Source: Nitratireductor arenosus
Lineage (GTDB): Bacteria > Pseudomonadota > Alphaproteobacteria > Rhizobiales > Rhizobiaceae
Reading direction: 5' to 3'
NCBI RefSeq assembly: GCF_009742725.1
Contig: NZ_WPHG01000001.1
Span: 1,028,001-1,092,000 of the forward strand
DNA length: 64,000 bases
Part shown: in pieces, positions 1 through 64,000 of the stretch
Layout: every line of letters starts with the position of its first letter
How positions within the stretch are numbered: position 1 is the stretch's first letter
Translations under genes and position numbers: made by a program
The notes under the pieces: model-generated
What the model was told of the DNA's origin: nothing
Databases searched by the model: none
The model's input: the letters and a program-made list of their open reading frames with translations, nothing else

Positions 1-554
1 CGGCCTACGAGAAGGCGGGCGGCAAGCCGGCCCTCTACGAAGCCTACACCGCCGGTGAAAAGGACTACACCGCGCTCGTGTCGAAGCTGAAGCAGGAAGG
101 CGTCGGCGTTCTTTATGTCGGCGGTTATCATACCGAGGCCGGCCTGATGGCGCGTCAGATGCGCGAGCAGGGCATGGACACCATCCTGGTTTCCGGCGAC
201 GCGCTCGTCACCGACGAATATTGGGCGATCACCGGTGATGCCGGTCAGGGCACGCTGATGACGTTCTCGCCCGATCCGCGCAAGAACCCCGACGCGGCTC
301 CGCTGGTTGAGAAGTTCCGCGCCAAGGGCGTCGAGCCGGAAGGCTACGTGCTTTATACCTACGCCGCGATTCAGGCTTGGGCCGACGCGGTCAAGACCGG
401 CGGCTCGACCGATTTCGAACCGGTGGTCAAGGCACTCAACGACGGCAAGTTCAACACCGTGCTGGGCGAACTTGAATTCAACGAGACGGGCGACGTGACG
501 CTGCCCGGCTACGTCTTCTACGAGTGGAAAGACGGCAATTACGACTATCTCTGA
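1..554 (+). CDS. Branched-chain amino acid ABC transporter substrate-binding protein (LivJ/LivK type), 3' part
   Basis: The gene enters from the left edge; the first full codon is at position 3, and about 183 C-terminal residues are visible. The sequence has the second-lobe pattern of type I periplasmic binding proteins of the Leu/Ile/Val family: a sugar-fold strand ending GVLYVGGYHTEAGLMARQMR, a later ISGD-like segment (ILVSGDALV), the YVLYTYAAIQAWADAV helix that packs against the hinge, and a closing VLGELEFNETGDVTLPGYVFYEW strand. Such proteins bind amino acids in the periplasm and deliver them to LivHMGF. The signal peptide and ligand-pocket N-terminus lie outside the window, so the exact substrate cannot be judged. 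A strong hairpin terminator follows 39 bases after the stop, so this is the last gene of its transcript. Confidence 0.88.
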   Translation, partial: AYEKAGGKPALYEAYTAGEKDYTALVSKLKQEGVGVLYVGGYHTEAGLMARQMREQGMDTILVSGDALVTDEYWAITGDAGQGTLMTFSPDPRKNPDAAPLVEKFRAKGVEPEGYVLYTYAAIQAWADAVKTGGSTDFEPVVKALNDGKFNTVLGELEFNETGDVTLPGYVFYEWKDGNYDYL

Positions 555-592
555 TCCACGGCCTTCGGCCAGGATCCCATCGCCATCGAGAG

Positions 593-622
593 GCCCGGCG
601 TTTTGCGCGCCGGGCTTTTTTT
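593..622 (+). terminator. Rho-independent terminator after the LivJ-like gene
   Basis: A perfect 8-bp stem (GCCCGGCG at 593-600 with CGCCGGGC at 608-615) closes a 7-base loop and is followed directly by seven T residues (616-622). It ends the transcript of the upstream transporter gene and insulates pyruvate carboxylase. Confidence 0.9.
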
Positions 623-703
623 CGTCGCGACCACCGCCAAACCGGTTATTTGCACTGCAGCATTTTCCCGTTATTGATAGCGCGACTTTCCGCCGCTTCG
701 AAT

Positions 704-3700
704 ATGGGGGCTCCCGCATTGCCGATATCCAAGATCCTCGTCGCCAACCGGTCCGAAATCGCCATCCGCGTCTTTCGCGCCGCCAACGAACTCGGTCTGC
801 GAACTGTCGCGATTTGGGCCGAGGAGGACAAATATTCCCTGCACCGCTTCAAGGCCGATGAATCCTACCAGGTCGGCCGCGGCCCCCATCTGGCCAAGGA
901 TCTCGGTCCGATCGAAAGCTATCTGTCGATCGACGAGGTCATTCGCGTGGCCAGGTTGTCCGGAGCGGACGCCATCCATCCCGGTTACGGCCTGCTGTCG
1001 GAAAGTCCGGAATTCGCCGAGGCCTGCGCCGCAAACGGCATCGTCTTCATCGGACCGAAGCCGGAAACCATGCGCCGGCTCGGCAACAAGGTCGCCGCGC
1101 GCAATCTGGCCGTCGAAGTCGGCGTGCCTGTCGTCCCCGCCACCGACCCCTTGCCCGACGACATGGACGAGGTCGCCAGGATGGCCGAGGCGATCGGCTA
1201 TCCGGTCATGCTCAAGGCTTCGTGGGGCGGCGGCGGACGCGGCATGCGCGCCATCCGCGCGGCGGAGGATCTCGCCCGCGAGGTGACGGAGGCCAAGCGC
1301 GAGGCCCGCGCCGCCTTCGGCAAGGACGAGGTCTATCTGGAAAAGCTGGTCGAGCGCGCCCGCCATGTCGAGGTCCAGGTGCTGGGCGACACGCATGGCA
1401 ATGTCGTACATCTGTTCGAGCGCGATTGCTCGATCCAGCGCCGCAACCAGAAGGTCGTGGAGCGCGCGCCCGCGCCCTATCTCGACGCCGCGCAGCGCCA
1501 GGAACTGGCGGACCACGCACTCGGGATCGCGCGGGCCACCGATTATGTCGGCGCCGGAACCGTCGAATTCCTGATGGATGCCGATACCGGCGCGTTTTAT
1601 TTCATCGAGGTCAACCCGCGTATCCAGGTCGAGCACACCGTCACCGAGGAAGTGACGGGCATCGACATCGTCAAGGCGCAGGTCCACATTCTCGATGGCG
1701 CCGCGATCGGCAAGCCGGCATCCGGCGTTCCCCCGCAGGACCAGATCCGCCTTAACGGCCACGCCCTGCAATGCCGGATCACCACCGAGGATCCCGAGCA
1801 GAACTTCATTCCCGACTATGGCCGCATCACCGCCTATCGCGGCGCGACCGGCTTCGGCATCCGGCTCGACGGCGGCACGGCCTATTCCGGCGCCGTGATC
1901 ACGCGCTTTTATGATCCGCTGCTCGAAAAGGTGACCGCCTGGGCGCCGACGCCGCAGGAGGCGATCGCGCGCATGGACCGGGCGCTGCGCGAATTCCGCA
2001 TTCGCGGCGTGGCGACCAACCTCACCTTCCTCGAGGCGATCATCGGCCATCCGAGCTTTCGCGAAAATTCCTACACGACCCGGTTCATCGACACCACGCC
2101 CGAGCTTTTCGCCCAGGTCAAGCGGCGTGATCGGGCGACCAAGCTGCTCAACTACATCGCCGACGTATCGGTCAACGGCCATCCCGAAACACGCGGCAGG
2201 CCGCGACCGTCGGCGGAAGCCGCCGCACCGGTTCTGCCGTTTGTCGGCGGCGATGTGCCCGACGGCGCTAAACAGCGCTTCGATCGTCTAGGACCGGAGA
2301 AATTCGCCCGCTGGATGCGCGACCAGACCCGCGTGCTGGTCACCGACACGACCATGCGCGACGGCCATCAATCGCTGCTGGCGACCCGCATGCGCACCCA
2401 CGACATCGCCCGTGTGGCCGGCGCCTATGCCCGCGCCCTGCCGCAATTGCTGTCGCTCGAATGCTGGGGCGGCGCCACGTTCGACGTCGCCATGCGCTTT
2501 CTGACCGAGGACCCGTGGGAGCGGCTTGACCTGGTGCGCAAAGGCGCGCCCAACCTGCTCTTGCAGATGCTGCTCAGGGGCGCCAACGGCGTCGGCTACA
2601 CCAATTATCCCGACAATGTCGTCAGGCATTTCGTCAAGCAGGCCGCTGCCGGCGGGATCGACCTGTTCCGCGTTTTCGACTGCCTGAACTGGGTCGAGAA
2701 CATGCGTGTCGCCATGGACGCGGTCGGCGCCGAGGGCAAACTTTGCGAAGCGGCGATCTGCTATACGGGCGACATCCTCGATCCCGACCGCGCCAAGTAC
2801 GACCTGAAATATTATGTCGGGCTGGCCCGGGAACTGGAGGCCGCGGGCGCGCACATCATTGCCGTCAAGGATATGGCCGGCCTATTGAAGCCGAACGCGG
2901 CCCGGGTCCTGTTCAAGGCGCTGCGCGAGGCGACGGACCTGCCGATCCATTTCCACACTCACGACACGTCCGGCATCGCCGCGGCCACCGTGCTCGCCGC
3001 CGTGGAGAGCGGCGTCGACGCGGTCGATGCGGCGATGGACGCATTGTCGGGCAACACCTCGCAACCCTGCCTCGGCTCTATCGTCGAGGCGCTCAAGGGT
3101 TCGGAGCGCGACCCCGGCCTAGATCCCGAATGGATCCGGCGCATTTCTTTCTACTGGGAAGCCGTTCGTAACCAGTACGCGGCCTTCGAAAGCGATCTGA
3201 AAGGGCCCGCTTCCGAGGTCTATCTGCACGAAATGCCCGGCGGCCAGTTCACCAATTTGAAGGAGCAGGCCCGCTCGCTGGGGCTGGAGACGCGTTGGCA
3301 CGAGGTCGCGCAAGCCTATCACGACGTCAATTTGATGTTCGGCGACATCGTCAAGGTGACGCCGTCGTCGAAAGTGGTCGGCGACATGGCGCTGATGATG
3401 GTCAGCCAGGACATGACGGTCGCCGAGGTGGAGGATCCCGCGCGCGACATCGCCTTTCCCGACTCGGTCGTCTCCATGCTGCGCGGCGATCTCGGCCAGC
3501 CGCCCCGCGGCTGGCCCGCCGCCCTGCAGGCAAAGGTATTGAAAGGGGAAAAACCGGTCACCGCACGGCCGGGCGCGCTGCTTGAGGATGCGGACCTGCC
3601 CGCACGACGCCGGGAGTTGGAAGAACAGCTCGGTCGCGAAGCCAGCGAATTCGAATTCGCCTCATGGCTGATGTATCCGAAAGTGTTTACCGACTTCGCC

Positions 3701-4183
3701 GCCGTCGAGGACGATTACGGGCCGGTCAGCGTCTTGCCGACGCCGACTTATTTTTACGGCATGCAGCCCGAGGACGAGATCTTCGTCGAGATCGAACGCG
3801 GCAAGACGCTGGTTGTGCGCTGCCTGGCGGTCGGCGAGACCAACGAAAAGGGCATGGTCACCGTCTTCTTCGAGCTCAACGGCCAGCCGCGCCGGGTCAA
3901 GGTACCGGACCGCGCGCATGGCGCCTCCAACGGCAAGACGCGGCGCAAGGCCGAGCCCGGCAATGACAGCCATGTCGCCGCGCCGATGCCGGGTGTCGTC
4001 TCGACGCTGGCGGTTTCGGCCGGACAATCGATCAAGGCCGGCGACGTGTTGTTGTCGATCGAGGCAATGAAGATGGAAACCGCGCTGCATGCCGAGCGCG
4101 ACGGCGTGATCGCCGAGGTGCTGGTCGCCGCCGGCGACCAGATCGACGCCAAGGACCTGCTCGTCACTTATGACGAGCAATAG
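704..4183 (+). CDS. pyc: Pyruvate carboxylase
   Basis: Biotin-dependent cytosolic enzyme that carboxylates pyruvate to oxaloacetate with ATP and bicarbonate (anaplerosis). All four parts are present in about 1159 residues, the normal single-chain length. The N-terminal biotin carboxylase has the ATP-grasp glycine loop KASWGGGGRGMR near residue 170. The carboxyltransferase domain opens with DTTMRDGHQ at about 548. The tetramerisation/allosteric region follows, and the C-terminal biotinyl domain has EAMKMET with the biotin-accepting Lys at about 1123. The protein reads very close to the Rhizobium etli enzyme as I remember it. The ATG at 704 is used here; an in-frame TTG at 719 would give MPISKILVANR, which is where rhizobial homologues begin, so that start is equally likely. 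It stands alone, convergent with the transglycosylase gene downstream. Confidence 0.97.
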   Translation: MGAPALPISKILVANRSEIAIRVFRAANELGLRTVAIWAEEDKYSLHRFKADESYQVGRGPHLAKDLGPIESYLSIDEVIRVARLSGADAIHPGYGLLSESPEFAEACAANGIVFIGPKPETMRRLGNKVAARNLAVEVGVPVVPATDPLPDDMDEVARMAEAIGYPVMLKASWGGGGRGMRAIRAAEDLAREVTEAKREARAAFGKDEVYLEKLVERARHVEVQVLGDTHGNVVHLFERDCSIQRRNQKVVERAPAPYLDAAQRQELADHALGIARATDYVGAGTVEFLMDADTGAFYFIEVNPRIQVEHTVTEEVTGIDIVKAQVHILDGAAIGKPASGVPPQDQIRLNGHALQCRITTEDPEQNFIPDYGRITAYRGATGFGIRLDGGTAYSGAVITRFYDPLLEKVTAWAPTPQEAIARMDRALREFRIRGVATNLTFLEAIIGHPSFRENSYTTRFIDTTPELFAQVKRRDRATKLLNYIADVSVNGHPETRGRPRPSAEAAAPVLPFVGGDVPDGAKQRFDRLGPEKFARWMRDQTRVLVTDTTMRDGHQSLLATRMRTHDIARVAGAYARALPQLLSLECWGGATFDVAMRFLTEDPWERLDLVRKGAPNLLLQMLLRGANGVGYTNYPDNVVRHFVKQAAAGGIDLFRVFDCLNWVENMRVAMDAVGAEGKLCEAAICYTGDILDPDRAKYDLKYYVGLARELEAAGAHIIAVKDMAGLLKPNAARVLFKALREATDLPIHFHTHDTSGIAAATVLAAVESGVDAVDAAMDALSGNTSQPCLGSIVEALKGSERDPGLDPEWIRRISFYWEAVRNQYAAFESDLKGPASEVYLHEMPGGQFTNLKEQARSLGLETRWHEVAQAYHDVNLMFGDIVKVTPSSKVVGDMALMMVSQDMTVAEVEDPARDIAFPDSVVSMLRGDLGQPPRGWPAALQAKVLKGEKPVTARPGALLEDADLPARRRELEEQLGREASEFEFASWLMYPKVFTDFAAVEDDYGPVSVLPTPTYFYGMQPEDEIFVEIERGKTLVVRCLAVGETNEKGMVTVFFELNGQPRRVKVPDRAHGASNGKTRRKAEPGNDSHVAAPMPGVVSTLAVSAGQSIKAGDVLLSIEAMKMETALHAERDGVIAEVLVAAGDQIDAKDLLVTYDEQ

Positions 4184-4191
4184 GCTTCGCC

Positions 4192-4223
4192 CGACGGGCG
4201 CGGTCCAGAGGCCCCGCCCGTCG
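4192..4223. repeat. 9-bp inverted repeat between convergent genes
   Basis: CGACGGGCG (4192-4200) is perfectly complementary to CGCCCGTCG (4215-4223) across a 14-base loop, just after the pyc stop and 50 bases from the stop of the convergent transglycosylase gene. There is no T tract on either side, so if it ends transcription it does so imperfectly or with Rho. Confidence 0.45.
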
Positions 4224-4273
4224 CCCGGTCAAAACTTTGGAGCGACGCGGCGTTGTCGTCGACCGGACATCGC

Positions 4274-5092
4274 TCAGCCGTCGATCTGCGCGGCGATGAT
4301 CGCGATCGCCTGCTGATAAACGCTGGCCGCGTTCCACCCCTTGATGGCGCGGTAATTGGCCTGGCCTTGCTGGTAGCCCGCGCCGGGACGCCAGCCATGC
4401 GCGCGCAGGAAATTGGCCGTCGAGGCCAGCGCGTCGGCGCGCGAGCGCACGAGATCGAGGCGGCCATTGCCGTCGCCGTCGGCCCCGTAGCGCAGGATGC
4501 TGCCCGGCAGGAACTGCGTCTGGCCGAGTTCGCCGTGCTTGGCGCCCACGCTGGAGCTGGAAACCACGCCGCGATCGACCAGGGTCAGCGCGGCGATCAG
4601 ATGGCCTGTGAAGAATTCCGAGCGTCGGCAATCATAGGCGAGCGTGGCCGTCGCCGACAAAAGGTTCGAATTGCCCATGAACCTGCCAAAACCGGTCTCC
4701 ATGCCCCAGATCGCGATCAGCGGACCGGGTGGAACGCCGTAGCGCCGTTCCAGATTGGCGAATAACTTGGCGTGTTGTTTCTTCAGTCGCTTGCCCTGGC
4801 TCGCGATCGTGCTGGCGCCGCGAACCTGCATGAATTTCTTCAGCGAATATTTAAAGCTCTTCTGTCCGCGATCGGCGCGGATGGTTGCCGTCGCGTAGCG
4901 GGTCTGCTGCAGCGCCTTGATGCCGCGCTGGCCGATACCCTTGGCGCGGGCTTCGGCCGTCATCTGCTGTTTCCAGGTCTCGAACCCGCCCGCATTGTTG
5001 CCGCACTGGGCTGCCCAGCCCGCACCGCTCGCCGCTAATGTCGCGACGGCGAATGCCGCCGCCATCACCACGCTCTTGGACCTGAATTGCAT
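4274..5092 (-). CDS. Lytic murein transglycosylase (MltB/SLT-2-like), exported
   Basis: Periplasmic enzyme that cleaves the glycan strands of peptidoglycan with formation of anhydro-muramic ends. About 272 residues. The start is chosen at the ATG encoding MQFRSK because a GGGAG ribosome site lies 5-9 bases upstream and a typical signal peptide follows (basic MQFRSK, hydrophobic VVMAAAFAVATLAASG, cleavage after GWA, residues 1-27). The MltB-type catalytic segment PLIAIWGMETGFGRFMGN contains the predicted acid Glu at about residue 132. It is followed by the family hallmarks RSEFF, LGQTQFLPGSILRYG and a DGDGNGRLDL calcium-like loop. There is no lipobox, so this is a soluble form. Divergent from the amine oxidase gene, with 149 bases between the starts. 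Confidence 0.9.
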   Translation of the reverse strand: MQFRSKSVVMAAAFAVATLAASGAGWAAQCGNNAGGFETWKQQMTAEARAKGIGQRGIKALQQTRYATATIRADRGQKSFKYSLKKFMQVRGASTIASQGKRLKKQHAKLFANLERRYGVPPGPLIAIWGMETGFGRFMGNSNLLSATATLAYDCRRSEFFTGHLIAALTLVDRGVVSSSSVGAKHGELGQTQFLPGSILRYGADGDGNGRLDLVRSRADALASTANFLRAHGWRPGAGYQQGQANYRAIKGWNAASVYQQAIAIIAAQIDG

Positions 5093-5241
5093 TCTGTTCT
5101 CCCGCTGCCTGGACCGGTCACGACATGCCCGCCACGGCCACCAGGAAAACCAAGCTTGGCCCGGCACGCAGGTCGTTCGAAAGTATGGAGCTAGTTTCCA
5201 AACAAGTCTATTCTTGGGCCGGTTAACGGGGGGTTGCGGAT

Positions 5242-6480
5242 ATGCCGGACGTCGATGTGGTAGTCGTCGGCGCGGGTGCGGCCGGCCTCGGCGCCGCCAA
5301 GGCCCTGCGCGCCGCCGGCAAGACGTTCCGCCTCGTCGAGGCGATGGACCGGATCGGCGGCCGCGCCTGGACCCGCGACGCGGATCTCGGCGTTCCCTTC
5401 GATATCGGCTGCGCCTGGCTGCATGCCGCGGACCGCAATCCGTTCTACCCGGAGGCCCGGGCGGCGAACTGGACGCTCTATCACCACGACATGAACGTCG
5501 ATCACCTCTACTACGGCAAGCGCAAGGCAAGCGAGGCCGAGCAAACCGGGATGAAGGCCGCCGACGCCGCTTTGGCCGCGCTGCTGGAGAGCCACACATC
5601 CCACGACGACCGGCTGTCCTCGCTGCTCTCCCGCGGCCACGCTGTGCGGGCCTCCGCGACCTTTTCCGGCCCGATGGATTTCGGCAAGGACGACGACGAG
5701 ATATCGATCGCTGATTTCAAGGCCGCCGCCGACCTCGATCCCAACTATTTCACCCGGGAAGGGTTCGGCGCGCTGGTCGCGCATTACGGCCGCGACGTGC
5801 CGGTGGAACTCTCGACGCCCGTTCGCCGAATTGCCTGGGGCGGACCTGGCGTGGCGGTTGAAACCGATCGCGGCACGATTCGCGCCCGGGCCGTGCTTGT
5901 GACCTGCGCGCCGGCCGTGCTCGCTTTCGGCGAGATCGCGTTCACGCCGGACCTGCCCGCCGCCCATGACGAAGCTCTTTTCGACCTGCCGATGGGCATG
6001 CTGACCAAGATCCCGATCGAGATTCGCGAAACCCGGCTCGGCCTGGCCGCGTTCGACGATCTGTTGATCGAGCGCCACGCACGGCACGACATCTACTTCC
6101 TGTGTTTTCCTTTCGACACTGACCTGATGGTCGGTTTCGTCGGCGGCGATTTCGCTTGGGAATTATCTGTCGCCGGCGAGGCGGCGGGCATCGATTTTGT
6201 GTCCGACCGTCTGTGCGACATCTTCGGCAACGATCTGCGCAAGAATATCGGTCGCGCCATGATGACCAATTGGGGAGCGGAACGGTATGTCCGTGGCGCC
6301 TACGCAGCGGCGCGGCCCGGCAAGGTAAAGGCGCGCGCTATTCTGGCCACGCCGATCGCGGAGCGGATTTATTTCGCCGGCGAACATCTCGCCGGACCGT
6401 TGATCCAAACGTGCGGCGGTGCGCGCCTGTCCGGCGAGGCGGTCGCGCGCGATATCGTGGCCGCCCTCAACCGCGCCTGA
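5242..6480 (+). CDS. FAD-dependent amine oxidase (flavin monoamine oxidase family)
   Basis: A 412-residue flavoprotein of the monoamine oxidase/protoporphyrinogen oxidase-like superfamily. It starts with the Rossmann dinucleotide loop VVVGAGAAGLGAAKAL (residues 7-22), then the adenine-binding EAMDRIGGRAWT segment. It ends with the flavin-contact motif IYFAGEHLAGPLIQTCGGARLSGEAVARDI that closes these enzymes. Members oxidise primary, secondary or polyamines with oxygen, producing hydrogen peroxide. The middle substrate domain is not diagnostic, so the amine is unknown. There is no clear signal peptide or Tat motif, so it is probably cytoplasmic. It stands alone, and its stop is about 95 bases ahead of the putative ffh promoter. 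Confidence 0.85.
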   Translation: MPDVDVVVVGAGAAGLGAAKALRAAGKTFRLVEAMDRIGGRAWTRDADLGVPFDIGCAWLHAADRNPFYPEARAANWTLYHHDMNVDHLYYGKRKASEAEQTGMKAADAALAALLESHTSHDDRLSSLLSRGHAVRASATFSGPMDFGKDDDEISIADFKAAADLDPNYFTREGFGALVAHYGRDVPVELSTPVRRIAWGGPGVAVETDRGTIRARAVLVTCAPAVLAFGEIAFTPDLPAAHDEALFDLPMGMLTKIPIEIRETRLGLAAFDDLLIERHARHDIYFLCFPFDTDLMVGFVGGDFAWELSVAGEAAGIDFVSDRLCDIFGNDLRKNIGRAMMTNWGAERYVRGAYAAARPGKVKARAILATPIAERIYFAGEHLAGPLIQTCGGARLSGEAVARDIVAALNRA

Positions 6481-6575
6481 TCGCGTGCGGCACGCGTCTT
6501 GCCTCATCGGGCGGGGAACGGCGTCCGCGCGACGAGGTTGAACGTCGCCCAAAGGCTCATTTGCCGCGCTTTTGC

Positions 6576-6604
6576 TTGACTCCGGCGGCCAAATCCTGTC
6601 TATC
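6576..6604 (+). promoter_or_regulatory. Probable sigma-70 promoter of the ffh operon
   Basis: TTGACT at 6576-6581 and TCTATC at 6599-6604 are separated by exactly 17 bases, a good match to the housekeeping consensus. If used, transcription would start near 6611 and give ffh a leader of about 185 bases. The prediction rests on consensus only. Confidence 0.5.
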
Positions 6605-6645
6605 CGGCTCGAATTCCGCGACGAGTGACCACTCCGAGCAGCCGA

Positions 6646-6716
6646 CCGGGACTTTTTTCGCAGGTATTATGCGATCCCGGAGGTCAACACCCGGCAGCGC
6701 GATGCGCCCCCGGGTG
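6646..6716 (+). ncRNA. Structured 5' leader of ffh (candidate cis RNA element)
   Basis: The 315-base gap before ffh holds no gene but contains two consecutive hairpins. The first pairs CCGGGA (6646-6651) with TCCCGG (6675-6680) and, inside it, TCGCA (6658-6662) with TGCGA (6670-6674), leaving a one-sided CTTTTT bulge. The second pairs CACCCGG (6688-6694) with CCGGGTG (6710-6716) and inside it GCGC (6697-6700) with GCGC (6704-6707) around a GAT loop. The two lie between the putative promoter and the ffh start. They may be an expression-control leader or a processed small RNA. It does not look like 4.5S SRP RNA. Function unknown. Confidence 0.4.
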
Positions 6717-6795
6717 CGTTTTGGCTTTGGCTGTTGGTCAATCGCGGCGGACGCATTACCTCTGCCCGAGAACGGTTGGAGATAAAGGACGGACG

Positions 6796-8364
6796 ATGTT
6801 TGAATCGCTGCAGGAACGCCTTGGATCGATCCTGAACGGGCTGACCGGGCGCGGCGCGCTGTCGGAAGCCGACGTATCCGCAGCGCTGCGCGAAGTGCGC
6901 CGAGCCCTGATCGAAGCCGATGTTGCGCTCGAGGTGGTGCGCTCCTTCACCGACCGGGTGCGCGAAAAGGCCGTCGGCGCTGAGGTCTTGAAATCGATCA
7001 AGCCCGGCCAGATGGTCGTCAAGATCGTCCATGACGAACTGGTCGCCATGCTCGGCTCGGACGGCGAGGTGATCGACCTCAACGCGCCGGCGCCGGTCGT
7101 CATCATGATGGTCGGCCTGCAGGGCTCGGGCAAGACGACGACCTCCGGCAAGATCGCCAAGCGGCTTTCCGAGCGCCAGGGCAAGAAGGTCCTGATGGCC
7201 TCGCTCGATACCCGCCGCCCGGCCGCGCAGGAGCAATTGCGCCAGATCGGCGAGCAGACCGGCATCGCGACCCTGCCCGTCGTGGCCGGCCAGTCGCCGG
7301 TCGAGATCGCCAAGCGCGCCGTCCAGGCCGGCAGGCTCGGCGGCCACGACGTGGTGATCCTCGATACGGCCGGCCGCACCCATATCGATGAGCCGCTGAT
7401 GATCGAGATGGCCGACATCCGCAAAGTGTCGGACCCGCACGAAATCCTGCTCGTCGCCGATTCGCTGACCGGTCAGGACGCCGTCAACCTCGCGCGCTCC
7501 TTCGACGAGCGGGTCGGCGTCACCGGCCTGGTGCTCACCCGCATGGACGGCGACGGCCGCGGCGGCGCCGCGCTGTCGATGCGCGCCGTCACCGGCAAGC
7601 CGGTCAAGCTGATCGGCACCGGCGAGAAGATGGACGCGCTGGAGGAGTTTCATCCCAAGCGCATCGCCGACCGCATCCTCGGCATGGGCGACATCGTCTC
7701 CCTCGTCGAGAAGGCGGCCGAAACCATCGACGCGGAAAAGGCCGCGGCGATGGCCAAGAAGATGCAGTCCGGCAAGTTCGACCTGAACGACCTTTCCGAT
7801 CAGCTTCGCCAGATGCAGAAGATGGGCGGCATGGGCGGCATCATGGGCCTGATGCCCGGCATGGGCAAGATGAAGGACCAGATCGCGGCCGCCGGCCTCG
7901 ACGACAAGATGTTCGGACGCCAACTCGCCATCATCTCCTCGATGACGAAGAAGGAACGCGCCAATCCCGACATCCTCAAACACAGCCGCAAGAAGCGCAT
8001 CGCGGCCGGATCGGGAACCAATGCCGCCGAGATCAACAAGCTATTGAAGATGCACCGCCAGATGGCAGACATGATGAAAGCCATGGGCGGCAAGGGCAAG
8101 GGCGGCGGCGCCATGCGCGGCCTGATGGGCGGCATGGCGCAAAAGATGGGCCTTGGCGGCATGGGTGGTGGCATGGGCGGCATGCCGGACCTGTCGAAAA
8201 TGGACCCCAAGCAGCTCGAGCAATTGCAAAAACAGGCCGAAGCGGCCGGTCTCGGCGGCGGCATGCCCGGCCTTCCGGGCGGCGGTGGCCTGCCGGGACT
8301 GCCCGGCGGCCGGAAATTGCCCGGACTGAGCGGAGGCCTGCCCGGCCTGCCGAAGAAGAAATGA
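6796..8364 (+). CDS. ffh: Signal recognition particle protein Ffh
   Basis: SRP54 GTPase that binds 4.5S RNA and signal sequences of nascent membrane proteins and docks with FtsY. About 522 residues. It has the N domain (1-95); the G domain with P-loop GLQGSGKTTT (107-116), DTRRPAAQEQLR, DTAGRTH and TRMDGDGRGGAAL; and a methionine-rich M domain from about 325. The C-terminal tail is unusually rich in Gly, Met and Leu-Pro-Gly repeats (GLPGGGGLPGLPGG) and ends in Lys, as seen in rhizobial homologues. The ATG at 6796 follows a purine-rich AAAGGACGG. Expression is probably coupled with chorismate mutase and rpsP downstream. Confidence 0.98.
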   Translation: MFESLQERLGSILNGLTGRGALSEADVSAALREVRRALIEADVALEVVRSFTDRVREKAVGAEVLKSIKPGQMVVKIVHDELVAMLGSDGEVIDLNAPAPVVIMMVGLQGSGKTTTSGKIAKRLSERQGKKVLMASLDTRRPAAQEQLRQIGEQTGIATLPVVAGQSPVEIAKRAVQAGRLGGHDVVILDTAGRTHIDEPLMIEMADIRKVSDPHEILLVADSLTGQDAVNLARSFDERVGVTGLVLTRMDGDGRGGAALSMRAVTGKPVKLIGTGEKMDALEEFHPKRIADRILGMGDIVSLVEKAAETIDAEKAAAMAKKMQSGKFDLNDLSDQLRQMQKMGGMGGIMGLMPGMGKMKDQIAAAGLDDKMFGRQLAIISSMTKKERANPDILKHSRKKRIAAGSGTNAAEINKLLKMHRQMADMMKAMGGKGKGGGAMRGLMGGMAQKMGLGGMGGGMGGMPDLSKMDPKQLEQLQKQAEAAGLGGGMPGLPGGGGLPGLPGGRKLPGLSGGLPGLPKKK

Positions 8365-8378
8365 ACGGAGGAACGGTT

Positions 8379-8747
8379 TTGGCGGACAAGTCCGACACCG
8401 AAAAGGCACGCGAGATCCTAGCCGGCTACCGGGCTTCGATCGACAATATCGACGCCGCGCTCGTGCATATGCTGGCCGAGCGTTTCAGGTGCACCAAGGC
8501 CGTCGGCCATTTGAAGGCGACACACGATTTGCCGCCAGCCGATCCCGTCCGCGAGGAGCGCCAGATCGCGCGACTGCGCCAGCTCGCCGTCGACGCCCAT
8601 CTCGACCCGGATTTCGCGGAGAAATTCCTCAACTTCATCATCCGCGAGGTGATCCGACACCACGAAATGATCGCCCGTGAAAACGGCGCCGGGGAACCCG
8701 TCCCCGTGCCGGAACGGACGGCTGAAACCAACAATCCCGATCAGTGA
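8379..8747 (+). CDS. Chorismate mutase (AroQ class)
   Basis: Small all-helical enzyme that isomerises chorismate to prephenate, the first step towards phenylalanine and tyrosine. The AroQ pattern is visible: an N-terminal helix RASIDNIDAALVHMLAERF with the active-site Arg, a Lys in CTKAVGHLKA, the DPVREERQI segment, and a C-terminal helix ending FIIREVIRHHE. I place the start at TTG 8379 because a perfect GGAGG (8367-8371) lies 7 bases upstream. The alternative ATG at 8361 overlaps the ffh stop as ATGA but has a poor ribosome site. This gene between ffh and rpsP is a standard Hyphomicrobiales arrangement. Confidence 0.9.
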   Translation: MADKSDTEKAREILAGYRASIDNIDAALVHMLAERFRCTKAVGHLKATHDLPPADPVREERQIARLRQLAVDAHLDPDFAEKFLNFIIREVIRHHEMIARENGAGEPVPVPERTAETNNPDQ

Positions 8748-8764
8748 GACCCTAGGAGACAAAA

Positions 8765-9193
8765 ATGGCACTGAAGATCAGACTGGCCCGGGCGGGCTCG
8801 AAAAAACGCCCCTACTACCACGTCGTCGTCGCCGACGTGCGCAGCCCGCGCGACGGCCGCTTCATCGAGGCGATCGGTTCGTGGAACCCGACGCTCCCCA
8901 AGGATGCCGAACGCGTTTCGATCGATGAAGAACGCGTCAAGCATTGGATCGCCCAGGGCGCCAAGCCGACCGATCGCGTGCTGCGCTTCCTCGACCAGGC
9001 TGGTCTTGCCAAGCGCCCGGAGCGCTCGAACCCGAAAAAGGCCGAGCCGGGCAAAAAGGCCCAGGAGCGCCTGGCCCTGATCAAGCAGGCCGAGGAAGAA
9101 CTCGCCGCCAAGCTCGAGGAAGAAAAGGCCGCCGTGGCCTCGGCCACGGAAGCACCTGCGGAGGAAGCACCGGCCGAGGAGGCATCTTCCTGA
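8765..9193 (+). CDS. rpsP: 30S ribosomal protein S16
   Basis: Small-subunit ribosomal protein needed for 30S assembly. The first 80 residues are the S16 fold ([36 protein letters not shown]). The remaining 60 form a charged Lys/Glu/Ala tail ending in [12 protein letters not shown], an extension common in alphaproteobacteria. Total 142 residues. A GGAG site precedes the ATG. Instead of the usual rimM, trmD and rplS, a terminator follows 29 bases after the stop, so the operon ends here in this genome. Confidence 0.98.
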
Positions 9194-9221
9194 TCGTTTC
9201 TGGAGCGAAACGAAATCGTCG

Positions 9222-9251
9222 ACGGCGGGCCTCGGTCCGCCGTTTTCTTTT
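9222..9251 (+). terminator. Rho-independent terminator after rpsP
   Basis: ACGGCGG (9222-9228) pairs with CCGCCGT (9237-9243) across an 8-base loop and is followed by TTTTCTTTT (9243-9251). It ends the ffh-chorismate mutase-rpsP transcript. Confidence 0.85.
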
Positions 9252-9409
9252 GCGGCATCAAAGCCGCTCAGCCCAGAAAACCCCGCGCGGCTCATGGCGC
9301 CGGACCATATCATCCACCTTTCTGGCCAGGCCAAAAGAGTCCGGCCGGGCATATTGGCCGCGACAAAACCGGGGTGCGGCAATTTTCCGCTGGACCGCGA
9401 CCGGCCCGA

Positions 9410-9440
9410 TAGGGCAATCTGGTCGGACCAGATTGCCCTA
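9410..9440. promoter_or_regulatory. 31-bp palindrome, probable operator of a FadR/FCD-type GntR regulator
   Basis: A perfect 15-bp inverted repeat (9410-9424 with 9426-9440) around a single G. Its core TGGTCGGACCA fits the TGGTNNNACCA pattern recognised by the FCD subfamily of GntR regulators (E. coli FadR is the reference case). It lies 36 bases before the GTG start of the M24 peptidase gene, where an operator overlapping the promoter is expected. No GntR gene is present in the window, so the regulator must be encoded elsewhere. Confidence 0.75.
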
Positions 9441-9476
9441 GGCACTGAGCTAGACCCGTAGGCGGAGGAGCGCACG

Positions 9477-10664
9477 GTGAATATCCAGTCAACCGCGGCC
9501 AAGGACGCCGAGACGCCATTCGATCGCCAGCGGCTCGATCGCCTGATGGAGGAAGCCGGCATCGACCTGCTGCTGGCCACGTCGAAGCACAATGTCCAAT
9601 ATCTGCTCGGCGGCTATCGCTACATCTTCTTCCACGCCATGGACGCGATCGGCCACAGCCGCTACCTGCCCGTCCTCGTCTACGAAAAGGGCCGACCTGA
9701 CCGCGCCGCCTATATCGGCAACAAGATGGAGGGCATGGAACAGCAGGTGAACCCGTTCTGGACGCCCGCGGTCAAGACCACGTGCTGGGGCAGCGTCGAT
9801 GCCGCCCAGGAGGCGATCGCACATATCAAGGCGCTCGGCCGTCACGGCGCGCGGATCGGGATCGAGCCGTCCTTCCTGCCCTCAGATGCATGGCTGGCCC
9901 TGACCACCGGGCTCGATGATGCGAGCTTCGTCGACGCCACGGGGATTCTTGAGCGCCTGCGTTCGGTGAAGACCGCGGCGGAACTCGACCTGCTGCGCAG
10001 GGCGTCCGAACTGATCACGGACTCCATGCTGGCGGTGTTTTCCGGCCATGGCGAAGGCGCCGGCAAGGCCGAACTTGTCGATGCGTTGCGCCGCGAGGAG
10101 ACCGGGCGCGGCCTCCAGTTCGAATACTGCCTGATCACCATCGGGTCGAGCCACAACCGCGCCGTCTCGCCACAAAGCTGGCAAAGGGGCGAGGTGCTGT
10201 CGCTCGATTCGGGCGGCAATTATCGCGGCTATATCGGCGATCTGTGCCGCATGGGCGTTCTCGGCGAGCCGGATTCCGAACTTGAGGATCTGCTCGCCGA
10301 GGTCGACGCCGTGCAGCAGGCCGCGTTTTCGAAGATCAGGGCGGGCGCGACCGGGACACAGGTGATCGCCCATGCCGAAAAGACGCGGAAATCGCTGCCA
10401 AACGCAACCTGCAACGACTTCTTCGCCCACGGCATGGGCCTGATCAGCCACGAGGCGCCGTTCCTGATGACCAACCATCCCGTCGCCTATGACGGCGTCG
10501 ACGCCGACAGGCCGCTGGAAGCCGGCATGGTGATCTCGGTCGAGACCACCATGCTTCATCCGCGTCGCGGTTTCATCAAGCTGGAAGACACCGTCGCCGT
10601 TACCGGTAACGGCCACGAACTGATCGGGGATCGCGGCCGGAACTGGAATCGCGGGCAGGCGTAG
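9477..10664 (+). CDS. M24-family metallopeptidase (Xaa-Pro dipeptidase/creatinase fold)
   Basis: A 395-residue pita-bread-fold enzyme. The N-terminal creatinase-like domain contains LLATSKHNVQYLLGGYRY. The catalytic domain carries the five metal ligands in order: Asp in LSLDSGG, Asp in IGDLCRMG, His in HGMGL, Glu in ISVETTM and Glu in FIKLEDTV. Members split X-Pro bonds or act as C-N hydrolases on small compounds; specificity cannot be read here. The GTG start at 9477 has a GGAGGAG site about 8 bases upstream. The FadR-type palindrome in its promoter suggests induction by a carboxylic or amino acid ligand, which hints at a catabolic rather than housekeeping role. Confidence 0.85.
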   Translation: MNIQSTAAKDAETPFDRQRLDRLMEEAGIDLLLATSKHNVQYLLGGYRYIFFHAMDAIGHSRYLPVLVYEKGRPDRAAYIGNKMEGMEQQVNPFWTPAVKTTCWGSVDAAQEAIAHIKALGRHGARIGIEPSFLPSDAWLALTTGLDDASFVDATGILERLRSVKTAAELDLLRRASELITDSMLAVFSGHGEGAGKAELVDALRREETGRGLQFEYCLITIGSSHNRAVSPQSWQRGEVLSLDSGGNYRGYIGDLCRMGVLGEPDSELEDLLAEVDAVQQAAFSKIRAGATGTQVIAHAEKTRKSLPNATCNDFFAHGMGLISHEAPFLMTNHPVAYDGVDADRPLEAGMVISVETTMLHPRRGFIKLEDTVAVTGNGHELIGDRGRNWNRGQA

Positions 10665-10780
10665 ACGCGGGCGGCAAGCACGGGGCCGCACGGCTTTCTG
10701 TCCAATATTTGCCGACAAACAAATTTTGCTCCGCAGCCGGATCGCAAGCGCCGCGAACGGCGCCCGCGCGATGAAGAGGT

Positions 10781-11815
10781 CTACGCCGCCTGCTTCTTGG
10801 GGGTGATCAGGCCGCGCGCGACCAGGATCTCGGCGATCTGGACCGTGTTGAGTGCCGCGCCCTTGCGCAGATTGTCGGAGACGACCCACAAATTGAGGCC
10901 GTTGTCCAAGGTCGAATCCTCGCGGATACGCGAAATATAGGTGGCATCCTCGCCGGCCGATTCCAGCGGCGTGACGTAGCCGCCGTCCTCGCGCTTGTCG
11001 ACGATCAGGCAGCCCGGCGCCTCGCGCAGGATCTCGCGCGCCTCGTCGGCGGTGATCGGCTTCTCGAACTCGATATTGACCGCCTCGGAATGGCCGATGA
11101 AGACCGGCACGCGCACGCAGGTGGCCGTCAGCTTGATCTTCGGATCGAGCATCTTCTTGGTTTCGGCCACCATCTTCCATTCTTCCTTGGTGGAGCCGTC
11201 CTCCATGAAGAGGTCGATATGCGGGATGACGTTGAAGGCGATGCGCTTGGTGAACGTCTTCGCCTCGATCGGATCCGCGACGAAGACGGCGCGGGTCTGT
11301 TCGAAAAGCTCGTCCATGCCTTCCTTGCCCGCGCCCGAAACGGACTGGTAGGTGGACACGACCACGCGGCGGATGGTGGCCGCGTCGTGCAGCGGCTTCA
11401 GCGCGACGACGAGCTGGGCGGTCGAACAATTGGGATTGGCGATGATGTTCTTCTTGGTGAAGCCGTCGATCGCATCGGCATTCACCTCAGGCACGATCAG
11501 CGGCACATCGGCGTCGTAGCGCCAGGCCGAGGAATTGTCGATCACCACGCAACCCTGCTTGCCGATACGCGGCGACCATTCCTTCGACACGGCGCCGCCG
11601 GCCGACATCAGGCAGATATCGGTGCCGGAAAAATCATAGGTGTCGAGCACCTTCACCTTCAGCGTACGGTCGCCGTAAGAGACCTCCGTGCCGAGCGAGC
11701 GCCGCGAGGCGAGCGGCACGACCTCATCGGCCGGAAAGCCGCGCTCTTCGAGAATGTTGAGCATTTCGCGGCCGACATTGCCGGTGGCGCCGGCGACTGC
11801 AATCTTGAAACCCAT
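10781..11815 (-). CDS. asd: Aspartate-semialdehyde dehydrogenase
   Basis: Reduces aspartyl phosphate to aspartate semialdehyde with NADPH, the branch point to lysine/diaminopimelate, threonine and methionine. About 344 residues. It has the N-terminal Rossmann motif KIAVAGATGNVGREML, the substrate segment DNSSAWR, and the catalytic Cys (about 130) in NPNCSTAQ. QSVSGAGKEGM and the C-terminal WVVSDNLRKGAALN are typical of the bacterial form. I use the ATG at 11815 (MGFKIAV): AGGAG at 11825-11829 is 9 bases away, whereas the earlier ATG at 11824 touches it with no spacer. leuB and leuD lie further along on the same strand but with other genes between, so this is a separate transcript. Confidence 0.97.
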   Translation of the reverse strand: MGFKIAVAGATGNVGREMLNILEERGFPADEVVPLASRRSLGTEVSYGDRTLKVKVLDTYDFSGTDICLMSAGGAVSKEWSPRIGKQGCVVIDNSSAWRYDADVPLIVPEVNADAIDGFTKKNIIANPNCSTAQLVVALKPLHDAATIRRVVVSTYQSVSGAGKEGMDELFEQTRAVFVADPIEAKTFTKRIAFNVIPHIDLFMEDGSTKEEWKMVAETKKMLDPKIKLTATCVRVPVFIGHSEAVNIEFEKPITADEAREILREAPGCLIVDKREDGGYVTPLESAGEDATYISRIREDSTLDNGLNLWVVSDNLRKGAALNTVQIAEILVARGLITPKKQAA

Positions 11816-12184
11816 TTCGGTCATCTCCTGTCACTCCCCTTTTGCTGGAAGGTCCGCCGGCGACCGCGGGCGGCTTTCCCCGGCCGGACCCGGGGAGAGG
11901 GGGAGTAAGGCCGAGAAAATCAGACCGTTTTGGCGGTCGTTTTGGCTCGGGTTTTACGGGTGGTGCAAAACGCGCGCATGCCGCCGCCGGAAAGATATCC
12001 GGACGGATGACGACGAGAAACTGCGAAAACACCGGCGCGCATGGCCTGCTCCACGAAACGCAACGCTTCTAGCGGTTCTGTGTAAAGAGTCAATTGCCCC
12101 GGCCGGGCCGATCACCCGCATTTCATTTGACGCCTCGCGGCCACGATCTACCCTTGTGTGAGAACATAAGCAGGGAGACGCTTG
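11816..12184. other. Intergenic region between divergent asd and DUF6152 genes
   Basis: No convincing gene on either strand. It must hold the promoters of both divergent genes. Visible structure is limited to a GC-rich stretch of short inverted repeats around 11846-11900 and a weak hairpin GACCG/CGGTC at 11923-11938 followed by GTTTTGG. I see no riboswitch or leader-peptide pattern upstream of asd. Confidence 0.5.
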
Positions 12185-12574
12185 ATGGACCGCATCTCCA
12201 GACGGCACGCGCTCGGAATATTCGCCCTTGGCGGGTTCGGATTCGCGGCCGGCATGCCCGCTTACGCCCATCACGGCTGGTCCTGGACCGAAGACGGGTT
12301 TTTCCAGCTTGAGGGCATTGTCGCCGCGATCTATATCGGCAATCCCCACGCGACGCTCGACATCGATGTCGAGGGCGAACTCTGGCGCGTGGAGCTCGCC
12401 CCGCCATCGCGCACCGTCGCCGCCGGCTTTACCGAAGAGGCGGCCGCGATCGGCGACGAGATCACCGCTATTGGCAACCGGTCGCTCGATCCGGCCGAAC
12501 GGCGCATGAAGGCGGTGCGCATCGTCGTCAACGGCAAGACCTACGACGTCTATCCGCGACGCGCTCCGTCCTGA
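12185..12574 (+). CDS. DUF6152 family exported protein with Tat-like signal
   Basis: 129 residues, function unknown. The N-terminus is a twin-arginine type signal (SRRHALGIFALGGFGFAAG) with a probable cleavage after PAYA at about residue 28. The mature part begins AHHGWSWTEDGFFQLEG and is a small beta-rich domain with the family pattern GNPHATLDIDVEGELWRVEL and PSRT...AGFTEEA. ATG 12185 is chosen because GGGAG at 12173-12177 is 7 bases away. Its partner downstream is a DUF6644-type membrane protein, a pairing common in proteobacteria. Together they probably form a periplasm-facing redox or metal module, but nothing in the sequence proves this. Confidence 0.75.
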   Translation: MDRISRRHALGIFALGGFGFAAGMPAYAHHGWSWTEDGFFQLEGIVAAIYIGNPHATLDIDVEGELWRVELAPPSRTVAAGFTEEAAAIGDEITAIGNRSLDPAERRMKAVRIVVNGKTYDVYPRRAPS

Positions 12575-12584
12575 GCCGGGCCGG

Positions 12585-13064
12585 ATGGCGGCCGACCTAT
12601 TTGCTTGGATCGAAGCCTTGGCGCCGGTCGTGGCGCTGAAGCGTTCCTTCCTCGCCTATCCGCTAGTCAACGCCGCCCATATTCTGTCGATCGGCGTGCT
12701 GGTCACGACCGTCATCCTGATGGATTTGCGCATTCTCGGCGGTTTGTCCGCCATTGACGGGCGGACTTTCATCGCGCTCATGCGCCGTCTGGCGCTGTTT
12801 GCCTTTGCTGGCGCCGTGCTCACCGGTGCCTCCCTGTTTTCGGTGCGGGCCGGCGATTACGCGGCCAATCCCGCCTTTCTTCTGAAAATGGCGCTGATCC
12901 CGGTTGCCGTGCTCAACATGTTCCTGTTCCGCCATCTGGCGCGCGGGTGGGAAGCCGCAACCTGGCGACACGATCCGCCCCGGTTCGTACGCGGCACGGC
13001 GGCAACGTCACTGCTCCTTTGGCTGGCCGTCCTGCTGTGCGGCCGGTTCATCGCCTTCCTGTGA
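12585..13064 (+). CDS. DUF6644-type integral membrane protein
   Basis: 159 residues with four predicted membrane helices: around 22-45 (VNAAHILSIGVLVTTVILMDL), 65-85 (LALFAFAGAVLTGASLF), 97-117 (FLLKMALIPVAVLNMFLF) and 138-157 (SLLLWLAVLLCGRFIAF). A conserved His (NAAHILSIG) and the arrangement recall cytochrome-b-like or DUF2214/DUF6644 proteins. The gene starts 10 bases after the DUF6152 gene, so the two are one operon. Function unknown. Confidence 0.7.
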   Translation: MAADLFAWIEALAPVVALKRSFLAYPLVNAAHILSIGVLVTTVILMDLRILGGLSAIDGRTFIALMRRLALFAFAGAVLTGASLFSVRAGDYAANPAFLLKMALIPVAVLNMFLFRHLARGWEAATWRHDPPRFVRGTAATSLLLWLAVLLCGRFIAFL

Positions 13065-13137
13065 AAGGCTGCGCCGTTGACTTCTCGGGCCGGGCACGGA
13101 AACTTGCCCGGTGGATGACAAATCCGAAAGGGCCGGG

Positions 13138-13794
13138 ATGCGCGGGGAAGTTCTTTATTTCGATGGCGAACGCGGCGTCGGTTTCATTAACGGCGATGAC
13201 GGCAACCGCTATCATTTCGCCAGCCCGGACTTGGCCTCGATATCCGCGCCGGGCAAGGGCGCCAAGGTCGAGTTCCTGACCGAAGGCAACCGCGCCCGCG
13301 ACGTGACCGCTCTTGGCGGGCCGGCCGAAAAAACGCGGCAGGCCGGGGAAGAACCTCCCGCCACGTCACCGTCGCGGCTTGCCGACATCGCGGCGACGGG
13401 CCGGCGCTCTCTTTTCGGGCATTTCCTTGATTGTGTGACGGTCTCCTACGTCAAGCTGGGCGGCCGCGCCCCGCGCCGGGAATTCTGGGGCTTTTTCCTG
13501 TTCGCTTTCATCGTGATGGCCGCCGCGCTTTTTGCCGGCCTGATTGCCGACGGTATGGTCGGCAATCTCGATCGCGAGGAACCGGTGCTCGCGCTCGGCC
13601 TGACCGGCATTCTGGTCCTGGCGCTGGCGCTGCCCTCGATCGCGGTCACGATCCGCCGGCTGCACGACATTGGCCTGTCAGGCTGGTTCATCCTGCTCGG
13701 TTTCGTGCCCACGGTGGGCAATCTGATCATCCTCGTCTTCGCACTGATCCCGTCGCAGAAATCCGAAAACAAATGGGGGCCGGCGCCCCGATAG
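13138..13794 (+). CDS. DUF805 membrane protein fused to an N-terminal cold-shock-like OB domain
   Basis: Residues 1-60 read as a cold-shock/OB-like domain: MRGEVLYFDGERGVGFINGDDGNRYHF matches the RNP1-type K/R-G-x-G-F-I pattern and ends in GKGAKVEFLTEGNRARDV. A Pro/Ala-rich linker leads to a DUF805 domain (from about residue 98) with AGRAPRREFW-like SYVKLGGRAPRREFWGF, three membrane segments and the signature RRLHDIGLSGWF. Such fusions may couple nucleic-acid binding or stress sensing to a membrane anchor, but this is inference. The GTG at 13111 would add nine residues; ATG 13138 starts exactly at the OB domain. Its stop is only 3 bases from the convergent leuB stop. Confidence 0.78.
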   Translation: MRGEVLYFDGERGVGFINGDDGNRYHFASPDLASISAPGKGAKVEFLTEGNRARDVTALGGPAEKTRQAGEEPPATSPSRLADIAATGRRSLFGHFLDCVTVSYVKLGGRAPRREFWGFFLFAFIVMAAALFAGLIADGMVGNLDREEPVLALGLTGILVLALALPSIAVTIRRLHDIGLSGWFILLGFVPTVGNLIILVFALIPSQKSENKWGPAPR

Positions 13795-13797
13795 AGA

Positions 13798-14910
13798 TCA
13801 GGCCGACAGAGTGAGATATTTCGCCGTGATCGCATCGCCCATCTCCGCAGTCGAGAGTTGGGTCATGCCGTCCGACATGATGTCGGCGGTGCGCATCCCG
13901 TCGTCGAGCACGCCGGCGATCGCCGCCTCGAGCCGGTCCGCCTCCGCGACCATGTTGAAGGAATAGCGCAGGCACATCGCGAACGAGGCGATCATCGCGA
14001 TCGGGTTGGCGAGCCCCTTGCCGGCAATGTCGGGTGCGGAGCCGTGCACCGGTTCGTACAGCGCCTTGCGGGCGCCGGACATGGGATCGGGCGCGCCGAG
14101 CGAGGCCGACGGCAGCATGCCGAGCGATCCCGTCAACATCGCCGCGACGTCGGACAGCATGTCGCCAAACAGATTGTCGGTGACGATCACGTCGAACTGC
14201 TTGGGCCAGCGCACCAGTTGCATGCCGCCGGCATCGGCCAGCATATGGGTCAGCTCGACATCGGCGTAATTCGCCTTGTGGGTTGCCGCCACGACCTCCT
14301 TCCACAGCACGCCTGACTTCATCACATTGTGCTTTTCCATCGAACACACCTTGTTGGCGCGCGTGCGTGCCAGTTCGAAGGCGACGCCCGAAATGCGCTC
14401 GATCTCGAACGTGTCGTAGACTTGGGTGTCGATACCGCGTTTCTGGCCGTTGCCGAGATCGATGATCTCCTTGGGTTCGCCGAAATAAACGCCGCCGGTC
14501 AGCTCGCGCACGATCAGGATGTCGAGCCCCTCGACAACCTCCTGCTTGAGCGAGGACGAGGCCGCCAGCGCCGGATAGCAGATCGCCGGGCGCAGATTGG
14601 CAAACAACTCCATCTCCTTCCTGAGCCGCAGCAGGCCGGCCTCCGGCCGCACCTCATAGGCCACGCCGTCCCATTTCGGTCCGCCGACCGCGCCGAACAG
14701 CACCGCATCGGCGGCCAGGGCCTTTTCCATGTCCTCATCCGAGATCGCCTGGCCGTGTGCGTCGTAGGCCGCGCCGCCGACCAGCCCCTCCTGGACCGTG
14801 AAACCGGCCGACTGCGTGTCGTTCAGCACCGCAATCAGCTTGCGTACCTCCGCCATCGCCTCGGGGCCGATACCGTCGCCGGGAAGAAGCAGGAGGGTGC
14901 GCGTCACCAT
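13798..14910 (-). CDS. leuB: 3-isopropylmalate dehydrogenase
   Basis: NAD-dependent oxidative decarboxylation of 3-isopropylmalate, the third leucine-biosynthesis step. About 370 residues with all landmarks: [11 protein letters not shown] at the N-terminus, GAVGGPKWD, the substrate Arg in [27 protein letters not shown], the catalytic Tyr/Lys pair ([16 protein letters not shown]), [10 protein letters not shown], and the adenosine loop [19 protein letters not shown] 14910 ([13 protein letters not shown]) is preceded by GAAAGGG; the upstream extension is not conserved. leuD lies about 2.2 kb away on the same strand, separated by unrelated genes. Confidence 0.97.
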
Positions 14911-15071
14911 GGAAAGCCCTTTCGAAAAGGCGGAGATCCGCCGCCATGTGTGGTGGAAACGAGGTCGATTTCGAATTCGGGACACTAGCTAGACGCCAGA
15001 CGCCGTTTGCGCAAGTCGCACCCGGGCGGGCGCCCGCCAAGGCTGGAGGTCGAGCCTGAGCGGCCGGCGGG

Positions 15072-15464
15072 TCAGCCCGCCGCACCGCGCCGCAGGGCCG
15101 TCACCTCGATCTCGATTTTCATTTCCGGCTCGTTGAGCTGACACACGATCATGGTCGCCGCCGGCCTTATTGCGCCGAAAATTTCCCCAAGGATCGGAAA
15201 CACCGTCGGCACGAACGCGCGGTCGGTGACGTAATAATGCGCCCGCACCACGTCGGCGAGGTCGAAGCCAGCTTCGGCGAGTGCGGCGGCGATCGTGGCG
15301 AGGCAGTTGCGCGTCTGCGCCTCGATCGGCTCCGGCATCGTCATGGTGGCGTAATCGTAACCGGTCGTACCGGACACGAAACACCAGTCGCCCTGGACGA
15401 CCGCCCGCGAATAGCCGGCGGTTTTCTCGAAGGGAGAACCGGTGGAGATCAGACGTCTTGTCAT
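15072..15464 (-). CDS. RidA/YjgF/YER057c/UK114 family protein
   Basis: 130-residue member of the RidA superfamily, whose archetype hydrolyses reactive enamine/imine intermediates made by PLP enzymes. The fold is evident from SPFEKTAGYSRAVVQGDWCFVSG at the N-terminus, the central helix TRNCLATIAAALAEAGFDLADVV, and the carboxylate-binding Arg region IRPAATMIVCQL. It belongs to one of the Rid1-7 paralogue groups rather than clearly to RidA itself. Its start overlaps the stop of the upstream zinc-ribbon gene by 4 bases (ATGA), so the two are translated together. Confidence 0.88.
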   Translation of the reverse strand: MTRRLISTGSPFEKTAGYSRAVVQGDWCFVSGTTGYDYATMTMPEPIEAQTRNCLATIAAALAEAGFDLADVVRAHYYVTDRAFVPTVFPILGEIFGAIRPAATMIVCQLNEPEMKIEIEVTALRRGAAG

Positions 15465-15856
15465 GTCTTGCGTCCTGTTTCCTTCAGCCGCTCCAGCACC
15501 GCCGGGTCGGGCTGCGATCTGGAAAGATCGACATGATATTTCTCATCGCGGGGCGGCAGCACGGCGCTGTTGAAGGGTTCGGCCACCACGCCGCCGAAAC
15601 GCGCTTCGTGCACCACGACCCGACGTTTGCGGATAAGACAGATCACCAGGATCGCACGGTCGTCGTAACGGGACAGATCGTCGGCGAATCCCCAGACCAG
15701 GCCGCCGGACAAAGATGCATTGCCGAAGACGAGACGCCGGCCGGTTCCGTCCTCGGCCGTCGTCAGGCAGTCCCGGCAGAAATACCAGGGATAACGCGGG
15801 AAGGCCCGCTGGGCCTTCCCGCAACCGGGACAGAAATGATCGTCCATGCCCGTCAC
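15461..15856 (-). CDS. Small zinc-ribbon protein, uncharacterised
   Basis: 131 residues. Two CxxC pairs at the N-terminus (FCPGCGKAQ and WYFCRDCLTTA) form a probable zinc ribbon. The rest is a beta-rich domain (RLVFGNASLSGGLVWGF, AILVICLIRKRRVVVHEARFGGVVAEP) that I cannot assign. GTG 15856 has a GGAGG 5 bases upstream; the ATG three codons on is an alternative. It is co-transcribed with the RidA-like gene through an ATGA overlap. Confidence 0.65.
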   Translation of the reverse strand: MTGMDDHFCPGCGKAQRAFPRYPWYFCRDCLTTAEDGTGRRLVFGNASLSGGLVWGFADDLSRYDDRAILVICLIRKRRVVVHEARFGGVVAEPFNSAVLPPRDEKYHVDLSRSQPDPAVLERLKETGRKT

Positions 15857-15921
15857 GCGCTCCTCCGCCGCGTCCCCACCGGCCGTATGCCGCCCCGCCG
15901 GGCATCACGCGCAATAGACAC

Positions 15922-16743
15922 TCACAGATCGTCCGGCACCAGACCGGCGATCGCGGCCGGCCACTCGTCGCGTTCCGGCCAGAAGCGCGGCGCCGGTCCA
16001 GCCTGTTGCTGGGCGAAATACAAGGTGCGGTTTTCGACATCGACGACCACGAACGTGTCCTGGGCCCCGCAGGCATGCGGCACACAGCCGCGCGCCGTCA
16101 AAACACCGTCATCGGTGATTTCGGGTTCGCTCGAGGTTCCAAGCCCCGCGGCCACGGAAAACAGCTCGTCCCCGAGCAGGGCCAGCGCCGCGTCGTAGAG
16201 GCCGGCATTGCGGAAAAGCTCGATCGGATGGCTCACCGTCGCGGGATCGAAATTCGACCAGTCGGTGTCCTGCTGTGGCGCGTAGGAAAGCACGCCCGTT
16301 GTTTCGAACCCGCTGTCGGGAGCCCATGAACGGATCACGGCCTGTTCGCCGGGCCTCAGATAGGGGACGAAATAGATATATTCGTCCGTCACCGCCGGCG
16401 GCGGCGCGCCGCATTCCTCGCCGACGATCTCGGTCTTAACGTCGCCGTTCTCAGGCTTCCACAGCATGATTGTGTAGGGCCCGCACGCATTGCCGCCATT
16501 GCCGGCCGATAAAAGCGCGATCTCGACATCGCGCACGGTGACGATACGGTCGAAAGCCACGAAATAGTCGCGATGCAGCTCGCGCCCGTCATAGGCCGCC
16601 ACCCGCTCGTAATCCTGGCGGGTGATCGTCAGCTCTCCGTCCTGGAAGGAATAACGCTGGACCTCTTCGTCCTCGGCCCGCGCCACACTGCCGGCGAGGA
16701 GGACGACGAGGACGAAAACCGGAATGCGTGAAAAAATCGACAT
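15922..16743 (-). CDS. Hypothetical exported protein
   Basis: 273 residues with a clear Sec signal (MSIFSRIPVFVLVVLLAGSVARA, cleavage near residue 23). The mature part is acidic and beta-rich, with several Cys (NACGPYTIMLWKPE, EECGAPPP, CVPHACGAQD) that could make disulfides in the periplasm. No enzyme motif or family is recognised. It is monocistronic, reading in the same direction as the zinc-ribbon gene, 65 bases upstream of it. Confidence 0.6.
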   Translation of the reverse strand: MSIFSRIPVFVLVVLLAGSVARAEDEEVQRYSFQDGELTITRQDYERVAAYDGRELHRDYFVAFDRIVTVRDVEIALLSAGNGGNACGPYTIMLWKPENGDVKTEIVGEECGAPPPAVTDEYIYFVPYLRPGEQAVIRSWAPDSGFETTGVLSYAPQQDTDWSNFDPATVSHPIELFRNAGLYDAALALLGDELFSVAAGLGTSSEPEITDDGVLTARGCVPHACGAQDTFVVVDVENRTLYFAQQQAGPAPRFWPERDEWPAAIAGLVPDDL

Positions 16744-16888
16744 GGTTGCTCCGAAGCGCTTGGGCCGGAGCGCGGATGGAAAGCGCGGTCGGCCAGACTG
16801 CTACGGAGAGTAACGGCAAAACCGGATGGCGCAAAACCACAAGGACGCCTGGAACAAGCGTTTTTCAGCGCCGGCCGGGCGCGACCGG

Positions 16889-17119
16889 TCAGATCACGAT
16901 GCGCCCGACGACGCGGCGTACGATCGGGGCCACCACCAGCACCGCGGGAAAGGCCAGCGCCCAGGACGGCAGCCAGGCCGAAAGCCAGTAAAGCAGGAAC
17001 GACGCGTCGACGCCGCGCGCGATCGCAGTCGACAGGCCCGACACGATGAACGACATCAACCCCGACAACAGCAGGCCGAAGACAAGCGGCTCCAGCCGCC
17101 GGGGCACGAAGGGGCGCAT
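16889..17119 (-). CDS. DUF2798-like small membrane protein
   Basis: 76 residues with two hydrophobic helices (LVFGLLLSGLMSFIVSGLSTAIA near 12-35 and LPSWALAFPAVLVVAPIVRRVV near 48-70) in the pattern of DUF2798 proteins (PLxxxxLxSxxMSxxVS...WxxAWxxSWxxAFPxxLxxxP). Function unknown. The ATG at 17119 lacks a strong ribosome site. The gene lies 20 bases after leuD on the same strand and may be its distal cistron. Confidence 0.7.
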   Translation of the reverse strand: MRPFVPRRLEPLVFGLLLSGLMSFIVSGLSTAIARGVDASFLLYWLSAWLPSWALAFPAVLVVAPIVRRVVGRIVI

Positions 17120-17139
17120 GACGAACCCGGCAGCGCCGA

Positions 17140-17745
17140 TCAGGCCCAGGGCCGGGCGGCGGCGGCTTTTTCCTCGTAGGTGGCGATCGCCGGTGCCTTT
17201 TCCATGGTCAGGCCGATATCGTCGAGGCCGTTGAGCAGGCAATGTCGCCGGAATTCGTCGAGGTCGAAGGCGATCGCGCCGCCGTCGGGGCCACGGATCT
17301 CCCTGGCCTCGAGGTCGACGGTGACGGTCGCGTTGGCGCCACGGCTGGCGTCGTCCATCAGCTTGTCGAGATCGTCCTGGCTGACCTTGATCGGCAAGAT
17401 GCCGTTCTTGAAGCAGTTATTGTAGAAAATATCGGCGAACGAGGTCGAGATCACGCAACGAATGCCGAAATCCAGCAGCGCCCAGGGCGCGTGCTCGCGG
17501 CTCGATCCGCAGCCGAAATTGTCGCCCGCCACGAGGATCTGCGCCTTGCGATAGGCCGGCTTGTTGAGCACGAAATCCGGATTTTCCGACCCGTCCTCAT
17601 TGTAGCGCATCTCCGCGAACAGGCCGGTGCCGAGTCCGGTGCGCTTGATCGTCTTGAGATAGTCCTTGGGGATGATCATGTCGGTATCGACATTGATGAT
17701 CGGCAGGGGGGCTGCAACGCCGGTGAGTATCGTGAACTTGTCCAA
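17140..17745 (-). CDS. leuD: 3-isopropylmalate dehydratase small subunit
   Basis: Forms with LeuC the iron-sulfur isomerase that converts 2- to 3-isopropylmalate. About 201 residues, the family length. [15 protein letters not shown] and the substrate loop [21 protein letters not shown] are diagnostic. The start is TTG at 17745 ([15 protein letters not shown]), supported by AAGGGA 6 bases upstream and by where homologues begin. The longer in-frame extension upstream is not protein-like. No leuC occurs in the window. Divergent from the MFS transporter gene. Confidence 0.96.
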
Positions 17746-17955
17746 GGCACGTCCCTTTTCTTCAAGCGTCGAATTTGCACCCGCTTTACAGCAACAGGGC
17801 CGGATTTCAAGCATCGGCCGGCGGATGTCGAAAATGGCTGCGCCCGCACGTCTATAAGATGGGTGACTGTCATACGGCAGGCGCGTGCACCCTGCTGACA
17901 AAAGGCTGTCAGCATACCCGTTGTAGAACCGCGCTTCGGATTTTTGGAGAGTTCA

Positions 17956-19506
17956 ATGCCCAACGTCAAGGAACACGGCAAGGCAACGCGGCGCGAGTGG
18001 GCCGGCCTGGCTGTCATCGCCCTGCCCTGCCTGCTCTATTCCATGGACCTCACGGTCCTCAACCTCGCGGTGCCGCATATCACCGCCGACCTCAAGCCAT
18101 CCGCGCTGCAGCTTTTGTGGATCGTCGACATCTACGGTTTCATGGTCGCCGGCGCGCTCGTTACCATGGGCACGCTTGGCGACAGGATCGGTCGGCGGCG
18201 ATTGTTGATGATCGGCGCCGTGGCGTTCGGCCTGGCGTCGGTCGTGGCGGCATTCGCATCCACGGCCGCTATGCTGATTTTCGCCCGTGCGCTGCTCGGC
18301 CTGGCAGCCGCTACCCTGGCGCCGTCCACCCTGTCTTTGATCAGCAACATGTTCCGTGATGAAAAGCAGCGGCGGGTGGCGATTGGCGTCTGGATCGCGA
18401 GCTTCTCGGCCGGCGCGGCCATCGGCCCCGTGGTCGGCGGCGTGCTGCTGACATGGTTCTGGTGGGGTTCGGTCTTTCTCGTCGCGGTGCCGGTCATGGT
18501 GCTTCTGCTCGTGCTCGGGCCGCTTCTCCTGCCCGAATATCGCGACGAGGACGCGGGCCGCATCGACCTCGTGAGCGCGGCCCTGTCCATTATTGCCGTG
18601 CTGTCCGCCATATTCGCCCTCAAGAAATTTGCCGAGAGCGGCATCTCGGCCGAGACTGTGCTGGCGCTCGCCGCCGGCATCGTCATAGGCGTCATATTCC
18701 TGGTCCGGCAGCGCCGGCTCACCAACCCGCTGATCGACCTCACGCTGTTCAGGCAGTCAGCTTTCGGCGCCGCACTTTCGGTCAACGTTCTAGGCTTTTT
18801 TGTCGCTTTCGGCTCATTCTTGCTGATCGCGCAATATCTGCAGCTTGTGCTCGGTCTGAGCCCGATGGCCGCTGGCCTTTGGTCGGTTCCACAGGCCGCC
18901 GCCTTCATCGTCGGCTCGACGATCACCCCACCGCTCGCCGAGCGTATCCGGCCCGGCCGGGTCATGGCGCTCGGCCTCGTGGTCGCGGCCGCGTCATTCG
19001 TCATTCTGTCCGGCGTGATGATGCCGGTGACATTGCCGGTCCTGGTAACAGCGGGATGCCTGATGTCGCTTGGTCTGGCGCCTGTGTTCACGCTCGCCAC
19101 GGACGTGATCCTCGGCATCGTGCCGCCGGCCAAGGCAGGTGCTGCTTCGGGCCTGTCGGAAACATCGAGCGAATTCGGCGGCGCGCTGGGCATCGCCGTT
19201 CTCGGCGCCGTAGCCACGGCGGTTTATCGTGCGCAGATGGGCGGCAGCGGTTTGGCCGACGCAACGCTCGCGTCTGCCGGCGACACGCTGGCAGCGGCGT
19301 TGGCCCACGCAGAAAACCTGGCAGAGCCGATGCGGGCGGAACTGACCGCCGCGGCGCGTGCCGCCTATGTGGCCGCTTTCCACATGGCAGCCGCGATCTG
19401 CACGTTCGTGGTGCTGGTCGCCGCCATCGTCTCCGGCACCTGGCTGGACCGCCGACAGCGCCGATCAGGCGGCGGCGCCCCAGCCACGGAGTCGGCGGTC
19501 GGCTGA
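17956..19506 (+). CDS. MFS transporter, DHA2 (14-helix) drug:H+ antiporter family
   Basis: About 516 residues with some 14 membrane helices, the layout of QacA/SmvA-like exporters. It carries the MFS motif A between helices 2 and 3 (LGDRIGRRRLLMIG), the motif D1-like start LYSMDLTVLNLAVPHI and the antiporter motif C region SAGAAIGPVVGGVL. A substrate such as quaternary ammonium or organic cations is typical of relatives but not provable here. ATG 17956 follows GGAGAG at 5 bases. No adjacent TetR regulator is present; the genes downstream are a pseudogene remnant and a glyoxalase-like gene on the other strand. Confidence 0.88.
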   Translation: MPNVKEHGKATRREWAGLAVIALPCLLYSMDLTVLNLAVPHITADLKPSALQLLWIVDIYGFMVAGALVTMGTLGDRIGRRRLLMIGAVAFGLASVVAAFASTAAMLIFARALLGLAAATLAPSTLSLISNMFRDEKQRRVAIGVWIASFSAGAAIGPVVGGVLLTWFWWGSVFLVAVPVMVLLLVLGPLLLPEYRDEDAGRIDLVSAALSIIAVLSAIFALKKFAESGISAETVLALAAGIVIGVIFLVRQRRLTNPLIDLTLFRQSAFGAALSVNVLGFFVAFGSFLLIAQYLQLVLGLSPMAAGLWSVPQAAAFIVGSTITPPLAERIRPGRVMALGLVVAAASFVILSGVMMPVTLPVLVTAGCLMSLGLAPVFTLATDVILGIVPPAKAGAASGLSETSSEFGGALGIAVLGAVATAVYRAQMGGSGLADATLASAGDTLAAALAHAENLAEPMRAELTAAARAAYVAAFHMAAAICTFVVLVAAIVSGTWLDRRQRRSGGGAPATESAVG

Positions 19507-19518
19507 GCCGTCGAGCTC

Positions 19519-19790
19519 AGATGACGCTGAGGTCGCGGAACGGTGCGCCGGCGCCTGCTGCAGCCCGTGGCCGGAAAAGCCGTTTGCGAAGAAAAACCGC
19601 CGACCTCCGGATGCGACCCGACAACAGCGTTCTGATCGAACGTTGTTGTCGTAGCGGCCGGCCCAAGCGCGTGTCATCTTGATCGCCTCAAAGGCGGGAA
19701 TGCACGTCGCCAGCGCCGGCCAGTTCACCTCTTCGAAAAGCGGCGGGTTCGAAATCGCCGGATTTCGCGGTCCCGCCGCCCCGTTCGTCC
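19519..19790 (-). pseudogene. C-terminal remnant of an FAD-dependent oxidoreductase (DAO family)
   Basis: Reading leftward from about 19790, the translation gives LFEEVNWPALATCIPAFEAI then KMTRAWAGRYDNN. A one-base shift is needed to continue FDQNAVVGSHPEVGG, and a second shift (one T missing) restores FFFANGFSGHGLQQAPA. These are the hallmark C-terminal blocks of FAD-dependent oxidoreductases of the glycine oxidase/sarcosine oxidase (DAO) type. With two frameshifts and no N-terminal part attached it cannot encode a working enzyme. It fills the gap after the MFS gene and pairs with the N-terminal remnant at 20403-21026. Confidence 0.8.
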
Positions 19791-19795
19791 GCTGG

Positions 19796-20245
19796 TTACG
19801 CCTGCGCCGCGCGTTGCAGCGCCATGACGCCGGTCTCCGTGCCGGTCAGCCGGCGCGAGCGTCCATCCTCGCCGACGATCATGGTGATGCGGCGCCGCTC
19901 CGAGGAGAACAGCTCCGATGTCACCACGTCGACCGGCGGGTCGAAGGCGATGGTGGCGCGCCACAGGTCCGGCTTGATGGTTTCCGAAAGTCCGAAGACG
20001 CGCCCCTGCGCAGGCTTGCCATTGAAATGGCCTTCGACCCGGTCGCCAACGGCAAAGGGCGCGCCAGCCTTGGTTTCGGCGCTGGCCGGCGTGGATGCGG
20101 CGGCGGCAAGCGTGTTCCAGTCGCGCGCGCCGTTCTGGCGGGCGACGAGCTCGAGCGCCTTGCCGTGCGAGACGGCGATGCCGTCCGCTGCCAGCGCCTC
20201 GCGCAAACGCCTGGCATGCGTCTTGTAGTCGGTGGATGGTGTCAT
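19796..20245 (-). CDS. Glyoxalase-superfamily-associated small protein
   Basis: 149 residues, intact. The N-terminal 45 residues follow a pattern seen at the start or end of many glyoxalase-superfamily proteins: YKTHARRLREALAADG, SHGKALELVARQNGARDWNTLAA. The rest is a small beta domain (FAVGDRVEGHFNGKPAQGRVFGLSE...ITMIVGEDGRSRRLTGTETGV). Biochemical role unknown. ATG 20245 has AGGAG at 9 bases; GTG one codon upstream is possible. It sits between two pieces of one broken oxidoreductase gene, so it appears to have arrived by insertion or rearrangement. Confidence 0.72.
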   Translation of the reverse strand: MTPSTDYKTHARRLREALAADGIAVSHGKALELVARQNGARDWNTLAAAASTPASAETKAGAPFAVGDRVEGHFNGKPAQGRVFGLSETIKPDLWRATIAFDPPVDVVTSELFSSERRRITMIVGEDGRSRRLTGTETGVMALQRAAQA

Positions 20246-20402
20246 CACCGTTCGCTCCTATCGCTTTGCGAGCGGCATTTTGCTCACGGGAGCCCGCATT
20301 GCCGTTTCGGCCGCCAAGTCGACAGGGAAACGATGGAAACGTCGGAAGCTTCACCATGGCTTGCGCCGCGGGCGGCAGGGGCTTCCGGCCCTTGTGATCC
20401 GC

Positions 20403-21026
20403 TCAGATAGGGATGCGGGCCTGCCACGTCAATATGTGTAGCGACGCAAGCCGGGAAAGGCCGGAAAAGCTGTTGGCGAACAGGCCCCGGTCGGGATCGA
20501 AATCGGCCAGACCGGCCATGGTCGCGACCGCGCCGGCATTGGGCCCGGCCGCGTTGATGGCGACGCCCGCGTCGAACCAGCCCTCGCCCGTTTGCCCGTA
20601 GGCGCCAGCCGCGATGCCCTCGGTCGACAGCCAGGCGAACCGCCCCTTCAGGGCGGCCGCGTCCTCGAGCAGGATGTCGCCGCCCTCGGCACGCTGCACC
20701 GCATGGTTTGGCGGCAAGGATCGGCCGACCGGCCTCCGAGGCCAGGATCAGATAGCCTTTTTCGCGCAGGCCGATATCGGCCTGCGGCCCGAACACCGCC
20801 GTCAGCCGGCAGACCACGTCGAGGGTGAAGCGCGACAGGCGGATGTTTTCGGGGCTCGAGAATTGCTGGCGGATCGAGGCGCAGCACAGCGTGGTCGCGG
20901 CGGTGGCGAATTGCGGATCGCGTTCGATAAGCGCGATCGAGCCCGAAAACCCCTCCTCGCGCAGATACCAGGCGACCGAGCTGCCGACGATCGCGACGAC
21001 GACGATGACGATGCGTAGGTCTTTAC
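20403..21026 (-). pseudogene. N-terminal remnant of an FAD-dependent oxidoreductase (DAO family)
   Basis: From a GTA (21026-21024) where a GTG/ATG start is expected, the sequence reads VKTY. A frameshift is then needed to continue as IVGSSVAWYLREEGFSG and on to IRLSRFTLD and DIGLREKGYLILASEAG. A second shift near 20717 is needed to read HAVQRAEGGDILLEDAAALKG and YGQTGEGWFDAG, then INAAGPNAGAVATMAGL with the middle of the enzyme missing. The FAD-binding GxGxxG is destroyed (VVVAIVG). These losses make it clearly a decayed gene. Its C-terminal blocks lie at 19519-19790, beyond an intact unrelated gene. Confidence 0.82.
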
Positions 21027-21135
21027 CCTGTCCTCCCCGGCTTGCACCCGGTGCGCCGCCTGATGGTGCGCCGTCCCGCATCAGACAGATCCCGCGCCAC
21101 TTGCAAGCCGGCCGTCCCGGCGTCATGAAGGAGCC

Positions 21136-22029
21136 ATGCAGACCACCAGCCCACACCCCCTCCGTTCCGTCCTCTACGTGCCGGCCGCCAACGACAAGGC
21201 GCTCGCCAAGGTCGCCGGGCTTGCCTGCGACGCGGTGATCGTCGACCTCGAAGACGCCGTCGCGCCGGAAGAAAAGACGACCGCGCGCGAACGCATGGTG
21301 CGGTTTTTCGCCGACCGCGAGCGCGACGGTCGCCCGGTCGCGGTGCGGATCAACGCGCTCGCCAGCGAGTGGGGCGCCGACGACCTGGAGGCGGCGCACG
21401 CCTGCCGGCCGGACGCGATCCTGCTGCCGAAGGTCGAGACGCCGCGCGACGTGCTGGAGGCCAATGACCGTCTCGACGGGGCGGAGGCCGCGCCCGGCCT
21501 CGCGCTGTGGGCGATGGTGGAAACGCCGCGCGCGATCCTCAACCTCGGCCCCATCGCCGAACTCGGCCGCAACCGCGGCGCCCGGCTCGCCTGTCTGGTC
21601 GCCGGCACCAACGACCTCGTCAAGGAAACCGGCGTCGCCATGACCGCCGACCGGCAATGGCTGCTTGCCTGGCTGCAGCAGATCGTGCTCGCCGCGCGCG
21701 CGGGCGGTCTTGTTGCGCTGGACGGGGTCAGCAACGATTTTCGCGATCTCGACGCCCTGGCGCGCGAATGCCGTCAGGGCGCGGCGATGGGCTTCGATGG
21801 CAAGACGCTGATCCATCCGGCCCAGATCGGACCGGCCGATCTCGCCTTTTCGCCTTCGGCGGAAGAAGTCGCCCAGGCCGAACGGATCGTCGCCGCCTTT
21901 GCCGCACCTGGCAACGAAAACAAAGGCGTGCTGTCGGTCGACGGCCGCATGACCGAGCGGCTGCATCTCGACCAGGCCAATCGGCTGCTGGCCAAGGCGG
22001 GCCGGCGGACCGGAGAGGAAACCGCATGA
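21136..22029 (+). CDS. CitE-like CoA ester lyase (HpcH/HpaI aldolase/citrate lyase family)
   Basis: 297-residue TIM-barrel protein with the CitE-type landmarks: RSVLYVPAANDKALAKV, the metal-site Asp/Glu in IVDLEDAVAPEEK, RINALASEWGADDL, LPKVETPRDV, LWAMVETPRAIL and GFDGKTLIHPAQIGP. Stand-alone members act as malyl-, citramalyl- or beta-methylmalyl-CoA lyases/thioesterases; without citD or citF neighbours a citrate lyase subunit is excluded. The exact acyl-CoA is not evident. It overlaps the DUF1737 gene by 4 bases (ATGA), a pairing often seen in rhizobia. Confidence 0.88.
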   Translation: MQTTSPHPLRSVLYVPAANDKALAKVAGLACDAVIVDLEDAVAPEEKTTARERMVRFFADRERDGRPVAVRINALASEWGADDLEAAHACRPDAILLPKVETPRDVLEANDRLDGAEAAPGLALWAMVETPRAILNLGPIAELGRNRGARLACLVAGTNDLVKETGVAMTADRQWLLAWLQQIVLAARAGGLVALDGVSNDFRDLDALARECRQGAAMGFDGKTLIHPAQIGPADLAFSPSAEEVAQAERIVAAFAAPGNENKGVLSVDGRMTERLHLDQANRLLAKAGRRTGEETA

Positions 22030-22232
22030 AACTCTATCGCTATCTCACCGGGCCGGACGACGCCGCCTTCTGCCACAAGGTGACGGCGGCGCTGAACAAG
22101 GGCTGGCGGCTGCACGGCTCGCCGGCTTACGCCTTCGACGCCGCCAGCGGAACGATGCGCTGCGGCCAGGCGGTGGTGAAGGAGGTCGACGGCCTCGACT
22201 ACGAGCCCGGCATCAAGCTCGGGGAGTATTGA
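22026..22232 (+). CDS. DUF1737 family protein
   Basis: 68 residues: MKLYRYLTGPDDAAFCHKV, LNKGWRLHGSPAYAFD, CGQAVVKEVDG. The YRYLTGPDD and LNKGWxLHGxP blocks are the DUF1737 signature. Small soluble domain of unknown role. Translationally coupled to the CitE-like gene by the ATGA overlap. Confidence 0.85.
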   Translation: MKLYRYLTGPDDAAFCHKVTAALNKGWRLHGSPAYAFDAASGTMRCGQAVVKEVDGLDYEPGIKLGEY

Positions 22233-22259
22233 ACGGGCGCCCGTGGGCCATAGACCGCG

Positions 22260-22682
22260 TCACGCCACGCTTTCCTCGATCTTTTCCATGTCCTCGTCGG
22301 ACAGGCCGAAATGATGGCCGAGCTCGTGGATCAGCACATGGGTGACGATATCGCCCAGCGTTTCCTCGTTCTCGGCCCAATAGTCGAGAATGGCGCGCCG
22401 ATAGAGCGTGATGCGATTCGGGCCTTCGCCGGTGGCCGGGTTCCAGCGCTCGGCGATGCCGCGGCCCTCGAACAGGCCGAGCAGATCGAACGGGGTTTCC
22501 AGCGACAGATCGTCCATGATCTCCTCGGTCGGAAACTCGGCGATCTGAATGACGATCTCGCCAGTCAGCGTGCGGAAATCCTCCGGCAGATGCGCATAGG
22601 CTTCCAGCGCCAGGATCTCCATCTCGTCGACCGACGGAGAGAGCTGATCGTGCCAGGCGCGGGTCTGGTAGATGCGGGCCAT
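22260..22682 (-). CDS. Minimal zincin-type metallopeptidase (PF06262/DUF1025-like)
   Basis: 140 residues. The C-terminal HELGHHFGLSDEDME is the zinc-binding HExxHxxG motif of the short predicted peptidases of this family. The preceding segments (ILALEAYAHLPEDFR, GEGPNRITLYRRAILDYWAEN) also match. It is cytoplasmic, with no signal peptide. Substrate unknown. Divergent from the SOS-regulated imuA cassette, so the 199-base gap serves both. Confidence 0.88.
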   Translation of the reverse strand: MARIYQTRAWHDQLSPSVDEMEILALEAYAHLPEDFRTLTGEIVIQIAEFPTEEIMDDLSLETPFDLLGLFEGRGIAERWNPATGEGPNRITLYRRAILDYWAENEETLGDIVTHVLIHELGHHFGLSDEDMEKIEESVA

Positions 22683-22843
22683 GCTTTTGTCCTTTGGCCG
22701 CCATATAGCCTTTTGTTTCCGGCCTTGCGAGAGGCGCAGTGGTGAAGGATTCGCCGATGCGGATTTTCATGGTGCGCGTCCCGAGGCGGAATAAATTCTT
22801 ATCGGCCCTGCTTGACTCTTGGGGCGGGCTCTGGAATCCATAA

Positions 22844-22858
22844 GAACATAACAGGAAC
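22844..22858 (+). promoter_or_regulatory. LexA (SOS) box upstream of imuA
   Basis: GAAC-N7-GAAC, read as GAACATAACAGGAAC at 22844-22858, matches the alphaproteobacterial LexA operator (GTTC-N7-GTTC / GAAC-N7-GAAC). It ends 23 bases before the imuA start, and a TTGACT lies upstream at 22812-22817. It implies that imuA-imuB-dnaE2 is repressed by LexA and induced by DNA damage. Confidence 0.88.
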
Positions 22859-22881
22859 AAGGTGGTTTTGGAGCGACTGTC

Positions 22882-23877
22882 ATGGCCAAGCCCGCCGTGG
22901 CGCGGGAGACTGTTGTCGCTTTGCGTCGGCAAATCGCGAGGATCGAAGGGGGCCTGCCCGAAAGGCTGGCAGGGTCCGGCGACGACGATGGCCTCGTGCT
23001 GCGTCACGGCCCCGCCGCCAGACGGGAAACCCGTTTCGGGTCCGCCTTTTTGCCGACCGGCGCCTCAAGCTTCGATACCGCCCTGGGCAGCGGCCTGCCG
23101 CGCGCCGCCCTGGTTGAGATTCATGGCGGTCAGACCCGTGACGCCGGCGCGGTGGCGGGATTTGCCCTGTGTCTTGTCGGACTGTTGCGCAAGACCGGGC
23201 TGGCGGAGCGGGAAAACGCTTTGTGCTGGATCGGCACGGCGGAGATTTTCCGCGAGGCTGGCTTTCCCTACGCGCCCGGCTTGCACCGGTTTTACGGCCT
23301 GCCGGCCGGCGATCTCTTCCTGTGCGCGCCGAACGAGACCAGGGACGCGTTGTGGGTTGCCGAGGAGGCCGCCCGTCAGCACGCCTTTGCCGCGATCGTG
23401 CTGGAGCTGCGCGGCAACCCGGCCCGCCTCGACCTGACCGCCACCCGGCGCCTGCATCGCCGGGCGCAGGAGGCGGGGCGTCCGGTTTTCCTGATCCGCG
23501 AGGCCGGAACCGCCGAGCCGACGGCTGCCCCGGTCAGGATCGCGGTCTCGCCCGCCCCCGCCGCCCTGCGCTCGACCGTATCCGGTCCTATGGCGGCTTC
23601 GATCGGACATCCGGCCTTCGCCGTCACCATCACCAAAAGCCGCGCCGCCCCGGCCGGGCGGCTCGTTCTGGAGTGGAACCCCGATGAATCCAGCTTCCGC
23701 GAAATCCGGCCAGAGAATTCTGGCGCTCTGGTTCCCGCATCTGGCCACCGACCGGATATTCCGGCAGCGGGAGGGACGGTCGTGGCGTTGCGGCCCGCCG
23801 GCACGGCGGCCGCCGCTCCTGGTCAGCCATCGCGAAAACAACACCCAACGCATCGTCGCGCTCGACGAGCGCGCTGA
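22882..23877 (+). CDS. imuA: ImuA, SOS mutagenesis RecA-like protein
   Basis: 331-residue RecA/SulA-related partner of ImuB and DnaE2 in error-prone lesion bypass. The pattern is family-like: FLPTGASSFDTALGSGLPRAALVEIHG at residues 54-80, then the core WIGTAEIFREAGFPYAPGL, PAGDLFLCAP and the RLHRRAQEAGRPVFLIRE strand. It lacks a proper Walker A lysine, as expected for ImuA. The last 64 residues overlap imuB in another reading frame (194 bases) and are low-complexity. Homologues usually end near [15 protein letters not shown], so the tail may be an unconstrained read-through. First gene of the cassette, behind the LexA box. Confidence 0.9.
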   Translation: MAKPAVARETVVALRRQIARIEGGLPERLAGSGDDDGLVLRHGPAARRETRFGSAFLPTGASSFDTALGSGLPRAALVEIHGGQTRDAGAVAGFALCLVGLLRKTGLAERENALCWIGTAEIFREAGFPYAPGLHRFYGLPAGDLFLCAPNETRDALWVAEEAARQHAFAAIVLELRGNPARLDLTATRRLHRRAQEAGRPVFLIREAGTAEPTAAPVRIAVSPAPAALRSTVSGPMAASIGHPAFAVTITKSRAAPAGRLVLEWNPDESSFREIRPENSGALVPASGHRPDIPAAGGTVVALRPAGTAAAAPGQPSRKQHPTHRRARRAR

Positions 23878-25282
23878 GGCGCTTGGCCTGAAACCCGGCA
23901 TCGGCATCGCCGACGCGCGCGCCATGCACCCCGGTATCCAGATCGTCGACGCCCTGCCGCAAGCCGACCGCCGTCTGCTGGAAAGCCTTGCCGACTGGTG
24001 CGACCGCTACACGCCGCTCGTCGCCCTGGAGGGAAGCGACGGGCTGTTTCTCGACATCACCGGCTGCGCCCATCTTTTCGGCAATGAAAAGCGCATGATG
24101 GACGATATCCTGTCCCGGCTTTTCCATCAGGGTTTCGACGCCCGCGCCGGGCTCGGCCCGAGCCCCGGCATCGCCTGGGCGGCGGCGCGGTTCCTGAGCC
24201 CGGCGATCGTCCCGCCGGGTGAGGAGGCCGAAACCCTGGCGCCGTTGCCGCTCGCCGCGCTGCGCATCGCGCCGGCCGTCCGCGCCGGCCTGGAAAGCGT
24301 CGGGTTGAAGACGGCGGGCGCGATCATGGCGGCGCCGCGCGCGCCGCTGACGCGCCGTTTCGGCGCCGCGCTTCTGACCCGGCTCGACCAGGCGCTGGGT
24401 CGGGTCGAGGAAGCGATCACGCCGCGCCTGCCCGTACCGCCGCTGTCGGTCGAGCGGCAACTGGCCGAACCGGTCATGCTGGCCGACGACATCCAGCGGC
24501 TCGTCGGCATGCTCGCCCTGTCGCTGCGCGCCGAGCTCGAACGACGCGGGGAGGGCGCGCATGTCCTGCAGCTTGCCCTGTTCCGGGTCGACGGCGCGAT
24601 GCGGCGTCTCGCCGTCGGCGCCTCGCGGCCGCTGCGCGATCCCGTGCTGATCGGACGCCTGTTTCAGGAAAGGCTCGCCGCGTTCAAGGACCGGATTGAT
24701 GCCGGCTACGGCTTCGAGCTCGTCCGGCTTTCGGTTCTCAAGGCCTCTCCTTTTGCGATCGAACAGACCGATCTTGCCGGTTCGAGCATGGCTGTCGAGG
24801 AAGATCTGGCGCTTTTTTCCGATCGGGTCCGGGCCCGGCTCGGCGAAACGGCATTGTTGCGGCCGGTTCTCGTCGAAAGCCACCGTCCCGAACGCGCCGC
24901 CACATTCGCGCCTGCCGCGCGCGTGCCCGTCGGTTCGATCGGTCGTCCACGATCCGACAAACCCGGCCCCGGTCCAGCCGGGATGACGGAACGGCCGATC
25001 CGCCTTTTTTCGCACCCCGAGCCGGTCGATGTGGTCGCCGCCGAGGTGCCCGAAGGGCCGCCGCTGCGGTTCCGCTGGCGCCGCGCCGTCCACCGTGTCG
25101 CCCGGGCCGAAGGGCCCGAGCGGATCGCCGCCGAATGGTGGCGCGACCCGCAAGATATGCCGACGCGCGACTATTTTCGTGTCGAGGACGATGACGGGCG
25201 CCGCTACTGGCTTTTCCGACAGGGTTTTTACGGCACCGCCGAAACCATGCCGCGCTGGTTCATGCACGGGGTTTTCGCATGA
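23684..25282 (+). CDS. imuB: ImuB, Y-family polymerase-like mutagenesis protein
   Basis: 532 residues. A catalytically dead DinB/Y-family polymerase that bridges DnaE2, ImuA and the beta clamp. The start [20 protein letters not shown] matches the family opening. [25 protein letters not shown] marks the palm region, [11 protein letters not shown] the fingers side, and [18 protein letters not shown] the little-finger transition. A Pro-rich linker ([13 protein letters not shown]) and a C-terminal [28 protein letters not shown] domain are typical. It overlaps imuA by 194 bases at the front and dnaE2 by 4 (ATGA) at the end. Confidence 0.95.
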
Positions 25283-28200
25283 AATCCACCGCGCCCGCCT
25301 ATGTCGAATTCGCCGTGCAGTCGAATTTTTCCTTCCTGCGCGGCGCCTCGAAGCCGGAGGAGCTGGTGGTGACGGCGAAGCATCTCGGCCATGCCGCCAT
25401 CGGGCTTGCCGACCGCAATACCGTGGCTGGCGTCGTGCGCGCCTGGAGCCAGTCGAAACATATCAGGCTGTCGGAAACGGCCGCGCCGGGTAAGCTTGCC
25501 TATCATCCCGGGTGCCGGCTGGTGTTCGCCGACACGACGCCGGACGTGCTCGCCTATCCGCAGGACCGCCGCGGCTGGGGCCATCTGTGCCGCCTGCTGA
25601 GCGAGGCCAACATGCGCGCCGAAAGCGAAAAGGGTGCGCCGCGCATCTATCGCGACGATTTGCTTGGCTGGGGCGAGCGGATCTCGCTCGCCCCGATACC
25701 GCGGCTGGCCGGCGGCGAAACGGACGAGTTGGAGCTGCTGCGCTGTCTGCGCGACCGGTTCGGCACCGCCGTCCGGCTCGCGGTCGCGCCGGCCTATGGC
25801 GGCAATGACCGGTTCCGCATCGAGCAGGCGGCGGCGCTAGCCGCCGCGGCCGGCGTGCCACTGATGGCGATCAATGACGTGCTTTATCATGTCCCCGACC
25901 GGCGGCCGCTCCAGGACGTGCTGACGGCGATCCGCCTCAACACGACCGTCGCCGAAGCCGGCTTCGCGCTCGCCGCCCATGCCGAACGCCATTTGAAGCC
26001 GGCGGCGGAAATGGCGCGGCTGTTCCGCGATTTTCCCGAAGCGCTCGCCGAAACCGTCGATTTCGCCGAAAGCCTCGCCTTCTCGCTCGGCGAATTGAGT
26101 CACAACTATCCCGACGAGACCACCACACCCGGCCGCGACCCCCAGGCCGAGCTGGCGAGCCTAACCTGGCAGGGCGCGCGAGACCGCTACCCGCAGGGCC
26201 TTCCCGACGGGGTGGCGGACAAGATCCGCCATGAATTGGAAATCGTCGCGCAGAAGGATTACGCGCGCTACTTCCTCACCGTGCGCGACATCGTCGCGCA
26301 CGCCCGCGCCGAAAAGGGTATTTTATGCCAGGGGCGGGGCTCGGCGGCCAATTCCGTCATCTGTTTCTGCCTGGGCATCACCGAGGTCGACCCGGTTTTG
26401 ATGATGGAAGGTCTTTTCGAGCGTTTCATCTCCACCGAGCGGGATGAGCCACCCGACATCGACGTCGATTTCGAGCATGAGCGCCGCGACGAGGTCATCG
26501 CCTATATCTACCGGAAATACAGCCACACGCGCACCGCGCTCGCCGCCTCGGTCGTGACCTATCGCGGCCGTTCGGCGATGCGCGAAGTAGCCAAGGCGAT
26601 GGGCCTTTCCGACGATGTTCAGTCAGCCCTTTCCGGCTCGATCTGGGGCTGGTCGTCATCCGAACTCGGCGTGCGGGAGGCCAGGGCGGGCGGGCTCGCC
26701 GAAAGCGATCCGGTGTCGAGTCACGTCATGCAGCGCGCCAATGAGATCATCGGGTTCCCGCGCCATCTCTCCCAGCATGTCGGCGGGTTCGTCATCACCC
26801 GCGACCGGCTCGACGAGATCGTGCCGATCGTCAAGACGGCTATGGAGGAACGCAAGATGGTCGAATGGGACAAGGACGACCTCGACGCCGTCGGATTGAT
26901 CAAGGTCGACGTTCTGGCGCTCGGCATGCTGTCGTGCCTGCGGCGCGCCTTCGACCTGCTCGAAGACCATTATCGCGAACGCGACCGGTTCGGCCGCAGG
27001 CTGACGCTGGCGACGCTGCCAAAGGAGGATACGCGCGTCTACGACATGATCTGCCGGGCCGACACGCTCGGCGTTTTCCAGATCGAAAGCCGCGCCCAGA
27101 TGTCGATGCTGCCGCGACTCAAGCCGCGTTGTTTTTACGACCTGGTGATCGAAGTCGCGATCGTGCGTCCGGGCCCGATCCAGGGCGACATGGTGCATCC
27201 TTATCTGCGCCGCCGCGAAGGCAAGGAGCCGGTCGACTATCCGAGCCCGCAAATGCGCCGCATCCTGGAAAGAACGCTCGGCGTGCCGCTGTTTCAGGAA
27301 CAGGCGATGAAGATCGCCATCGACGCCGGCGGCTTTTCGCCCAGCGAGGCCGATCAGCTGCGCCGCGCCATGGCCACCTTCCGGCGCAACGGCACCATCC
27401 ACGATTACCGGGACAAGCTGATTTCGGGCATGGTCAGCCGGGGATACCGGCAGGATTTTGCCGAACGTTGCTTCAAACAGATCGAGGGCTTCGGCGATTA
27501 CGGTTTTCCCGAAAGCCACGCCGCCTCCTTCGCGCTGCTCGTCTATGCCTCGTGCTGGTTCAAGACCTTCTACCCGGACGTCTTTTGCGCCGCGATCCTG
27601 AATTCGCAGCCGATGGGGTTTTACGCCCCGGCTCAACTCGTGCGCGACGCGCGCGAGCACGGCGTCGAGGTCCGGCCCGTCGATATCAACGCCTCCGACT
27701 GGGACTCCACGCTGGAGGAAGCGCCCTTCGATCCCGCGCGCCTCGCCGACCGGCACGCGGAGATGGCCGACATTATCAGGAGTCGTTATGCGGTCCGTCT
27801 CGGCTTTCGCCGCATCAAGGGATTGGCGCAGGACGCGATCAAGCTGCTCGTGGAAAGACGTGGCGCCGGTTACGATTCCGTGCGCGATCTCTGGCTGCGC
27901 TCCGGTCTGCCCGCCGGCGTCGTCGCCCGGCTGGCCGAGGCCGACGCCTTCGGCTCGCTCGGTCTTAACCGCCGCGACGCGCTATGGGCGGCCAAGGCGC
28001 TCGACGACAAGAGCGCGGCCGAGCGCCTGCCGTTGTTCGAGCGCCCCGATGCGCAGCTGCGCGACCGGGAACCCGATGTCGCGCTGCCGCCGATGCCGCC
28101 CGGCCAGCACATCGTCCACGACTATCGCACGCTGGCGCTTTCACTGAAGGGGCATCCGGTTCAGTTCCTGCGCGCGCGCCTGGAAGCCGAGGGCGGCCTG

Positions 28201-28641
28201 CCCGCCATTCACCTCTCCGCCGTGGCGAACGGACGGCGGGTGAATGTGGCCGGCCTTGCCTTGGTGCGCCAGCGCCCGGGCAAGGGCAACGTCATCTTCA
28301 TCACTCTGGAGGACGAGGGCGCGATCGCCAATATCATCGTCTGGCCAAAGGTCTTCGAACGCTACCGCCCGGTGGTGCTCGGCGCCCGGTTGATGCGGGT
28401 GCGCGGACGGCTGCAATCGGCATCAGGCGTCATCCACGTCGTGGCCGAAACCCTGGAAGACCTGACGCCGTGGCTGGGCGCGCTCATGGAGGACGAGACG
28501 CTGGCCGGCAAAACCGGTCCCATCACCGCCACGGCGCTAGGGAGCGATGGTGCCCGATTCCGACCCGTCTCCGGTCATGATGACAGCGAGCTGGCCGAAC
28601 AGACCGGTAGAGTGATGCCGAAGGGCCGCAATTTTCATTAG
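25279..28641 (+). CDS. dnaE2: Error-prone DNA polymerase III alpha subunit homologue DnaE2
   Basis: C-family polymerase (1120 residues) that performs damage-induced translesion synthesis with ImuA and ImuB. An N-terminal PHP domain starts [18 protein letters not shown]. The polymerase core includes [19 protein letters not shown], the catalytic carboxylates in [16 protein letters not shown] and the [20 protein letters not shown] block. The fingers ([21 protein letters not shown]) and a C-terminal OB domain ([26 protein letters not shown]) follow. It is shorter than replicative DnaE and lacks the C-terminal tau-binding region. Third gene of the LexA-controlled cassette. Confidence 0.97.
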
Positions 28642-28706
28642 AGCTGGCTCATGACTTAACCTGAGCCGCACCGTCGCAGGTGGTTTCGCGCGACCGTCGC
28701 CGTATC

Positions 28707-28967
28707 CTATTTTCGCCGCAAGGGCGGCATCGGCCGCGCGCCGTCATCGTCGATCCGGCGCGCTTCCGACGGCAGCATGATCGGAATGCCGTCACGCACC
28801 GGATAGGCGAGTTCGGCCGCCTTGGAGACCAGTTCGCACCGCTCCGCGTCGAAGGTCAGCGGTCCCTTCGTCAGGGGGCAGGCCAGGAGTTCGAGAAGCT
28901 TGCGGTCGATGGCCACAGATGATTGCCGCGATTCGATCCGCTTTCCGTCCTCGCCCGCCATCGTCAT
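28707..28967 (-). CDS. Trm112-like UPF0434 protein
   Basis: 86 residues. The block [21 protein letters not shown]...[13 protein letters not shown] is the UPF0434/Trm112 fold. As usual in rhizobia, the zinc Cys pairs of eukaryotic Trm112 are mostly lost (CPLT in place of CPxC). Probably a small scaffold; function unproven. The first M overlaps the LON-N gene stop by 4 bases (ATGA), so they are co-translated. Convergent with dnaE2. Confidence 0.85.
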
Positions 28968-29635
28968 TGCAGTCCCGTGCCGGCATCATCGTCATTACGG
29001 GCCAGAAGCATTTCGGTGATTGCGACCAGGGTTTCCGCTCGCGTCTTCAGGTCGGGCGCTTCCAGAAGCGCCTGTTTTTCGCTCGCGCCATAAGGCGACA
29101 TCATCGACAGCGCATTCACCAGCGTCGCGTTTTCGGCCCTGCTGACGCTGTCCCAGTCCGCCTCCAGCCCGTTGGCGTCGAGATAGGCCTTGAAGGTTTT
29201 CAGCAACACCTTGCGGTCGACCTCCTCGGTTCCCGAAGCCTCGTCGAGATCGCCGCCGAAGGGCGCGATACGGCATTTGCGGAACGGCGCATGGCCGGCA
29301 ACCTCCTGCAGGACGCGAAAGCGCGCCACGCCCTGCAGCGACACCAGATAGCGCCCGTCGCCGGTCTCCGCAAACGAGGTGATCCGACCGAGACAGCCCA
29401 CCTGGCACAATTCGGGCTCGCCGTCGTGCCGCACCGCCCCGTCCAGCCGTGGCTGGATCATCCCGATCACGCGCCCGCCCGCCAGCACATCGTCCACCAT
29501 CTGCAGGTAGCGCGGCTCGAAGATGTTCAGCGGCAACCGCCCGCCCGGCAGCAGCAGCGCGGCGGTCAGCGGAAACACCGCCACCGTCGTCGGCAGATCC
29601 TCAAGTTTGAGATAATGCGCGTTTCCCGCCTGCAA
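28964..29635 (-). CDS. LON peptidase substrate-binding (LON-N) domain protein
   Basis: 223 residues consisting only of the LON N-terminal domain: [26 protein letters not shown], the QVGCLGRI strand and [16 protein letters not shown]. No ATPase or protease domain is attached. It probably binds unfolded or regulated proteins, but its role is not established. It follows the CnoX gene on the same strand (189-base gap) and overlaps the UPF0434 gene. CnoX-LON-N-UPF0434 is a conserved rhizobial cluster. Confidence 0.93.
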
Positions 29636-29824
29636 TCCGTCCTCTCCCTGACATTCCGACGCGATCTAACATAGGGCAAAAAACCCGTGCCGCCATGCCT
29701 CGGAGGGGACCCGACGCGCCATGACGCTTCACGGTGGGCAATGCCTGCCGCTTCTGCCTCGGCGACCCGGGACGCAGACACCGGCGCCGGCCGAGCGTCT
29801 TGCCACGGGTCGGAACGGGTTCGT

Positions 29825-30784
29825 TTACGAAAACAACAGCGAGGAAAGCTTGCGGCGCGCCGAAAGGGTCGCCTCGTCCGTCGGCCCCCAGGCCTCGAAA
29901 AACGTCAGCAATTGCGCGCGCGCGCCATCGTCGCGCCATTCGCGATTGCGGCGCACGATATGAAGCAGACTGTCGGCCGCCGCGTCGCGCGCACCGGATG
30001 CGTTCTGGATAAGGGCAAGGTCGAAACGCGCCTCGTGGTCGTCGGGATCGGCTTCGAGCCGGCGCTGCAGCTCCTGCGGGTCGCCGAGCTGGCTGGTTTC
30101 CTCCGCCAGCGTAAGGCGCGCGCGCACGCCAGCTATCTCGGCATTGTCGGTGTCCCGGGAAACCTGTTCCAGCAGCGCCCGCGCCCCGTCGAGATCGCCG
30201 CGATCGAGGCTGAGCCCGGCCAGGCCGGCGATCGCGGTCGGATGTCCGGCCTCCTGCGCCAGCACGGCGCTGTAGATTTGCGCCGCCAGTTCCTGGTCGC
30301 CCGCCTCTTTCGCGGCACTGGCCTGCTCCAGCGCCGCCTCCAACGCCGACTGTTTCGGATCGCCGCCCAGGCGCTGAATGAAGTCCTGCACCTGGCTCTC
30401 GGGCACCGCACCCATGAAACCGTCGACCGGCTGGCCGTCGCGAAACGCGATCACCGCCGGAATCGACTGCACGCCGAGCTGGCCGGCGATCGCCGGATGC
30501 TCGTCAATATTCATCTTGACCAGCTTCACGGCGCCGCCGGCAGCGCGGACCGCCTGTTCCAGGATCGGCGTCAACTGCTTGCACGGACCGCACCAGGGCG
30601 CCCAGAAATCCACCAGCACCGGCTGGTTGCGCGATTCCTGGATGACGTCCTTCGTGAACTCGGCCGTGCTCGTATCGCGGATCAGCTCGCCGGCCGGGCT
30701 CGCGCCCGCATTCGGCGCGCCGAACGAAATCTCGGGGGCGTAGTCGCCCTGCGATGCGGCAAACGGGTTGTCCTTCACGCTCAT
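29825..30784 (-). CDS. Thioredoxin/CnoX (YbbN) co-chaperone
   Basis: 319 residues. The thioredoxin domain (about 40-135) has an active-site WAPWCGPCKQL, so unlike E. coli YbbN it keeps the full CGPC redox pair. It is followed by tetratricopeptide-like helical repeats (AALEQASAAKEAGDQELAAQIYSAVL, HPTAIAGLAGLSLDRGDLDGA, ALIQNASGARDAA). Such proteins hold stress-damaged substrates and transfer them to GroEL or DnaK. Cytoplasmic. Confidence 0.92.
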   Translation of the reverse strand: MSVKDNPFAASQGDYAPEISFGAPNAGASPAGELIRDTSTAEFTKDVIQESRNQPVLVDFWAPWCGPCKQLTPILEQAVRAAGGAVKLVKMNIDEHPAIAGQLGVQSIPAVIAFRDGQPVDGFMGAVPESQVQDFIQRLGGDPKQSALEAALEQASAAKEAGDQELAAQIYSAVLAQEAGHPTAIAGLAGLSLDRGDLDGARALLEQVSRDTDNAEIAGVRARLTLAEETSQLGDPQELQRRLEADPDDHEARFDLALIQNASGARDAAADSLLHIVRRNREWRDDGARAQLLTFFEAWGPTDEATLSARRKLSSLLFS

Positions 30785-30824
30785 CCTCGTGTCTTTCGGT
30801 TCGCTTCAGTTGCCGGACATGTGG

Positions 30825-31328
30825 CTATTGGCCGGCCACGTTCAAGATCGCCGGTTCATGGCCGATCGCATCGAGAAAGCGCAAAAGGTCCTCTTTCGCG
30901 ATCTGCGTCGTGGCATCATTGGTCAGCGGGTGACAATTGACAAGCTCGTGACGCATCAGCCCGGCGTCGAGCACCAGCGTGACCTGGTTGTCGACATCGT
31001 TGATCAGCCCGAAGACCGTCACCGATCCGGGTTCCACACCAAGGAGCCGCATCAGCGCCTCCGCGCTGCCGAACGATACCCGGCCCGAGGCCCCGATCGT
31101 GCGGTGGATCGATTTGAGATCGACTGTCGCGTCCTCCTCGACCGTCACCAGAAAATAACTGCCCTTCTTGTCCTTGAGAAAAAGGTTCTTGGTGTGCCCG
31201 CCGTCGATCGTGCCGCGCAGCGCCTGCGACTGCGCCACCGTATAGAGTGGCGGGTGGTCGATGGTCGTCGCCTCAAGGGCGAGCTGGTCGAGAAACGCCA
31301 ACAGCTCGGCGCGGGTTTTTGCGGCCAT
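30825..31328 (-). CDS. Prolyl-tRNA editing protein (YbaK/ProX-type deacylase)
   Basis: 167 residues. The trans-editing domain deacylates Ala- or Cys-tRNA(Pro). Seen are TIDGGHTKNLFLKDKKGSYFLV with the conserved Lys, the IHRTIGASGRVSFGSAEALMRLLGVEPGSVTVFGL core, and the DAGLMRHELVNCHPLTNDAT block. This sequence resembles the ProX subgroup (freestanding INS-like domain) better than YbaK itself. ATG 31328 (MAAKTRAELLAFL) is chosen because the coding pattern begins there. 40 bases upstream of the CnoX gene, same direction. Confidence 0.9.
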   Translation of the reverse strand: MAAKTRAELLAFLDQLALEATTIDHPPLYTVAQSQALRGTIDGGHTKNLFLKDKKGSYFLVTVEEDATVDLKSIHRTIGASGRVSFGSAEALMRLLGVEPGSVTVFGLINDVDNQVTLVLDAGLMRHELVNCHPLTNDATTQIAKEDLLRFLDAIGHEPAILNVAGQ

Positions 31329-31629
31329 GATTTCACTTCGCTTCCGGTCGTGTGCGGCCATGACTAGGACAAACCGGGCCGATGGGACAAGCCCGCCGCC
31401 GGGATAGACCCCGGCATATCCAGCAGGCCGGCTCCGACAGGGCGATCGGCGGGTTTTGCGGATCTGCCGCGCAAAACACCGCCAAACCCGTCGGATTCGC
31501 GCCAGCATCGTCGTCCGATCCGTACCCGGCAGGCCTCCCGAACGACATCCGCGACGGCCCGAATTTCCCTGTTGCATTCGCATGGCGTTTCCGCCATATA
31601 GGCGCGGCTTGCGGCGCCATGCCGCGCGA
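31329..31629. other. Gene-free region upstream of tRNA-Gly
   Basis: I see no protein-like reading frame. It contains the promoter of the leftward editing gene and, near its right end, the probable tRNA promoter. Long leftward frames here run through the antisense of the tRNA and are not genes. Confidence 0.5.
31572..31600 (+). promoter_or_regulatory. Probable promoter of tRNA-Gly
   Basis: TTGCAT (31572-31577) and CATATA (31595-31600) with a 17-base spacer, placing the start about 23 bases before the tRNA. Consensus match only. Confidence 0.45.
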
Positions 31630-31704
31630 GCGGGTGTAGCTCAGGGGTAGAGCACAACCTTGCCAAGGTTGGGGTCGAGCGTTCGAATCGCTTCACCCGC
31701 TCCA
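31630..31704 (+). tRNA. tRNA-Gly (GCC)
   Basis: 75 bases with encoded CCA. The acceptor stem GCGGGTG pairs with CACCCGC. The D arm is GCTC...GAGC. The anticodon arm ACCTTGCCAAGGT carries GCC at 31662-31664, and the T arm contains GTTCGAATC. The discriminator base is T. A hairpin terminator follows. Confidence 0.97.
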
Positions 31705-31729
31705 ATTTCCTAAGATCTGAATGGCTTGG

Positions 31730-31753
31730 GGCTCGGTATATCCGGGCCTTTTT
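31730..31753 (+). terminator. Rho-independent terminator after tRNA-Gly
   Basis: GGCTCGG (31730-31736) pairs with CCGGGCC (31742-31748) with one G-U pair around TATAT, followed by TTTTT (31749-31753). Confidence 0.75.
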
Positions 31754-31853
31754 GCTGTCTGGCCACCGGGGAGCGCGCGGGGGAGTTTTACCTAGGCCGG
31801 CAACTCGATCTGATCGCGAGCGCCCTGTTTTCCCGAGCATCCTCGTTCATAAC

Positions 31854-31866
31854 TGAACTCAGTTCA
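31854..31866. promoter_or_regulatory. 13-bp palindrome upstream of holA
   Basis: TGAACT-C-AGTTCA, a perfect 6+1+6 inverted repeat in the otherwise featureless 276-base gap between the tRNA terminator region and holA. The shape suits a dimeric repressor, but no matching regulator is evident and the length allows chance. Confidence 0.3.
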
Positions 31867-31980
31867 TGGGTCGGTTCGCTTCGGGCCGTTGGTGATCCTT
31901 GCGGCCGGGAGTCCATCGAGGCACCGCGCGGCTCGGATTTGCCGATGGCGAGCCCGGCGGCTTTGTGCTAGCCGCAAGCC

Positions 31981-33027
31981 ATGGCGCAGAAGAAGGCACA
32001 TGAGGTCGGCGGCTGGCTGTCCAGGCCCGATCCGCTCACAAGGGTCGTTCTGATTTACGGACCGGATCGGGGCATGGTCTCGGAACGGGCACGTGGCTTC
32101 GCCGAAAAGACCGGACTGCCGATGGCCGACCCGTTCGCGGTGGTCAAATTCGATCTCGCCGACAAAGACACCGATTCCGGCCGCCTGTTCGATGAGCTCG
32201 GGGCCCTGCCGCTGTTCGGCGGCCACAGGCTATTGTGGATCCGCAATGCCGGAGCGCAGAAATTCGTCTCCGACGCGCTCAAGGAGGTGCTGGCGGCACC
32301 CCCCGACGATTTGACGATCCTGATCGAAGCCGGCGAGTTGAAGAAGACGGCGCCGCTGCGCAAATTGGTCGAAACGACGGATCGGGCGATGGCACTGCCA
32401 TGTTATCCCGACGAGGGCCGTTCGATCGACGTCCTGATCGACGCCGAATTGAGCCGGGCCGGTCTCGCGATCGATGCCGATGCCAAGTCCGCTCTGCGGG
32501 CCGCGCTCGGAGGCGATCGGTTGGCCAGTCGCGGCGAGCTCGAAAAGCTGATCCTGTATTGCCAGGGTGCCGTCAATGTCACGCTCGCCGACGTGCTGGC
32601 GTCGACCGGCGACGTCTCGGCGCTTTCTGCCGACGACATCGTCGATTGCGCGATCTCAGGCAAGGTGACCGCGCTGGACGCCCGTATCCGCCGCTATCTT
32701 GCCGGCGGCTCTCCGCCCTTCCTCCTTCTGTCGTCCGCGATGCGCCAGTTCCAGGTCCTGTCAGTGCTCAAACACGAGATGGACGTTAATGGCCAGAGTG
32801 CGTCCGCCGCAGTCGCGCGGGCTCGGCCGCCGGTGTTTTTTTCCCGCCGCGCGCTGGTGGAAAACGCGCTCGCACAGTGGAGTTCGCCCGCTATCGGCCA
32901 GGCGCTCGATCGGCTGCAGGCAACCGTGCTCCAGACCCGTAGGCGCGCCGAGCTCGCCGACGATCTGACCAGCCAGGCGCTGCTGGCGCTCAGCGTCTAT
33001 GCCCAGGCGCGCATCCGCGGCCGTTAA
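31981..33027 (+). CDS. holA: DNA polymerase III delta subunit
   Basis: 348-residue clamp-loader subunit that opens the beta ring. The AAA+-like N-domain shows VVLIYGPDRGMVSERARGFAE, FDELGALPLFGGHRLLWIRNA and LTILIEAGELKKTAPLRKL. The C-terminal collar part contains GDRLASRGELEKLILYC, SPPFLLLSSAMRQFQVL and RRRAELADDLTSQALLALSVYA. In many rhizobia holA follows parB in the same direction with lptE and leuS next. Here it is convergent with parB and no leuS or lptE is present, so the locus has been rearranged. Confidence 0.93.
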   Translation: MAQKKAHEVGGWLSRPDPLTRVVLIYGPDRGMVSERARGFAEKTGLPMADPFAVVKFDLADKDTDSGRLFDELGALPLFGGHRLLWIRNAGAQKFVSDALKEVLAAPPDDLTILIEAGELKKTAPLRKLVETTDRAMALPCYPDEGRSIDVLIDAELSRAGLAIDADAKSALRAALGGDRLASRGELEKLILYCQGAVNVTLADVLASTGDVSALSADDIVDCAISGKVTALDARIRRYLAGGSPPFLLLSSAMRQFQVLSVLKHEMDVNGQSASAAVARARPPVFFSRRALVENALAQWSSPAIGQALDRLQATVLQTRRRAELADDLTSQALLALSVYAQARIRGR

Positions 33028-33212
33028 CACCGGTCACGATGGGCGCGTCGACCACTTACAGGCTGCGGAGCGGAAAAGTTGCCGGCTAATGAATCCCGGC
33101 TCAATGCATCAGGGACGGGTCCGATACGCCGACATACGGCTGCCCAGCATCTGAAAGAATGAAGCGAAAACAACCTATTGCCTGACACCGCCAAATCCCG
33201 GTGGGCTGTCTG

Positions 33213-34088
33213 CTAATGGCTTTGCAGCCGTCGGCAAACCTCGTCGAGCTGTTCAAGCGTCTTGTAGTCGATCTTGATCTGGCCGCCATTGTCGCGATGG
33301 TGGATCGACACCGTAAGCCCGGTTACATCCGACAACAGCTTTTCGAGCGCCTCGGTGTCGGCGTCCTTTTGCGGTGCCGCGCGATAAGGTTTGGCGCTCT
33401 TGGTTTCCGGCGCCCGCGGCGCCTGGGCAAGCAGTTCCGCCTGGCGCACGGACAGGCCTTCCTCGACGATCTTCTTGGCCAGTCCGGTCGGATCATCGGC
33501 GGTCACGAGCGTGCGGCCATGTCCCGCCGAAAGCGACCCCTCGACCAGCATGTCGCGAATCACTTCCGGCAATTTCAAGAGCCGCAGCGTGTTGGCGACA
33601 TGGCTGCGGCTCTTGCCGATGATCCGCGCCAGATCGGCTTGCGTGTATTGATGCTCGTCGACCAGTTGCTGGTAACCCGCCGCCTCCTCGACCGGGTTGA
33701 GATCGGCGCGCTGAACATTCTCGATGATCGCGAGTTCCAGCGCGACCCGGTCGTCCACGTCGCGGATCATCACCGGGACCTTGGCCAGGCCGGCGCGCTG
33801 GGCCGCGCGCCAGCGACGCTCGCCGGCGATGATTTCGTAACGGCCGTCCGCGGCCGGACGCACGACGATCGGCTGCACAATGCCGTGTTCGCGGATCGAC
33901 TGCGACAGATCGCCGAGCTCCTCTTCGAGGAATTGCCGGCGCGGATTGCGCGGATTGGCGAGCAGGAATTCGATCGGCAATTCGCGGTCCGCCGTCGGCG
34001 CGTCCTGCGCCGCGGTCGGCTTGTCCATGTCGCCGATCAGCGCCGCCAGGCCGCGCCCGAGTCGGCGCCGCGATTGTTCCTCGGTCAT
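33213..34088 (-). CDS. parB: Chromosome partitioning protein ParB
   Basis: 291-residue CTP-dependent clamp that loads at parS and spreads. The N-terminus RRRLGRGLAALIGDM is the ParA-contact segment. The core has NPRNPRRQF, the CTP-binding GERRWRAAQRAGL, and ELAIIENVQRADLNPVEEA. The helix-turn-helix TQADLARIIGKSRSHVANTLRLL reads parS, and the C-terminal dimer domain ends IKIDYKTLEQLDEVCRRL. Four matching parS sites lie within 1.5-4.5 kb. Co-transcribed after parA with a 39-base gap. Confidence 0.97.
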   Translation of the reverse strand: MTEEQSRRRLGRGLAALIGDMDKPTAAQDAPTADRELPIEFLLANPRNPRRQFLEEELGDLSQSIREHGIVQPIVVRPAADGRYEIIAGERRWRAAQRAGLAKVPVMIRDVDDRVALELAIIENVQRADLNPVEEAAGYQQLVDEHQYTQADLARIIGKSRSHVANTLRLLKLPEVIRDMLVEGSLSAGHGRTLVTADDPTGLAKKIVEEGLSVRQAELLAQAPRAPETKSAKPYRAAPQKDADTEALEKLLSDVTGLTVSIHHRDNGGQIKIDYKTLEQLDEVCRRLQSH

Positions 34089-34127
34089 CTCAGTCTCGTC
34101 CCGACATCGTTTCGCATGTGAATCGGT

Positions 34128-34925
34128 TTACGCAGCCCGTAGGCGCCGCTCACGCCGGATCACCTCCGACGCAAGCTGCAGATAGGCCTGGCTGCCCGTG
34201 CATTTGAGATCGTAAAGAATCGCCGGCTTGCCGTGCGAGGGCGCCTCCGACACCCGAACATTGCGCGGAATGACCGTCTGGTAGACAGCCTCGCCCATAT
34301 GCGCCCGCACATCGTCGACCACCTGATTGGCCAGATTGTTGCGTCCGTCGAACATCGTCAGCACGATCCCCTGAATCGTCAGGCCCGGATTGATCCCGGC
34401 GCGCACCTGTTCGACCGTCTCCAAGAGCTGGCTCAATCCTTCGAGCGCGAAAAACTCGCATTGAAGCGGCACGAGCACCGAATCGGCCGCCGCCATCGCA
34501 TTGATCGTCAAGAGATTGAGCGACGGCGGACAGTCCACCAGCACGTAGGAAAACCGGCCCTCGCCCTCCGGGGCGGTCCGCAGCGCGTTGCGCAGACGCA
34601 GGGCGCGATCCGGTAAGCCGGAAATTTCCATCTCCACACCGAGCAGGTCCAGCGTCGAGGGAACGATTGACAGGTGCGGCACCGCGGTCTGCATGGCCGC
34701 CTCCGCGATCGACGCCTCACCCACGAGCACGTCATAGGAGGACAACGTCCTGTCGCGGCGATCGATGCCGAGGCCCGTGCTGGCATTGCCTTGCGGATCC
34801 AGGTCGATGATCAGCACCCTCTCGCCGATCGCCGCCAGGGCAGTCGCCAGATTGATCGCGGTGGTCGTCTTGCCCACGCCGCCCTTCTGGTTGGCGATGG
34901 TGATGATGCGTGTCGCGCTGTTCAT
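34128..34925 (-). CDS. parA: Chromosome partitioning ATPase ParA
   Basis: Deviant-Walker ATPase that moves ParB-parS complexes along the nucleoid. About 265 residues: IITIANQKGGVGKTTTAINLA with the signature Lys, DLDPQGNASTGLGI, VDCPPSLNLLTINAM and VLTMFDGRNNLANQVVDDV. ATG 34925 (MNSATRIIT) is preferred; an in-frame GTG at 34949 would add eight residues, and neither has a good ribosome site. It follows rsmG by 30 bases in the mnmE-mnmG-rsmG-parA-parB order common in alphaproteobacteria. Confidence 0.97.
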   Translation of the reverse strand: MNSATRIITIANQKGGVGKTTTAINLATALAAIGERVLIIDLDPQGNASTGLGIDRRDRTLSSYDVLVGEASIAEAAMQTAVPHLSIVPSTLDLLGVEMEISGLPDRALRLRNALRTAPEGEGRFSYVLVDCPPSLNLLTINAMAAADSVLVPLQCEFFALEGLSQLLETVEQVRAGINPGLTIQGIVLTMFDGRNNLANQVVDDVRAHMGEAVYQTVIPRNVRVSEAPSHGKPAILYDLKCTGSQAYLQLASEVIRRERRLRAA

Positions 34926-34955
34926 GCCTGTCCGCAATCCCTGTGCCACATGGGT

Positions 34956-35588
34956 CTATTTCCGTGTGGCTTTGATGATCTCGAGGACCACACTGTCGTC
35001 ATCGACAGAGCTTCGATGTTGTATCAGATCGAGATTCCAAGTGTCATGCGCTAGTTTGATTTCTTCACCGCTATCGCGGCCTTTGTGGAACAGCGCCCGC
35101 GTGCCGGCCACAAGCCACGGCTCGGTGAGCGTCAAAAGGCGCGGCAGCGGCGCCAACGCGCGCGCGGTGACGATGTCCGGAGACACCGACGATTCGACGA
35201 CGTCTTCGATCCGACGTGCCACGATGTCCGCCCGTGGCGCGAGGTCCGACAGGGCATTTTGCAGGAAAGCCGCCTTTTTCCGGTTGCTTTCGACCAGTTT
35301 CACCGCCACGTCGGCGCGGTCGTGTGCAAGAATGGCAATCACGGCGCCTGGAAAGCCGCCACCGGACCCGAGATCGGCCCATCGCCGGGCCTGGGGCGCG
35401 ATGCTGAGGAGCTGCGCGCTGTCGAGTATGTGCCGCCGCCACAACCTATCCAGGGTCGATGGCGCAACCAGATTGATCCGGCGCGCCCATTTGCAAAATA
35501 CCGTTTCGAACCGCCGTAGCCGTTCGAATGTTTCACGTGAAACGGGCCCGGCCACGCGGCACAAGGCCTGGTAATCGTCCTCGCTCAC
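34956..35588 (-). CDS. rsmG: 16S rRNA (guanine527-N7)-methyltransferase RsmG
   Basis: SAM-dependent methyltransferase of about 210 residues. [29 protein letters not shown] is the N-terminal helix pair, [18 protein letters not shown] the SAM loop, and [12 protein letters not shown] and [12 protein letters not shown] complete the fold. The GTG start (35588-35586) overlaps the mnmG stop as GTGA, so it is translationally coupled. A parS site lies inside its 5' coding part, where it spells VSRET. Confidence 0.95.
35529..35544. other. parS site 1 (inside rsmG)
   Basis: TGTTTCACGTGAAACG, 15 of 16 bases of the bacterial parS consensus TGTTTCACGTGAAACA. It is embedded in the rsmG coding sequence. ParB binding site. 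Confidence 0.92.
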
Positions 35589-37459
35589 GCCGCCGAACGC
35601 CCCCGGCGCGGCGCGCTGGCCCGCAGCTGCGCGATGATCAGCGCGATCGCGGCCGGCGTCATGCCCTCGACCCGATAGGCCTCGGCCACCGATTCGGGCC
35701 GGCTCCGTTCCAGCTTCTGCCGCAATTCGTTGGATAGTCCCGCAATGCCCGCATAATCCAGCCCTTCCGGAATCGCGAGCTGCGACTCGCGCTTCATCAA
35801 TGCGATGTCCGCGGATTGACGTTCGAGATAGACGGCATAACGGGCCTCGGTTTCCAGGATCTCGGCAATCCCGGTACCGATGCTGTCCAATTCGGGCCAG
35901 ATCCGCGACAAAGCCTGAACGGACTGGTTCGGGTAGGCGAGAAGATCGTAAGCGGAACGGCGTACCCCATCCTGATTGATGGCGATCCCGGCGCGTGCAG
36001 CCTGCGGCGGCGTCAGGGAAACACCCTGACACGCCGCCCGTGCCCGATCGAGCGCTTCCGATTTGGCTGTAAACGCTGCCGCGCGCTCGGACCCGGCAAT
36101 GCCGAGTGCGATTGCTTTCGGGGTCAGACGCTGATCGGCATTGTCGGCCCTCAACGTCAGACGGAACTCCGCCCGCGAGGTGAACATACGATAGGGTTCC
36201 ATCACGCCGCGCAGCGTCAGATCGTCGATCATCACGCCGATATAGCATTCGCCGCGGCCGAATTCGGCCGCCGGCAGGCCGGCAACGAGACGGGCGGCAT
36301 TCAGCCCGGCAACCAGGCCCTGAGCCGCCGCCTCCTCATAACCCGTCGTTCCGTTGATCTGGCCGGCGAGGAAAAGCCCCGGCATTTTGCGGGTTTCCAA
36401 CGACGCCCGCAATTCGCGCGGATCGACATGGTCGTATTCGATCGCATAGCCCGGCTGCACGATCGCGGCATGCTCCAGCCCGGGGATCGTCCGCACCAAG
36501 GCATGCTGCGCATCTTCCGGCAGCGAGGTCGAAATCCCGTTCGGATAGACCGTCGGATCGTCAAGACCTTCCGGTTCGAGAAAAATCTGATGACCGTCGC
36601 GATCGCCGAATTTGACGATTTTGTCCTCGATCGACGGACAATAGCGCGGGCCGACACTATCGATCCGGCCGGAATACATCGCCGAACGATGCAGGTTCGC
36701 GCGAATGACGGCATGGGTCTCGTCCGTCGTGCGGGTAACCCCGCATTCGATCTGCGGTTGCGCGATCGCCGCGGTAAGGAAGGAAAACGGCACCGGCTCG
36801 TCGTCGCCTGGCTGCATTTCCAGCCGGGCCCAGTCGATCGTACGGCCATCGAGGCGCGGCGGCGTCCCGGTCTTGAGCCGCCCGAGTTGCAGCCCAGCCT
36901 GTTGCAAGGCCTCCGAAAGACCGTAGCTGGCCTTCTCGTTCATCCGCCCGGCCGGTATGCGGCGCTCGCCGATATGGATCAGACCGCCGAGAAACGTGCC
37001 TGTGGTCAGCACCACTGCCCGGCATAGGAGTTTTTCACCCGAGGCCAATACGATACCGTTGATTCGGTCGTCCGCCCGGTCAAATCCGACCGCCTCGCCC
37101 TCCACGATGTCGAGCCCGGCCTGCACCGCAAGCGCATTCTGCATCGCCAGACGATAGAGCTTACGGTCTGCCTGCGCGCGCGGGCCGCGCACAGCCGGCC
37201 CCTTGCGGCGGTTGAGCAGGCGGAACTGAATTCCGGCCTTGTCCGCCACGCGGCCCATGAGCCCGTCCAACGCATCGATTTCGCGCACGAGATGGCCTTT
37301 TCCGAGCCCGCCGATTGCCGGGTTGCACGACATTACGCCGATTTTGTCCCGGGCAAGCGTCAACAATGCTGTCTGCGCGCCGGCGCGCGCCGCCGCCGCC
37401 GCGGCCTCGCAGCCGGCGTGACCGCCGCCGATCACCACTACGTCGTATGTCGATCCCAT
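35585..37459 (-). CDS. mnmG: tRNA uridine-5-carboxymethylaminomethyl modification enzyme MnmG (GidA)
   Basis: FAD protein that with MnmE installs cmnm5 on U34 of several tRNAs. About 624 residues: [74 protein letters not shown] and [17 protein letters not shown]. The C-terminal MnmE-binding helices include [36 protein letters not shown] 37459 is used because GGAG lies 6 bases upstream; the GTG before it is too close. The 167-base gap to mnmE holds three parS sites. Confidence 0.98.
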
Positions 37460-37528
37460 CACTGTCTCCGAAATCGGAGGCGACAGATGCGCCGAGGCGC
37501 CCGTCTTGTCAAGAAAACACCCGTACGA

Positions 37529-37544
37529 TGTTTCACGTGAAACG
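37529..37544. other. parS site 2
   Basis: TGTTTCACGTGAAACG between mnmE and mnmG, identical to site 1. Confidence 0.92.
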
Positions 37545-37566
37545 GTCGGAGGCGGGAGCGACCTGG

Positions 37567-37582
37567 TGTTTCACGTGAATCA
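37567..37582. other. parS site 3 (variant)
   Basis: TGTTTCACGTGAATCA, 22 bases after site 2. It shares the TTTCACGTGAA core and differs in the last four bases (ATCA). The flanks (GGTG...CACC) extend the symmetry outward. Confidence 0.8.
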
Positions 37583-37613
37583 CCCGCTCCGACACCGCGG
37601 TTCGGAATTACGA

Positions 37614-37629
37614 TGTTTCACGTGAATCA
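37614..37629. other. parS site 4 (variant, contains the mnmE stop codon)
   Basis: TGTTTCACGTGAATCA, identical to site 3. The last three bases (37627-37629) are the reverse complement of the mnmE TGA stop, so the site and the gene end overlap. Confidence 0.8.
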
Positions 37630-38958
37630 CTTCCCAATACAAAACCGCGAGAAAATCGCGCCCAAAATCTCCTCGACATCCATCGTCCCGAGCGTTCGCC
37701 CGAGCGCGTGCCCGGCGACCCGCAATTCCTCCGCCCGGATTTCCAGTCCGGCCGTCCCGGTCGCCGCCATACGAAGCGCCGCCGCGCCGCGTGCGAGTTC
37801 CTCGACCTGACGAACCGTGAACGGTACAAGCGCGCCGCGCGGTCCCGCGCTTGCCCTCGCCGCCGCACCCAAACGGTCGAGCAGCAAGGCGACACCCTCG
37901 CCCGACCGCACCGAAAGCCATAGGCCGGCGCCCGACTTTTTGCGATCGCCGGGTTCGACCAGATCCGCCTTGCTCGCGATCCACCAAGCGTCGACTGGCA
38001 CGTCGGCGGGAACCGACATCGTCGATCCAGCCTCGACCAGCACAATCACGCAATCCGCGTCGCGCGCCGCCGCGCGGCTGCGTCTAATTCCCTCGCGCTC
38101 GACCGCACCCGCGCCCTCGCGGATGCCGGCCGTGTCGGTCACGATCACTTTCATCCCGTCGAGATCGAGTTCGACGGTCACGAGGTCGCGCGTTGTGCCC
38201 GGCTCGTCCGACACGATCGCCACATCGCGTCTCGCCAAAGCGTTGAGCAGGCTCGACTTACCCGAATTCGGCGCTCCGATAATAGCGACACGAAAACCCT
38301 CGCGAATGATCTCGGCCTGGCGATAACCCGCCACATGTGCCTCGATCTCCTCCGCCAGCGCGGTCATATCGGGCCAGACCGTATCCGACATGGCACCCGG
38401 CACGTCGTCTTCGTCGGCAAAATCGAGTTCCGCTTCGATCAGCGCCCGCGCCGCCAGAATCCGCTCTCGCCAGCCTTCGTAAAGGTGCTGATGCCGGCCG
38501 TTTGCATTCGCCAGCGCAAAACGACGTTGCGCCTCCGTATCGGCTTCAATCAGGTCGGCGAGCGCTTCCGCGCCGGGCAGGTCGATCTTGCCATAGGCAA
38601 GCGCCCTTCGGGTGAATTCCCCCGCCTCGGCCTGCCTCAGGCCCGGTGATGCGGACAGCACCGAAAGCAGCCTGCCGACGACCGCTCTGCCCCCATGGAT
38701 ATGAAACTCCGCGCAATCCTCTCCGGTGAAGCTTGCCGGCCCCGGAAAAAACACCACAAGCCCGGTATCAACAGCCTCGCCGGCGGCGTCGCGCAGGCGT
38801 GCGTGACGCAACTCGCGCGGGGGTGGAAGCGTGCCGGCCAGCCTGTGCACCGCGTCGCGCGACTGCGGTCCCGACAGCCGCACCACGGCAACGCCGCTCG
38901 GCAATCCGCCGCTCGACAATGCGAAGATCGTATCCCGGAAAAGCGTTTGCCCCTTCAA
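37627..38958 (-). CDS. mnmE: tRNA modification GTPase MnmE (TrmE)
   Basis: Partner of MnmG. About 443 residues. It has the N-terminal tetrahydrofolate domain (FRDTIFALSSGGLPSGVAVVRLSG, FTGEDCAEFHIHGGRAVVG), a helical domain, and an inserted G domain with GAPNSGKSSLLNAL, DEPGTTRD, DTAGIREGAG and an SKAD motif. The C-terminal CIGK contains the essential Cys. Homologues begin at the RDTIFALSSG block; the nearest start is TTG 38958, eight residues earlier, with a weak AGGG ahead. ATG 39003 would overlap the divergent gene and is less likely. Confidence 0.96.
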   Translation of the reverse strand: MKGQTLFRDTIFALSSGGLPSGVAVVRLSGPQSRDAVHRLAGTLPPPRELRHARLRDAAGEAVDTGLVVFFPGPASFTGEDCAEFHIHGGRAVVGRLLSVLSASPGLRQAEAGEFTRRALAYGKIDLPGAEALADLIEADTEAQRRFALANANGRHQHLYEGWRERILAARALIEAELDFADEDDVPGAMSDTVWPDMTALAEEIEAHVAGYRQAEIIREGFRVAIIGAPNSGKSSLLNALARRDVAIVSDEPGTTRDLVTVELDLDGMKVIVTDTAGIREGAGAVEREGIRRSRAAARDADCVIVLVEAGSTMSVPADVPVDAWWIASKADLVEPGDRKKSGAGLWLSVRSGEGVALLLDRLGAAARASAGPRGALVPFTVRQVEELARGAAALRMAATGTAGLEIRAEELRVAGHALGRTLGTMDVEEILGAIFSRFCIGK

Positions 38959-39001
38959 CCCGACAGCCCTACCCTTTGCCTGTATAATGAGGACATCCGA
39001 C

Positions 39002-41026
39002 ATGACACTGCCGGCCGAAAACCTTCTGTCCAGGGAGACCAGCCCCTATCTGCGCCAGCACGCCGACAATCCAGTCCATTGGAGAGCCTGGTCGAGCGCG
39101 GCTCTCGCCGAGGCACGGGCGCTCAACCGGCCGATCCTTCTCTCAATCGGTTATGCGGCCTGCCATTGGTGCCACGTCATGGCGCATGAATCCTTCGAAG
39201 ACGCCGAAACCGCCGCCGTCATGAACCGGCTCTACGTAAACATCAAGGTCGATCGCGAGGAGCGGCCCGATATCGACCAGATCTTCATGGCCGCGCTGAC
39301 TGCGACCGGCGAGCAGGGCGGATGGCCGCTGACCATGTTTCTGACACCCGACGCCCGGCCGTTCTGGGGCGGAACCTATTTTCCGAAAGAGAACCAATAC
39401 GGCCGACCGGGGTTTACCGCAGTGCTGAAGGCGGTGCATGCCGCCTGGACCGACAACAAGGCGGCGATCGAACAGAACGCCGAAACCCTCAACGCTCACG
39501 TCGCGCGCGGCCTCGCACCCGTTGTCGACGCCAGCCAAGACGATTCGGCCCCACTTGCCAGCCTGGCCGCATCGATCGCCGACATGACCGATCCGGCACG
39601 CGGCGGCCTGCGCGGGGCGCCGAAATTCCCCAACGCCCCGTTCATGACCGCACTCTGGCACGGCTGGCTGGACGACGGCGAGAGCCGCTATCGCGAGGCC
39701 TTCCTCACCAGCCTGCGCGGCATGCTGAACGGCGGCATTTACGACCATGTCGGTGGCGGCCTGTGTCGCTACTCGACCGATGGCGACTGGCTCGTGCCGC
39801 ATTTCGAAAAGATGCTTTACGACAACGCCCAGATGATCCGCCACTGCCTGTGGGCGCATGCCGAAACCGCGGACGATATATTCCGGGACCGAATCGAAAC
39901 CACGGTCGAATGGCTGGCGCGCGAGATGCGCCTCGAGAGCGGCGGCTTCGCCTCCAGCCTCGACGCCGACAGCGCCGGCGAAGAAGGAGTGTTCTACACA
40001 TGGACACGGGATCGGATCGAAACTGTTCTCGGAAACGATTCGGATTTCTTTTTCCGGCATCTCAAGCTCGGCACTGCGCAACACTGGGACGGCGATCCGG
40101 TCCTGTTCGCACCGACCCCTCCCGAAGCGGATGCGGACGACGACCCCGAACGGCTGTCGGAGCTGCTGGCGAAGCTGCGCGCGACGCGTGCGGAACGTCC
40201 ACCGCCCGGACGCGACGACAAGGTTCTTGTCGACTGGAACGGCCTCATGATCCGCGCGCTGGCCGAAGCCGGTCGGTATTTCGGTCGACCCAACTGGGTC
40301 GAGATGGCAGCTGGCGCCTATCGTTTCGTTGTCGAATCGATCGAAGGCGATCGCCTGCCACACAGTATTCTTGGCTCGGACCGGCTATTCCCCGGCATGT
40401 CGAGCGACTATGCCGCGATGATCAATGCCGCGATCGCCCTTACCGAAGCCTCCGGCGAGCGGCAAACCATTGATCAGGCGCTCGACTGGGCAGCCAGGCT
40501 TGAAGACTGGTACGGCGACGGCGCCTCCGGCCATTACCTGACGGCGAGCGACAGCAGCGACGTACCCTTTCGCATCCGGGGTGATGCCGACGACGCCGTC
40601 GCTTCCGCGACGTCGCAGATCATCGAGGCCCTGTCGCGGCTTGCGGCGGCAACCGCGGATATGGATTTGACACTGAAATCGATCGCCGTGGCGCGGGCCG
40701 CCTTGGGTCGCGTCACCCAGCAGCGTTTTGGCCAGGCCGGTATCATCGTCGCTGCCGCCACGGCGTTTGATCCGCGAAAGCTGGTTATCGAGGGTGGATC
40801 GGCGTCCGAATTCCTTTCGGCTACGAATCGATACCCGGATCCGCGTCGTGTCGACGTGATCGCGCCCGCTTCCGCCGACCTCGGCCTTGCTCTGCCGGCG
40901 GGCACAGCCGTCGCCGACGGGCCGGCCGCCTATCTGTGTCACGGACAGACCTGCTTGCCGCCAATCAAAGCCGCCGGCGAACTCGCCGCCCGGCTTGCCG
41001 AAACGGTGCGGCGCGCCGCCGAATAA
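39002..41026 (+). CDS. Thioredoxin-domain DUF255 protein (YyaL/SSP411 family)
   Basis: About 674 residues. The N-terminal thioredoxin-like domain has YAACHWCHVMAHESFEDAE with a CxxC, and QGGWPLTMFLTPDARPFWGGTYFP. It is followed by a six-hairpin glycosidase-like region (GGIYDHVGGGLCRYSTDGDWLVPHFEKMLYDNAQ) and a C-terminal module ending CHGQTCLPP. Homologous to human SPATA20. Biochemical role unknown, with redox or sugar-related activity suggested by the folds only. ATG 39002 has GAGGA 8 bases upstream. Divergent from mnmE. Confidence 0.92.
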   Translation: MTLPAENLLSRETSPYLRQHADNPVHWRAWSSAALAEARALNRPILLSIGYAACHWCHVMAHESFEDAETAAVMNRLYVNIKVDREERPDIDQIFMAALTATGEQGGWPLTMFLTPDARPFWGGTYFPKENQYGRPGFTAVLKAVHAAWTDNKAAIEQNAETLNAHVARGLAPVVDASQDDSAPLASLAASIADMTDPARGGLRGAPKFPNAPFMTALWHGWLDDGESRYREAFLTSLRGMLNGGIYDHVGGGLCRYSTDGDWLVPHFEKMLYDNAQMIRHCLWAHAETADDIFRDRIETTVEWLAREMRLESGGFASSLDADSAGEEGVFYTWTRDRIETVLGNDSDFFFRHLKLGTAQHWDGDPVLFAPTPPEADADDDPERLSELLAKLRATRAERPPPGRDDKVLVDWNGLMIRALAEAGRYFGRPNWVEMAAGAYRFVVESIEGDRLPHSILGSDRLFPGMSSDYAAMINAAIALTEASGERQTIDQALDWAARLEDWYGDGASGHYLTASDSSDVPFRIRGDADDAVASATSQIIEALSRLAAATADMDLTLKSIAVARAALGRVTQQRFGQAGIIVAAATAFDPRKLVIEGGSASEFLSATNRYPDPRRVDVIAPASADLGLALPAGTAVADGPAAYLCHGQTCLPPIKAAGELAARLAETVRRAAE

Positions 41027-41152
41027 CTGACCGTAATCCCGATCGCGACAAGGACGTCGTGGCCGGCATCCGTTCGAGCCATCCACTAATTCGAGCCCCC
41101 GCTCGCCGGTGATTTGTCCGGCTGTCCGCCGAGAGAGGCAGCGTCGCAAAAT

Positions 41153-41172
41153 AATTATTTAAAACAATAATT
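41153..41172. repeat. AT-only inverted repeat between DUF255 gene and rho
   Basis: AATTATT (41153-41159) is complementary to AATAATT (41166-41172) with TAAAAC between, inside a 24-base run that is almost only A and T in an otherwise GC-rich region. It lies in the convergent gap, 45 bases from the rho stop, and could act as a bidirectional weak terminator. Confidence 0.45.
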
Positions 41173-41217
41173 TAGCGGTAAATCCGGCGTCCGATCGCTC
41201 GCGGCGGCGCAGGCCCC

Positions 41218-42483
41218 TCACGTATTCATCGAATCGAAGAAATCGGCATTGCTCTTGGTCTGTTTGAGCTTGTCGATCAGGAATTCGATCGCATCCGTGG
41301 TCCCCATCGGCGACAGGATGCGACGCAGCACGAAAATCTTCTGCAGATCTTGGCGCGGAATCAGCAGATCCTCCTTGCGCGTCCCCGATTTCAAGATGTC
41401 GATCGCCGGGAAGATGCGTTTGTCGGCCACTTTGCGGTCGAGCACAATTTCGGAATTGCCCGTACCCTTGAACTCCTCGAAGATGACCTCGTCCATGCGG
41501 CTGCCGGTATCGATCAGCGCCGTGGCGATGATGGTCAGCGAACCACCTTCCTCGATATTGCGGGCCGCGCCGAAAAACCGCTTCGGCCGCTGCAGGGCGT
41601 TGGCGTCGACACCACCGGTCAGGACCTTGCCCGAGGAGGGCACGACGGTGTTGTAGGCCCGTCCGAGCCGGGTGATCGAATCGAGCAGGATCACCACGTC
41701 GCGGCCGTGTTCGACCAGCCGCTTGGCCTTTTCGATCACGATCTCGGCGACCTGGACATGGCGCACCGCCGGTTCGTCGAAGGTGGAGGACACCACCTCG
41801 CCCTTCACCGAGCGCTGCATGTCGGTCACTTCTTCCGGCCGCTCGTCGATCAGAAGCACGATCAGGAAACATTCGGGATGGTTGGTGGTGATCGAATGGG
41901 CGATGTTTTGCAAAAGCACCGTCTTGCCGGTGCGCGGCTGGGCCACGATCAGCCCGCGCTGCCCCTTGCCGAGCGGTGCCACCAGATCGATCACCCGCGA
42001 CGAACTATCCTTGGTCGTCGGATTGTCGATTTCCATGCGTAGCCGCTCATTGGGGTAGAGTGGCGTCAGATTGTCGAAATGAATCTTGTGCCGGATCTTC
42101 TCCGGATCCTCGAAATTGATTGTGCTGACCTTGAGCAGCGCGAAATACCGCTCGCCTTCCTTGGGGCTGCGGATCGGCCCCTCGACCGTATCCCCGGTCT
42201 TCAGCGAAAAGCGCCGGATCTGCGACGGTGAGATATAGATATCGTCCGGCCCGGGCAGGTAATTGGCGTTGGCCGAACGCAGGAAGCCGAACCCGTCCTG
42301 CAGAACCTCCACCACGCCTTCGCCGATGATCTCGATATCCTGCGCCGCCAGCTTCTTCAGGATCGCAAACATCAGCTCCTGTTTGCGCATGACGCTGGCG
42401 TTTTCGACCTCGAGCGACTCCGCGAAGGCGATCAGATCGGTGGGTTTCTTGCTCTTGAGGTCTTGGAGTTTCATTTCTTGCAT
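41218..42483 (-). CDS. rho: Transcription termination factor Rho
   Basis: Hexameric RNA-dependent ATPase. 421 residues, the standard length. N-terminal helix bundle and cold-shock RNA domain ([34 protein letters not shown]). Walker A in [16 protein letters not shown], Walker [18 protein letters not shown]-loop [29 protein letters not shown] and R-loop [12 protein letters not shown]. The 138-base leader up to hemJ is C-rich and G-poor near 42555-42590 on the coding strand, the composition Rho itself favours, consistent with autoregulation seen in other bacteria. Confidence 0.98.
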
Positions 42484-42621
42484 GATGTGCTCGAAGGCGG
42501 AGGGGAAAACAGCTGGGAAGGCGAATGCCCGCGGCAGAGTACGAATGCTATGCGGCTGCGCTGTAGGGGAGGGAAGAAACCCTTAGTCCTTCCCGATCGA
42601 AAGCGCAAGAACGGTTTTGGA

Positions 42622-43158
42622 TCAGAACGGCTTGACGATGACCAGGATGACGATCGCGATCATCAGAACCGTGGGAACTTCATTCATCAATCGCCAAAAC
42701 CGCGCCGGCCGCTGATTGCGATCTTCGGCGAAACGGCGCACGGCCGCCGAAAAATAGCCATGCGCGCCCGACATCGCAAGAACCAGCGCAATCTTTGCGT
42801 GCAACCAGCCTCCCGAAAACCCGAATCCCTGCCAGGCGAGCCATAGGCCCAACGCCCAGCTCGCCATCATTGCCGGGTTGATGATCGCCCGCAAAAGCCG
42901 GCGTTCCATCACCTTGAAGGTTTCCGATTGGGCCGAGCCCGGCGCCGCGTCGCAATGGTAGACGAACAGGCGCGGCAAATAGAGCATCCCAGCCATCCAG
43001 GATATCACCGCAATGACGTGGAAGGCCTTGATCCAGAGATAGTAGGCCGACAGGTCGACCGAAAAAAGCGCCAGAACCGCGAGAGCCAGAACGACCAGCG
43101 CGACAACGGCCCTGCTCAGCGGCGCCACCTTTGCGGACGATTTTGTCGGTTCGCTCAT
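42622..43158 (-). CDS. hemJ: Protoporphyrinogen IX oxidase HemJ
   Basis: 178-residue membrane protein of the HemJ/CopD-related family that oxidises protoporphyrinogen IX in bacteria lacking HemG and HemY. Four membrane helices and the conserved [25 protein letters not shown], with the functional His near residue 47, are present, plus [20 protein letters not shown] and [18 protein letters not shown]. It overlaps hemE by 4 bases (ATGA), giving a two-gene heme operon next to rho. Confidence 0.93.
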
Positions 43159-44183
43159 GCCCGGCCCCGAACCAGCGCGACCATCTCCTCGACATGCGCG
43201 ATCGGCGTGTGCGGCGTGATCCCATGTCCGAGGTTGAAGATCAGCGGCCCTTCCGACAGCTCCCCGAGAATGCGGTCGACCCCCGTACGAAGCGACTCCC
43301 CGCCCGCGACCAGCCGCAGCGGGTCGAGATTACCCTGCACGGCACCGTCGCCTTGCAGGCGGCGCGCCTGTGACAGCGGCACGGTCCAGTCCAGTCCCAG
43401 CCCATCGACGCCGGTCGCCGCGCGATAACCGTCGAAACGGCTTCCCGCACCCTTCGGAAAACCGATCACCGCGATATCCGGATGCCGCTCCCTGATCGTC
43501 GCCACCATCCGCGCCACCGGTTTCACGCAGAACCGCTCGAATTCCTCCTCGCCAAGCACCCCGGCCCACGAATCGAAGATCTGCACCGTATCGGCGCCGG
43601 CCTCGATCTGGCGCGACAGATAGTCGGCCGAAATGTCGGCCAAAAGCCCGATCAACCGGTCCATAGCCTCCGGTTCTTTATAGGCAAACAGTCGGGCCGG
43701 CGCCTGGTCGGGCGTGCCGTGTCCCGCGATCATGTAGGTCGCGACCGTCCACGGCGCGCCGCAAAAGCCGATCAGCGTGGTTTCAGACGGTAGGGTTCGC
43801 CGCAATCGCGACACGGTTTCATAGACCGGCGCCAGCCTTTGGTGAAACTCGGAGTAATCGAGTTCTGCAATCTCCTCCGCTCTGATCGGCGTCATCAGTG
43901 GCCCCTTGCCTTCCTCGAAGCGCAAATCGCGGCCGAGCGCATGCGGAACCACCAGAATGTCGGAAAACAGGATCGACGCGTCAAAACCGAAACGACGGAT
44001 CGGTTGCATCGTCACCTCGACCGCCAGATCGGGATCGTAGCACAGATCGAGAAAGCTCCCGGCTTTTTTCCGCACCTGTCTGTATTCCGGCAGGTAGCGT
44101 CCGGCCTGCCGCATCATCCAGAGCGGCGGCGGATTGAGGCTTTCGCCTTTTAAGACGCGGATCAGCCGCCGGTCATTGCCCAT
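43155..44183 (-). CDS. hemE: Uroporphyrinogen decarboxylase
   Basis: Cytosolic enzyme that decarboxylates uroporphyrinogen III to coproporphyrinogen III. 342 residues: [17 protein letters not shown] at the N-terminus, the catalytic Asp in [39 protein letters not shown] and [26 protein letters not shown] lies upstream of the ATG. Its start borders the presumed chromosomal origin. Confidence 0.98.
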
Positions 44184-44586
44184 GCGAAATCCTTCCAGTT
44201 ACGGACTCAATTAAAGAAAGAGATTCGAGAAGGAAACTTTTTGTTCTTCTATGACTCTGTCGAAAACGGGGATTGGCACCAGTCCCCAGATTGTCGCGGC
44301 GCCCAGGTGCCGCGCGGTGTCGACACGGCGGCACGCTCCAGTCTGGTGATTATGGGGAATGTCGAAAATATCGCTTGTTTTTCAGTATGTTGAAAAAGAG
44401 AAAAAATCCTCCTGAAATCAGGGCACAGTGGAAGCTGCGGCCAGCCCACCGAGTTCTCAACACCCTTGCGATCTTGTCCCGACAGCCCTGGATTGTGGAA
44501 GACTCGGCATCTGATACAGTCGGCTTCGCCAGGCCGGTCCCCGGCTCGGGCTTATCCACATTTCCCAACAGGACCGCCGAGCCCCT
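44184..44586. other. Probable chromosomal replication origin (oriC)
   Basis: A 403-base gap without genes between hemE (leftward) and ppsR (rightward). This is the position of oriC in Caulobacter and several rhizobia. It has a perfect DnaA box (44552-44560) and three copies of TGTYGAAAA (44258-44266, 44360-44368, 44388-44396), each 7/9 to the DnaA box complement. Other 7/9 boxes are TTCTCAACA (44454-44462) and TGTGGAAGA (44494-44502). Four GANTC methylation sites (44204, 44222, 44253, 44501) and an A/T-rich stretch (44355-44410) are also present. Genes on both sides point away from it, and parA, parB and parS are nearby. Identification is by synteny and motif, not experiment. Confidence 0.78.
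44552..44560 (+). promoter_or_regulatory. Perfect DnaA box
   Basis: TTATCCACA, the high-affinity DnaA-binding 9-mer, 26 bases before the ppsR start within the presumed origin. Confidence 0.85.
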
Positions 44587-45408
44587 GTGAACAGACCTCA
44601 GAGTTTCTTCCATCTCCATTTGATATCCGACGCGACCGGCGAAACCCTGCTCGCGGCCGGCCGGGCTGCGTCCGCGCAATACAAGGACGCGCGCGCCGTC
44701 GAGCACATCTATCCGTTGATCCGCACCGAGCGGCAGTTGCAGGCGGTGTTGGACGAGATCGACGCCGAACCGGGCATCGTTCTCTATACCGTCGTCGACG
44801 AGACGCTTGCGCGGACGCTCGACGAACGCTGCGCGGCGATGGGCCTGCCTTGCGTATCCGTGCTCGAACCGGTCCTGACCGTGTTCCAGTCTTATCTCGG
44901 CGCCCCCGCCGGCCGGCGCGTCGGCGCCCAGCACGCGCTCGACGCCGACTATTTCCGGCGCATCGACGCGCTGAATTTCACCATGGATCACGACGACGGA
45001 CAGCTTCCCGCCGACATCGAGGAGGCCGACATTGTTCTGGTCGGCATCTCGCGCACCTCCAAGACACCGACCAGCATCTATCTGGCCAATCGCGGCATCA
45101 AGACCGCCAATGTGCCGATCGTGCCGGGCGTGCCGGTGCCCGAAGCCCTGTCGCAGGCGAAAAAGCCGCTGATCGTCGGGCTGGTCGCCTCGGCCGAACG
45201 CATCTCGCAGGTCCGCCACCATCGTATCCTGGGAGCCACGGCTGATTTTGACGCCGGCGCATACACCGACCGTGCCCATATCGTTCAGGAGCTGACCTAT
45301 GCCCGCCAGATCTGCACCCGCAATGGCTGGCCGATGATCGACGTCAGCCGGCGTTCGATCGAGGAGACCGCCGCCGCCATCCTTGCGCTGCGCGGCAGAA
45401 GCCGCTAG
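44587..45408 (+). CDS. ppsR: Pyruvate, phosphate dikinase/PEP synthase regulatory protein (DUF299)
   Basis: 273-residue bifunctional ADP-dependent kinase/Pi-dependent phosphorylase that switches PPDK or PEP synthase off and on. [14 protein letters not shown] opens the protein, and the P-loop-like [23 protein letters not shown] is the nucleotide site. [15 protein letters not shown] and [13 protein letters not shown] complete the family pattern. GTG start. It is the first gene on the right side of the presumed origin and begins an operon with maf, aroE, coaE and possibly dnaQ. Confidence 0.93.
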
Positions 45409-45418
45409 CGAGCCGGCC

Positions 45419-46027
45419 ATGACCCAGACAAGACCGCCGCTCGTCCTTGCCTCGCGCAGCCCGTTCAGGCGCAAAATGCTCGCCGATGCCGGAGTGGCGG
45501 TCGAGGCGCTTGCCGCCGAGATCGACGAACGCGCCGCTGAGGCGCCCCTGCTCGGCAGCGGCGCCAGCGCCGAGGATGTCGCCATGGTGCTCGCCGAAGC
45601 CAAGGCCGGTTCCGTCAGTGAAAAAAGACCGGAGGCGCTGGTCATCGGCGCCGACCAGACGTTGGCGCTCGACGGCGAGTTGCTGCACAAGCCGGCCGAC
45701 ATGGCCGAGGCGCGGCGCCGGCTTCTGCTCCTGTCGGGCAAGACGCATCAACTAAACAGCGCCGTCGTTCTGGCACGGGGCGGCGAAACCCTGTGGCGTC
45801 ACGTGTCCGTCGCGCAGATGACGATGCGCACGCTGACGCCCGATTTTGTCGGCCGGCATCTCGCCCGTGTCGGCGACAAGGTGCTGGCCAGCGTCGGCGC
45901 CTATCAGGTCGAGGGCGAAGGCATTCAGCTTTTCGAGCGCATCGACGGCGATTTCTTCGCCATTATCGGCCTACCCTTGTTGCCGCTCCTGGCCGCGCTG
46001 CGCGATCTGGATGCCTTCGATGGCTGA
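45419..46027 (+). CDS. maf: Maf family nucleoside triphosphate pyrophosphatase
   Basis: About 202 residues. Removes non-canonical or specific NTPs, or affects septation. [18 protein letters not shown] at the N-terminus, the catalytic Asp in [41 protein letters not shown] and [31 protein letters not shown]. It starts 10 bases after ppsR and overlaps aroE by 8 bases. Confidence 0.95.
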
Positions 46028-46862
46028 GCACGCGCCGCGCGCCTTTGTCTGCGGCTGGCCGATCACGCATTCGCGCTCGCCGCTGATCCACCGTTACTGG
46101 CTGGCCGAACACAGGATAAATGGCAGCTATGACGCCGTGGCGGTCGATCCGGCCGGTTTCGACGATTTCGTCGGTGGCCTGCGAGAGGCGGGATGGGCCG
46201 GCGGCAACGTGACCATTCCGCACAAGGAGCGTGCCGTCGCGCTGGCCGAGCGTCGCGAGGCCGCCGCCGAGAGGATCGGTGCTGCCAACACGTTGTGGTT
46301 CGAAAACGGCAGGCTGCACGCGGCCAACACCGACTGGTCGGGGTTTGCCGCCAATCTCGATCAGGGCGCACCGGGCTGGCGTGACCGCGAGCGAGCGGTC
46401 GTGCTTGGCGCCGGCGGCGCGGCACGGGCGGTGATTCATGCTCTGCAGGTCGCCGGCTATAGGCAAATCGCCATCGTCAACCGCACGGTTGAAAGGGCGC
46501 AAGCCCTCGCCGCGCGTTTCGGTGATGGTGTCGGCACCGCGCCCTGGAAGGGCCTGGGCGGCCTGCTTGCGGATTGCGACCTCCTGGTCAACACGACTTC
46601 GCTCGGCATGGAGGGTGCGCCCGGCCACGACTTCGATCTTGCCGGGCTCGGCGACCGCACGATAGTGACCGACATCGTTTATGTGCCGTTGGTCACGCCG
46701 TTGCTCGCGCAGGCTGCGGCACGCGGCTGCGTGACGGTCGACGGGCTCGGCATGCTTTTGCATCAGGCCGTGCCCGGCTTCGAGGCCTGGTTCGGGGTGC
46801 GGCCACAGGTGACGGACGCGCTGCGCGCGCTTGTCATCGCCGATATGGAGCGAAACAAATGA
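46020..46862 (+). CDS. aroE: Shikimate dehydrogenase
   Basis: NADPH-dependent reduction of 3-dehydroshikimate. About 280 residues. The shikimate pocket is [20 protein letters not shown], with the catalytic Lys in [13 protein letters not shown] and Asp in AANTDWSGF. The NADP loop is [16 protein letters not shown] and [11 protein letters not shown]. The C-terminal [18 protein letters not shown] is typical. ATG 46020 overlaps the maf stop, so translation is coupled. Confidence 0.96.
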
Positions 46863-47461
46863 TCGTTCTCGGCCTCACCGGCTCGATCGGCATGGGCAAA
46901 TCAACCACGGCGCGGTTCTTCAGAGACTATGGCGTGCCGGTCCACGACGCAGACGCCGCGGTTCACGCGCTTTACGAAGGCAAGGCGGTTCCGCTGGTCG
47001 GCGAACGGTTTCCCGACGCGATCGTTGCCGGCAGGGTCGATCGCGCGCGGCTGGCCGAGCAGGTCCTGGGCAAGCCCGAGGCGCTCAAGGCGCTGGAGGC
47101 GATCGTCCATCCGCTGGTGCGCGCCGCCGAGCTCGAATTCCTCGCCGCGCACCGGGAAAAGGGCACGCCGCTGGTCGTGCTCGACATTCCGCTTCTTTAC
47201 GAGACCGGCGGTGAAAAACGGGTCGATCGCGTCCTGGTCGTAACCGCGCCCGAAGAGGTGCAGCGCGAGCGGGTGCTCGCCCGGCCCGGCATGACGCCTG
47301 AGCGCCTGCAAAACATCCTCGACACGCAGGTGCCGGATGCCGAAAAGCGCCGCCGCGCCGATTTCGTGCTCGATACCGGGCTCGGCATGGATCACGCGCG
47401 GCGCCGGGTCGCGGAGATCATCGATGAACTGACCGGCAAACCGGACGAACGGCGAGAGTGA
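46859..47461 (+). CDS. coaE: Dephospho-CoA kinase
   Basis: Last step of coenzyme A synthesis. 200 residues: P-loop [29 protein letters not shown], the [12 protein letters not shown] lid helix, [17 protein letters not shown] and [21 protein letters not shown] overlap with aroE. The pantothenate kinase gene coaA also lies in this window, at 60.2 kb. Confidence 0.96.
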
Positions 47462-47583
47462 CGCCGCCAGCGTGCCGGTATGGCGTCGGAGCCTGTGGTG
47501 AAACCGCCGCCGTGGAGCAAAGGTGATTCAGCCGCAGGCCATCATGGTCTAGTCTGGCCATCGAATCGGGATTTGAGGCGGCG

Positions 47584-48306
47584 ATGCGCGAGATCATCTT
47601 TGATACCGAAACCACCGGACTTGACGCCCGCGAGGACCGGGTGATCGAGATCGGAGCGGTCGAGCTGGTCAACCGGTTCCCCTCCGGCCGGGTCTTTCAC
47701 GTCTATATCCATCCCGAAAACCGGGCCATTCATCCCGAAGCGCAGGCCGTGCACGGCATCAGCCTTGCCGATCTGGAGGGAAAGCCGGTTTTCTCCGAGA
47801 TCGCCGAGGAGTTTCTGGCTTTTGTGGGCGACGGCAAGCTGGTGGCCCACAATGCCGGCTTCGACATGGGCTTCATCAATCACGAGCTGGCCCGCTTGAA
47901 AATCGATGCGGTGGATCCGGACCGGGTGATCGATACGCTGGCGATCGCGCGGCGCAAGCATCCCATGGGGCCGAACTCGCTCGATGCGCTGTGCCGGCGC
48001 TACGGTATCGACAACAGCCGCCGCACCAAGCACGGCGCCCTGCTCGATTCGGAATTGCTGGCCGAAGTCTATATCGAGCTGGTGGGCGGAAAGCAGGCGG
48101 CGCTCGGGCTGGAAATGCGTGGCTCCGACACCGAGGAAACCGGGCGCGAAATCGACATGATCGCGATCAAGCCGCGTGCGCGGCACTTGCCGTCGCGCCT
48201 GACGGCGTCGACGCGCGCCGCCCATGCGAAAATGGTCGAAACGCTCGGCGAAAATGCAATCTGGCCCCGGATCGACATCGCGCAAGACAAACAGACGTCC
48301 GACTGA
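47584..48306 (+). CDS. dnaQ: DNA polymerase III epsilon subunit (3'-5' proofreading exonuclease)
   Basis: 240 residues. DEDDh exonuclease with motif ExoI IIFDTETTGLDA, ExoII VAHNAGFDMGFINHEL and ExoIII HGALLDSELLAEVYIELVGG. The short C-terminal tail binds the alpha subunit. It lies 122 bases after coaE in the gene order seen around rhizobial origins, and is convergent with secB. Confidence 0.96.
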   Translation: MREIIFDTETTGLDAREDRVIEIGAVELVNRFPSGRVFHVYIHPENRAIHPEAQAVHGISLADLEGKPVFSEIAEEFLAFVGDGKLVAHNAGFDMGFINHELARLKIDAVDPDRVIDTLAIARRKHPMGPNSLDALCRRYGIDNSRRTKHGALLDSELLAEVYIELVGGKQAALGLEMRGSDTEETGREIDMIAIKPRARHLPSRLTASTRAAHAKMVETLGENAIWPRIDIAQDKQTSD

Positions 48307-48365
48307 GCGGCTCGGTCTTCGCGGATGGATTGAACCAGGCTGCGCCGACGCCCGGGACTTGACGG

Positions 48366-48881
48366 TCAGCTCGCCTGGGCTTTGGCCTTGGCCTGATCTT
48401 CGGCGACCTTCTTCTGGAAGATCTGCGCGAAATCGATCGGGTCGAGCATCAGCGGCGGGAAGCCGCCATTGCGGGTCGCGTCCGCGATGATCTGGCGCGC
48501 GAACGGGAAAAGCAGCCGCGGGCATTCGATGAACAGCACCGGCAGCACGTGTTCCTTGGGGAACCCGGCGACCCGGAACACGCCGCCATAGGCGAGTTCG
48601 ACGTTAAACAGCACTGAGTCCTGGTGGCTGGCCTTGGCCGTCAGCATCAAATTGACGTCGTACTCGTTTTCCGAAATCGAGTTGGCGTTGACATTGACGT
48701 TGATATTGATGTTTGGGGCCTGGTCGCGCCCGCGCAGCGAATTCGGTGCGCCGGGGCTCTCGAAGGACAGGTCCTTGACATATTGTGCCAGAACGTTGAG
48801 CGACGGCTGCGCGCCGTTGCCGTTGCCGGTTGTCGCGGCGGCGCCGGCCGCTTCCTTTTCCTTCGTCTTCTCGTCAGCCAT
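48366..48881 (-). CDS. secB: Protein-export chaperone SecB
   Basis: 171 residues. Holds preproteins unfolded for Sec[19 protein letters not shown] at the start of the fold, [43 protein letters not shown], and the SecA-contact block [33 protein letters not shown]. The first 25 residues are a low-complexity Lys/Glu/Ala extension. Confidence 0.97.
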
Positions 48882-49003
48882 TCGTTCATGCCCTTGCGTG
48901 GAGGCCGCGCCGCGGCCCGAAAATTTGCGCGTTCGCTATCATGGGCGGCTGTGTGAGACAAGCGCGCAAGCGCAATCGCCGGTTTCCGGCGTCGCCGATC
49001 GCC

Positions 49004-49495
49004 TCATTCGTCGCGATTCGGCCCCTTCCAGGGCGAGTCCGCCGGCCCCGAGCGGGAAAAATCCTTCTCGTCGAGGTCGATGACCGTTTCGTCGCGGGGG
49101 GTGAAGTCCGGTTCGGGCCTTCCTCCGACATTGAAATGCACTTTCAGTCGTGACTTCACCAGCGACCAGACGGCGTCGCGCAACGCCGGCACGAACAGCG
49201 CGAAGCCGCATGCGTCGGTGACGAAACCCGGCAGCAGCAGCAACAGTCCGGCGAACAGGATCATCGCGCCGTGGATCAGTTCGCGCTTGGGCACGCGCCC
49301 CGCATCGGTTTCGGCCTGGATGCGGCGCAGCAGCCCAAAACCCTGGACGCGCAGCAGAACGGAGCCGATCAAAGCGGTCAGAACGACGATCGCCAGGGTT
49401 GCGAAAACGCCGATACGTCCGCCAATGGCGACGAAAGCCGCGATTTCGAGCAGCGGAACGACCAGAAACACCGCAAAAAGGGCTGAAAATCTCAC
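49004..49495 (-). CDS. fxsA: FxsA family membrane protein
   Basis: About 163 residues. The FxsA fold has a first helix pair FSALFAVFLVVPLLEIAAFVAIGGRIGVFATLAIVVLTALIGSVLLR and the GAMILFAGLLLLLPGFVTDACGFALFVP block. The acidic cytoplasmic tail ends in DEKDFSRSG. In E. coli FxsA modulates F-exclusion of phage T7; its general role is unknown. GTG 49495 is where the family begins; a longer in-frame extension to 49570 is not conserved-looking. Divergent from the Tim44-like gene. Confidence 0.9.
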   Translation of the reverse strand: MRFSALFAVFLVVPLLEIAAFVAIGGRIGVFATLAIVVLTALIGSVLLRVQGFGLLRRIQAETDAGRVPKRELIHGAMILFAGLLLLLPGFVTDACGFALFVPALRDAVWSLVKSRLKVHFNVGGRPEPDFTPRDETVIDLDEKDFSRSGPADSPWKGPNRDE

Positions 49496-49713
49496 GATTG
49501 GCACTTCGCTTGTCCGAAGATCGGACGGTTGTGATAAAAATGGTTCGCAAACCGATGATGCAAACTGCACGATCCCAACATAGTCATGCTACGGTCGGAT
49601 TTGAATGATTGACCGTCGCGTTCTATATGCAATCGTCAGAACCTGGCTTCGCGGGGCCAGAACCGATAGCTAACAACAACGGCGACGATTCTCGAGGCAG
49701 TTCGGCGGACACG

Positions 49714-50424
49714 ATGGAATTTCTGGATATCGGCACACTGTTTTTCGTTGTCGCCGCGGTGGTGATTTTTCTCCAGTTGCGAAATGTTCTGGGGCGCCGG
49801 ACCGGCAGCGAAAAACCGCCTTTCGATCCCTATACGGCCAATCGCACCCGCGAGGGCGATAACGACAAGCCGCAGGACAATGTCGTGTCGCTGCCGCGGC
49901 GCAAATCGGCCGGCGACGGCGAGCAGGAATCGCCCTATGCGGCGATCGACAAATACGCCGCGCCGGGTACGGAGCTGAACAAGGGGTTGCGCGCCATCCG
50001 CGACGACGATCCCTCTTTCGACCCGCGCGGTTTCACCGAGGGCGCCAAGCTTGCTTACGAGATGATCGTGATGGCTTATGCCGATGGCGATCGCAAAACC
50101 TTGAAGAACCTCCTGTCGCGCGAAGTCTATGACGGTTTTGTCGCCGCGATTTCCGAGCGCGAGAAGCGGTCGGAAAAAATCCAGTCCTCCTTCGTCGGCA
50201 TCGACAAGGTCGATATCGTTTCGGCCGAAATGAAAGGGTCGGAGGCGCATCTCACCCTGCGTATCGTCAGCGAGCTTATTTCGGCGACGCGCGACAGCGC
50301 CGGCGAGGTAATCGACGGCGATCCCGAGACGGTTGCCGAGGTCAAGGATGTTTGGACCTTCGCCCGCGACACCCGGTCGCGCGACCCGAACTGGAAGCTC
50401 GTCGCGACGGAAGCCGAAGACTGA
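49714..50424 (+). CDS. Tim44-like domain membrane-anchored protein
   Basis: 236 residues. One N-terminal membrane helix (EFLDIGTLFFVVAAVVIFLQLRNVLG), a charged linker, then a Tim44/MRPL45-like domain: FDPRGFTEGAKLAYEMIVMAYADGDRKTLKNLLSREVYDGF and VWTFARDTRSRDPNWKLVATE. In mitochondria this fold recruits chaperone to the import channel; the bacterial role, perhaps at the membrane or with respiratory complexes, is not settled. ATG 49714 is chosen because homologues begin at the membrane helix. Beside secB and fxsA as in other rhizobia. Confidence 0.9.
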   Translation: MEFLDIGTLFFVVAAVVIFLQLRNVLGRRTGSEKPPFDPYTANRTREGDNDKPQDNVVSLPRRKSAGDGEQESPYAAIDKYAAPGTELNKGLRAIRDDDPSFDPRGFTEGAKLAYEMIVMAYADGDRKTLKNLLSREVYDGFVAAISEREKRSEKIQSSFVGIDKVDIVSAEMKGSEAHLTLRIVSELISATRDSAGEVIDGDPETVAEVKDVWTFARDTRSRDPNWKLVATEAED

Positions 50425-50443
50425 TCCCCGGCGTGGGCGCCCG

Positions 50444-51553
50444 GTGTCTTTGTCTCCTCTTCTGCGGCGCGTCGGTTTCGGCGAACTGCCCGGCTGGGAG
50501 GCGGACGATAGCGGGGCTGCCTTCGCGGCTTATCGGCGCAGCGCTAAGAAGGCGGCAACACGGACCTATCGGACCGGCAGCCTCAATATAAGCGCAGCCG
50601 CCTTCGCGCCCGCCCATGCCGCCGCGTGTGCCGCGCGGCGAGACGACCGTCGGGCGGCACGAACCTTCTTCGAAACCCATTTTGTTGCCTTCCACGTCGT
50701 TCCAAACGACCGCGCGCGCGGTTTCGTCACCGGGTACTACGAACCCGAAGTCGACGCCGCGCCGCAGGCCTCGCCCGTTTTCAAATATCCGCTTTTGGCG
50801 CGCCCGGCCGATCTGGTTGCGGTCGACGACAGCAACCGGCCCCCCGGTCTCGATCCGTATTTCGCCTTCGCCCGCCAATATCCGGATGGTCGGATCGGCG
50901 AATATTTCGACCGTGCCGCGATCGAGAGCGGGGCGCTGTCGGGCCGGGGGCTGGAGATTGCCTGGCTCGCCGACCCGGTCGACGTCTTTTTCGTCCATGT
51001 CCAGGGCGCGGCGCGGCTGCGTATGCCCGACGGCGCGGTCAAGCGTGTGACCTATGCCGCCAAGAGCGGGCACCGGTTCACGGGCCCCGGCGGAATTCTG
51101 GCCGAAATCGGCGAATTGGCGCGCGAAAACGTCACAATGCAAACGATCCGTGCCTGGTTTCGTGATAATTCGCGGCGCATAAACGAGATATTGTGGCAAA
51201 ATCGTTCATTTATCTTTTTTCAGGAAGCACCGGTCGACGATCCCGCGCTCGGTCCAGTTGCGGCGGCGAAGGTGCCGCTAACGGCCGGTCGCTCGATCGC
51301 GGTCGACCGTCTGCTGCACACGTTCGGCACGCCGATCTTCGTTCATGCGCCTGATCTTGCTACGTTCGGCGGGGCGCCGTTTGCGCGTCTGATGATCGCC
51401 CAGGACACCGGCTCCGCCATAACCGGCTCCGCCCGTGGCGATCTGTTCGCCGGCTCCGGCGCCGCGGCCGGCGAAATCGCCGGGGTGGTCCGCCACGAGG
51501 CCGATTTTTTCGTCCTCGTCCCGCGCGGTCTGGCCGACGGAGCCGGCAAATGA
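50444..51553 (+). CDS. mltA: Membrane-bound lytic murein transglycosylase A (MltA)
   Basis: About 369 residues. Cuts peptidoglycan glycan strands. Key blocks are FVTGYYEPEVDAAPQASPVFKYPLLARPADL, FARQYPDGRIGEYFDRAAIESGALSGRGLEIAWLADPVDVFFVHVQGAARL, and the 3D domain with LMIAQDTGSAITGSARGDLFAGSGAAAGEIAGVV, whose DTGSAI and RGDLF contain the catalytic Asp environment. GTG 50444 lies 19 bases after the Tim44-like stop. No obvious signal peptide or lipobox is present, which is odd for a periplasmic enzyme; export may rely on a poorly recognisable N-terminus. ATGA overlap with the Smr gene. Confidence 0.92.
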   Translation: MSLSPLLRRVGFGELPGWEADDSGAAFAAYRRSAKKAATRTYRTGSLNISAAAFAPAHAAACAARRDDRRAARTFFETHFVAFHVVPNDRARGFVTGYYEPEVDAAPQASPVFKYPLLARPADLVAVDDSNRPPGLDPYFAFARQYPDGRIGEYFDRAAIESGALSGRGLEIAWLADPVDVFFVHVQGAARLRMPDGAVKRVTYAAKSGHRFTGPGGILAEIGELARENVTMQTIRAWFRDNSRRINEILWQNRSFIFFQEAPVDDPALGPVAAAKVPLTAGRSIAVDRLLHTFGTPIFVHAPDLATFGGAPFARLMIAQDTGSAITGSARGDLFAGSGAAAGEIAGVVRHEADFFVLVPRGLADGAGK

Positions 51554-52107
51554 GAAAGCGGGCGACATCGGGGCTGACCGAGCAGGACCGAATTTTGTGG
51601 GAGCAGGTGGCCCGCACCACAACGCCGCTCAAGGGCCGGCGGGAGCAATCCCTGGGGGAAGTCGCACCGCCCTCCGCGGCGGCGCAAAAAGACCGGGCGG
51701 ATGCGCGCTCGGCGCCGGTCGCCGCCGCGCCACGGCCGCACGCGGAGCGCAAGCGCGAGACGGGCGGTGGCATCGACCGGCCGACCCGGCAGAAACTGGC
51801 CAAGGGCCGCGTCGCGCTCGAAGCCAGCGTCGATCTGCACGGTATGACGCAGAGCCAGGCGCATGGCTTGCTTCTGTCCTTTCTGATGCGCGCGCACGCG
51901 GCCGGTCTCCGCCATGTTTTGGTCATCACCGGCAAGGGCGTGTCGTTCGGCAGCGAGGGTGTGCTGCGCCAGGCGGTTCCCGGCTGGCTGGCGACCCCGT
52001 CCTTTAGGGCCATTGTCGGCGGGTTCGAAGCCGCAGCGCGCCACCACGGCGGCAATGGCGCGCTTTATATCCGCCTGCGGCGGGCCGGCGATGCGAGGCG
52101 CTTATGA
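51550..52107 (+). CDS. Smr/MutS2-type endonuclease domain protein
   Basis: 185 residues. A basic, disordered N-terminal half is followed by an Smr domain: the conserved VDLHGMTQSQAHGLLLSFL, LVITGKGVSFGSEGVLRQAVPGWL, and the final HHGGNGALYIRLR. Stand-alone Smr proteins nick DNA or act on collided ribosomes; which applies here is unknown. It overlaps mltA (ATGA) and the XRE gene (4 bases), forming a tight mltA-smr-xre operon. Confidence 0.92.
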   Translation: MRKRATSGLTEQDRILWEQVARTTTPLKGRREQSLGEVAPPSAAAQKDRADARSAPVAAAPRPHAERKRETGGGIDRPTRQKLAKGRVALEASVDLHGMTQSQAHGLLLSFLMRAHAAGLRHVLVITGKGVSFGSEGVLRQAVPGWLATPSFRAIVGGFEAAARHHGGNGALYIRLRRAGDARRL

Positions 52108-52481
52108 CGCCGTTTGGTGAAAAAATGCGCGCCATGCGCCGCGACAAGGGCGTGACCCAGAAGGAGATGGCGCAAGCGCTCGGGGTCAGCCCGGCCTATC
52201 TGTCGGCGCTCGAGCGCGGCCATCGCGGCGTGCCGAGCTGGACGTTTCTGCAAAAGGTGCTCGGCTATTTCAACATCATTTGGGACGACGCGGAGGAATT
52301 GCGCCGGATCGCCGAGCAATCGCGGCCCAGGGTGGTGATCGACACGTCCGGGCTTTCGCCCGCCGCAACCCATCTCGCCAATCTGCTCGCCACCGACATC
52401 GCCCTGCTCGACGAGGACGACATCGCCGCGTTGATTGGGCGGATCCGGACGGTGGGACGGCGTTCGAAGCGCTTCGACTGA
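52104..52481 (+). CDS. XRE-family helix-turn-helix regulator
   Basis: 125 residues. The N-terminal HTH_3 domain (RDKGVTQKEMAQALGVSPAYLSALERGHRG, about 14-45) has well-formed recognition helices. The remainder is an alpha-helical region (ATHLANLLATDIALLDEDDIAALIGRIRTV). This regulator is conserved next to Smr in rhizobia. Target unknown; autoregulation of the operon is possible. Confidence 0.88.
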   Translation: MTPFGEKMRAMRRDKGVTQKEMAQALGVSPAYLSALERGHRGVPSWTFLQKVLGYFNIIWDDAEELRRIAEQSRPRVVIDTSGLSPAATHLANLLATDIALLDEDDIAALIGRIRTVGRRSKRFD

Positions 52482-52541
52482 CGGGCCAGGCGGGATTTTC
52501 TTGCGTCGACCCCGGCAATGCGATTCTTGCCAGCGCCGCGA

Positions 52542-53510
52542 TCAATTGGCCGCAAACAGTGCCTTGAGTTCGGTCAGCTTGTCGTTGACCAGCCAGCCAT
52601 AATAGTTTTCCTCCGGCAGCCGCGGCTCTTCACCCTTCGCCGCGCGTTCGGCGTTTTCACGCCGCAGCGCCTGAGCCCGCTCGCGCGGATTGCCGACATT
52701 GTAAAGCGTCGCGGTGATGCCGGGATTGCTGGAAATGTCGAAACCGGCGATCTCCGCATAGGCCTCGATCGCGGTTTTCAGCGTCGCCGCGACATAGGGC
52801 AGGGTAAGGTCCGGATCCATGATGGTCCGGTAGACCTGTTGCGGATAGCGGTGATCGAGAACGGGCAGCCCGGAGACCCGGTGCACCGTCTCGCTCATCT
52901 GAAGGGCGGTCAGCGGGTTGAGCTGGCCGATCCCGAACGTCTGGCCCGCATAGAAGGGCTGGAAGAACACCGCGCTGAAGCGGTTGTTCGGAAATCCCTT
53001 GCCGTCGACGACGCGGCCGCGGAACTGGGTGTTCCAGACCCTTTCGCGACAAGTCCACACCGCGTAACTGCCGGTTTCGGCATCGCAGGCGGCGAATTGC
53101 GGCCGCTTGATGAAGACGTCGACATCCTCGCCGTCATAGGCAAAGGAAAACCGCGTCGTCAGGTAGGATACCGCCTTGACGTAATAGGTCTGCAGCCGGT
53201 CATACGCATCGACATTGTAGGTATGCTCGCCGACGATGGCGCCGACGATGTGCATCGGGTCGATGCGGTAGGCGGAAGCAGCCTCGACGATCTTGGCCCG
53301 CAGCTTGTCGTCGCGTTTCAGCAAAGCGTAGACCTTGCGGTATTTGGCCTCGAAGGTGGTCTTGAGCGCGCGCGCGCGCGATCCGGAGCCGAACGGGATA
53401 TCGGGTTGTTCGACATGTCGGTTGCCGCCGGGCACCGGCGTGGCAGCCAGGGCGGGGGCCGCAACCAGGCTCGCCGCCAGGATCAGGATCCAAAAAAACT
53501 GCCTTGCCAT
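52542..53510 (-). CDS. DUF1402 family exported protein
   Basis: About 322 residues with a signal peptide (ARQFFWILILAASLVAAPALAA, cleavage near residue 23). The mature domain (EAASAYRIDPMHIVGAIVGEHTYNVDAYDRLQTYYVKA, YAGQTFGIGQLNPLTALQMSE, GITATLYNVGNP) reads like the lysozyme/lytic transglycosylase fold, with Glu in AIVGEHTYN at the position of a catalytic acid. It is likely a murein-acting periplasmic protein, but activity has not been shown as far as I know. ATG 53510 has AGGA close by; ATG 53525 is an alternative. Confidence 0.82.
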   Translation of the reverse strand: MARQFFWILILAASLVAAPALAATPVPGGNRHVEQPDIPFGSGSRARALKTTFEAKYRKVYALLKRDDKLRAKIVEAASAYRIDPMHIVGAIVGEHTYNVDAYDRLQTYYVKAVSYLTTRFSFAYDGEDVDVFIKRPQFAACDAETGSYAVWTCRERVWNTQFRGRVVDGKGFPNNRFSAVFFQPFYAGQTFGIGQLNPLTALQMSETVHRVSGLPVLDHRYPQQVYRTIMDPDLTLPYVAATLKTAIEAYAEIAGFDISSNPGITATLYNVGNPRERAQALRRENAERAAKGEEPRLPEENYYGWLVNDKLTELKALFAAN

Positions 53511-53517
53511 ATGTCCT

Positions 53518-53549
53518 AGAGCCATTCTTCTTTAAATGGAATCGTTTGA
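53518..53549 (-). repeat. Inverted repeat, left copy
   Basis: 32 bases that are the near-exact reverse complement of 53794-53826; the common core is CCATTTAAAGAAGAA flanked by TCAAAC and GGCTCT. It overlaps the 5' end of the DUF1402 gene region. See the right copy. Confidence 0.7.
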
Positions 53550-53793
53550 CCGCCGGGATTTCACGGTCTGGCCAGGAGCGTACGGCGATGCGGTGCAGGC
53601 ACCGTGAGCCGGGCGCGACGTCGTCCAGCACACGAAAGACCGAGATCGCGCGATTGCGGTTTCTTGAGCGATATCAATAGTGTAACGCCCAACGGCTTGG
53701 ACGGCTTTCCCGCCCCGGCCGGTGTCGAAGCCCTTGCCCGATAGTCATATCGCGCTGCGGGCTTCTCCTTGCCGGACCGAAAAATCCATTCCA

Positions 53794-53826
53794 TCAAACC
53801 GCTCCCATTTAAAGAAGAACGGCTCT
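53794..53826 (+). repeat. Inverted repeat, right copy
   Basis: 33 bases matching the reverse complement of 53518-53549 except for a short block after TCAAAC (CGCTCCC against GATTCC) and one C/T difference. Both copies face each other, with GGCTCT at the outer ends. Confidence 0.7.
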
Positions 53827-53842
53827 GGAGCCGTTCGTTTTT
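53817..53842. terminator. Probable terminator downstream of hslU
   Basis: GAACGGCT (53817-53824) pairs perfectly with AGCCGTTC (53829-53836) around CTGG. GTTTTT follows on the plus strand and TTCTTTAAAT on the minus strand, so it can act in both directions. It most likely ends the leftward hslV-acetyltransferase-hslU transcript. Confidence 0.6.
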
Positions 53843-53951
53843 GAACCGGCACGGTAGGAAAAGCGCGGCCCCGAGTCGATAGCGCCAATGGCGACTTGGT
53901 CCCCTTTGGACCGTCGAAACGGAAATGCCGCTTCGACATCCTTGCCACTTC

Positions 53952-55253
53952 CTAAAGAATGAATCGGGACAAATCTGTGTTTTTGGCCAGATCGCCGACA
54001 TTCTTGGCAACATAATCGGCATCGACCGTCAGCGACGATCCCGAACGGTCGGGCGCCTCGAAGGAGATGTCGTCGAGCACCCGTTCCATCACCGTTTGCA
54101 GCCGGCGCGCGCCGATATTTTCCACCGAGGCGTTGAGGTCGACGGCGATGCCGGCCAGCGAATCGATGGCGTCGTCGGTGAAATCGAGCGTCACCCCCTC
54201 GGTCAGCATGAGCGCGACATACTGCTTGATGAGGCTCGCCTCGGTTTCTGTCAGGATGCGCCGGAAATCCTCCTTCTCAAGCGCCCGCAGTTCGACCCGG
54301 ATCGGCAGCCGGCCCTGGAGTTCGGGCAAAAGATCGGACGGTTTCGAGACGTGGAAGGCGCCCGAGGCGATGAACAGGATATGGTCGGTCTTGACCGGAC
54401 CGTATTTGGTGGCGACCGTGGTGCCCTCGACCAGCGGCAGCAGGTCACGCTGCACGCCCTCGCGCGAAACCCCCGCCCCCACACCGCTGTCGCGCGTGGC
54501 GATCTTGTCGATTTCGTCGAGGAAGACGATCCCGTCATTCTCCGTGATCGACAGTGCCCGGCTCACCACCTCGTCCTGGTCGAGCAGCTTGTCGGATTCG
54601 TCGTTGATGAGGTGGGCGTAGGAATCCTTGACCGTCGTCTTGCGTGTCTTGGTGCGTCCGCCCATCGCCTTCGACAGCATGTCGTTGATGTTGAGCACGC
54701 CGATATTGGCGCCCGGCATGCCCGGGATCTCCAGGGACGGGCCGGACGTGTCGGCGACCTCGACCTCGATCTCCTTGTCGTCGAGCTCGCCGCTTCTCAG
54801 CTTCTTGCGAAAACTGTCGCGGGTCGCCGGGCTGGCATTCTTGCCCACCAGCGCCTCCAGCACCCGCTCCTCGGCATTGATATGCGCGCGCGCCTTGACG
54901 TCCTCGCGCATCTTGTCGCGTACCAGGCCCATCGCCACTTCGACCAGGTCGCGGATGATCTGTTCGACGTCGCGGCCGACATAACCGACCTCGGTGAATT
55001 TCGTCGCTTCCACCTTGATGAAGGGCGCGCCCGCGAGCCGCGCCAGCCGACGCGATATCTCGGTCTTGCCGACGCCGGTCGGGCCGATCATCAGGATGTT
55101 TTTCGGCATCACCTCCTCGCGCATCTGGCCATCGAGTTGCTGGCGCCGCCAGCGGTTGCGCAGCGCGATCGCCACGGCACGCTTGGCGTCCTTCTGGCCG
55201 ATGATGTAGCGGTCGAGTTCGGAAACGATCTCGCGGGGGGAAAATGTGGTCAT
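53952..55253 (-). CDS. hslU: ATP-dependent protease ATPase subunit HslU
   Basis: 433-residue AAA+ unfoldase that feeds HslV. Opens [34 protein letters not shown]. Walker [25 protein letters not shown], the pore loop [18 protein letters not shown], Walker [13 protein letters not shown], sensor [19 protein letters not shown]-like [14 protein letters not shown], and [22 protein letters not shown]-terminal DLSRFIL is the peptide that inserts between HslV subunits. It overlaps the acetyltransferase gene by 4 bases (ATGA). Confidence 0.98.
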
Positions 55254-55792
55254 GACGGGGTCTCGTTTGTGTTTTGGCCGTGCTGCATCAAAAGGCAGTC
55301 GCCGGTGCGCCCCGCAAGATGCGGGATCGGCCGATAGCCCGCTTTTTCATAGGCGCGTATGGCGCGGCGATTATTCGGGTCGGGATCGATGATGATCGTG
55401 GTGTGGCCTTGTTCGCGCAGCATCCTGGTGAATGCGCCGACCGCTGCCGAGCCGATCCCTTTTGACAGCATGTTTCCCTCGCCGATGGAAATATCCACCC
55501 CGACCGTTTCGGGGAGGAATTCCGCCAGCCAGGGGTGGTCCGCGATCCAGCCCTCGTTCTGGTGGTGGCCGATATGCCAATACTGGATATAGCCGACCGG
55601 CGCGCCATCGAGCAGGATGATGAAAGGGTGTGTCGTGTCGCGGCCTTCCACCATGTCGCGGATGTAGCCGAGTTCCACCTCCGGCTCACCCCACCACCGG
55701 CGCATATGCGGGCTTTCGAACCAAGCCCGCAGCATGGCGTAATCGGCCGGCGTGACCGGTCGGAAGGAGATGTCCCGGTTTTCAATCGGCAT
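55250..55792 (-). CDS. GNAT acetyltransferase (AAC(6')-like)
   Basis: 180 residues between hslV and hslU. It reads as the AAC(6')/RimJ-like GNAT group: [79 protein letters not shown] (acetyl-CoA loop) and [19 protein letters not shown]. Relatives acetylate aminoglycosides, siderophore precursors or proteins; the substrate is unknown. It overlaps hslV by 11 bases and hslU by 4, so all three are translated together. This insertion is also known from other rhizobia. Confidence 0.9.
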
Positions 55793-56330
55793 CGAGCGTT
55801 TCGATCACGATGTTGTGGTTCGTGTAGACGCAGATGTCGGCCGCGATCCCCATCGCGGCGCGGGCGATCTCCTCGGCGGACCTGTCCGTATCGATCAGAG
55901 CGCGCGCGGCGGCAAGGGCGTAATTGCCGCCGGAGCCGATCGCCATCACCCCGTGTTCGGGTTCCAGCACGTCGCCGGTGCCGGTCAGGGCCAGCGTGAC
56001 GGATTTGTCGGCGACCAGCATCATCGCCTCGAGCCGGCGCAGATACCGGTCGGTGCGCCAGTCCTTGGCAAGTTCCACGCAGGCACGGGTCAACTGGTCC
56101 GGATATTGTTCGAGCTTGGTCTCGAGCCGCTCAAGCAGGGTAAAGGCGTCGGCGGTCGCGCCGGCGAAGCCGGCGATCACATTGCCCTTGCCGAGACGGC
56201 GGACCTTGCGGGCATTGCCCTTCATCACCGTCTGCCCCATCGAAACCTGGCCATCGCCGGCGATCACCACGGTGTCGCCTTTGCGCACGGTGACGATGGT
56301 TGTCGCATGCATTGCGGGAGTTTCTGACAT
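55782..56330 (-). CDS. hslV: ATP-dependent protease proteolytic subunit HslV
   Basis: About 182 residues. Threonine peptidase of the proteasome fold. The propeptide MSETPAMHA precedes the catalytic Thr of [54 protein letters not shown] and [16 protein letters not shown] are diagnostic. ATG 56330 is supported by GGAG 6 bases upstream; the longer MSLEPL start at 56348 lacks one. First gene of the hslV-acetyltransferase-hslU operon, divergent from hisB. Confidence 0.97.
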
Positions 56331-56504
56331 CAAAGGCTCCAATGACACGTGACCGAGGCGCGGCGTTTCAACAGCGCCTTATTTATGCAGCGCGGGCCGG
56401 ATTGCAAATTTGCATCGGACAATGGCCGGCATGCTCCGGCGAACTGGCATTCCCCGCGCGCCGCTGTTAGAAGGCAGCGCCACGCTACTTTCAGGAAAAG
56501 CGAG

Positions 56505-57110
56505 ATGGACGCCAGCACCGGTCGCACCGCAACGATCAGCCGCAAAACCAACGAGACCGCCATCGAGGTGACGGTCGATCTCGACGGCGGCGGCAAACAC
56601 GACATCGTAACCGGCGTCGGTTTCTTCGACCATATGCTTGAGCAGCTGTCGCGCCATTCGCTGATCGACATGACGGTCAGGACAAAGGGCGACCTGCACA
56701 TCGACGACCATCACACGGTCGAGGATACCGGGATAGCGATCGGGCAGGCGATCGCCCGCGCGCTCGGCGAGCGGCGCGGCATCACCCGCTACGCCTCGCT
56801 CGATCTCGCCATGGACGAAACGCTGACACGGGCCGCCATCGACATATCCGGCCGGCCGTTCCTGGTCTGGAACGTGTCTTTCTCGGCGCCGAAGATCGGC
56901 ACGTTCGATACCGAACTGGTGCGCGAGTTCTTCCAGGCGCTCGCCCAGAATGCCGGCATCACGCTGCATGTGACGACGCTTTACGGCGCCAACAACCATC
57001 ATGTCGCCGAGACCTGCTTCAAGGCCGTCGCGCGGGTCCTGCGCGACGCGCTCGAGGCCGATCCGCGTCAACGCGATGCCGTGCCCTCGACCAAAGGCAC
57101 GCTTGGCTAG
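56505..57110 (+). CDS. hisB: Imidazoleglycerol-phosphate dehydratase
   Basis: Sixth step of histidine synthesis. About 201 residues; the monofunctional dehydratase without the phosphatase half found in enterics. It has both metal-binding repeats: [20 protein letters not shown] with [17 protein letters not shown], and the mirrored [22 protein letters not shown] 56505 ([11 protein letters not shown]) has AGGAAAAG upstream. First gene of hisB-DUF2628-hisH-hisA-hisF-hisE. Confidence 0.97.
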
Positions 57111-57120
57111 GAACCCGCTT

Positions 57121-57594
57121 ATGGCCAGTTTCGTTGTCCTGGAGCCTTCCGGTGACCGTCCCGCCGCCGACATCGCCTTCGTCCGGGACGGATTCGCCTG
57201 GCTCGGTCTTCTGCTACCCTTCTTCTGGCTTTTGTGGCACCGGCTGTGGATCGAGGCGTTGCTTTTCCTGGCCGCCTCGATCGGCCTGGCGATGCTGGTC
57301 GAATTCGGCGGTCTGGGCGTCGTCGCGCCGTTCCTGTCGCTCATTCTGGCGCTTTATGTCGGCGTCGAGGGCGCGACGCTGCAGGTGTGGGCGGCGACCC
57401 GCCGCGGCTGGCGCGCGTGGGGCGTCGTGGAGGCCGACACGCTCGAGGACGCCGAGGCGCGCTATTTCGCCGAACGTGGCGACGCGGCGGAACCCGAGCG
57501 GATCGTCCAGCGCGCCGAGCCGTCCCGCACGGTGAGGCCGGGCGTTTCCGGCGAACCCGCGCTCGGCCTGCTCGACTATCCCGCGCGAGGCTGA
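57121..57594 (+). CDS. DUF2628 membrane protein
   Basis: 157 residues with about three membrane segments ([51 protein letters not shown]). The N-terminal [22 protein letters not shown] pattern and a cytoplasmic tail with [20 protein letters not shown] match DUF2628 proteins. Function unknown. It sits inside the his operon between hisB and hisH, a position conserved in rhizobia that suggests shared expression rather than a histidine enzyme. Confidence 0.85.
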
Positions 57595-57596
57595 CA

Positions 57597-58247
57597 ATGC
57601 GCGTCGCCATCATCGATTACGGCTCCGGCAATCTGCGCTCGGCCGTCAAGGCCTTCGAGCGCGCCGCGCGCCAGGCCGGCATCGTAGCCGAGATCGAGCT
57701 GACATCAAATGCCGAACGGGTGCGCACGGCCGACCGCGTCGTGCTGCCGGGCGTGGGCGCCTACGCCGATTGTCGCGCCGGCCTCGATGCCGTGCCCGGC
57801 ATGGTCGAGGCGATCGACGAGGCCGCGATCGCCAGGGGGCGGCCCTTTCTCGGCATCTGCGTCGGCATGCAGCTGATGGCGCAGCGCGGCCTGGAAAAGA
57901 CGACGACCGAGGGTTTCGGCTGGATCGCCGGCGACGTGGTCCGCATCAAGCCGGCCGAGCCCGCCTTGAAGGTTCCCCAGATCGGCTGGAACACGATCAC
58001 CCTCGTGCGGCCGCATCCGTTGTTTGAGGGCATTGCGACCGGCGAAAGCGGGCTGCACGCCTATTTTGTCCATTCCTACCATCTGCAAACCCGCAAGGCC
58101 GACGAGTTGGTCGCCGTCACCGACTATGGCGGCCAGGTCACGGCGGCGGTCGGCCGCGACAACCTCGCCGGCACCCAGTTCCATCCCGAAAAGAGCCAGG
58201 CGCTCGGCCTGGCCCTGATCGCCAATTTTCTGAGGTGGAGGCCATGA
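57597..58247 (+). CDS. hisH: Imidazole glycerol phosphate synthase, glutaminase subunit
   Basis: 216-residue class I glutamine amidotransferase that supplies ammonia to His[26 protein letters not shown], the nucleophile in [11 protein letters not shown] (Cys near residue 88), and HSYHL with [18 protein letters not shown] providing the catalytic His/Glu. 2 bases after the DUF2628 gene. Confidence 0.97.
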
Positions 58248-58299
58248 ACCGCAAACGGTGTTGGATCGCGATGGTCGATATCACAACAGGGGCCAAGGC

Positions 58300-59061
58300 A
58301 TGATCCTGTTCCCCGCCATCGATCTCAAGGACGGCCAGTGCGTGCGCCTGAAGCTCGGCGACATGGCGACCGCCACGGTCTACAACGCCGATCCGGCCGC
58401 CCAGGCCAGGGACTTCGAGGCACAGGGGTTCGACTGGCTGCACGTCGTCGACCTGAACGGTGCCTTCGCCGGTCAAAGCGTCAACGGCGCAGCTGTCGAG
58501 GCGATCCTGAAGGCAACGCGCAACCCGGTCCAGCTCGGCGGCGGCATTCGCACGCTCGCCGATATCGAGGCCTGGCTCGACAAGGGGCTGGCGCGCGTCA
58601 TTTTGGGCACGGTGGCGGTGCGCGATCCCGATCTGGTCAGAGAGGCCTGCCGGCTTTTTCCCGGCAAGATCGCGGTCGGCATCGACGCCAAGGGCGGCAA
58701 GGTCGCCGTGGAAGGCTGGGCCGAGGCCTCCAAACTCGGCGTGATCGAGCTGGCCGAGCGTTTCGAGGGCGCCGGTGTGGCCGCCATCATCTATACCGAC
58801 ATCGACCGCGACGGCGTGCTTTCGGGCATCAACTGGGAGGCGACCATCGATCTGGCCAACGCGGTCTCGATCCCCGTCATCGCCTCGGGCGGGCTCGCCT
58901 CGATCGCCGATATCGTGCGCATGACCATGCCCGACGCCAAACGGCTCGACGGCGCGATCTCCGGCCGCGCGCTTTATGACGGGCGCATCGACCCGGCCGA
59001 GGCGCTGGCCGTGCTCAACGGCGCCAAACCGCCGGCCGGGCTGTTCGAGGACCCCGCATGA
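58300..59061 (+). CDS. hisA: Phosphoribosylformimino-5-aminoimidazole carboxamide ribotide isomerase
   Basis: 253-residue beta/alpha barrel that performs the Amadori isomerisation of Pro[20 protein letters not shown] has the catalytic Asp 8, and a second acid occurs in [14 protein letters not shown]. The two phosphate loops are VQLGGGIRT and [12 protein letters not shown] 58300 is where the family starts, 52 bases after hisH. Overlaps hisF by 4 bases. Confidence 0.97.
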
Positions 59062-59861
59062 CCCTGAAAGCCCGCGTTATCCCCTGCCTCGACGTCAAGG
59101 ACGGCCGCGTCGTCAAGGGCGTCAACTTCGTCGACCTGATCGACGCCGGCGATCCCGTCGAGGCCGCCAAGGCCTATGACGCGGCCGGCGCCGACGAATT
59201 GTGTTTCCTCGACATCACCGCCTCGTCGGACAATCGCGAGACGATTTTCGACGTGGTGGCGCGCACGGCCGAGCAGTGTTTCATGCCGCTGACCGTCGGC
59301 GGCGGCGTGCGCGCGGTCGCCGATATCCGCAAGCTGCTGCTTGCCGGCGCCGACAAGGTGTCGATCAACACCGCGGCGGTGAAAAATCCCGATTTCGTCG
59401 CCGAGGCGGCCGACAAGTTCGGGAACCAATGCATCGTCGTGGCGATCGACGCCAAAAAGGTGTCGGCCCCGGGCGAGCCCGCGCGCTGGGAGATCTTTAC
59501 CCATGGCGGACGCGAGAAGACCGGCATCGAGGCGGTCGGGTTCGCACAAAAAATGGTCGAACGCGGCGCCGGCGAGATCCTGCTGACCTCGATGGATCGC
59601 GACGGCACCAAGGCCGGCTACGATTTGCCGCTGACGCGGGCGGTCGCCGATGCCGTGCCTGTGCCGGTGATCGCGTCGGGCGGCGTCGGCACGCTCGACC
59701 ATCTGGTCGACGGCGTCCGCGACGGTCACGCCGCCGCCGTGCTTGCCGCCTCGATCTTTCATTTCGGCACCCATTCCATCACCGAGGCCAAGCACCATAT
59801 GGAAGCGGCCGGCATTGCCGTGCGCCTCGACCCGGCGGCACCGGCCGGAGCGCGACCATGA
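59058..59861 (+). CDS. hisF: Imidazole glycerol phosphate synthase, cyclase subunit
   Basis: 267-residue barrel. [25 protein letters not shown] holds the catalytic Asp, [13 protein letters not shown] the second. [14 protein letters not shown] and [13 protein letters not shown] bind phosphate. ATGA overlap with both hisA (before) and hisE (after). Confidence 0.98.
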
Positions 59862-60178
59862 GCGGATTTTCCCTGACCGATCTGGAAAAGATCATCGCCG
59901 AGCGCGGCCGCTCCGGCGATCCGCAGTCCTGGACGGCGAAGCTGTTTGCAAGCGGCACCGACAAGGCGGCGCAGAAGCTCGGCGAGGAGGCCGTGGAAAC
60001 GGTGATCGCGGCGGTGCGCGGCGATCGCGACGGGCTGGTTTCTGAAAGCGCCGATCTTGTCTATCATTGGCTGGTGGTGCTGGCGCTCGCCGATGTGCCG
60101 GTTGCCGATGTGCTGGCCGAACTCGAGCGCCGCACGGCGCGCTCCGGCATTGCCGAAAAGGCGGCGCGCGACGAGTGA
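59858..60178 (+). CDS. hisE: Phosphoribosyl-ATP pyrophosphatase
   Basis: 106 residues. MazG-like helical fold: [31 protein letters not shown] with the metal-binding Glu pair, and [16 protein letters not shown]. Second step of histidine synthesis; hisI is not fused and is not in this window. Coupled to hisF by ATGA; coaA begins 22 bases later. Confidence 0.95.
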
Positions 60179-60200
60179 GGCGGGCGCGAAAGGAAAGCTG

Positions 60201-61160
60201 ATGGACCAGCTTGCTCCGGACCTGAAATATTCGCCCTACCGCTTTTTCAGCGCGGAGCGCTGGGCCGGCTTTCGCGCCGACACCCCGCTCACCCTGACCG
60301 AGGACGAGGTCAGCCGGCTGAGTTCGCTCAACGATCCGGTCGATCTCGACGAGGTGCGCCGCATCTACCTGTCGCTGTCGCGGCTTTTGTCGGCCCATGT
60401 CGAGGCGAGCCAGCTTCTGTTTCACCAGCGCAAGGTGTTCTTCAACACCGGCGACGTGGTCAAGACTCCCTTCATCATCGGCATCGCCGGTTCGGTCGCG
60501 GTCGGCAAATCGACGACGGCGCGCATTCTCCAGGAACTTCTGGGGCGCTGGCCGTCGAGCCCCAAGGTCGATCTGGTCACCACCGACGGGTTTTTGTACC
60601 CCAACGAGGTGCTGCGCGGCGAGAACATCATGGATCGCAAGGGCTTTCCGCAGAGCTACGATGTCGGCCAGCTGTTGCGGTTCCTGTCGGCGATCAAATC
60701 CGGCGAGCCGGACGTGCGCGCGCCGGTCTATTCCCATCTGACCTACGACGTGGTGCCCGGCGAATACGTGCTGATCGACCGGCCCGACATCCTGATCTTC
60801 GAGGGCATCAACGTTCTGCAGACCCGCGACCTGCCCCCGGACGGGCGCGCGGTGCCGGTGGTGTCGGACTTTTTCGACTTCTCGATCTATATCGACGCCG
60901 ACGAAGACCTGATCCACACCTGGTATATCGACCGTTTCATGCGCCTGCGCGAAACCGCCTTCCGCAACCCGCAATCCTTCTTCCACCGCTATTCGCAGCT
61001 TTCCGAGGACGCCGCGCGCGCCATCGGCGAAAGCCTGTGGGCCAATATCAACCTGAAGAATCTGCGCGAGAATATCGTGCCGACCAGGCCGCGCGCCGAC
61101 CTGATCCTGCGCAAGGGCGCCGACCATCTGGTCGAGGAGGTCGCGCTGCGCAAGCTCTAG
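60201..61160 (+). CDS. coaA: Type I pantothenate kinase
   Basis: First committed step of coenzyme A synthesis. 319 residues: [23 protein letters not shown]-loop [60 protein letters not shown], and [18 protein letters not shown] lies before the ATG. The position after hisE is conserved in rhizobia. Confidence 0.97.
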
Positions 61161-61329
61161 GCGCCATGCCGTTTTGACAGGAAAGATGCCGCCGCGCGGG
61201 ACGATCCGACGCCCGCCTTCGCAGCCGGCGGGCAGTCGCAATCCGGCCTGGCCCATCGCGCTTGTGGGGCCGCCGGATGTGGGCTAGGTCGAGCCCGCGA
61301 ACGGGTTCGCGAGCCAAGGAGCAGGGCAG

Positions 61330-62388
61330 ATGACGACGACGACGGTTTTGCCCGCCGGGCCGCGGGAGCTGCGCTTTCCGTTTCCCGACAGTCCCGAAAC
61401 CGGCACGGTCGGCGAGGTCGCGCCCGGCATCTTGTGGGCGCGCATCCCGCTGCCCTTCCGCCTCGACCACGTCAACATCTACCTGATCGAGGACGGCGAC
61501 GGCTGGGCCGTGCTCGACACCGGCATCGCCAACGGGAAGACCCGCGAAATCTGGCAGGCGCTGGTTGCCGGGCCGCTGGCCGGCCGGCGCCTGACGCGGC
61601 TGATCGTCAGCCATTATCATCCCGACCATATCGGCCTGGCCGGCTGGCTGTGCGACCGGTTCGACCTACCGCTTCTGACCAGCCATTCGGCCTATCTCGG
61701 CTGTCTCAACATCTCGCTCAGCCCGGGCGCGCTCGATGCCGAGCCCTATCGCGACCATTACCGCCGCCACGGCATGGCGGACGACACCGCGCGCCTGGTC
61801 AGCACCCAGGGCCACAATTATCTGCGCATGGTGGCGCCGCTGCCGCCGGTTTTTTCGCGGCTGGTCGCCGGCGACACGCTGACGCTCGGCGGGCGCGATT
61901 TTGAGGTGCTGGCCGGCGACGGCCACGCGCCGGAGCAATTGATGCTCTACTGGCGCGACGGCAACGTGTTCTTGGCCGCCGACCAGGTGCTGGCCAGGAT
62001 ATCGCCCAATATCGGCGTGTGGGCGGTCGAGCCGGAGGGCGACCCGCTCGGGCTCTACCTGCGCTCGCTCGCCGCGCTGCGCGCCACCATTCCGGCCGAC
62101 GCGCTGGTGCTGCCCGGCCACCAGCTTCCCTTTGTCGGGCTGCACCAGCGCTGCCGCGAGCTGGCCGCCCATCACGACGAGCGCTGCGCGGCGATCGCCG
62201 AGGCCTGCAGCGCAAAGCCGCGTTCGGTGGCCGATCTGCTGCCTTTCGTCTTCCCCCGCGCGCTCGATCCGCACCAGATGGGTTTCGCCTTCAGCGAGGT
62301 CCACGCCCACGTCAACCGCATGAAGCGGCAGGGCAGGCTGGTGCGCGACGCAAAAGACGAAGACGTGCACCGCTACCGGCTGGCCTGA
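61330..62388 (+). CDS. MBL-fold (metallo-beta-lactamase superfamily) hydrolase
   Basis: 352 residues. The metal-binding SHYHPDHIGLAGWLCDRF motif follows the first strand VNIYLIEDGDGWAVLDTGI. Further ligands are in GDGHAPEQLMLYW, ADQVLARISPNIGVW and VLPGHQLPF. A C-terminal winged-helix-like tail (HAHVNRMKRQGRLVRD) places it with LACTB2/glyoxalase II-like hydrolases rather than true beta-lactamases. Substrate unknown. Last gene of the GC-rich chromosomal block before the composition drops. Confidence 0.88.
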   Translation: MTTTTVLPAGPRELRFPFPDSPETGTVGEVAPGILWARIPLPFRLDHVNIYLIEDGDGWAVLDTGIANGKTREIWQALVAGPLAGRRLTRLIVSHYHPDHIGLAGWLCDRFDLPLLTSHSAYLGCLNISLSPGALDAEPYRDHYRRHGMADDTARLVSTQGHNYLRMVAPLPPVFSRLVAGDTLTLGGRDFEVLAGDGHAPEQLMLYWRDGNVFLAADQVLARISPNIGVWAVEPEGDPLGLYLRSLAALRATIPADALVLPGHQLPFVGLHQRCRELAAHHDERCAAIAEACSAKPRSVADLLPFVFPRALDPHQMGFAFSEVHAHVNRMKRQGRLVRDAKDEDVHRYRLA

Positions 62389-62791
62389 GGCCACAGCCAG
62401 CGCCGGACGCGGGCGTTGGCGTCGCGATATGGCGGGTCGAATTTCGCCTCTAGATACCGCTCCCCCCCGCAGGACGCCGCCGCGATGGATCGAAAGCCTG
62501 GCCGGCAACAAAAGCCCCAGCGCGACCGGACTGCCGGCTTCCCCAATCCGGGACAGTCCCTGCCACGCTCATCCGGTTCATGACATGTGTCCCTGGCAGG
62601 AGATGAGCGAAGGGTAAAAGGAGGTCGAGGGGGCTTGGATTGAAAAGTGGGTCGTGGGTAGTCAGTAGGGACAATAGGTTAGACGGCGCGATAGCGGCAT
62701 TTTAGTTTCACGTGGACCGTTTACTTGATCGAAAGTTGCCCTATGCACCATGGCGAGATGATTACTCATATGCAGCCGACGAAAAAGAGGC
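62389..62791. other. Boundary region with composition shift
   Basis: 403 bases without a supportable gene. GC-rich to about 62560, then purine-rich (62597-62670) and AT-richer. I see no intact transposon ends, tRNA or direct repeat that would mark an integration site. A parS-like GTTTCACGTGGA occurs at 62706-62717. The stretch contains the junction between the core chromosome and the restriction-modification genes. Confidence 0.5.
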
Positions 62792-63643
62792 GTGAACCGC
62801 ACGATGCCATCTCAGAAAACCGCTGTCGTCGAACATCTGTTCAACAAATACTGGGATAAGAAGTCAGCGTCTCTAACCAAGTCCCTGATGAGCCTAGAAG
62901 AGGTGGCCGCGGCTATTCGTGAATGCAACGACGCCTACGGCTTGACGTTAAGTGCTCGCAACCCAGCCAATTTTATGAAGGATTTGCTTCGCGGTGCGAA
63001 TGCGTCGAAAAATTGGCCCGTCTCAGTTGCAGCCAAACGTTACACCGGTGTACAAAGAACGGGTGCAGGTGAGTGTTTTGAGTTTGTGCCATTTCATGTC
63101 GGTCAGAGCGAACCGTTCCCCGATTATTTCAAGGTACGTTTAGATTCAGAAACATACCCAGTTCAATCTATAAGTATACCGCTAGTCACAAAGACGCTAG
63201 GTCGGTCGGACGAAAATTGGCTTATCCAAACCGCAGTCAATCTGAGAGTGGTTGAAACCCACTTTGCGATTGCACCCGCATTCCCGTTGCTCGAACTTAC
63301 TCATCTACAGATGGGAATTAAATTGCGCTCGACCGAAATCGATGCGTTGTTTCTAGGTAAGACCGGTAGCGAGCAAGATCCCGAGTCCGTCTTGATAACT
63401 TGCGAGGCCAAACAGGCCAAGGATCCGCTGATTTCGAGCCAAATTATCAATCAGGTTCAGGCCGCTTTCGCAGAGGCCGATGTCGAAACCGTAGTTCCTA
63501 TTGGGCTCCGGACGGTGAAGGGTGTCGGTTTCTATCTGACCGAATTCGAGGCAATAAAGCGAGCCGACGCGTCGAAGCTTGAAGAGCTTACCTTAGCCAG
63601 CGATGCCATCTACAAACTGCATCCGCCTGTAAAGGGTATTTAG
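62792..63643 (+). CDS. Candidate Type II restriction endonuclease (PD-(D/E)xK-like)
   Basis: 283 residues, family not recognised. It is read as a restriction enzyme because it is paired with a cytosine methyltransferase gene, has lower GC than its neighbours, and contains a possible nuclease core: a strand with TEIDALFLG (Glu 182, Asp 184), about 20 residues later the strand LITCEAKQAKD (Glu 205, Lys 207), then SSQIINQVQAAFAE. An upstream helix QTAVNLRVVETHF may carry another acid. The N-terminal half has a winged-helix-like look (SLEEVAAAIRECNDAYGL). GTG 62792 or ATG 62804 may be the start. Its last 51 bases overlap the convergent methyltransferase. Confidence 0.6.
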   Translation: MNRTMPSQKTAVVEHLFNKYWDKKSASLTKSLMSLEEVAAAIRECNDAYGLTLSARNPANFMKDLLRGANASKNWPVSVAAKRYTGVQRTGAGECFEFVPFHVGQSEPFPDYFKVRLDSETYPVQSISIPLVTKTLGRSDENWLIQTAVNLRVVETHFAIAPAFPLLELTHLQMGIKLRSTEIDALFLGKTGSEQDPESVLITCEAKQAKDPLISSQIINQVQAAFAEADVETVVPIGLRTVKGVGFYLTEFEAIKRADASKLEELTLASDAIYKLHPPVKGI

Positions 63644-64000
63644 CGCCTCGATCTCCTCTTGCTTGCGTTTCTTGGCACCGCTCTTCTTGTCGCGTCGCCC
63701 GATTGGATTTTCGACACCAAAGTACGCTGCAGCCTCGGTACTATTCATTGTTAAAAGAGTATCATCGCCGAGATCGAGCGCCTCTGTCGGACGTGTAGCC
63801 TTGACACCAAGAGCTTCGATCACCGAGGCTGCAACAGCACGGGCCAGCGGAGGCGGAACAGCATTTCCGATTTGCCGCGCACCATGCCATTTCGTTGCGT
63901 TGAAACGAAACCAATCGGGGAAACCGTGCAGTCGAGCCATTTCGCGGACAGTAATACATCGCGCATAGGCGTAATGAATCGGTCGTGGGCTCGTAAATGC
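63593..64000 (-). CDS. DNA cytosine-5 methyltransferase, C-terminal part (runs off the window)
   Basis: 135 residues visible; the gene continues past the right edge. The sequence PRPIHYAYARCITVREMARLHGFPDWFRF is motif IX and WHGARQIGNAVPPPLARAVA is motif X of C5 methyltransferases. The catalytic PC and ENV motifs and the target-recognition domain lie outside, so specificity cannot be told. A polar Lys/Arg-rich tail (RRDKKSGAKKRKQEE) follows motif X. It protects DNA against the partner enzyme encoded convergently with a 51-base tail overlap. Confidence 0.92.
   Translation of the reverse strand, partial: AFTSPRPIHYAYARCITVREMARLHGFPDWFRFNATKWHGARQIGNAVPPPLARAVAASVIEALGVKATRPTEALDLGDDTLLTMNSTEAAAYFGVENPIGRRDKKSGAKKRKQEEIEALNTLYRRMQFVDGIAG

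Follow-up and report, generated by a model that had tools for sequence, protein, structure and literature searches.

The 403-bp gap between hemE and ppsR is almost certainly the chromosomal origin of this genome, an alphaproteobacterial oriC, and a conserved module at its hemE end (positions 44238–44275) is, as judged from sequence comparison, the probable element at which the origin is opened. The module combines a trinucleotide array led by T, a GANTC spacer and two tandem degenerate DnaA boxes. It is possible, though this is put forward tentatively, that the opening element was recoded together with matching changes in DnaA. How one conserved initiator opens the diverse origins of bacteria is an open question, and the DnaA-trio model rests on a central adenine and on Asn187 of Bacillus subtilis DnaA. 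A class without a required central adenine and without Asn187 in the DnaAs examined, in which Rhizobiales went a further step, represents a natural test of this model, feasible with known residues and short DNA scaffolds. In addition, origin finders requiring N-A-N trios would be helped to recognise such origins.

Location of the Replication Origin

All positions refer to the window, the whole stretch of 64,000 nucleotides that was analysed, which comprises bases 1028001–1092000 of a 1.44-Mb contig in a 4.8-Mb assembly. The initial annotation had proposed an origin between the diverging genes hemE and ppsR. This assignment is supported by a sign change of the skew (on the own contig and in two closed relatives, one of them noisy), by parS-like sites, by enrichment of DnaA boxes and by a constant gap length. 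Moreover, the position between hemE and the ppsR/maf cluster is that of alphaproteobacterial oriC. The landmarks of the locus are:

43155–44183, minus strand: hemE, open reading frame, left boundary gene
44184–44586, no strand: whole hemE-ppsR gap, 403 bp, almost certainly oriC (skew, DnaA boxes, gap length among relatives)
44454–44462, plus strand: DnaA-box-like TTCTCAACA, two mismatches, column partly conserved
44494–44502, minus strand: DnaA box TGTGGAAGA, two mismatches, TGTG.A at least 95% conserved
44552–44560, plus strand: perfect DnaA box TTATCCACA, consensus match
44587–45408, plus strand: ppsR, open reading frame of 273 aa, right boundary gene

Within the window, the cumulative skew has its minima at 45484 (GC) and 45763 (keto), about 1 kb from the gap, and the flip is found at the same gap in the closed relative G001 and, more noisily, in G036. 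On the own contig, 14 of the 15 samples taken to the left have a negative keto skew, and 4 of the 5 taken to the right a positive one. The octamer GGGNAGGG, the KOPS consensus of E. coli, displays no clear flip on this contig, with plus/minus counts of 9/14 on the left and 5/5 on the right. In G001, 14 samples of the left arm give octamer counts of 6/27 and 25 samples of the right arm counts of 44/10, and the mean keto skew is −0.0186 on the left arm and +0.0089 on the noisy right arm (16 of 25 samples positive); here, one gap-spanning sample was omitted and the far boundary at about 1.3–1.4 Mb was picked after seeing the data. A flip far from the gap, considered after the first 20 samples of G001, was rejected because 20 more samples placed it at the gap. 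For G036, the octamer counts are 3/16 in 7 samples to the left and 21/9 in the next 10 to the right, with a keto skew of −0.0080 over the 20 kb immediately to the left, of +0.0255 immediately to the right, and with noisy values farther out.

Four 16-mers at 35529–37629, 6.6–8.7 kb from the gap, differ by one mismatch each from TGTTTCACGTGAAACA, the parS consensus. Three of these sites are situated within about 100 bp (37529–37629), beside gidA and trmE. The gap itself contains six DnaA boxes with at most two mismatches, compared to a shuffle mean of 0.73 and to none of 500 shuffles reaching six. The perfect box and the several 7/9 boxes claimed before are therefore present, the former at 44552–44560 and five boxes with two mismatches at 44258, 44360, 44388, 44454 and 44494. 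Overlapping the conserved DnaA box TGTGGA, a possible ppsR promoter (TTGTGG-N16-TACAGT, 44493–44520) was seen by eye, which is not among the results of a strict promoter consensus scan; TTGTGGA..CATCTGATACAGTC is repeated in many related gaps.

For comparison, gaps were extracted with hemE as the tblastn query throughout. Ten of 110 loci were dropped (one without hemE, nine without ppsR), leaving 100 gaps, of which the 96 with a length of 360–460 bp entered an unguided alignment; in a further extraction 6 of 69 loci were dropped, and in another one L177, where hemE was not found. L027, L029 and L031 were reassigned to the set of the order and L175 and L176 to Rhizobiaceae, while L187 and L188 were removed from the class set. 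The resulting 108 Rhizobiaceae gaps include that of the window, and L025 and L169 are one genome. Family membership of 80 named loci was assigned by organism name and hemE similarity, with no tree. Among the named genomes listed, hemE is most similar to that of Aminobacter and Mesorhizobium (up to 77% identity), in a listing that may omit records very near the own genome. The record of locus L077 is titled Bacillus subtilis SK6B4, yet its hemE-ppsR gap is alphaproteobacterial, with a hemE 68% identical to that of the window; the assembly is mislabelled or contaminated. The gap length is 395–412 bp in 80 of the 100 extracted gaps (median 403, quartiles 401 and 407), and despite this constancy the middle of the gap aligns poorly in large part across relatives.

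A Conserved Module Adjacent to hemE

The most conserved feature of the gap is the module at 44238–44275, which the initial annotation did not contain. In the window it reads TTT TTG TTC TTC TAT, GACTC, TGTCGAAAA, CGGGGATTG, and together with its flank it can be divided as follows:

44204–44237, plus strand: AT-rich flank of the presumed unwinding element, with GANTC at 44204 and 44222 (duplex stability)
44238–44252, plus strand: trinucleotide array TTT TTG TTC TTC TAT, putative variant DnaA-trios (leading T conserved)
44253–44257, plus strand: spacer GACTC, a CcrM (GANTC) site between trios and box (GANTC column, 93 of 94 gaps)
44258–44266, plus strand: box 1, TGTCGAAAA, copy 1 of TGTYGAAAA, a degenerate DnaA box with two mismatches to TGTGGATAA (relatives)
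44267–44275, plus strand: box 2, CGGGGATTG, a tandem degenerate DnaA box (CGGGGATTA-type 9-mer after box 1 in class and family)

Among the 96 aligned gaps, 22 columns are conserved to at least 95%, and 13 of them fall into 44241–44260; the remaining ones are located in the best DnaA box (five, 44494–44499), in CAACAG (three, 44568–44570) and at 44391 (one). The first base of the four trios nearest to the spacer (−1 to −4) is T in 98–100% of the 68 distinct modules found among 105 non-independent ones in Rhizobiaceae, a figure favoured by the choice of the most array-like match in gaps with several. GANTC followed by T, G or C and then GT is present in 105 of the 108 Rhizobiaceae gaps. Without any anchoring, 93 of 94 Rhizobiaceae gaps have GANTC in the column of 44253, compared to 56 and 43 for the next columns. 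At the place of box 1, relatives carry a perfect TGTGGATAA directly after GACTC (L330) or GGTGGATAA (L111).

Nine loci dropped for want of ppsR beside hemE were re-examined together with five more, and the module is kept in 10 of these 14 (nine by pattern, L327 by eye). In L059, L067, L071 and L329, hemE has no module within 700 bp upstream and the locus no match to ppsR, so that the linkage of hemE and origin seems to be broken there. The distance from module to ppsR is bimodal in Rhizobiaceae gaps, about 341 or 355 bp with few intermediates, and this shift of about 14 bp apparently goes clade by clade.

Two other descriptions of the block were discarded. The exact pattern TTCTNNTTCTWWGASTCKGT, which hits 9 of the 13 genomes of the own family and none of the 284 others of the order (9 of 297 in total), is too strict and misses the diverged copy of the window itself. 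In a division into GATC-like 13-mers (tandem GANTCTTNT units), GANTC is present at the two outer units in no more than 40 and 52 of 95 cases.

The conserved block can be explained by arrays found at the same hemE-proximal place in other orders of the class, for example TAG TTG TTG TAG TTG followed by about five bases (ATCCC) and TGTGGATAA-CGGGGATTA. Runs of four T-N-G trios are found in 13 of 61 class gaps on the hemE-to-ppsR strand and in none on the other (shuffle mean 0.2, maximum 1), and runs of three in 27 versus 1 (shuffle mean 6.1, maximum 11). The central base of the class arrays is T in 41, A in 33, G in 32 and C in 0 cases; as the scoring used the first T and the third G, this central base alone is free of that choice. 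A usable module with a spacer of 4–6 nt and TGTGGATAA-CGGGGATTA-like boxes was obtained for 43 of the 61 gaps. When the class gaps were anchored on nothing but the boxes, the profile came out blurred, owing to spacers of variable length (4–6 nt) and to some false anchors. GC-rich arrays exist in the class as well (TGG TGG TGG TGG in L207, L223 and L224), and hence the AT-rich part of an origin may be distinct from its trio array.

In the other families of the order, four consecutive TTN trios are found in 6 of 18 gaps on this strand and in none on the other (shuffle mean 0.5, maximum 2). With a composite score built on the class sequence, 48 of 61 class gaps, 6 of 18 order gaps and 64 of 108 Rhizobiaceae gaps rank above 95% of shuffles, and the lower values in order and family reflect the distance of the Rhizobiales module from the class form. 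Four consecutive T-N-G trios occur in 14 of the 108 Rhizobiaceae gaps, again with none on the other strand (shuffle mean 0.3, maximum 2). Thirteen of the 14 runs, of Mesorhizobium type by name or similarity, coincide with the place of boxes 1 and 2 or adjoin it, and the run of L175 lies elsewhere. The full run is present in 12 of the 13 Mesorhizobium-type gaps, as identified by gap comparison:

Place of boxes 1 and 2, TGG TTG TGG TGG TTG: L039, L040, L042, L045, L048, L053
Place of boxes 1 and 2, TGG TTG TGG TGG TTG: L055, L062, L063, L163, L165, L166

In these gaps the array is followed by ..ACC-TGTCC or similar and box 1 is not callable as a DnaA box. Accordingly, a DnaA box with at most two mismatches lies within 16 nt of the array in the window (box 1, spacer of 5 nt) and not in Mesorhizobium-type relatives. 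Two explanations offer themselves for this branch, namely loading of DnaA from the following box or a shift of the array. A box pair that reads as T-N-G repeats makes the assignment of boxes 1 and 2 less certain in the family, and the opening element was slightly downgraded for this reason, to the probable one named above. The assignment in the window is less affected, since its box 1 has two mismatches.

The block at 44238–44262 could instead be the hemE promoter with a GANTC controlled by GcrA and CcrM, and not an unwinding element. It is located 55–80 bp upstream of hemE, and GcrA binding in the class depends on GANTC methylation according to PMC3667746. This reading is nevertheless unlikely: T leads every third base on one strand and is followed by a box pair at fixed spacing, and the matching arrays of the class are T-N-G repeats with GANTC in the 8 nt before box 1 in 4 of the 43 modules outside the order. 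A sigma-70 consensus scan of 44050–44700 returned no site, and such scans miss many alphaproteobacterial promoters. Transcription and opening may also coexist in the block.

The GANTC Spacer

Four GANTC sites had been reported for the gap, and all of them are found (44204, 44222, 44253, 44501). In 524 kb of the genome, GANTC occurs 0.51 times per 403 bp, so that the gap is about 8-fold denser. Relative to shuffles, the enrichment of GANTC is 2.24-fold in the 108 Rhizobiaceae gaps, compared to 1.65-fold for the order and 1.58-fold for the class.

Given this density, and with GANTC placed precisely between the array and the box in 93 of 94 Rhizobiaceae gaps, the spacer might act as a methylation switch against re-firing while the new origin is hemimethylated, resembling Dam/SeqA of E. 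coli. A RAMA-domain match was detected in 11 of 11 genomes tested, and of 14 control genomes Caulobacter alone matches. Several observations render such a switch rather unlikely as the meaning of the spacer. Its middle base is G or C in 97% of cases, tighter than CcrM requires, which suggests that the bases themselves are read, or reflects GC content, rather than methylation alone. L026 (genome G029), a member of Rhizobiaceae, has lost the spacer GANTC (TAGTC) while its genome retains the RAMA match. Furthermore, depletion of CcrM in A. tumefaciens changed ori2 and left the duplication of ori1 unchanged, as far as reported in PMC11514494, and for Caulobacter, PMC3973325 describes CcrM as not required for initiation control.

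AT-Rich Segments and an IHF-Like Site

Where one AT-rich segment had been claimed, two are present. The least stable 45-mers of 43601–45200 are 44364–44408 and 44209–44253, the former being marginally less stable than the latter, which adjoins the module. Across the family, 93 of 104 Rhizobiaceae gaps have the centre of their least stable 40-mer at most 70 bp to the left of the spacer, and 11 have this 40-mer 113–135 bp to the right. The slightly lower stability of 44364–44408 would fit a reading in which this second segment is the active unwinding site in this species, with copies 2 and 3 of TGTYGAAAA flanking it and DnaA on the bottom strand, where the published N-A-N rule indeed holds at both boxes. 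This is quite unlikely in view of the family-wide location of the weakest duplex at the hemE-proximal module. In addition, the two boxes are not conserved, and a trio set among those matched (CAG GAG GAT) is rich in GC and thus probably due to chance.

The right-hand segment contains a further, partly conserved site:

44380–44392, plus strand: IHF-like site, TCAG-N4-TTG core, overlapping copy 3 (CAR-N4-TTR column)

The IHF consensus applied to the gap follows PMC1914354 in part. In the column of copy 3, CAR-N4-TTR is found in 52 of 94 gaps, its reverse in 25 and the full WATCAR-N4-TTR in 7, the window not being among the latter. In a zone 90–160 bp to the right of the spacer, YCAR-N4-TTR is present in 53 of 104 gaps, chiefly at 128–133, and three control zones gave 28, 0 and 2 of 104. 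The profile of this column resembles an IHF site, but the full consensus is rare in it. As an explanation of copy 3, a dyad (TTTTCA-N6-TGAAAA, with a longer palindrome in L003) was discarded, since the family profile is asymmetric beyond the core and IHF-like, even though 25 of 94 gaps match the core in reverse too. The strict form WATCAN5WTR is absent from the gap. The same holds for the CtrA site TTAA-N7-TTAA, and for this reason control by CtrA is not claimed; according to PMC1914354, CtrA sites are not universal in the class.

Trinucleotide Array and Strand

The published rule for trios demands three or more N-A-N trios no farther than 16 nt from a DnaA box, which was found in 85% of 2070 species (PMC8287927). 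For the top strand of the block, an interpretation as N-A-N trios of the B. subtilis type was rejected, because the rule does not hold at the module: the window has no run of three or more consecutive 3'-NAN-5' trios there, such runs occur in 3 of 104 Rhizobiaceae gaps, and three central adenines in a row in 2 of 27 class arrays. On this strand, five N-A-N in a row are no more frequent than in shuffles (class, 16 versus 14.0; order, 5 versus 5.2; Rhizobiaceae, 28 versus 27.6). On the opposite strand, such runs show an enrichment in the order (14 of 18 versus 5.2) and in Rhizobiaceae (58 of 108 versus 29.4), and no clear one in the class (22 of 61 versus 17.4).

The latter enrichment suggests that the array might be read on its A-rich other strand as ordinary N-A-N trios, with DnaA loading in reverse polarity. 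However, the opposite-strand runs are the complement of a T at every third base, and the published polarity would demand boxes on the other side. As the hemE side of the array has no conserved box and the enrichment is unclear in the remaining orders of the class, which have the clearest arrays, this reading is very unlikely. Read on the top strand, the module displays the polarity 5'-trios-spacer-box-3' reported for B. subtilis and T. maritima (PMC10316083), with a trinucleotide periodicity in the matching direction. According to the same source, T. maritima needs TAG repeats and E. coli DnaA binds TT[G/A]T(T).

The TGTYGAAAA Motif

The three copies of TGTYGAAAA noticed in the initial annotation are real; all of them are located on the plus strand (44258, 44360, 44388), and none of 3000 dinucleotide shuffles of the gap reaches three. 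Copy 1 coincides with box 1, and the others are:

44360–44368, plus strand: copy 2, a weak DnaA-like site, not conserved (gap alignment)
44388–44396, plus strand: copy 3 (TGTTGAAAA), overlapping the IHF-like site

In 524 kb (window and samples, both strands) the motif occurs 19 times, corresponding to 0.015 per 403 bp. Some 9-mer with one degenerate position reaches three copies in 14 of 300 shuffles, and as the motif was picked after the fact, it loses much of its statistical weight. Each copy is a DnaA box with two mismatches to TGTGGATAA. The copies are therefore three of the 7/9 boxes, which the initial annotation had listed separately.

Among relatives the motif fails as a three-copy element, judged by the conservation criterion that the initial annotation had set for it. 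In 111 gaps, a plus-strand copy is found only in that of the window (three) and in that of L003 (one), the nearest relative with a ppsR 96% identical, which keeps copy 1 alone. On the other strand, eight gaps carry one copy each (five in the set of 100 gaps, three in 11 further ones). Five of these copies are all 16 bases from the ppsR end, at a conserved box-like ...CAACAG. TGTTGAAAA/TTTTCAACA is thus a variant at a conserved box position elsewhere, which favours a weak DnaA site over a new initiator. Of the two roles that had been considered, weak DnaA site or site of another initiator or regulator, the first agrees with the position of copy 1 on a conserved DnaA box and the overlap of copy 3 with the IHF-like site leaves room for a regulator, while no evidence for another initiator was found among the gaps compared. 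To judge from these gaps, TGTYGAAAA is not one element, copy 1 being box 1 and copy 3 overlapping the IHF-like site; copy 2 is probably incidental, and an element in its own right is highly improbable. Equally improbable is a true iteron for a second, non-DnaA initiator or regulator in this species, despite the excess of copies on a single strand, since copies 1 and 3 sit on two different conserved sites, the spacing is irregular (102 and 28 bp), and neither repeat number nor spacing is kept among relatives.

DnaA Residues and Proposed Mechanism

DnaA was aligned from 28 genomes and numbered by its match to B. subtilis DnaA, checked residue by residue. In B. subtilis, Asn187 contacts the central adenine, and Glu223, the residue after Lys222, touches the spacer backbone with its main chain; at the centre of a trio, C is tolerated and T or G performs poorly (PMC10721633). 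Position 187 is Trp in 9 of 9 Rhizobiaceae, Tyr or Phe in 6 of 6 genomes from other families of the order, and Tyr, Phe or His in 13 of 13 representatives of other orders. Position 190 is Ala in all nine Rhizobiaceae and Ile or Val in the other 19. The residue after Lys222 is missing in 15 of 15 members of the order and is Asp or Glu in 13 of 13 outside it. With T and G frequent at the centre and C never, the class arrays display a preference different from that of B. subtilis.

These changes in DnaA may compensate for those in the DNA. As both coincide on one or two branches alone, they constitute a correlation without independent replicates. That Rhizobiales rewrote the single-stranded origin code of DnaA, with loss of Asn187, replacement of Ile190 by Ala, deletion in the spacer loop, T-led trios and a GASTC spacer going together, is offered as a conjecture. 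If true, the GASTC spacer would place a CcrM methylation site exactly at the point where the strands first part.

In the proposed mechanism, DnaA would bind the tandem boxes at 44258–44275 and the right-hand boxes (44494, 44552), and would be passed leftwards from box 1 onto the top strand of the array (44238–44252) with 3 nt per DnaA. The AT-rich segment 44204–44252 would thereby be opened according to the DnaA-trio principle in a recoded form. DnaA would thus read the trios of the window, and opening would start at the module.

Comparison with Known Origin-Opening Systems

A literature search, which the predicted-element supplement of PMC8287927 lay outside, gave no description of the trio variant, the GANTC spacer or the DnaA change of Rhizobiales in the sources it covered. 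With the origins of Caulobacter and other alphaproteobacteria (PMC1914354, PMC4285127), known here by description, the gap shares the hemE flank, DnaA boxes including weak ones, GANTC sites and divergent genes; in contrast to Caulobacter oriC it has neither the CtrA site nor a perfect IHF consensus.

The recruitment of DnaA to the single-stranded DUE of E. coli, which involves TTGT/TTATT and IHF (PMC10316083), is resembled by the T-rich strand 5' of the first box, with TTGTT at 44241–44245 left of box 1, and perhaps by the possible IHF-like site between left and right boxes. It differs from the module in that T leads every third base here, the IHF-like site is imperfect and the methylation site is GANTC instead of GATC.

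Similar in layout is the basal unwinding system of B. subtilis, for which trinucleotide repeats, a 5-nt spacer, tandem boxes and the same strand polarity are described (PMC8287927, PMC10721633). Unlike the N-A-N trios of B. subtilis, those of the class are T-D-G, the leading T alone being common to all in Rhizobiaceae; the spacer is GANTC, and Asn is found at position 187 in none of the 28 DnaAs. Since the rule of a central adenine does not hold, the module is not filed under the published definition of the DnaA-trio, and would work like that element in a variant form.
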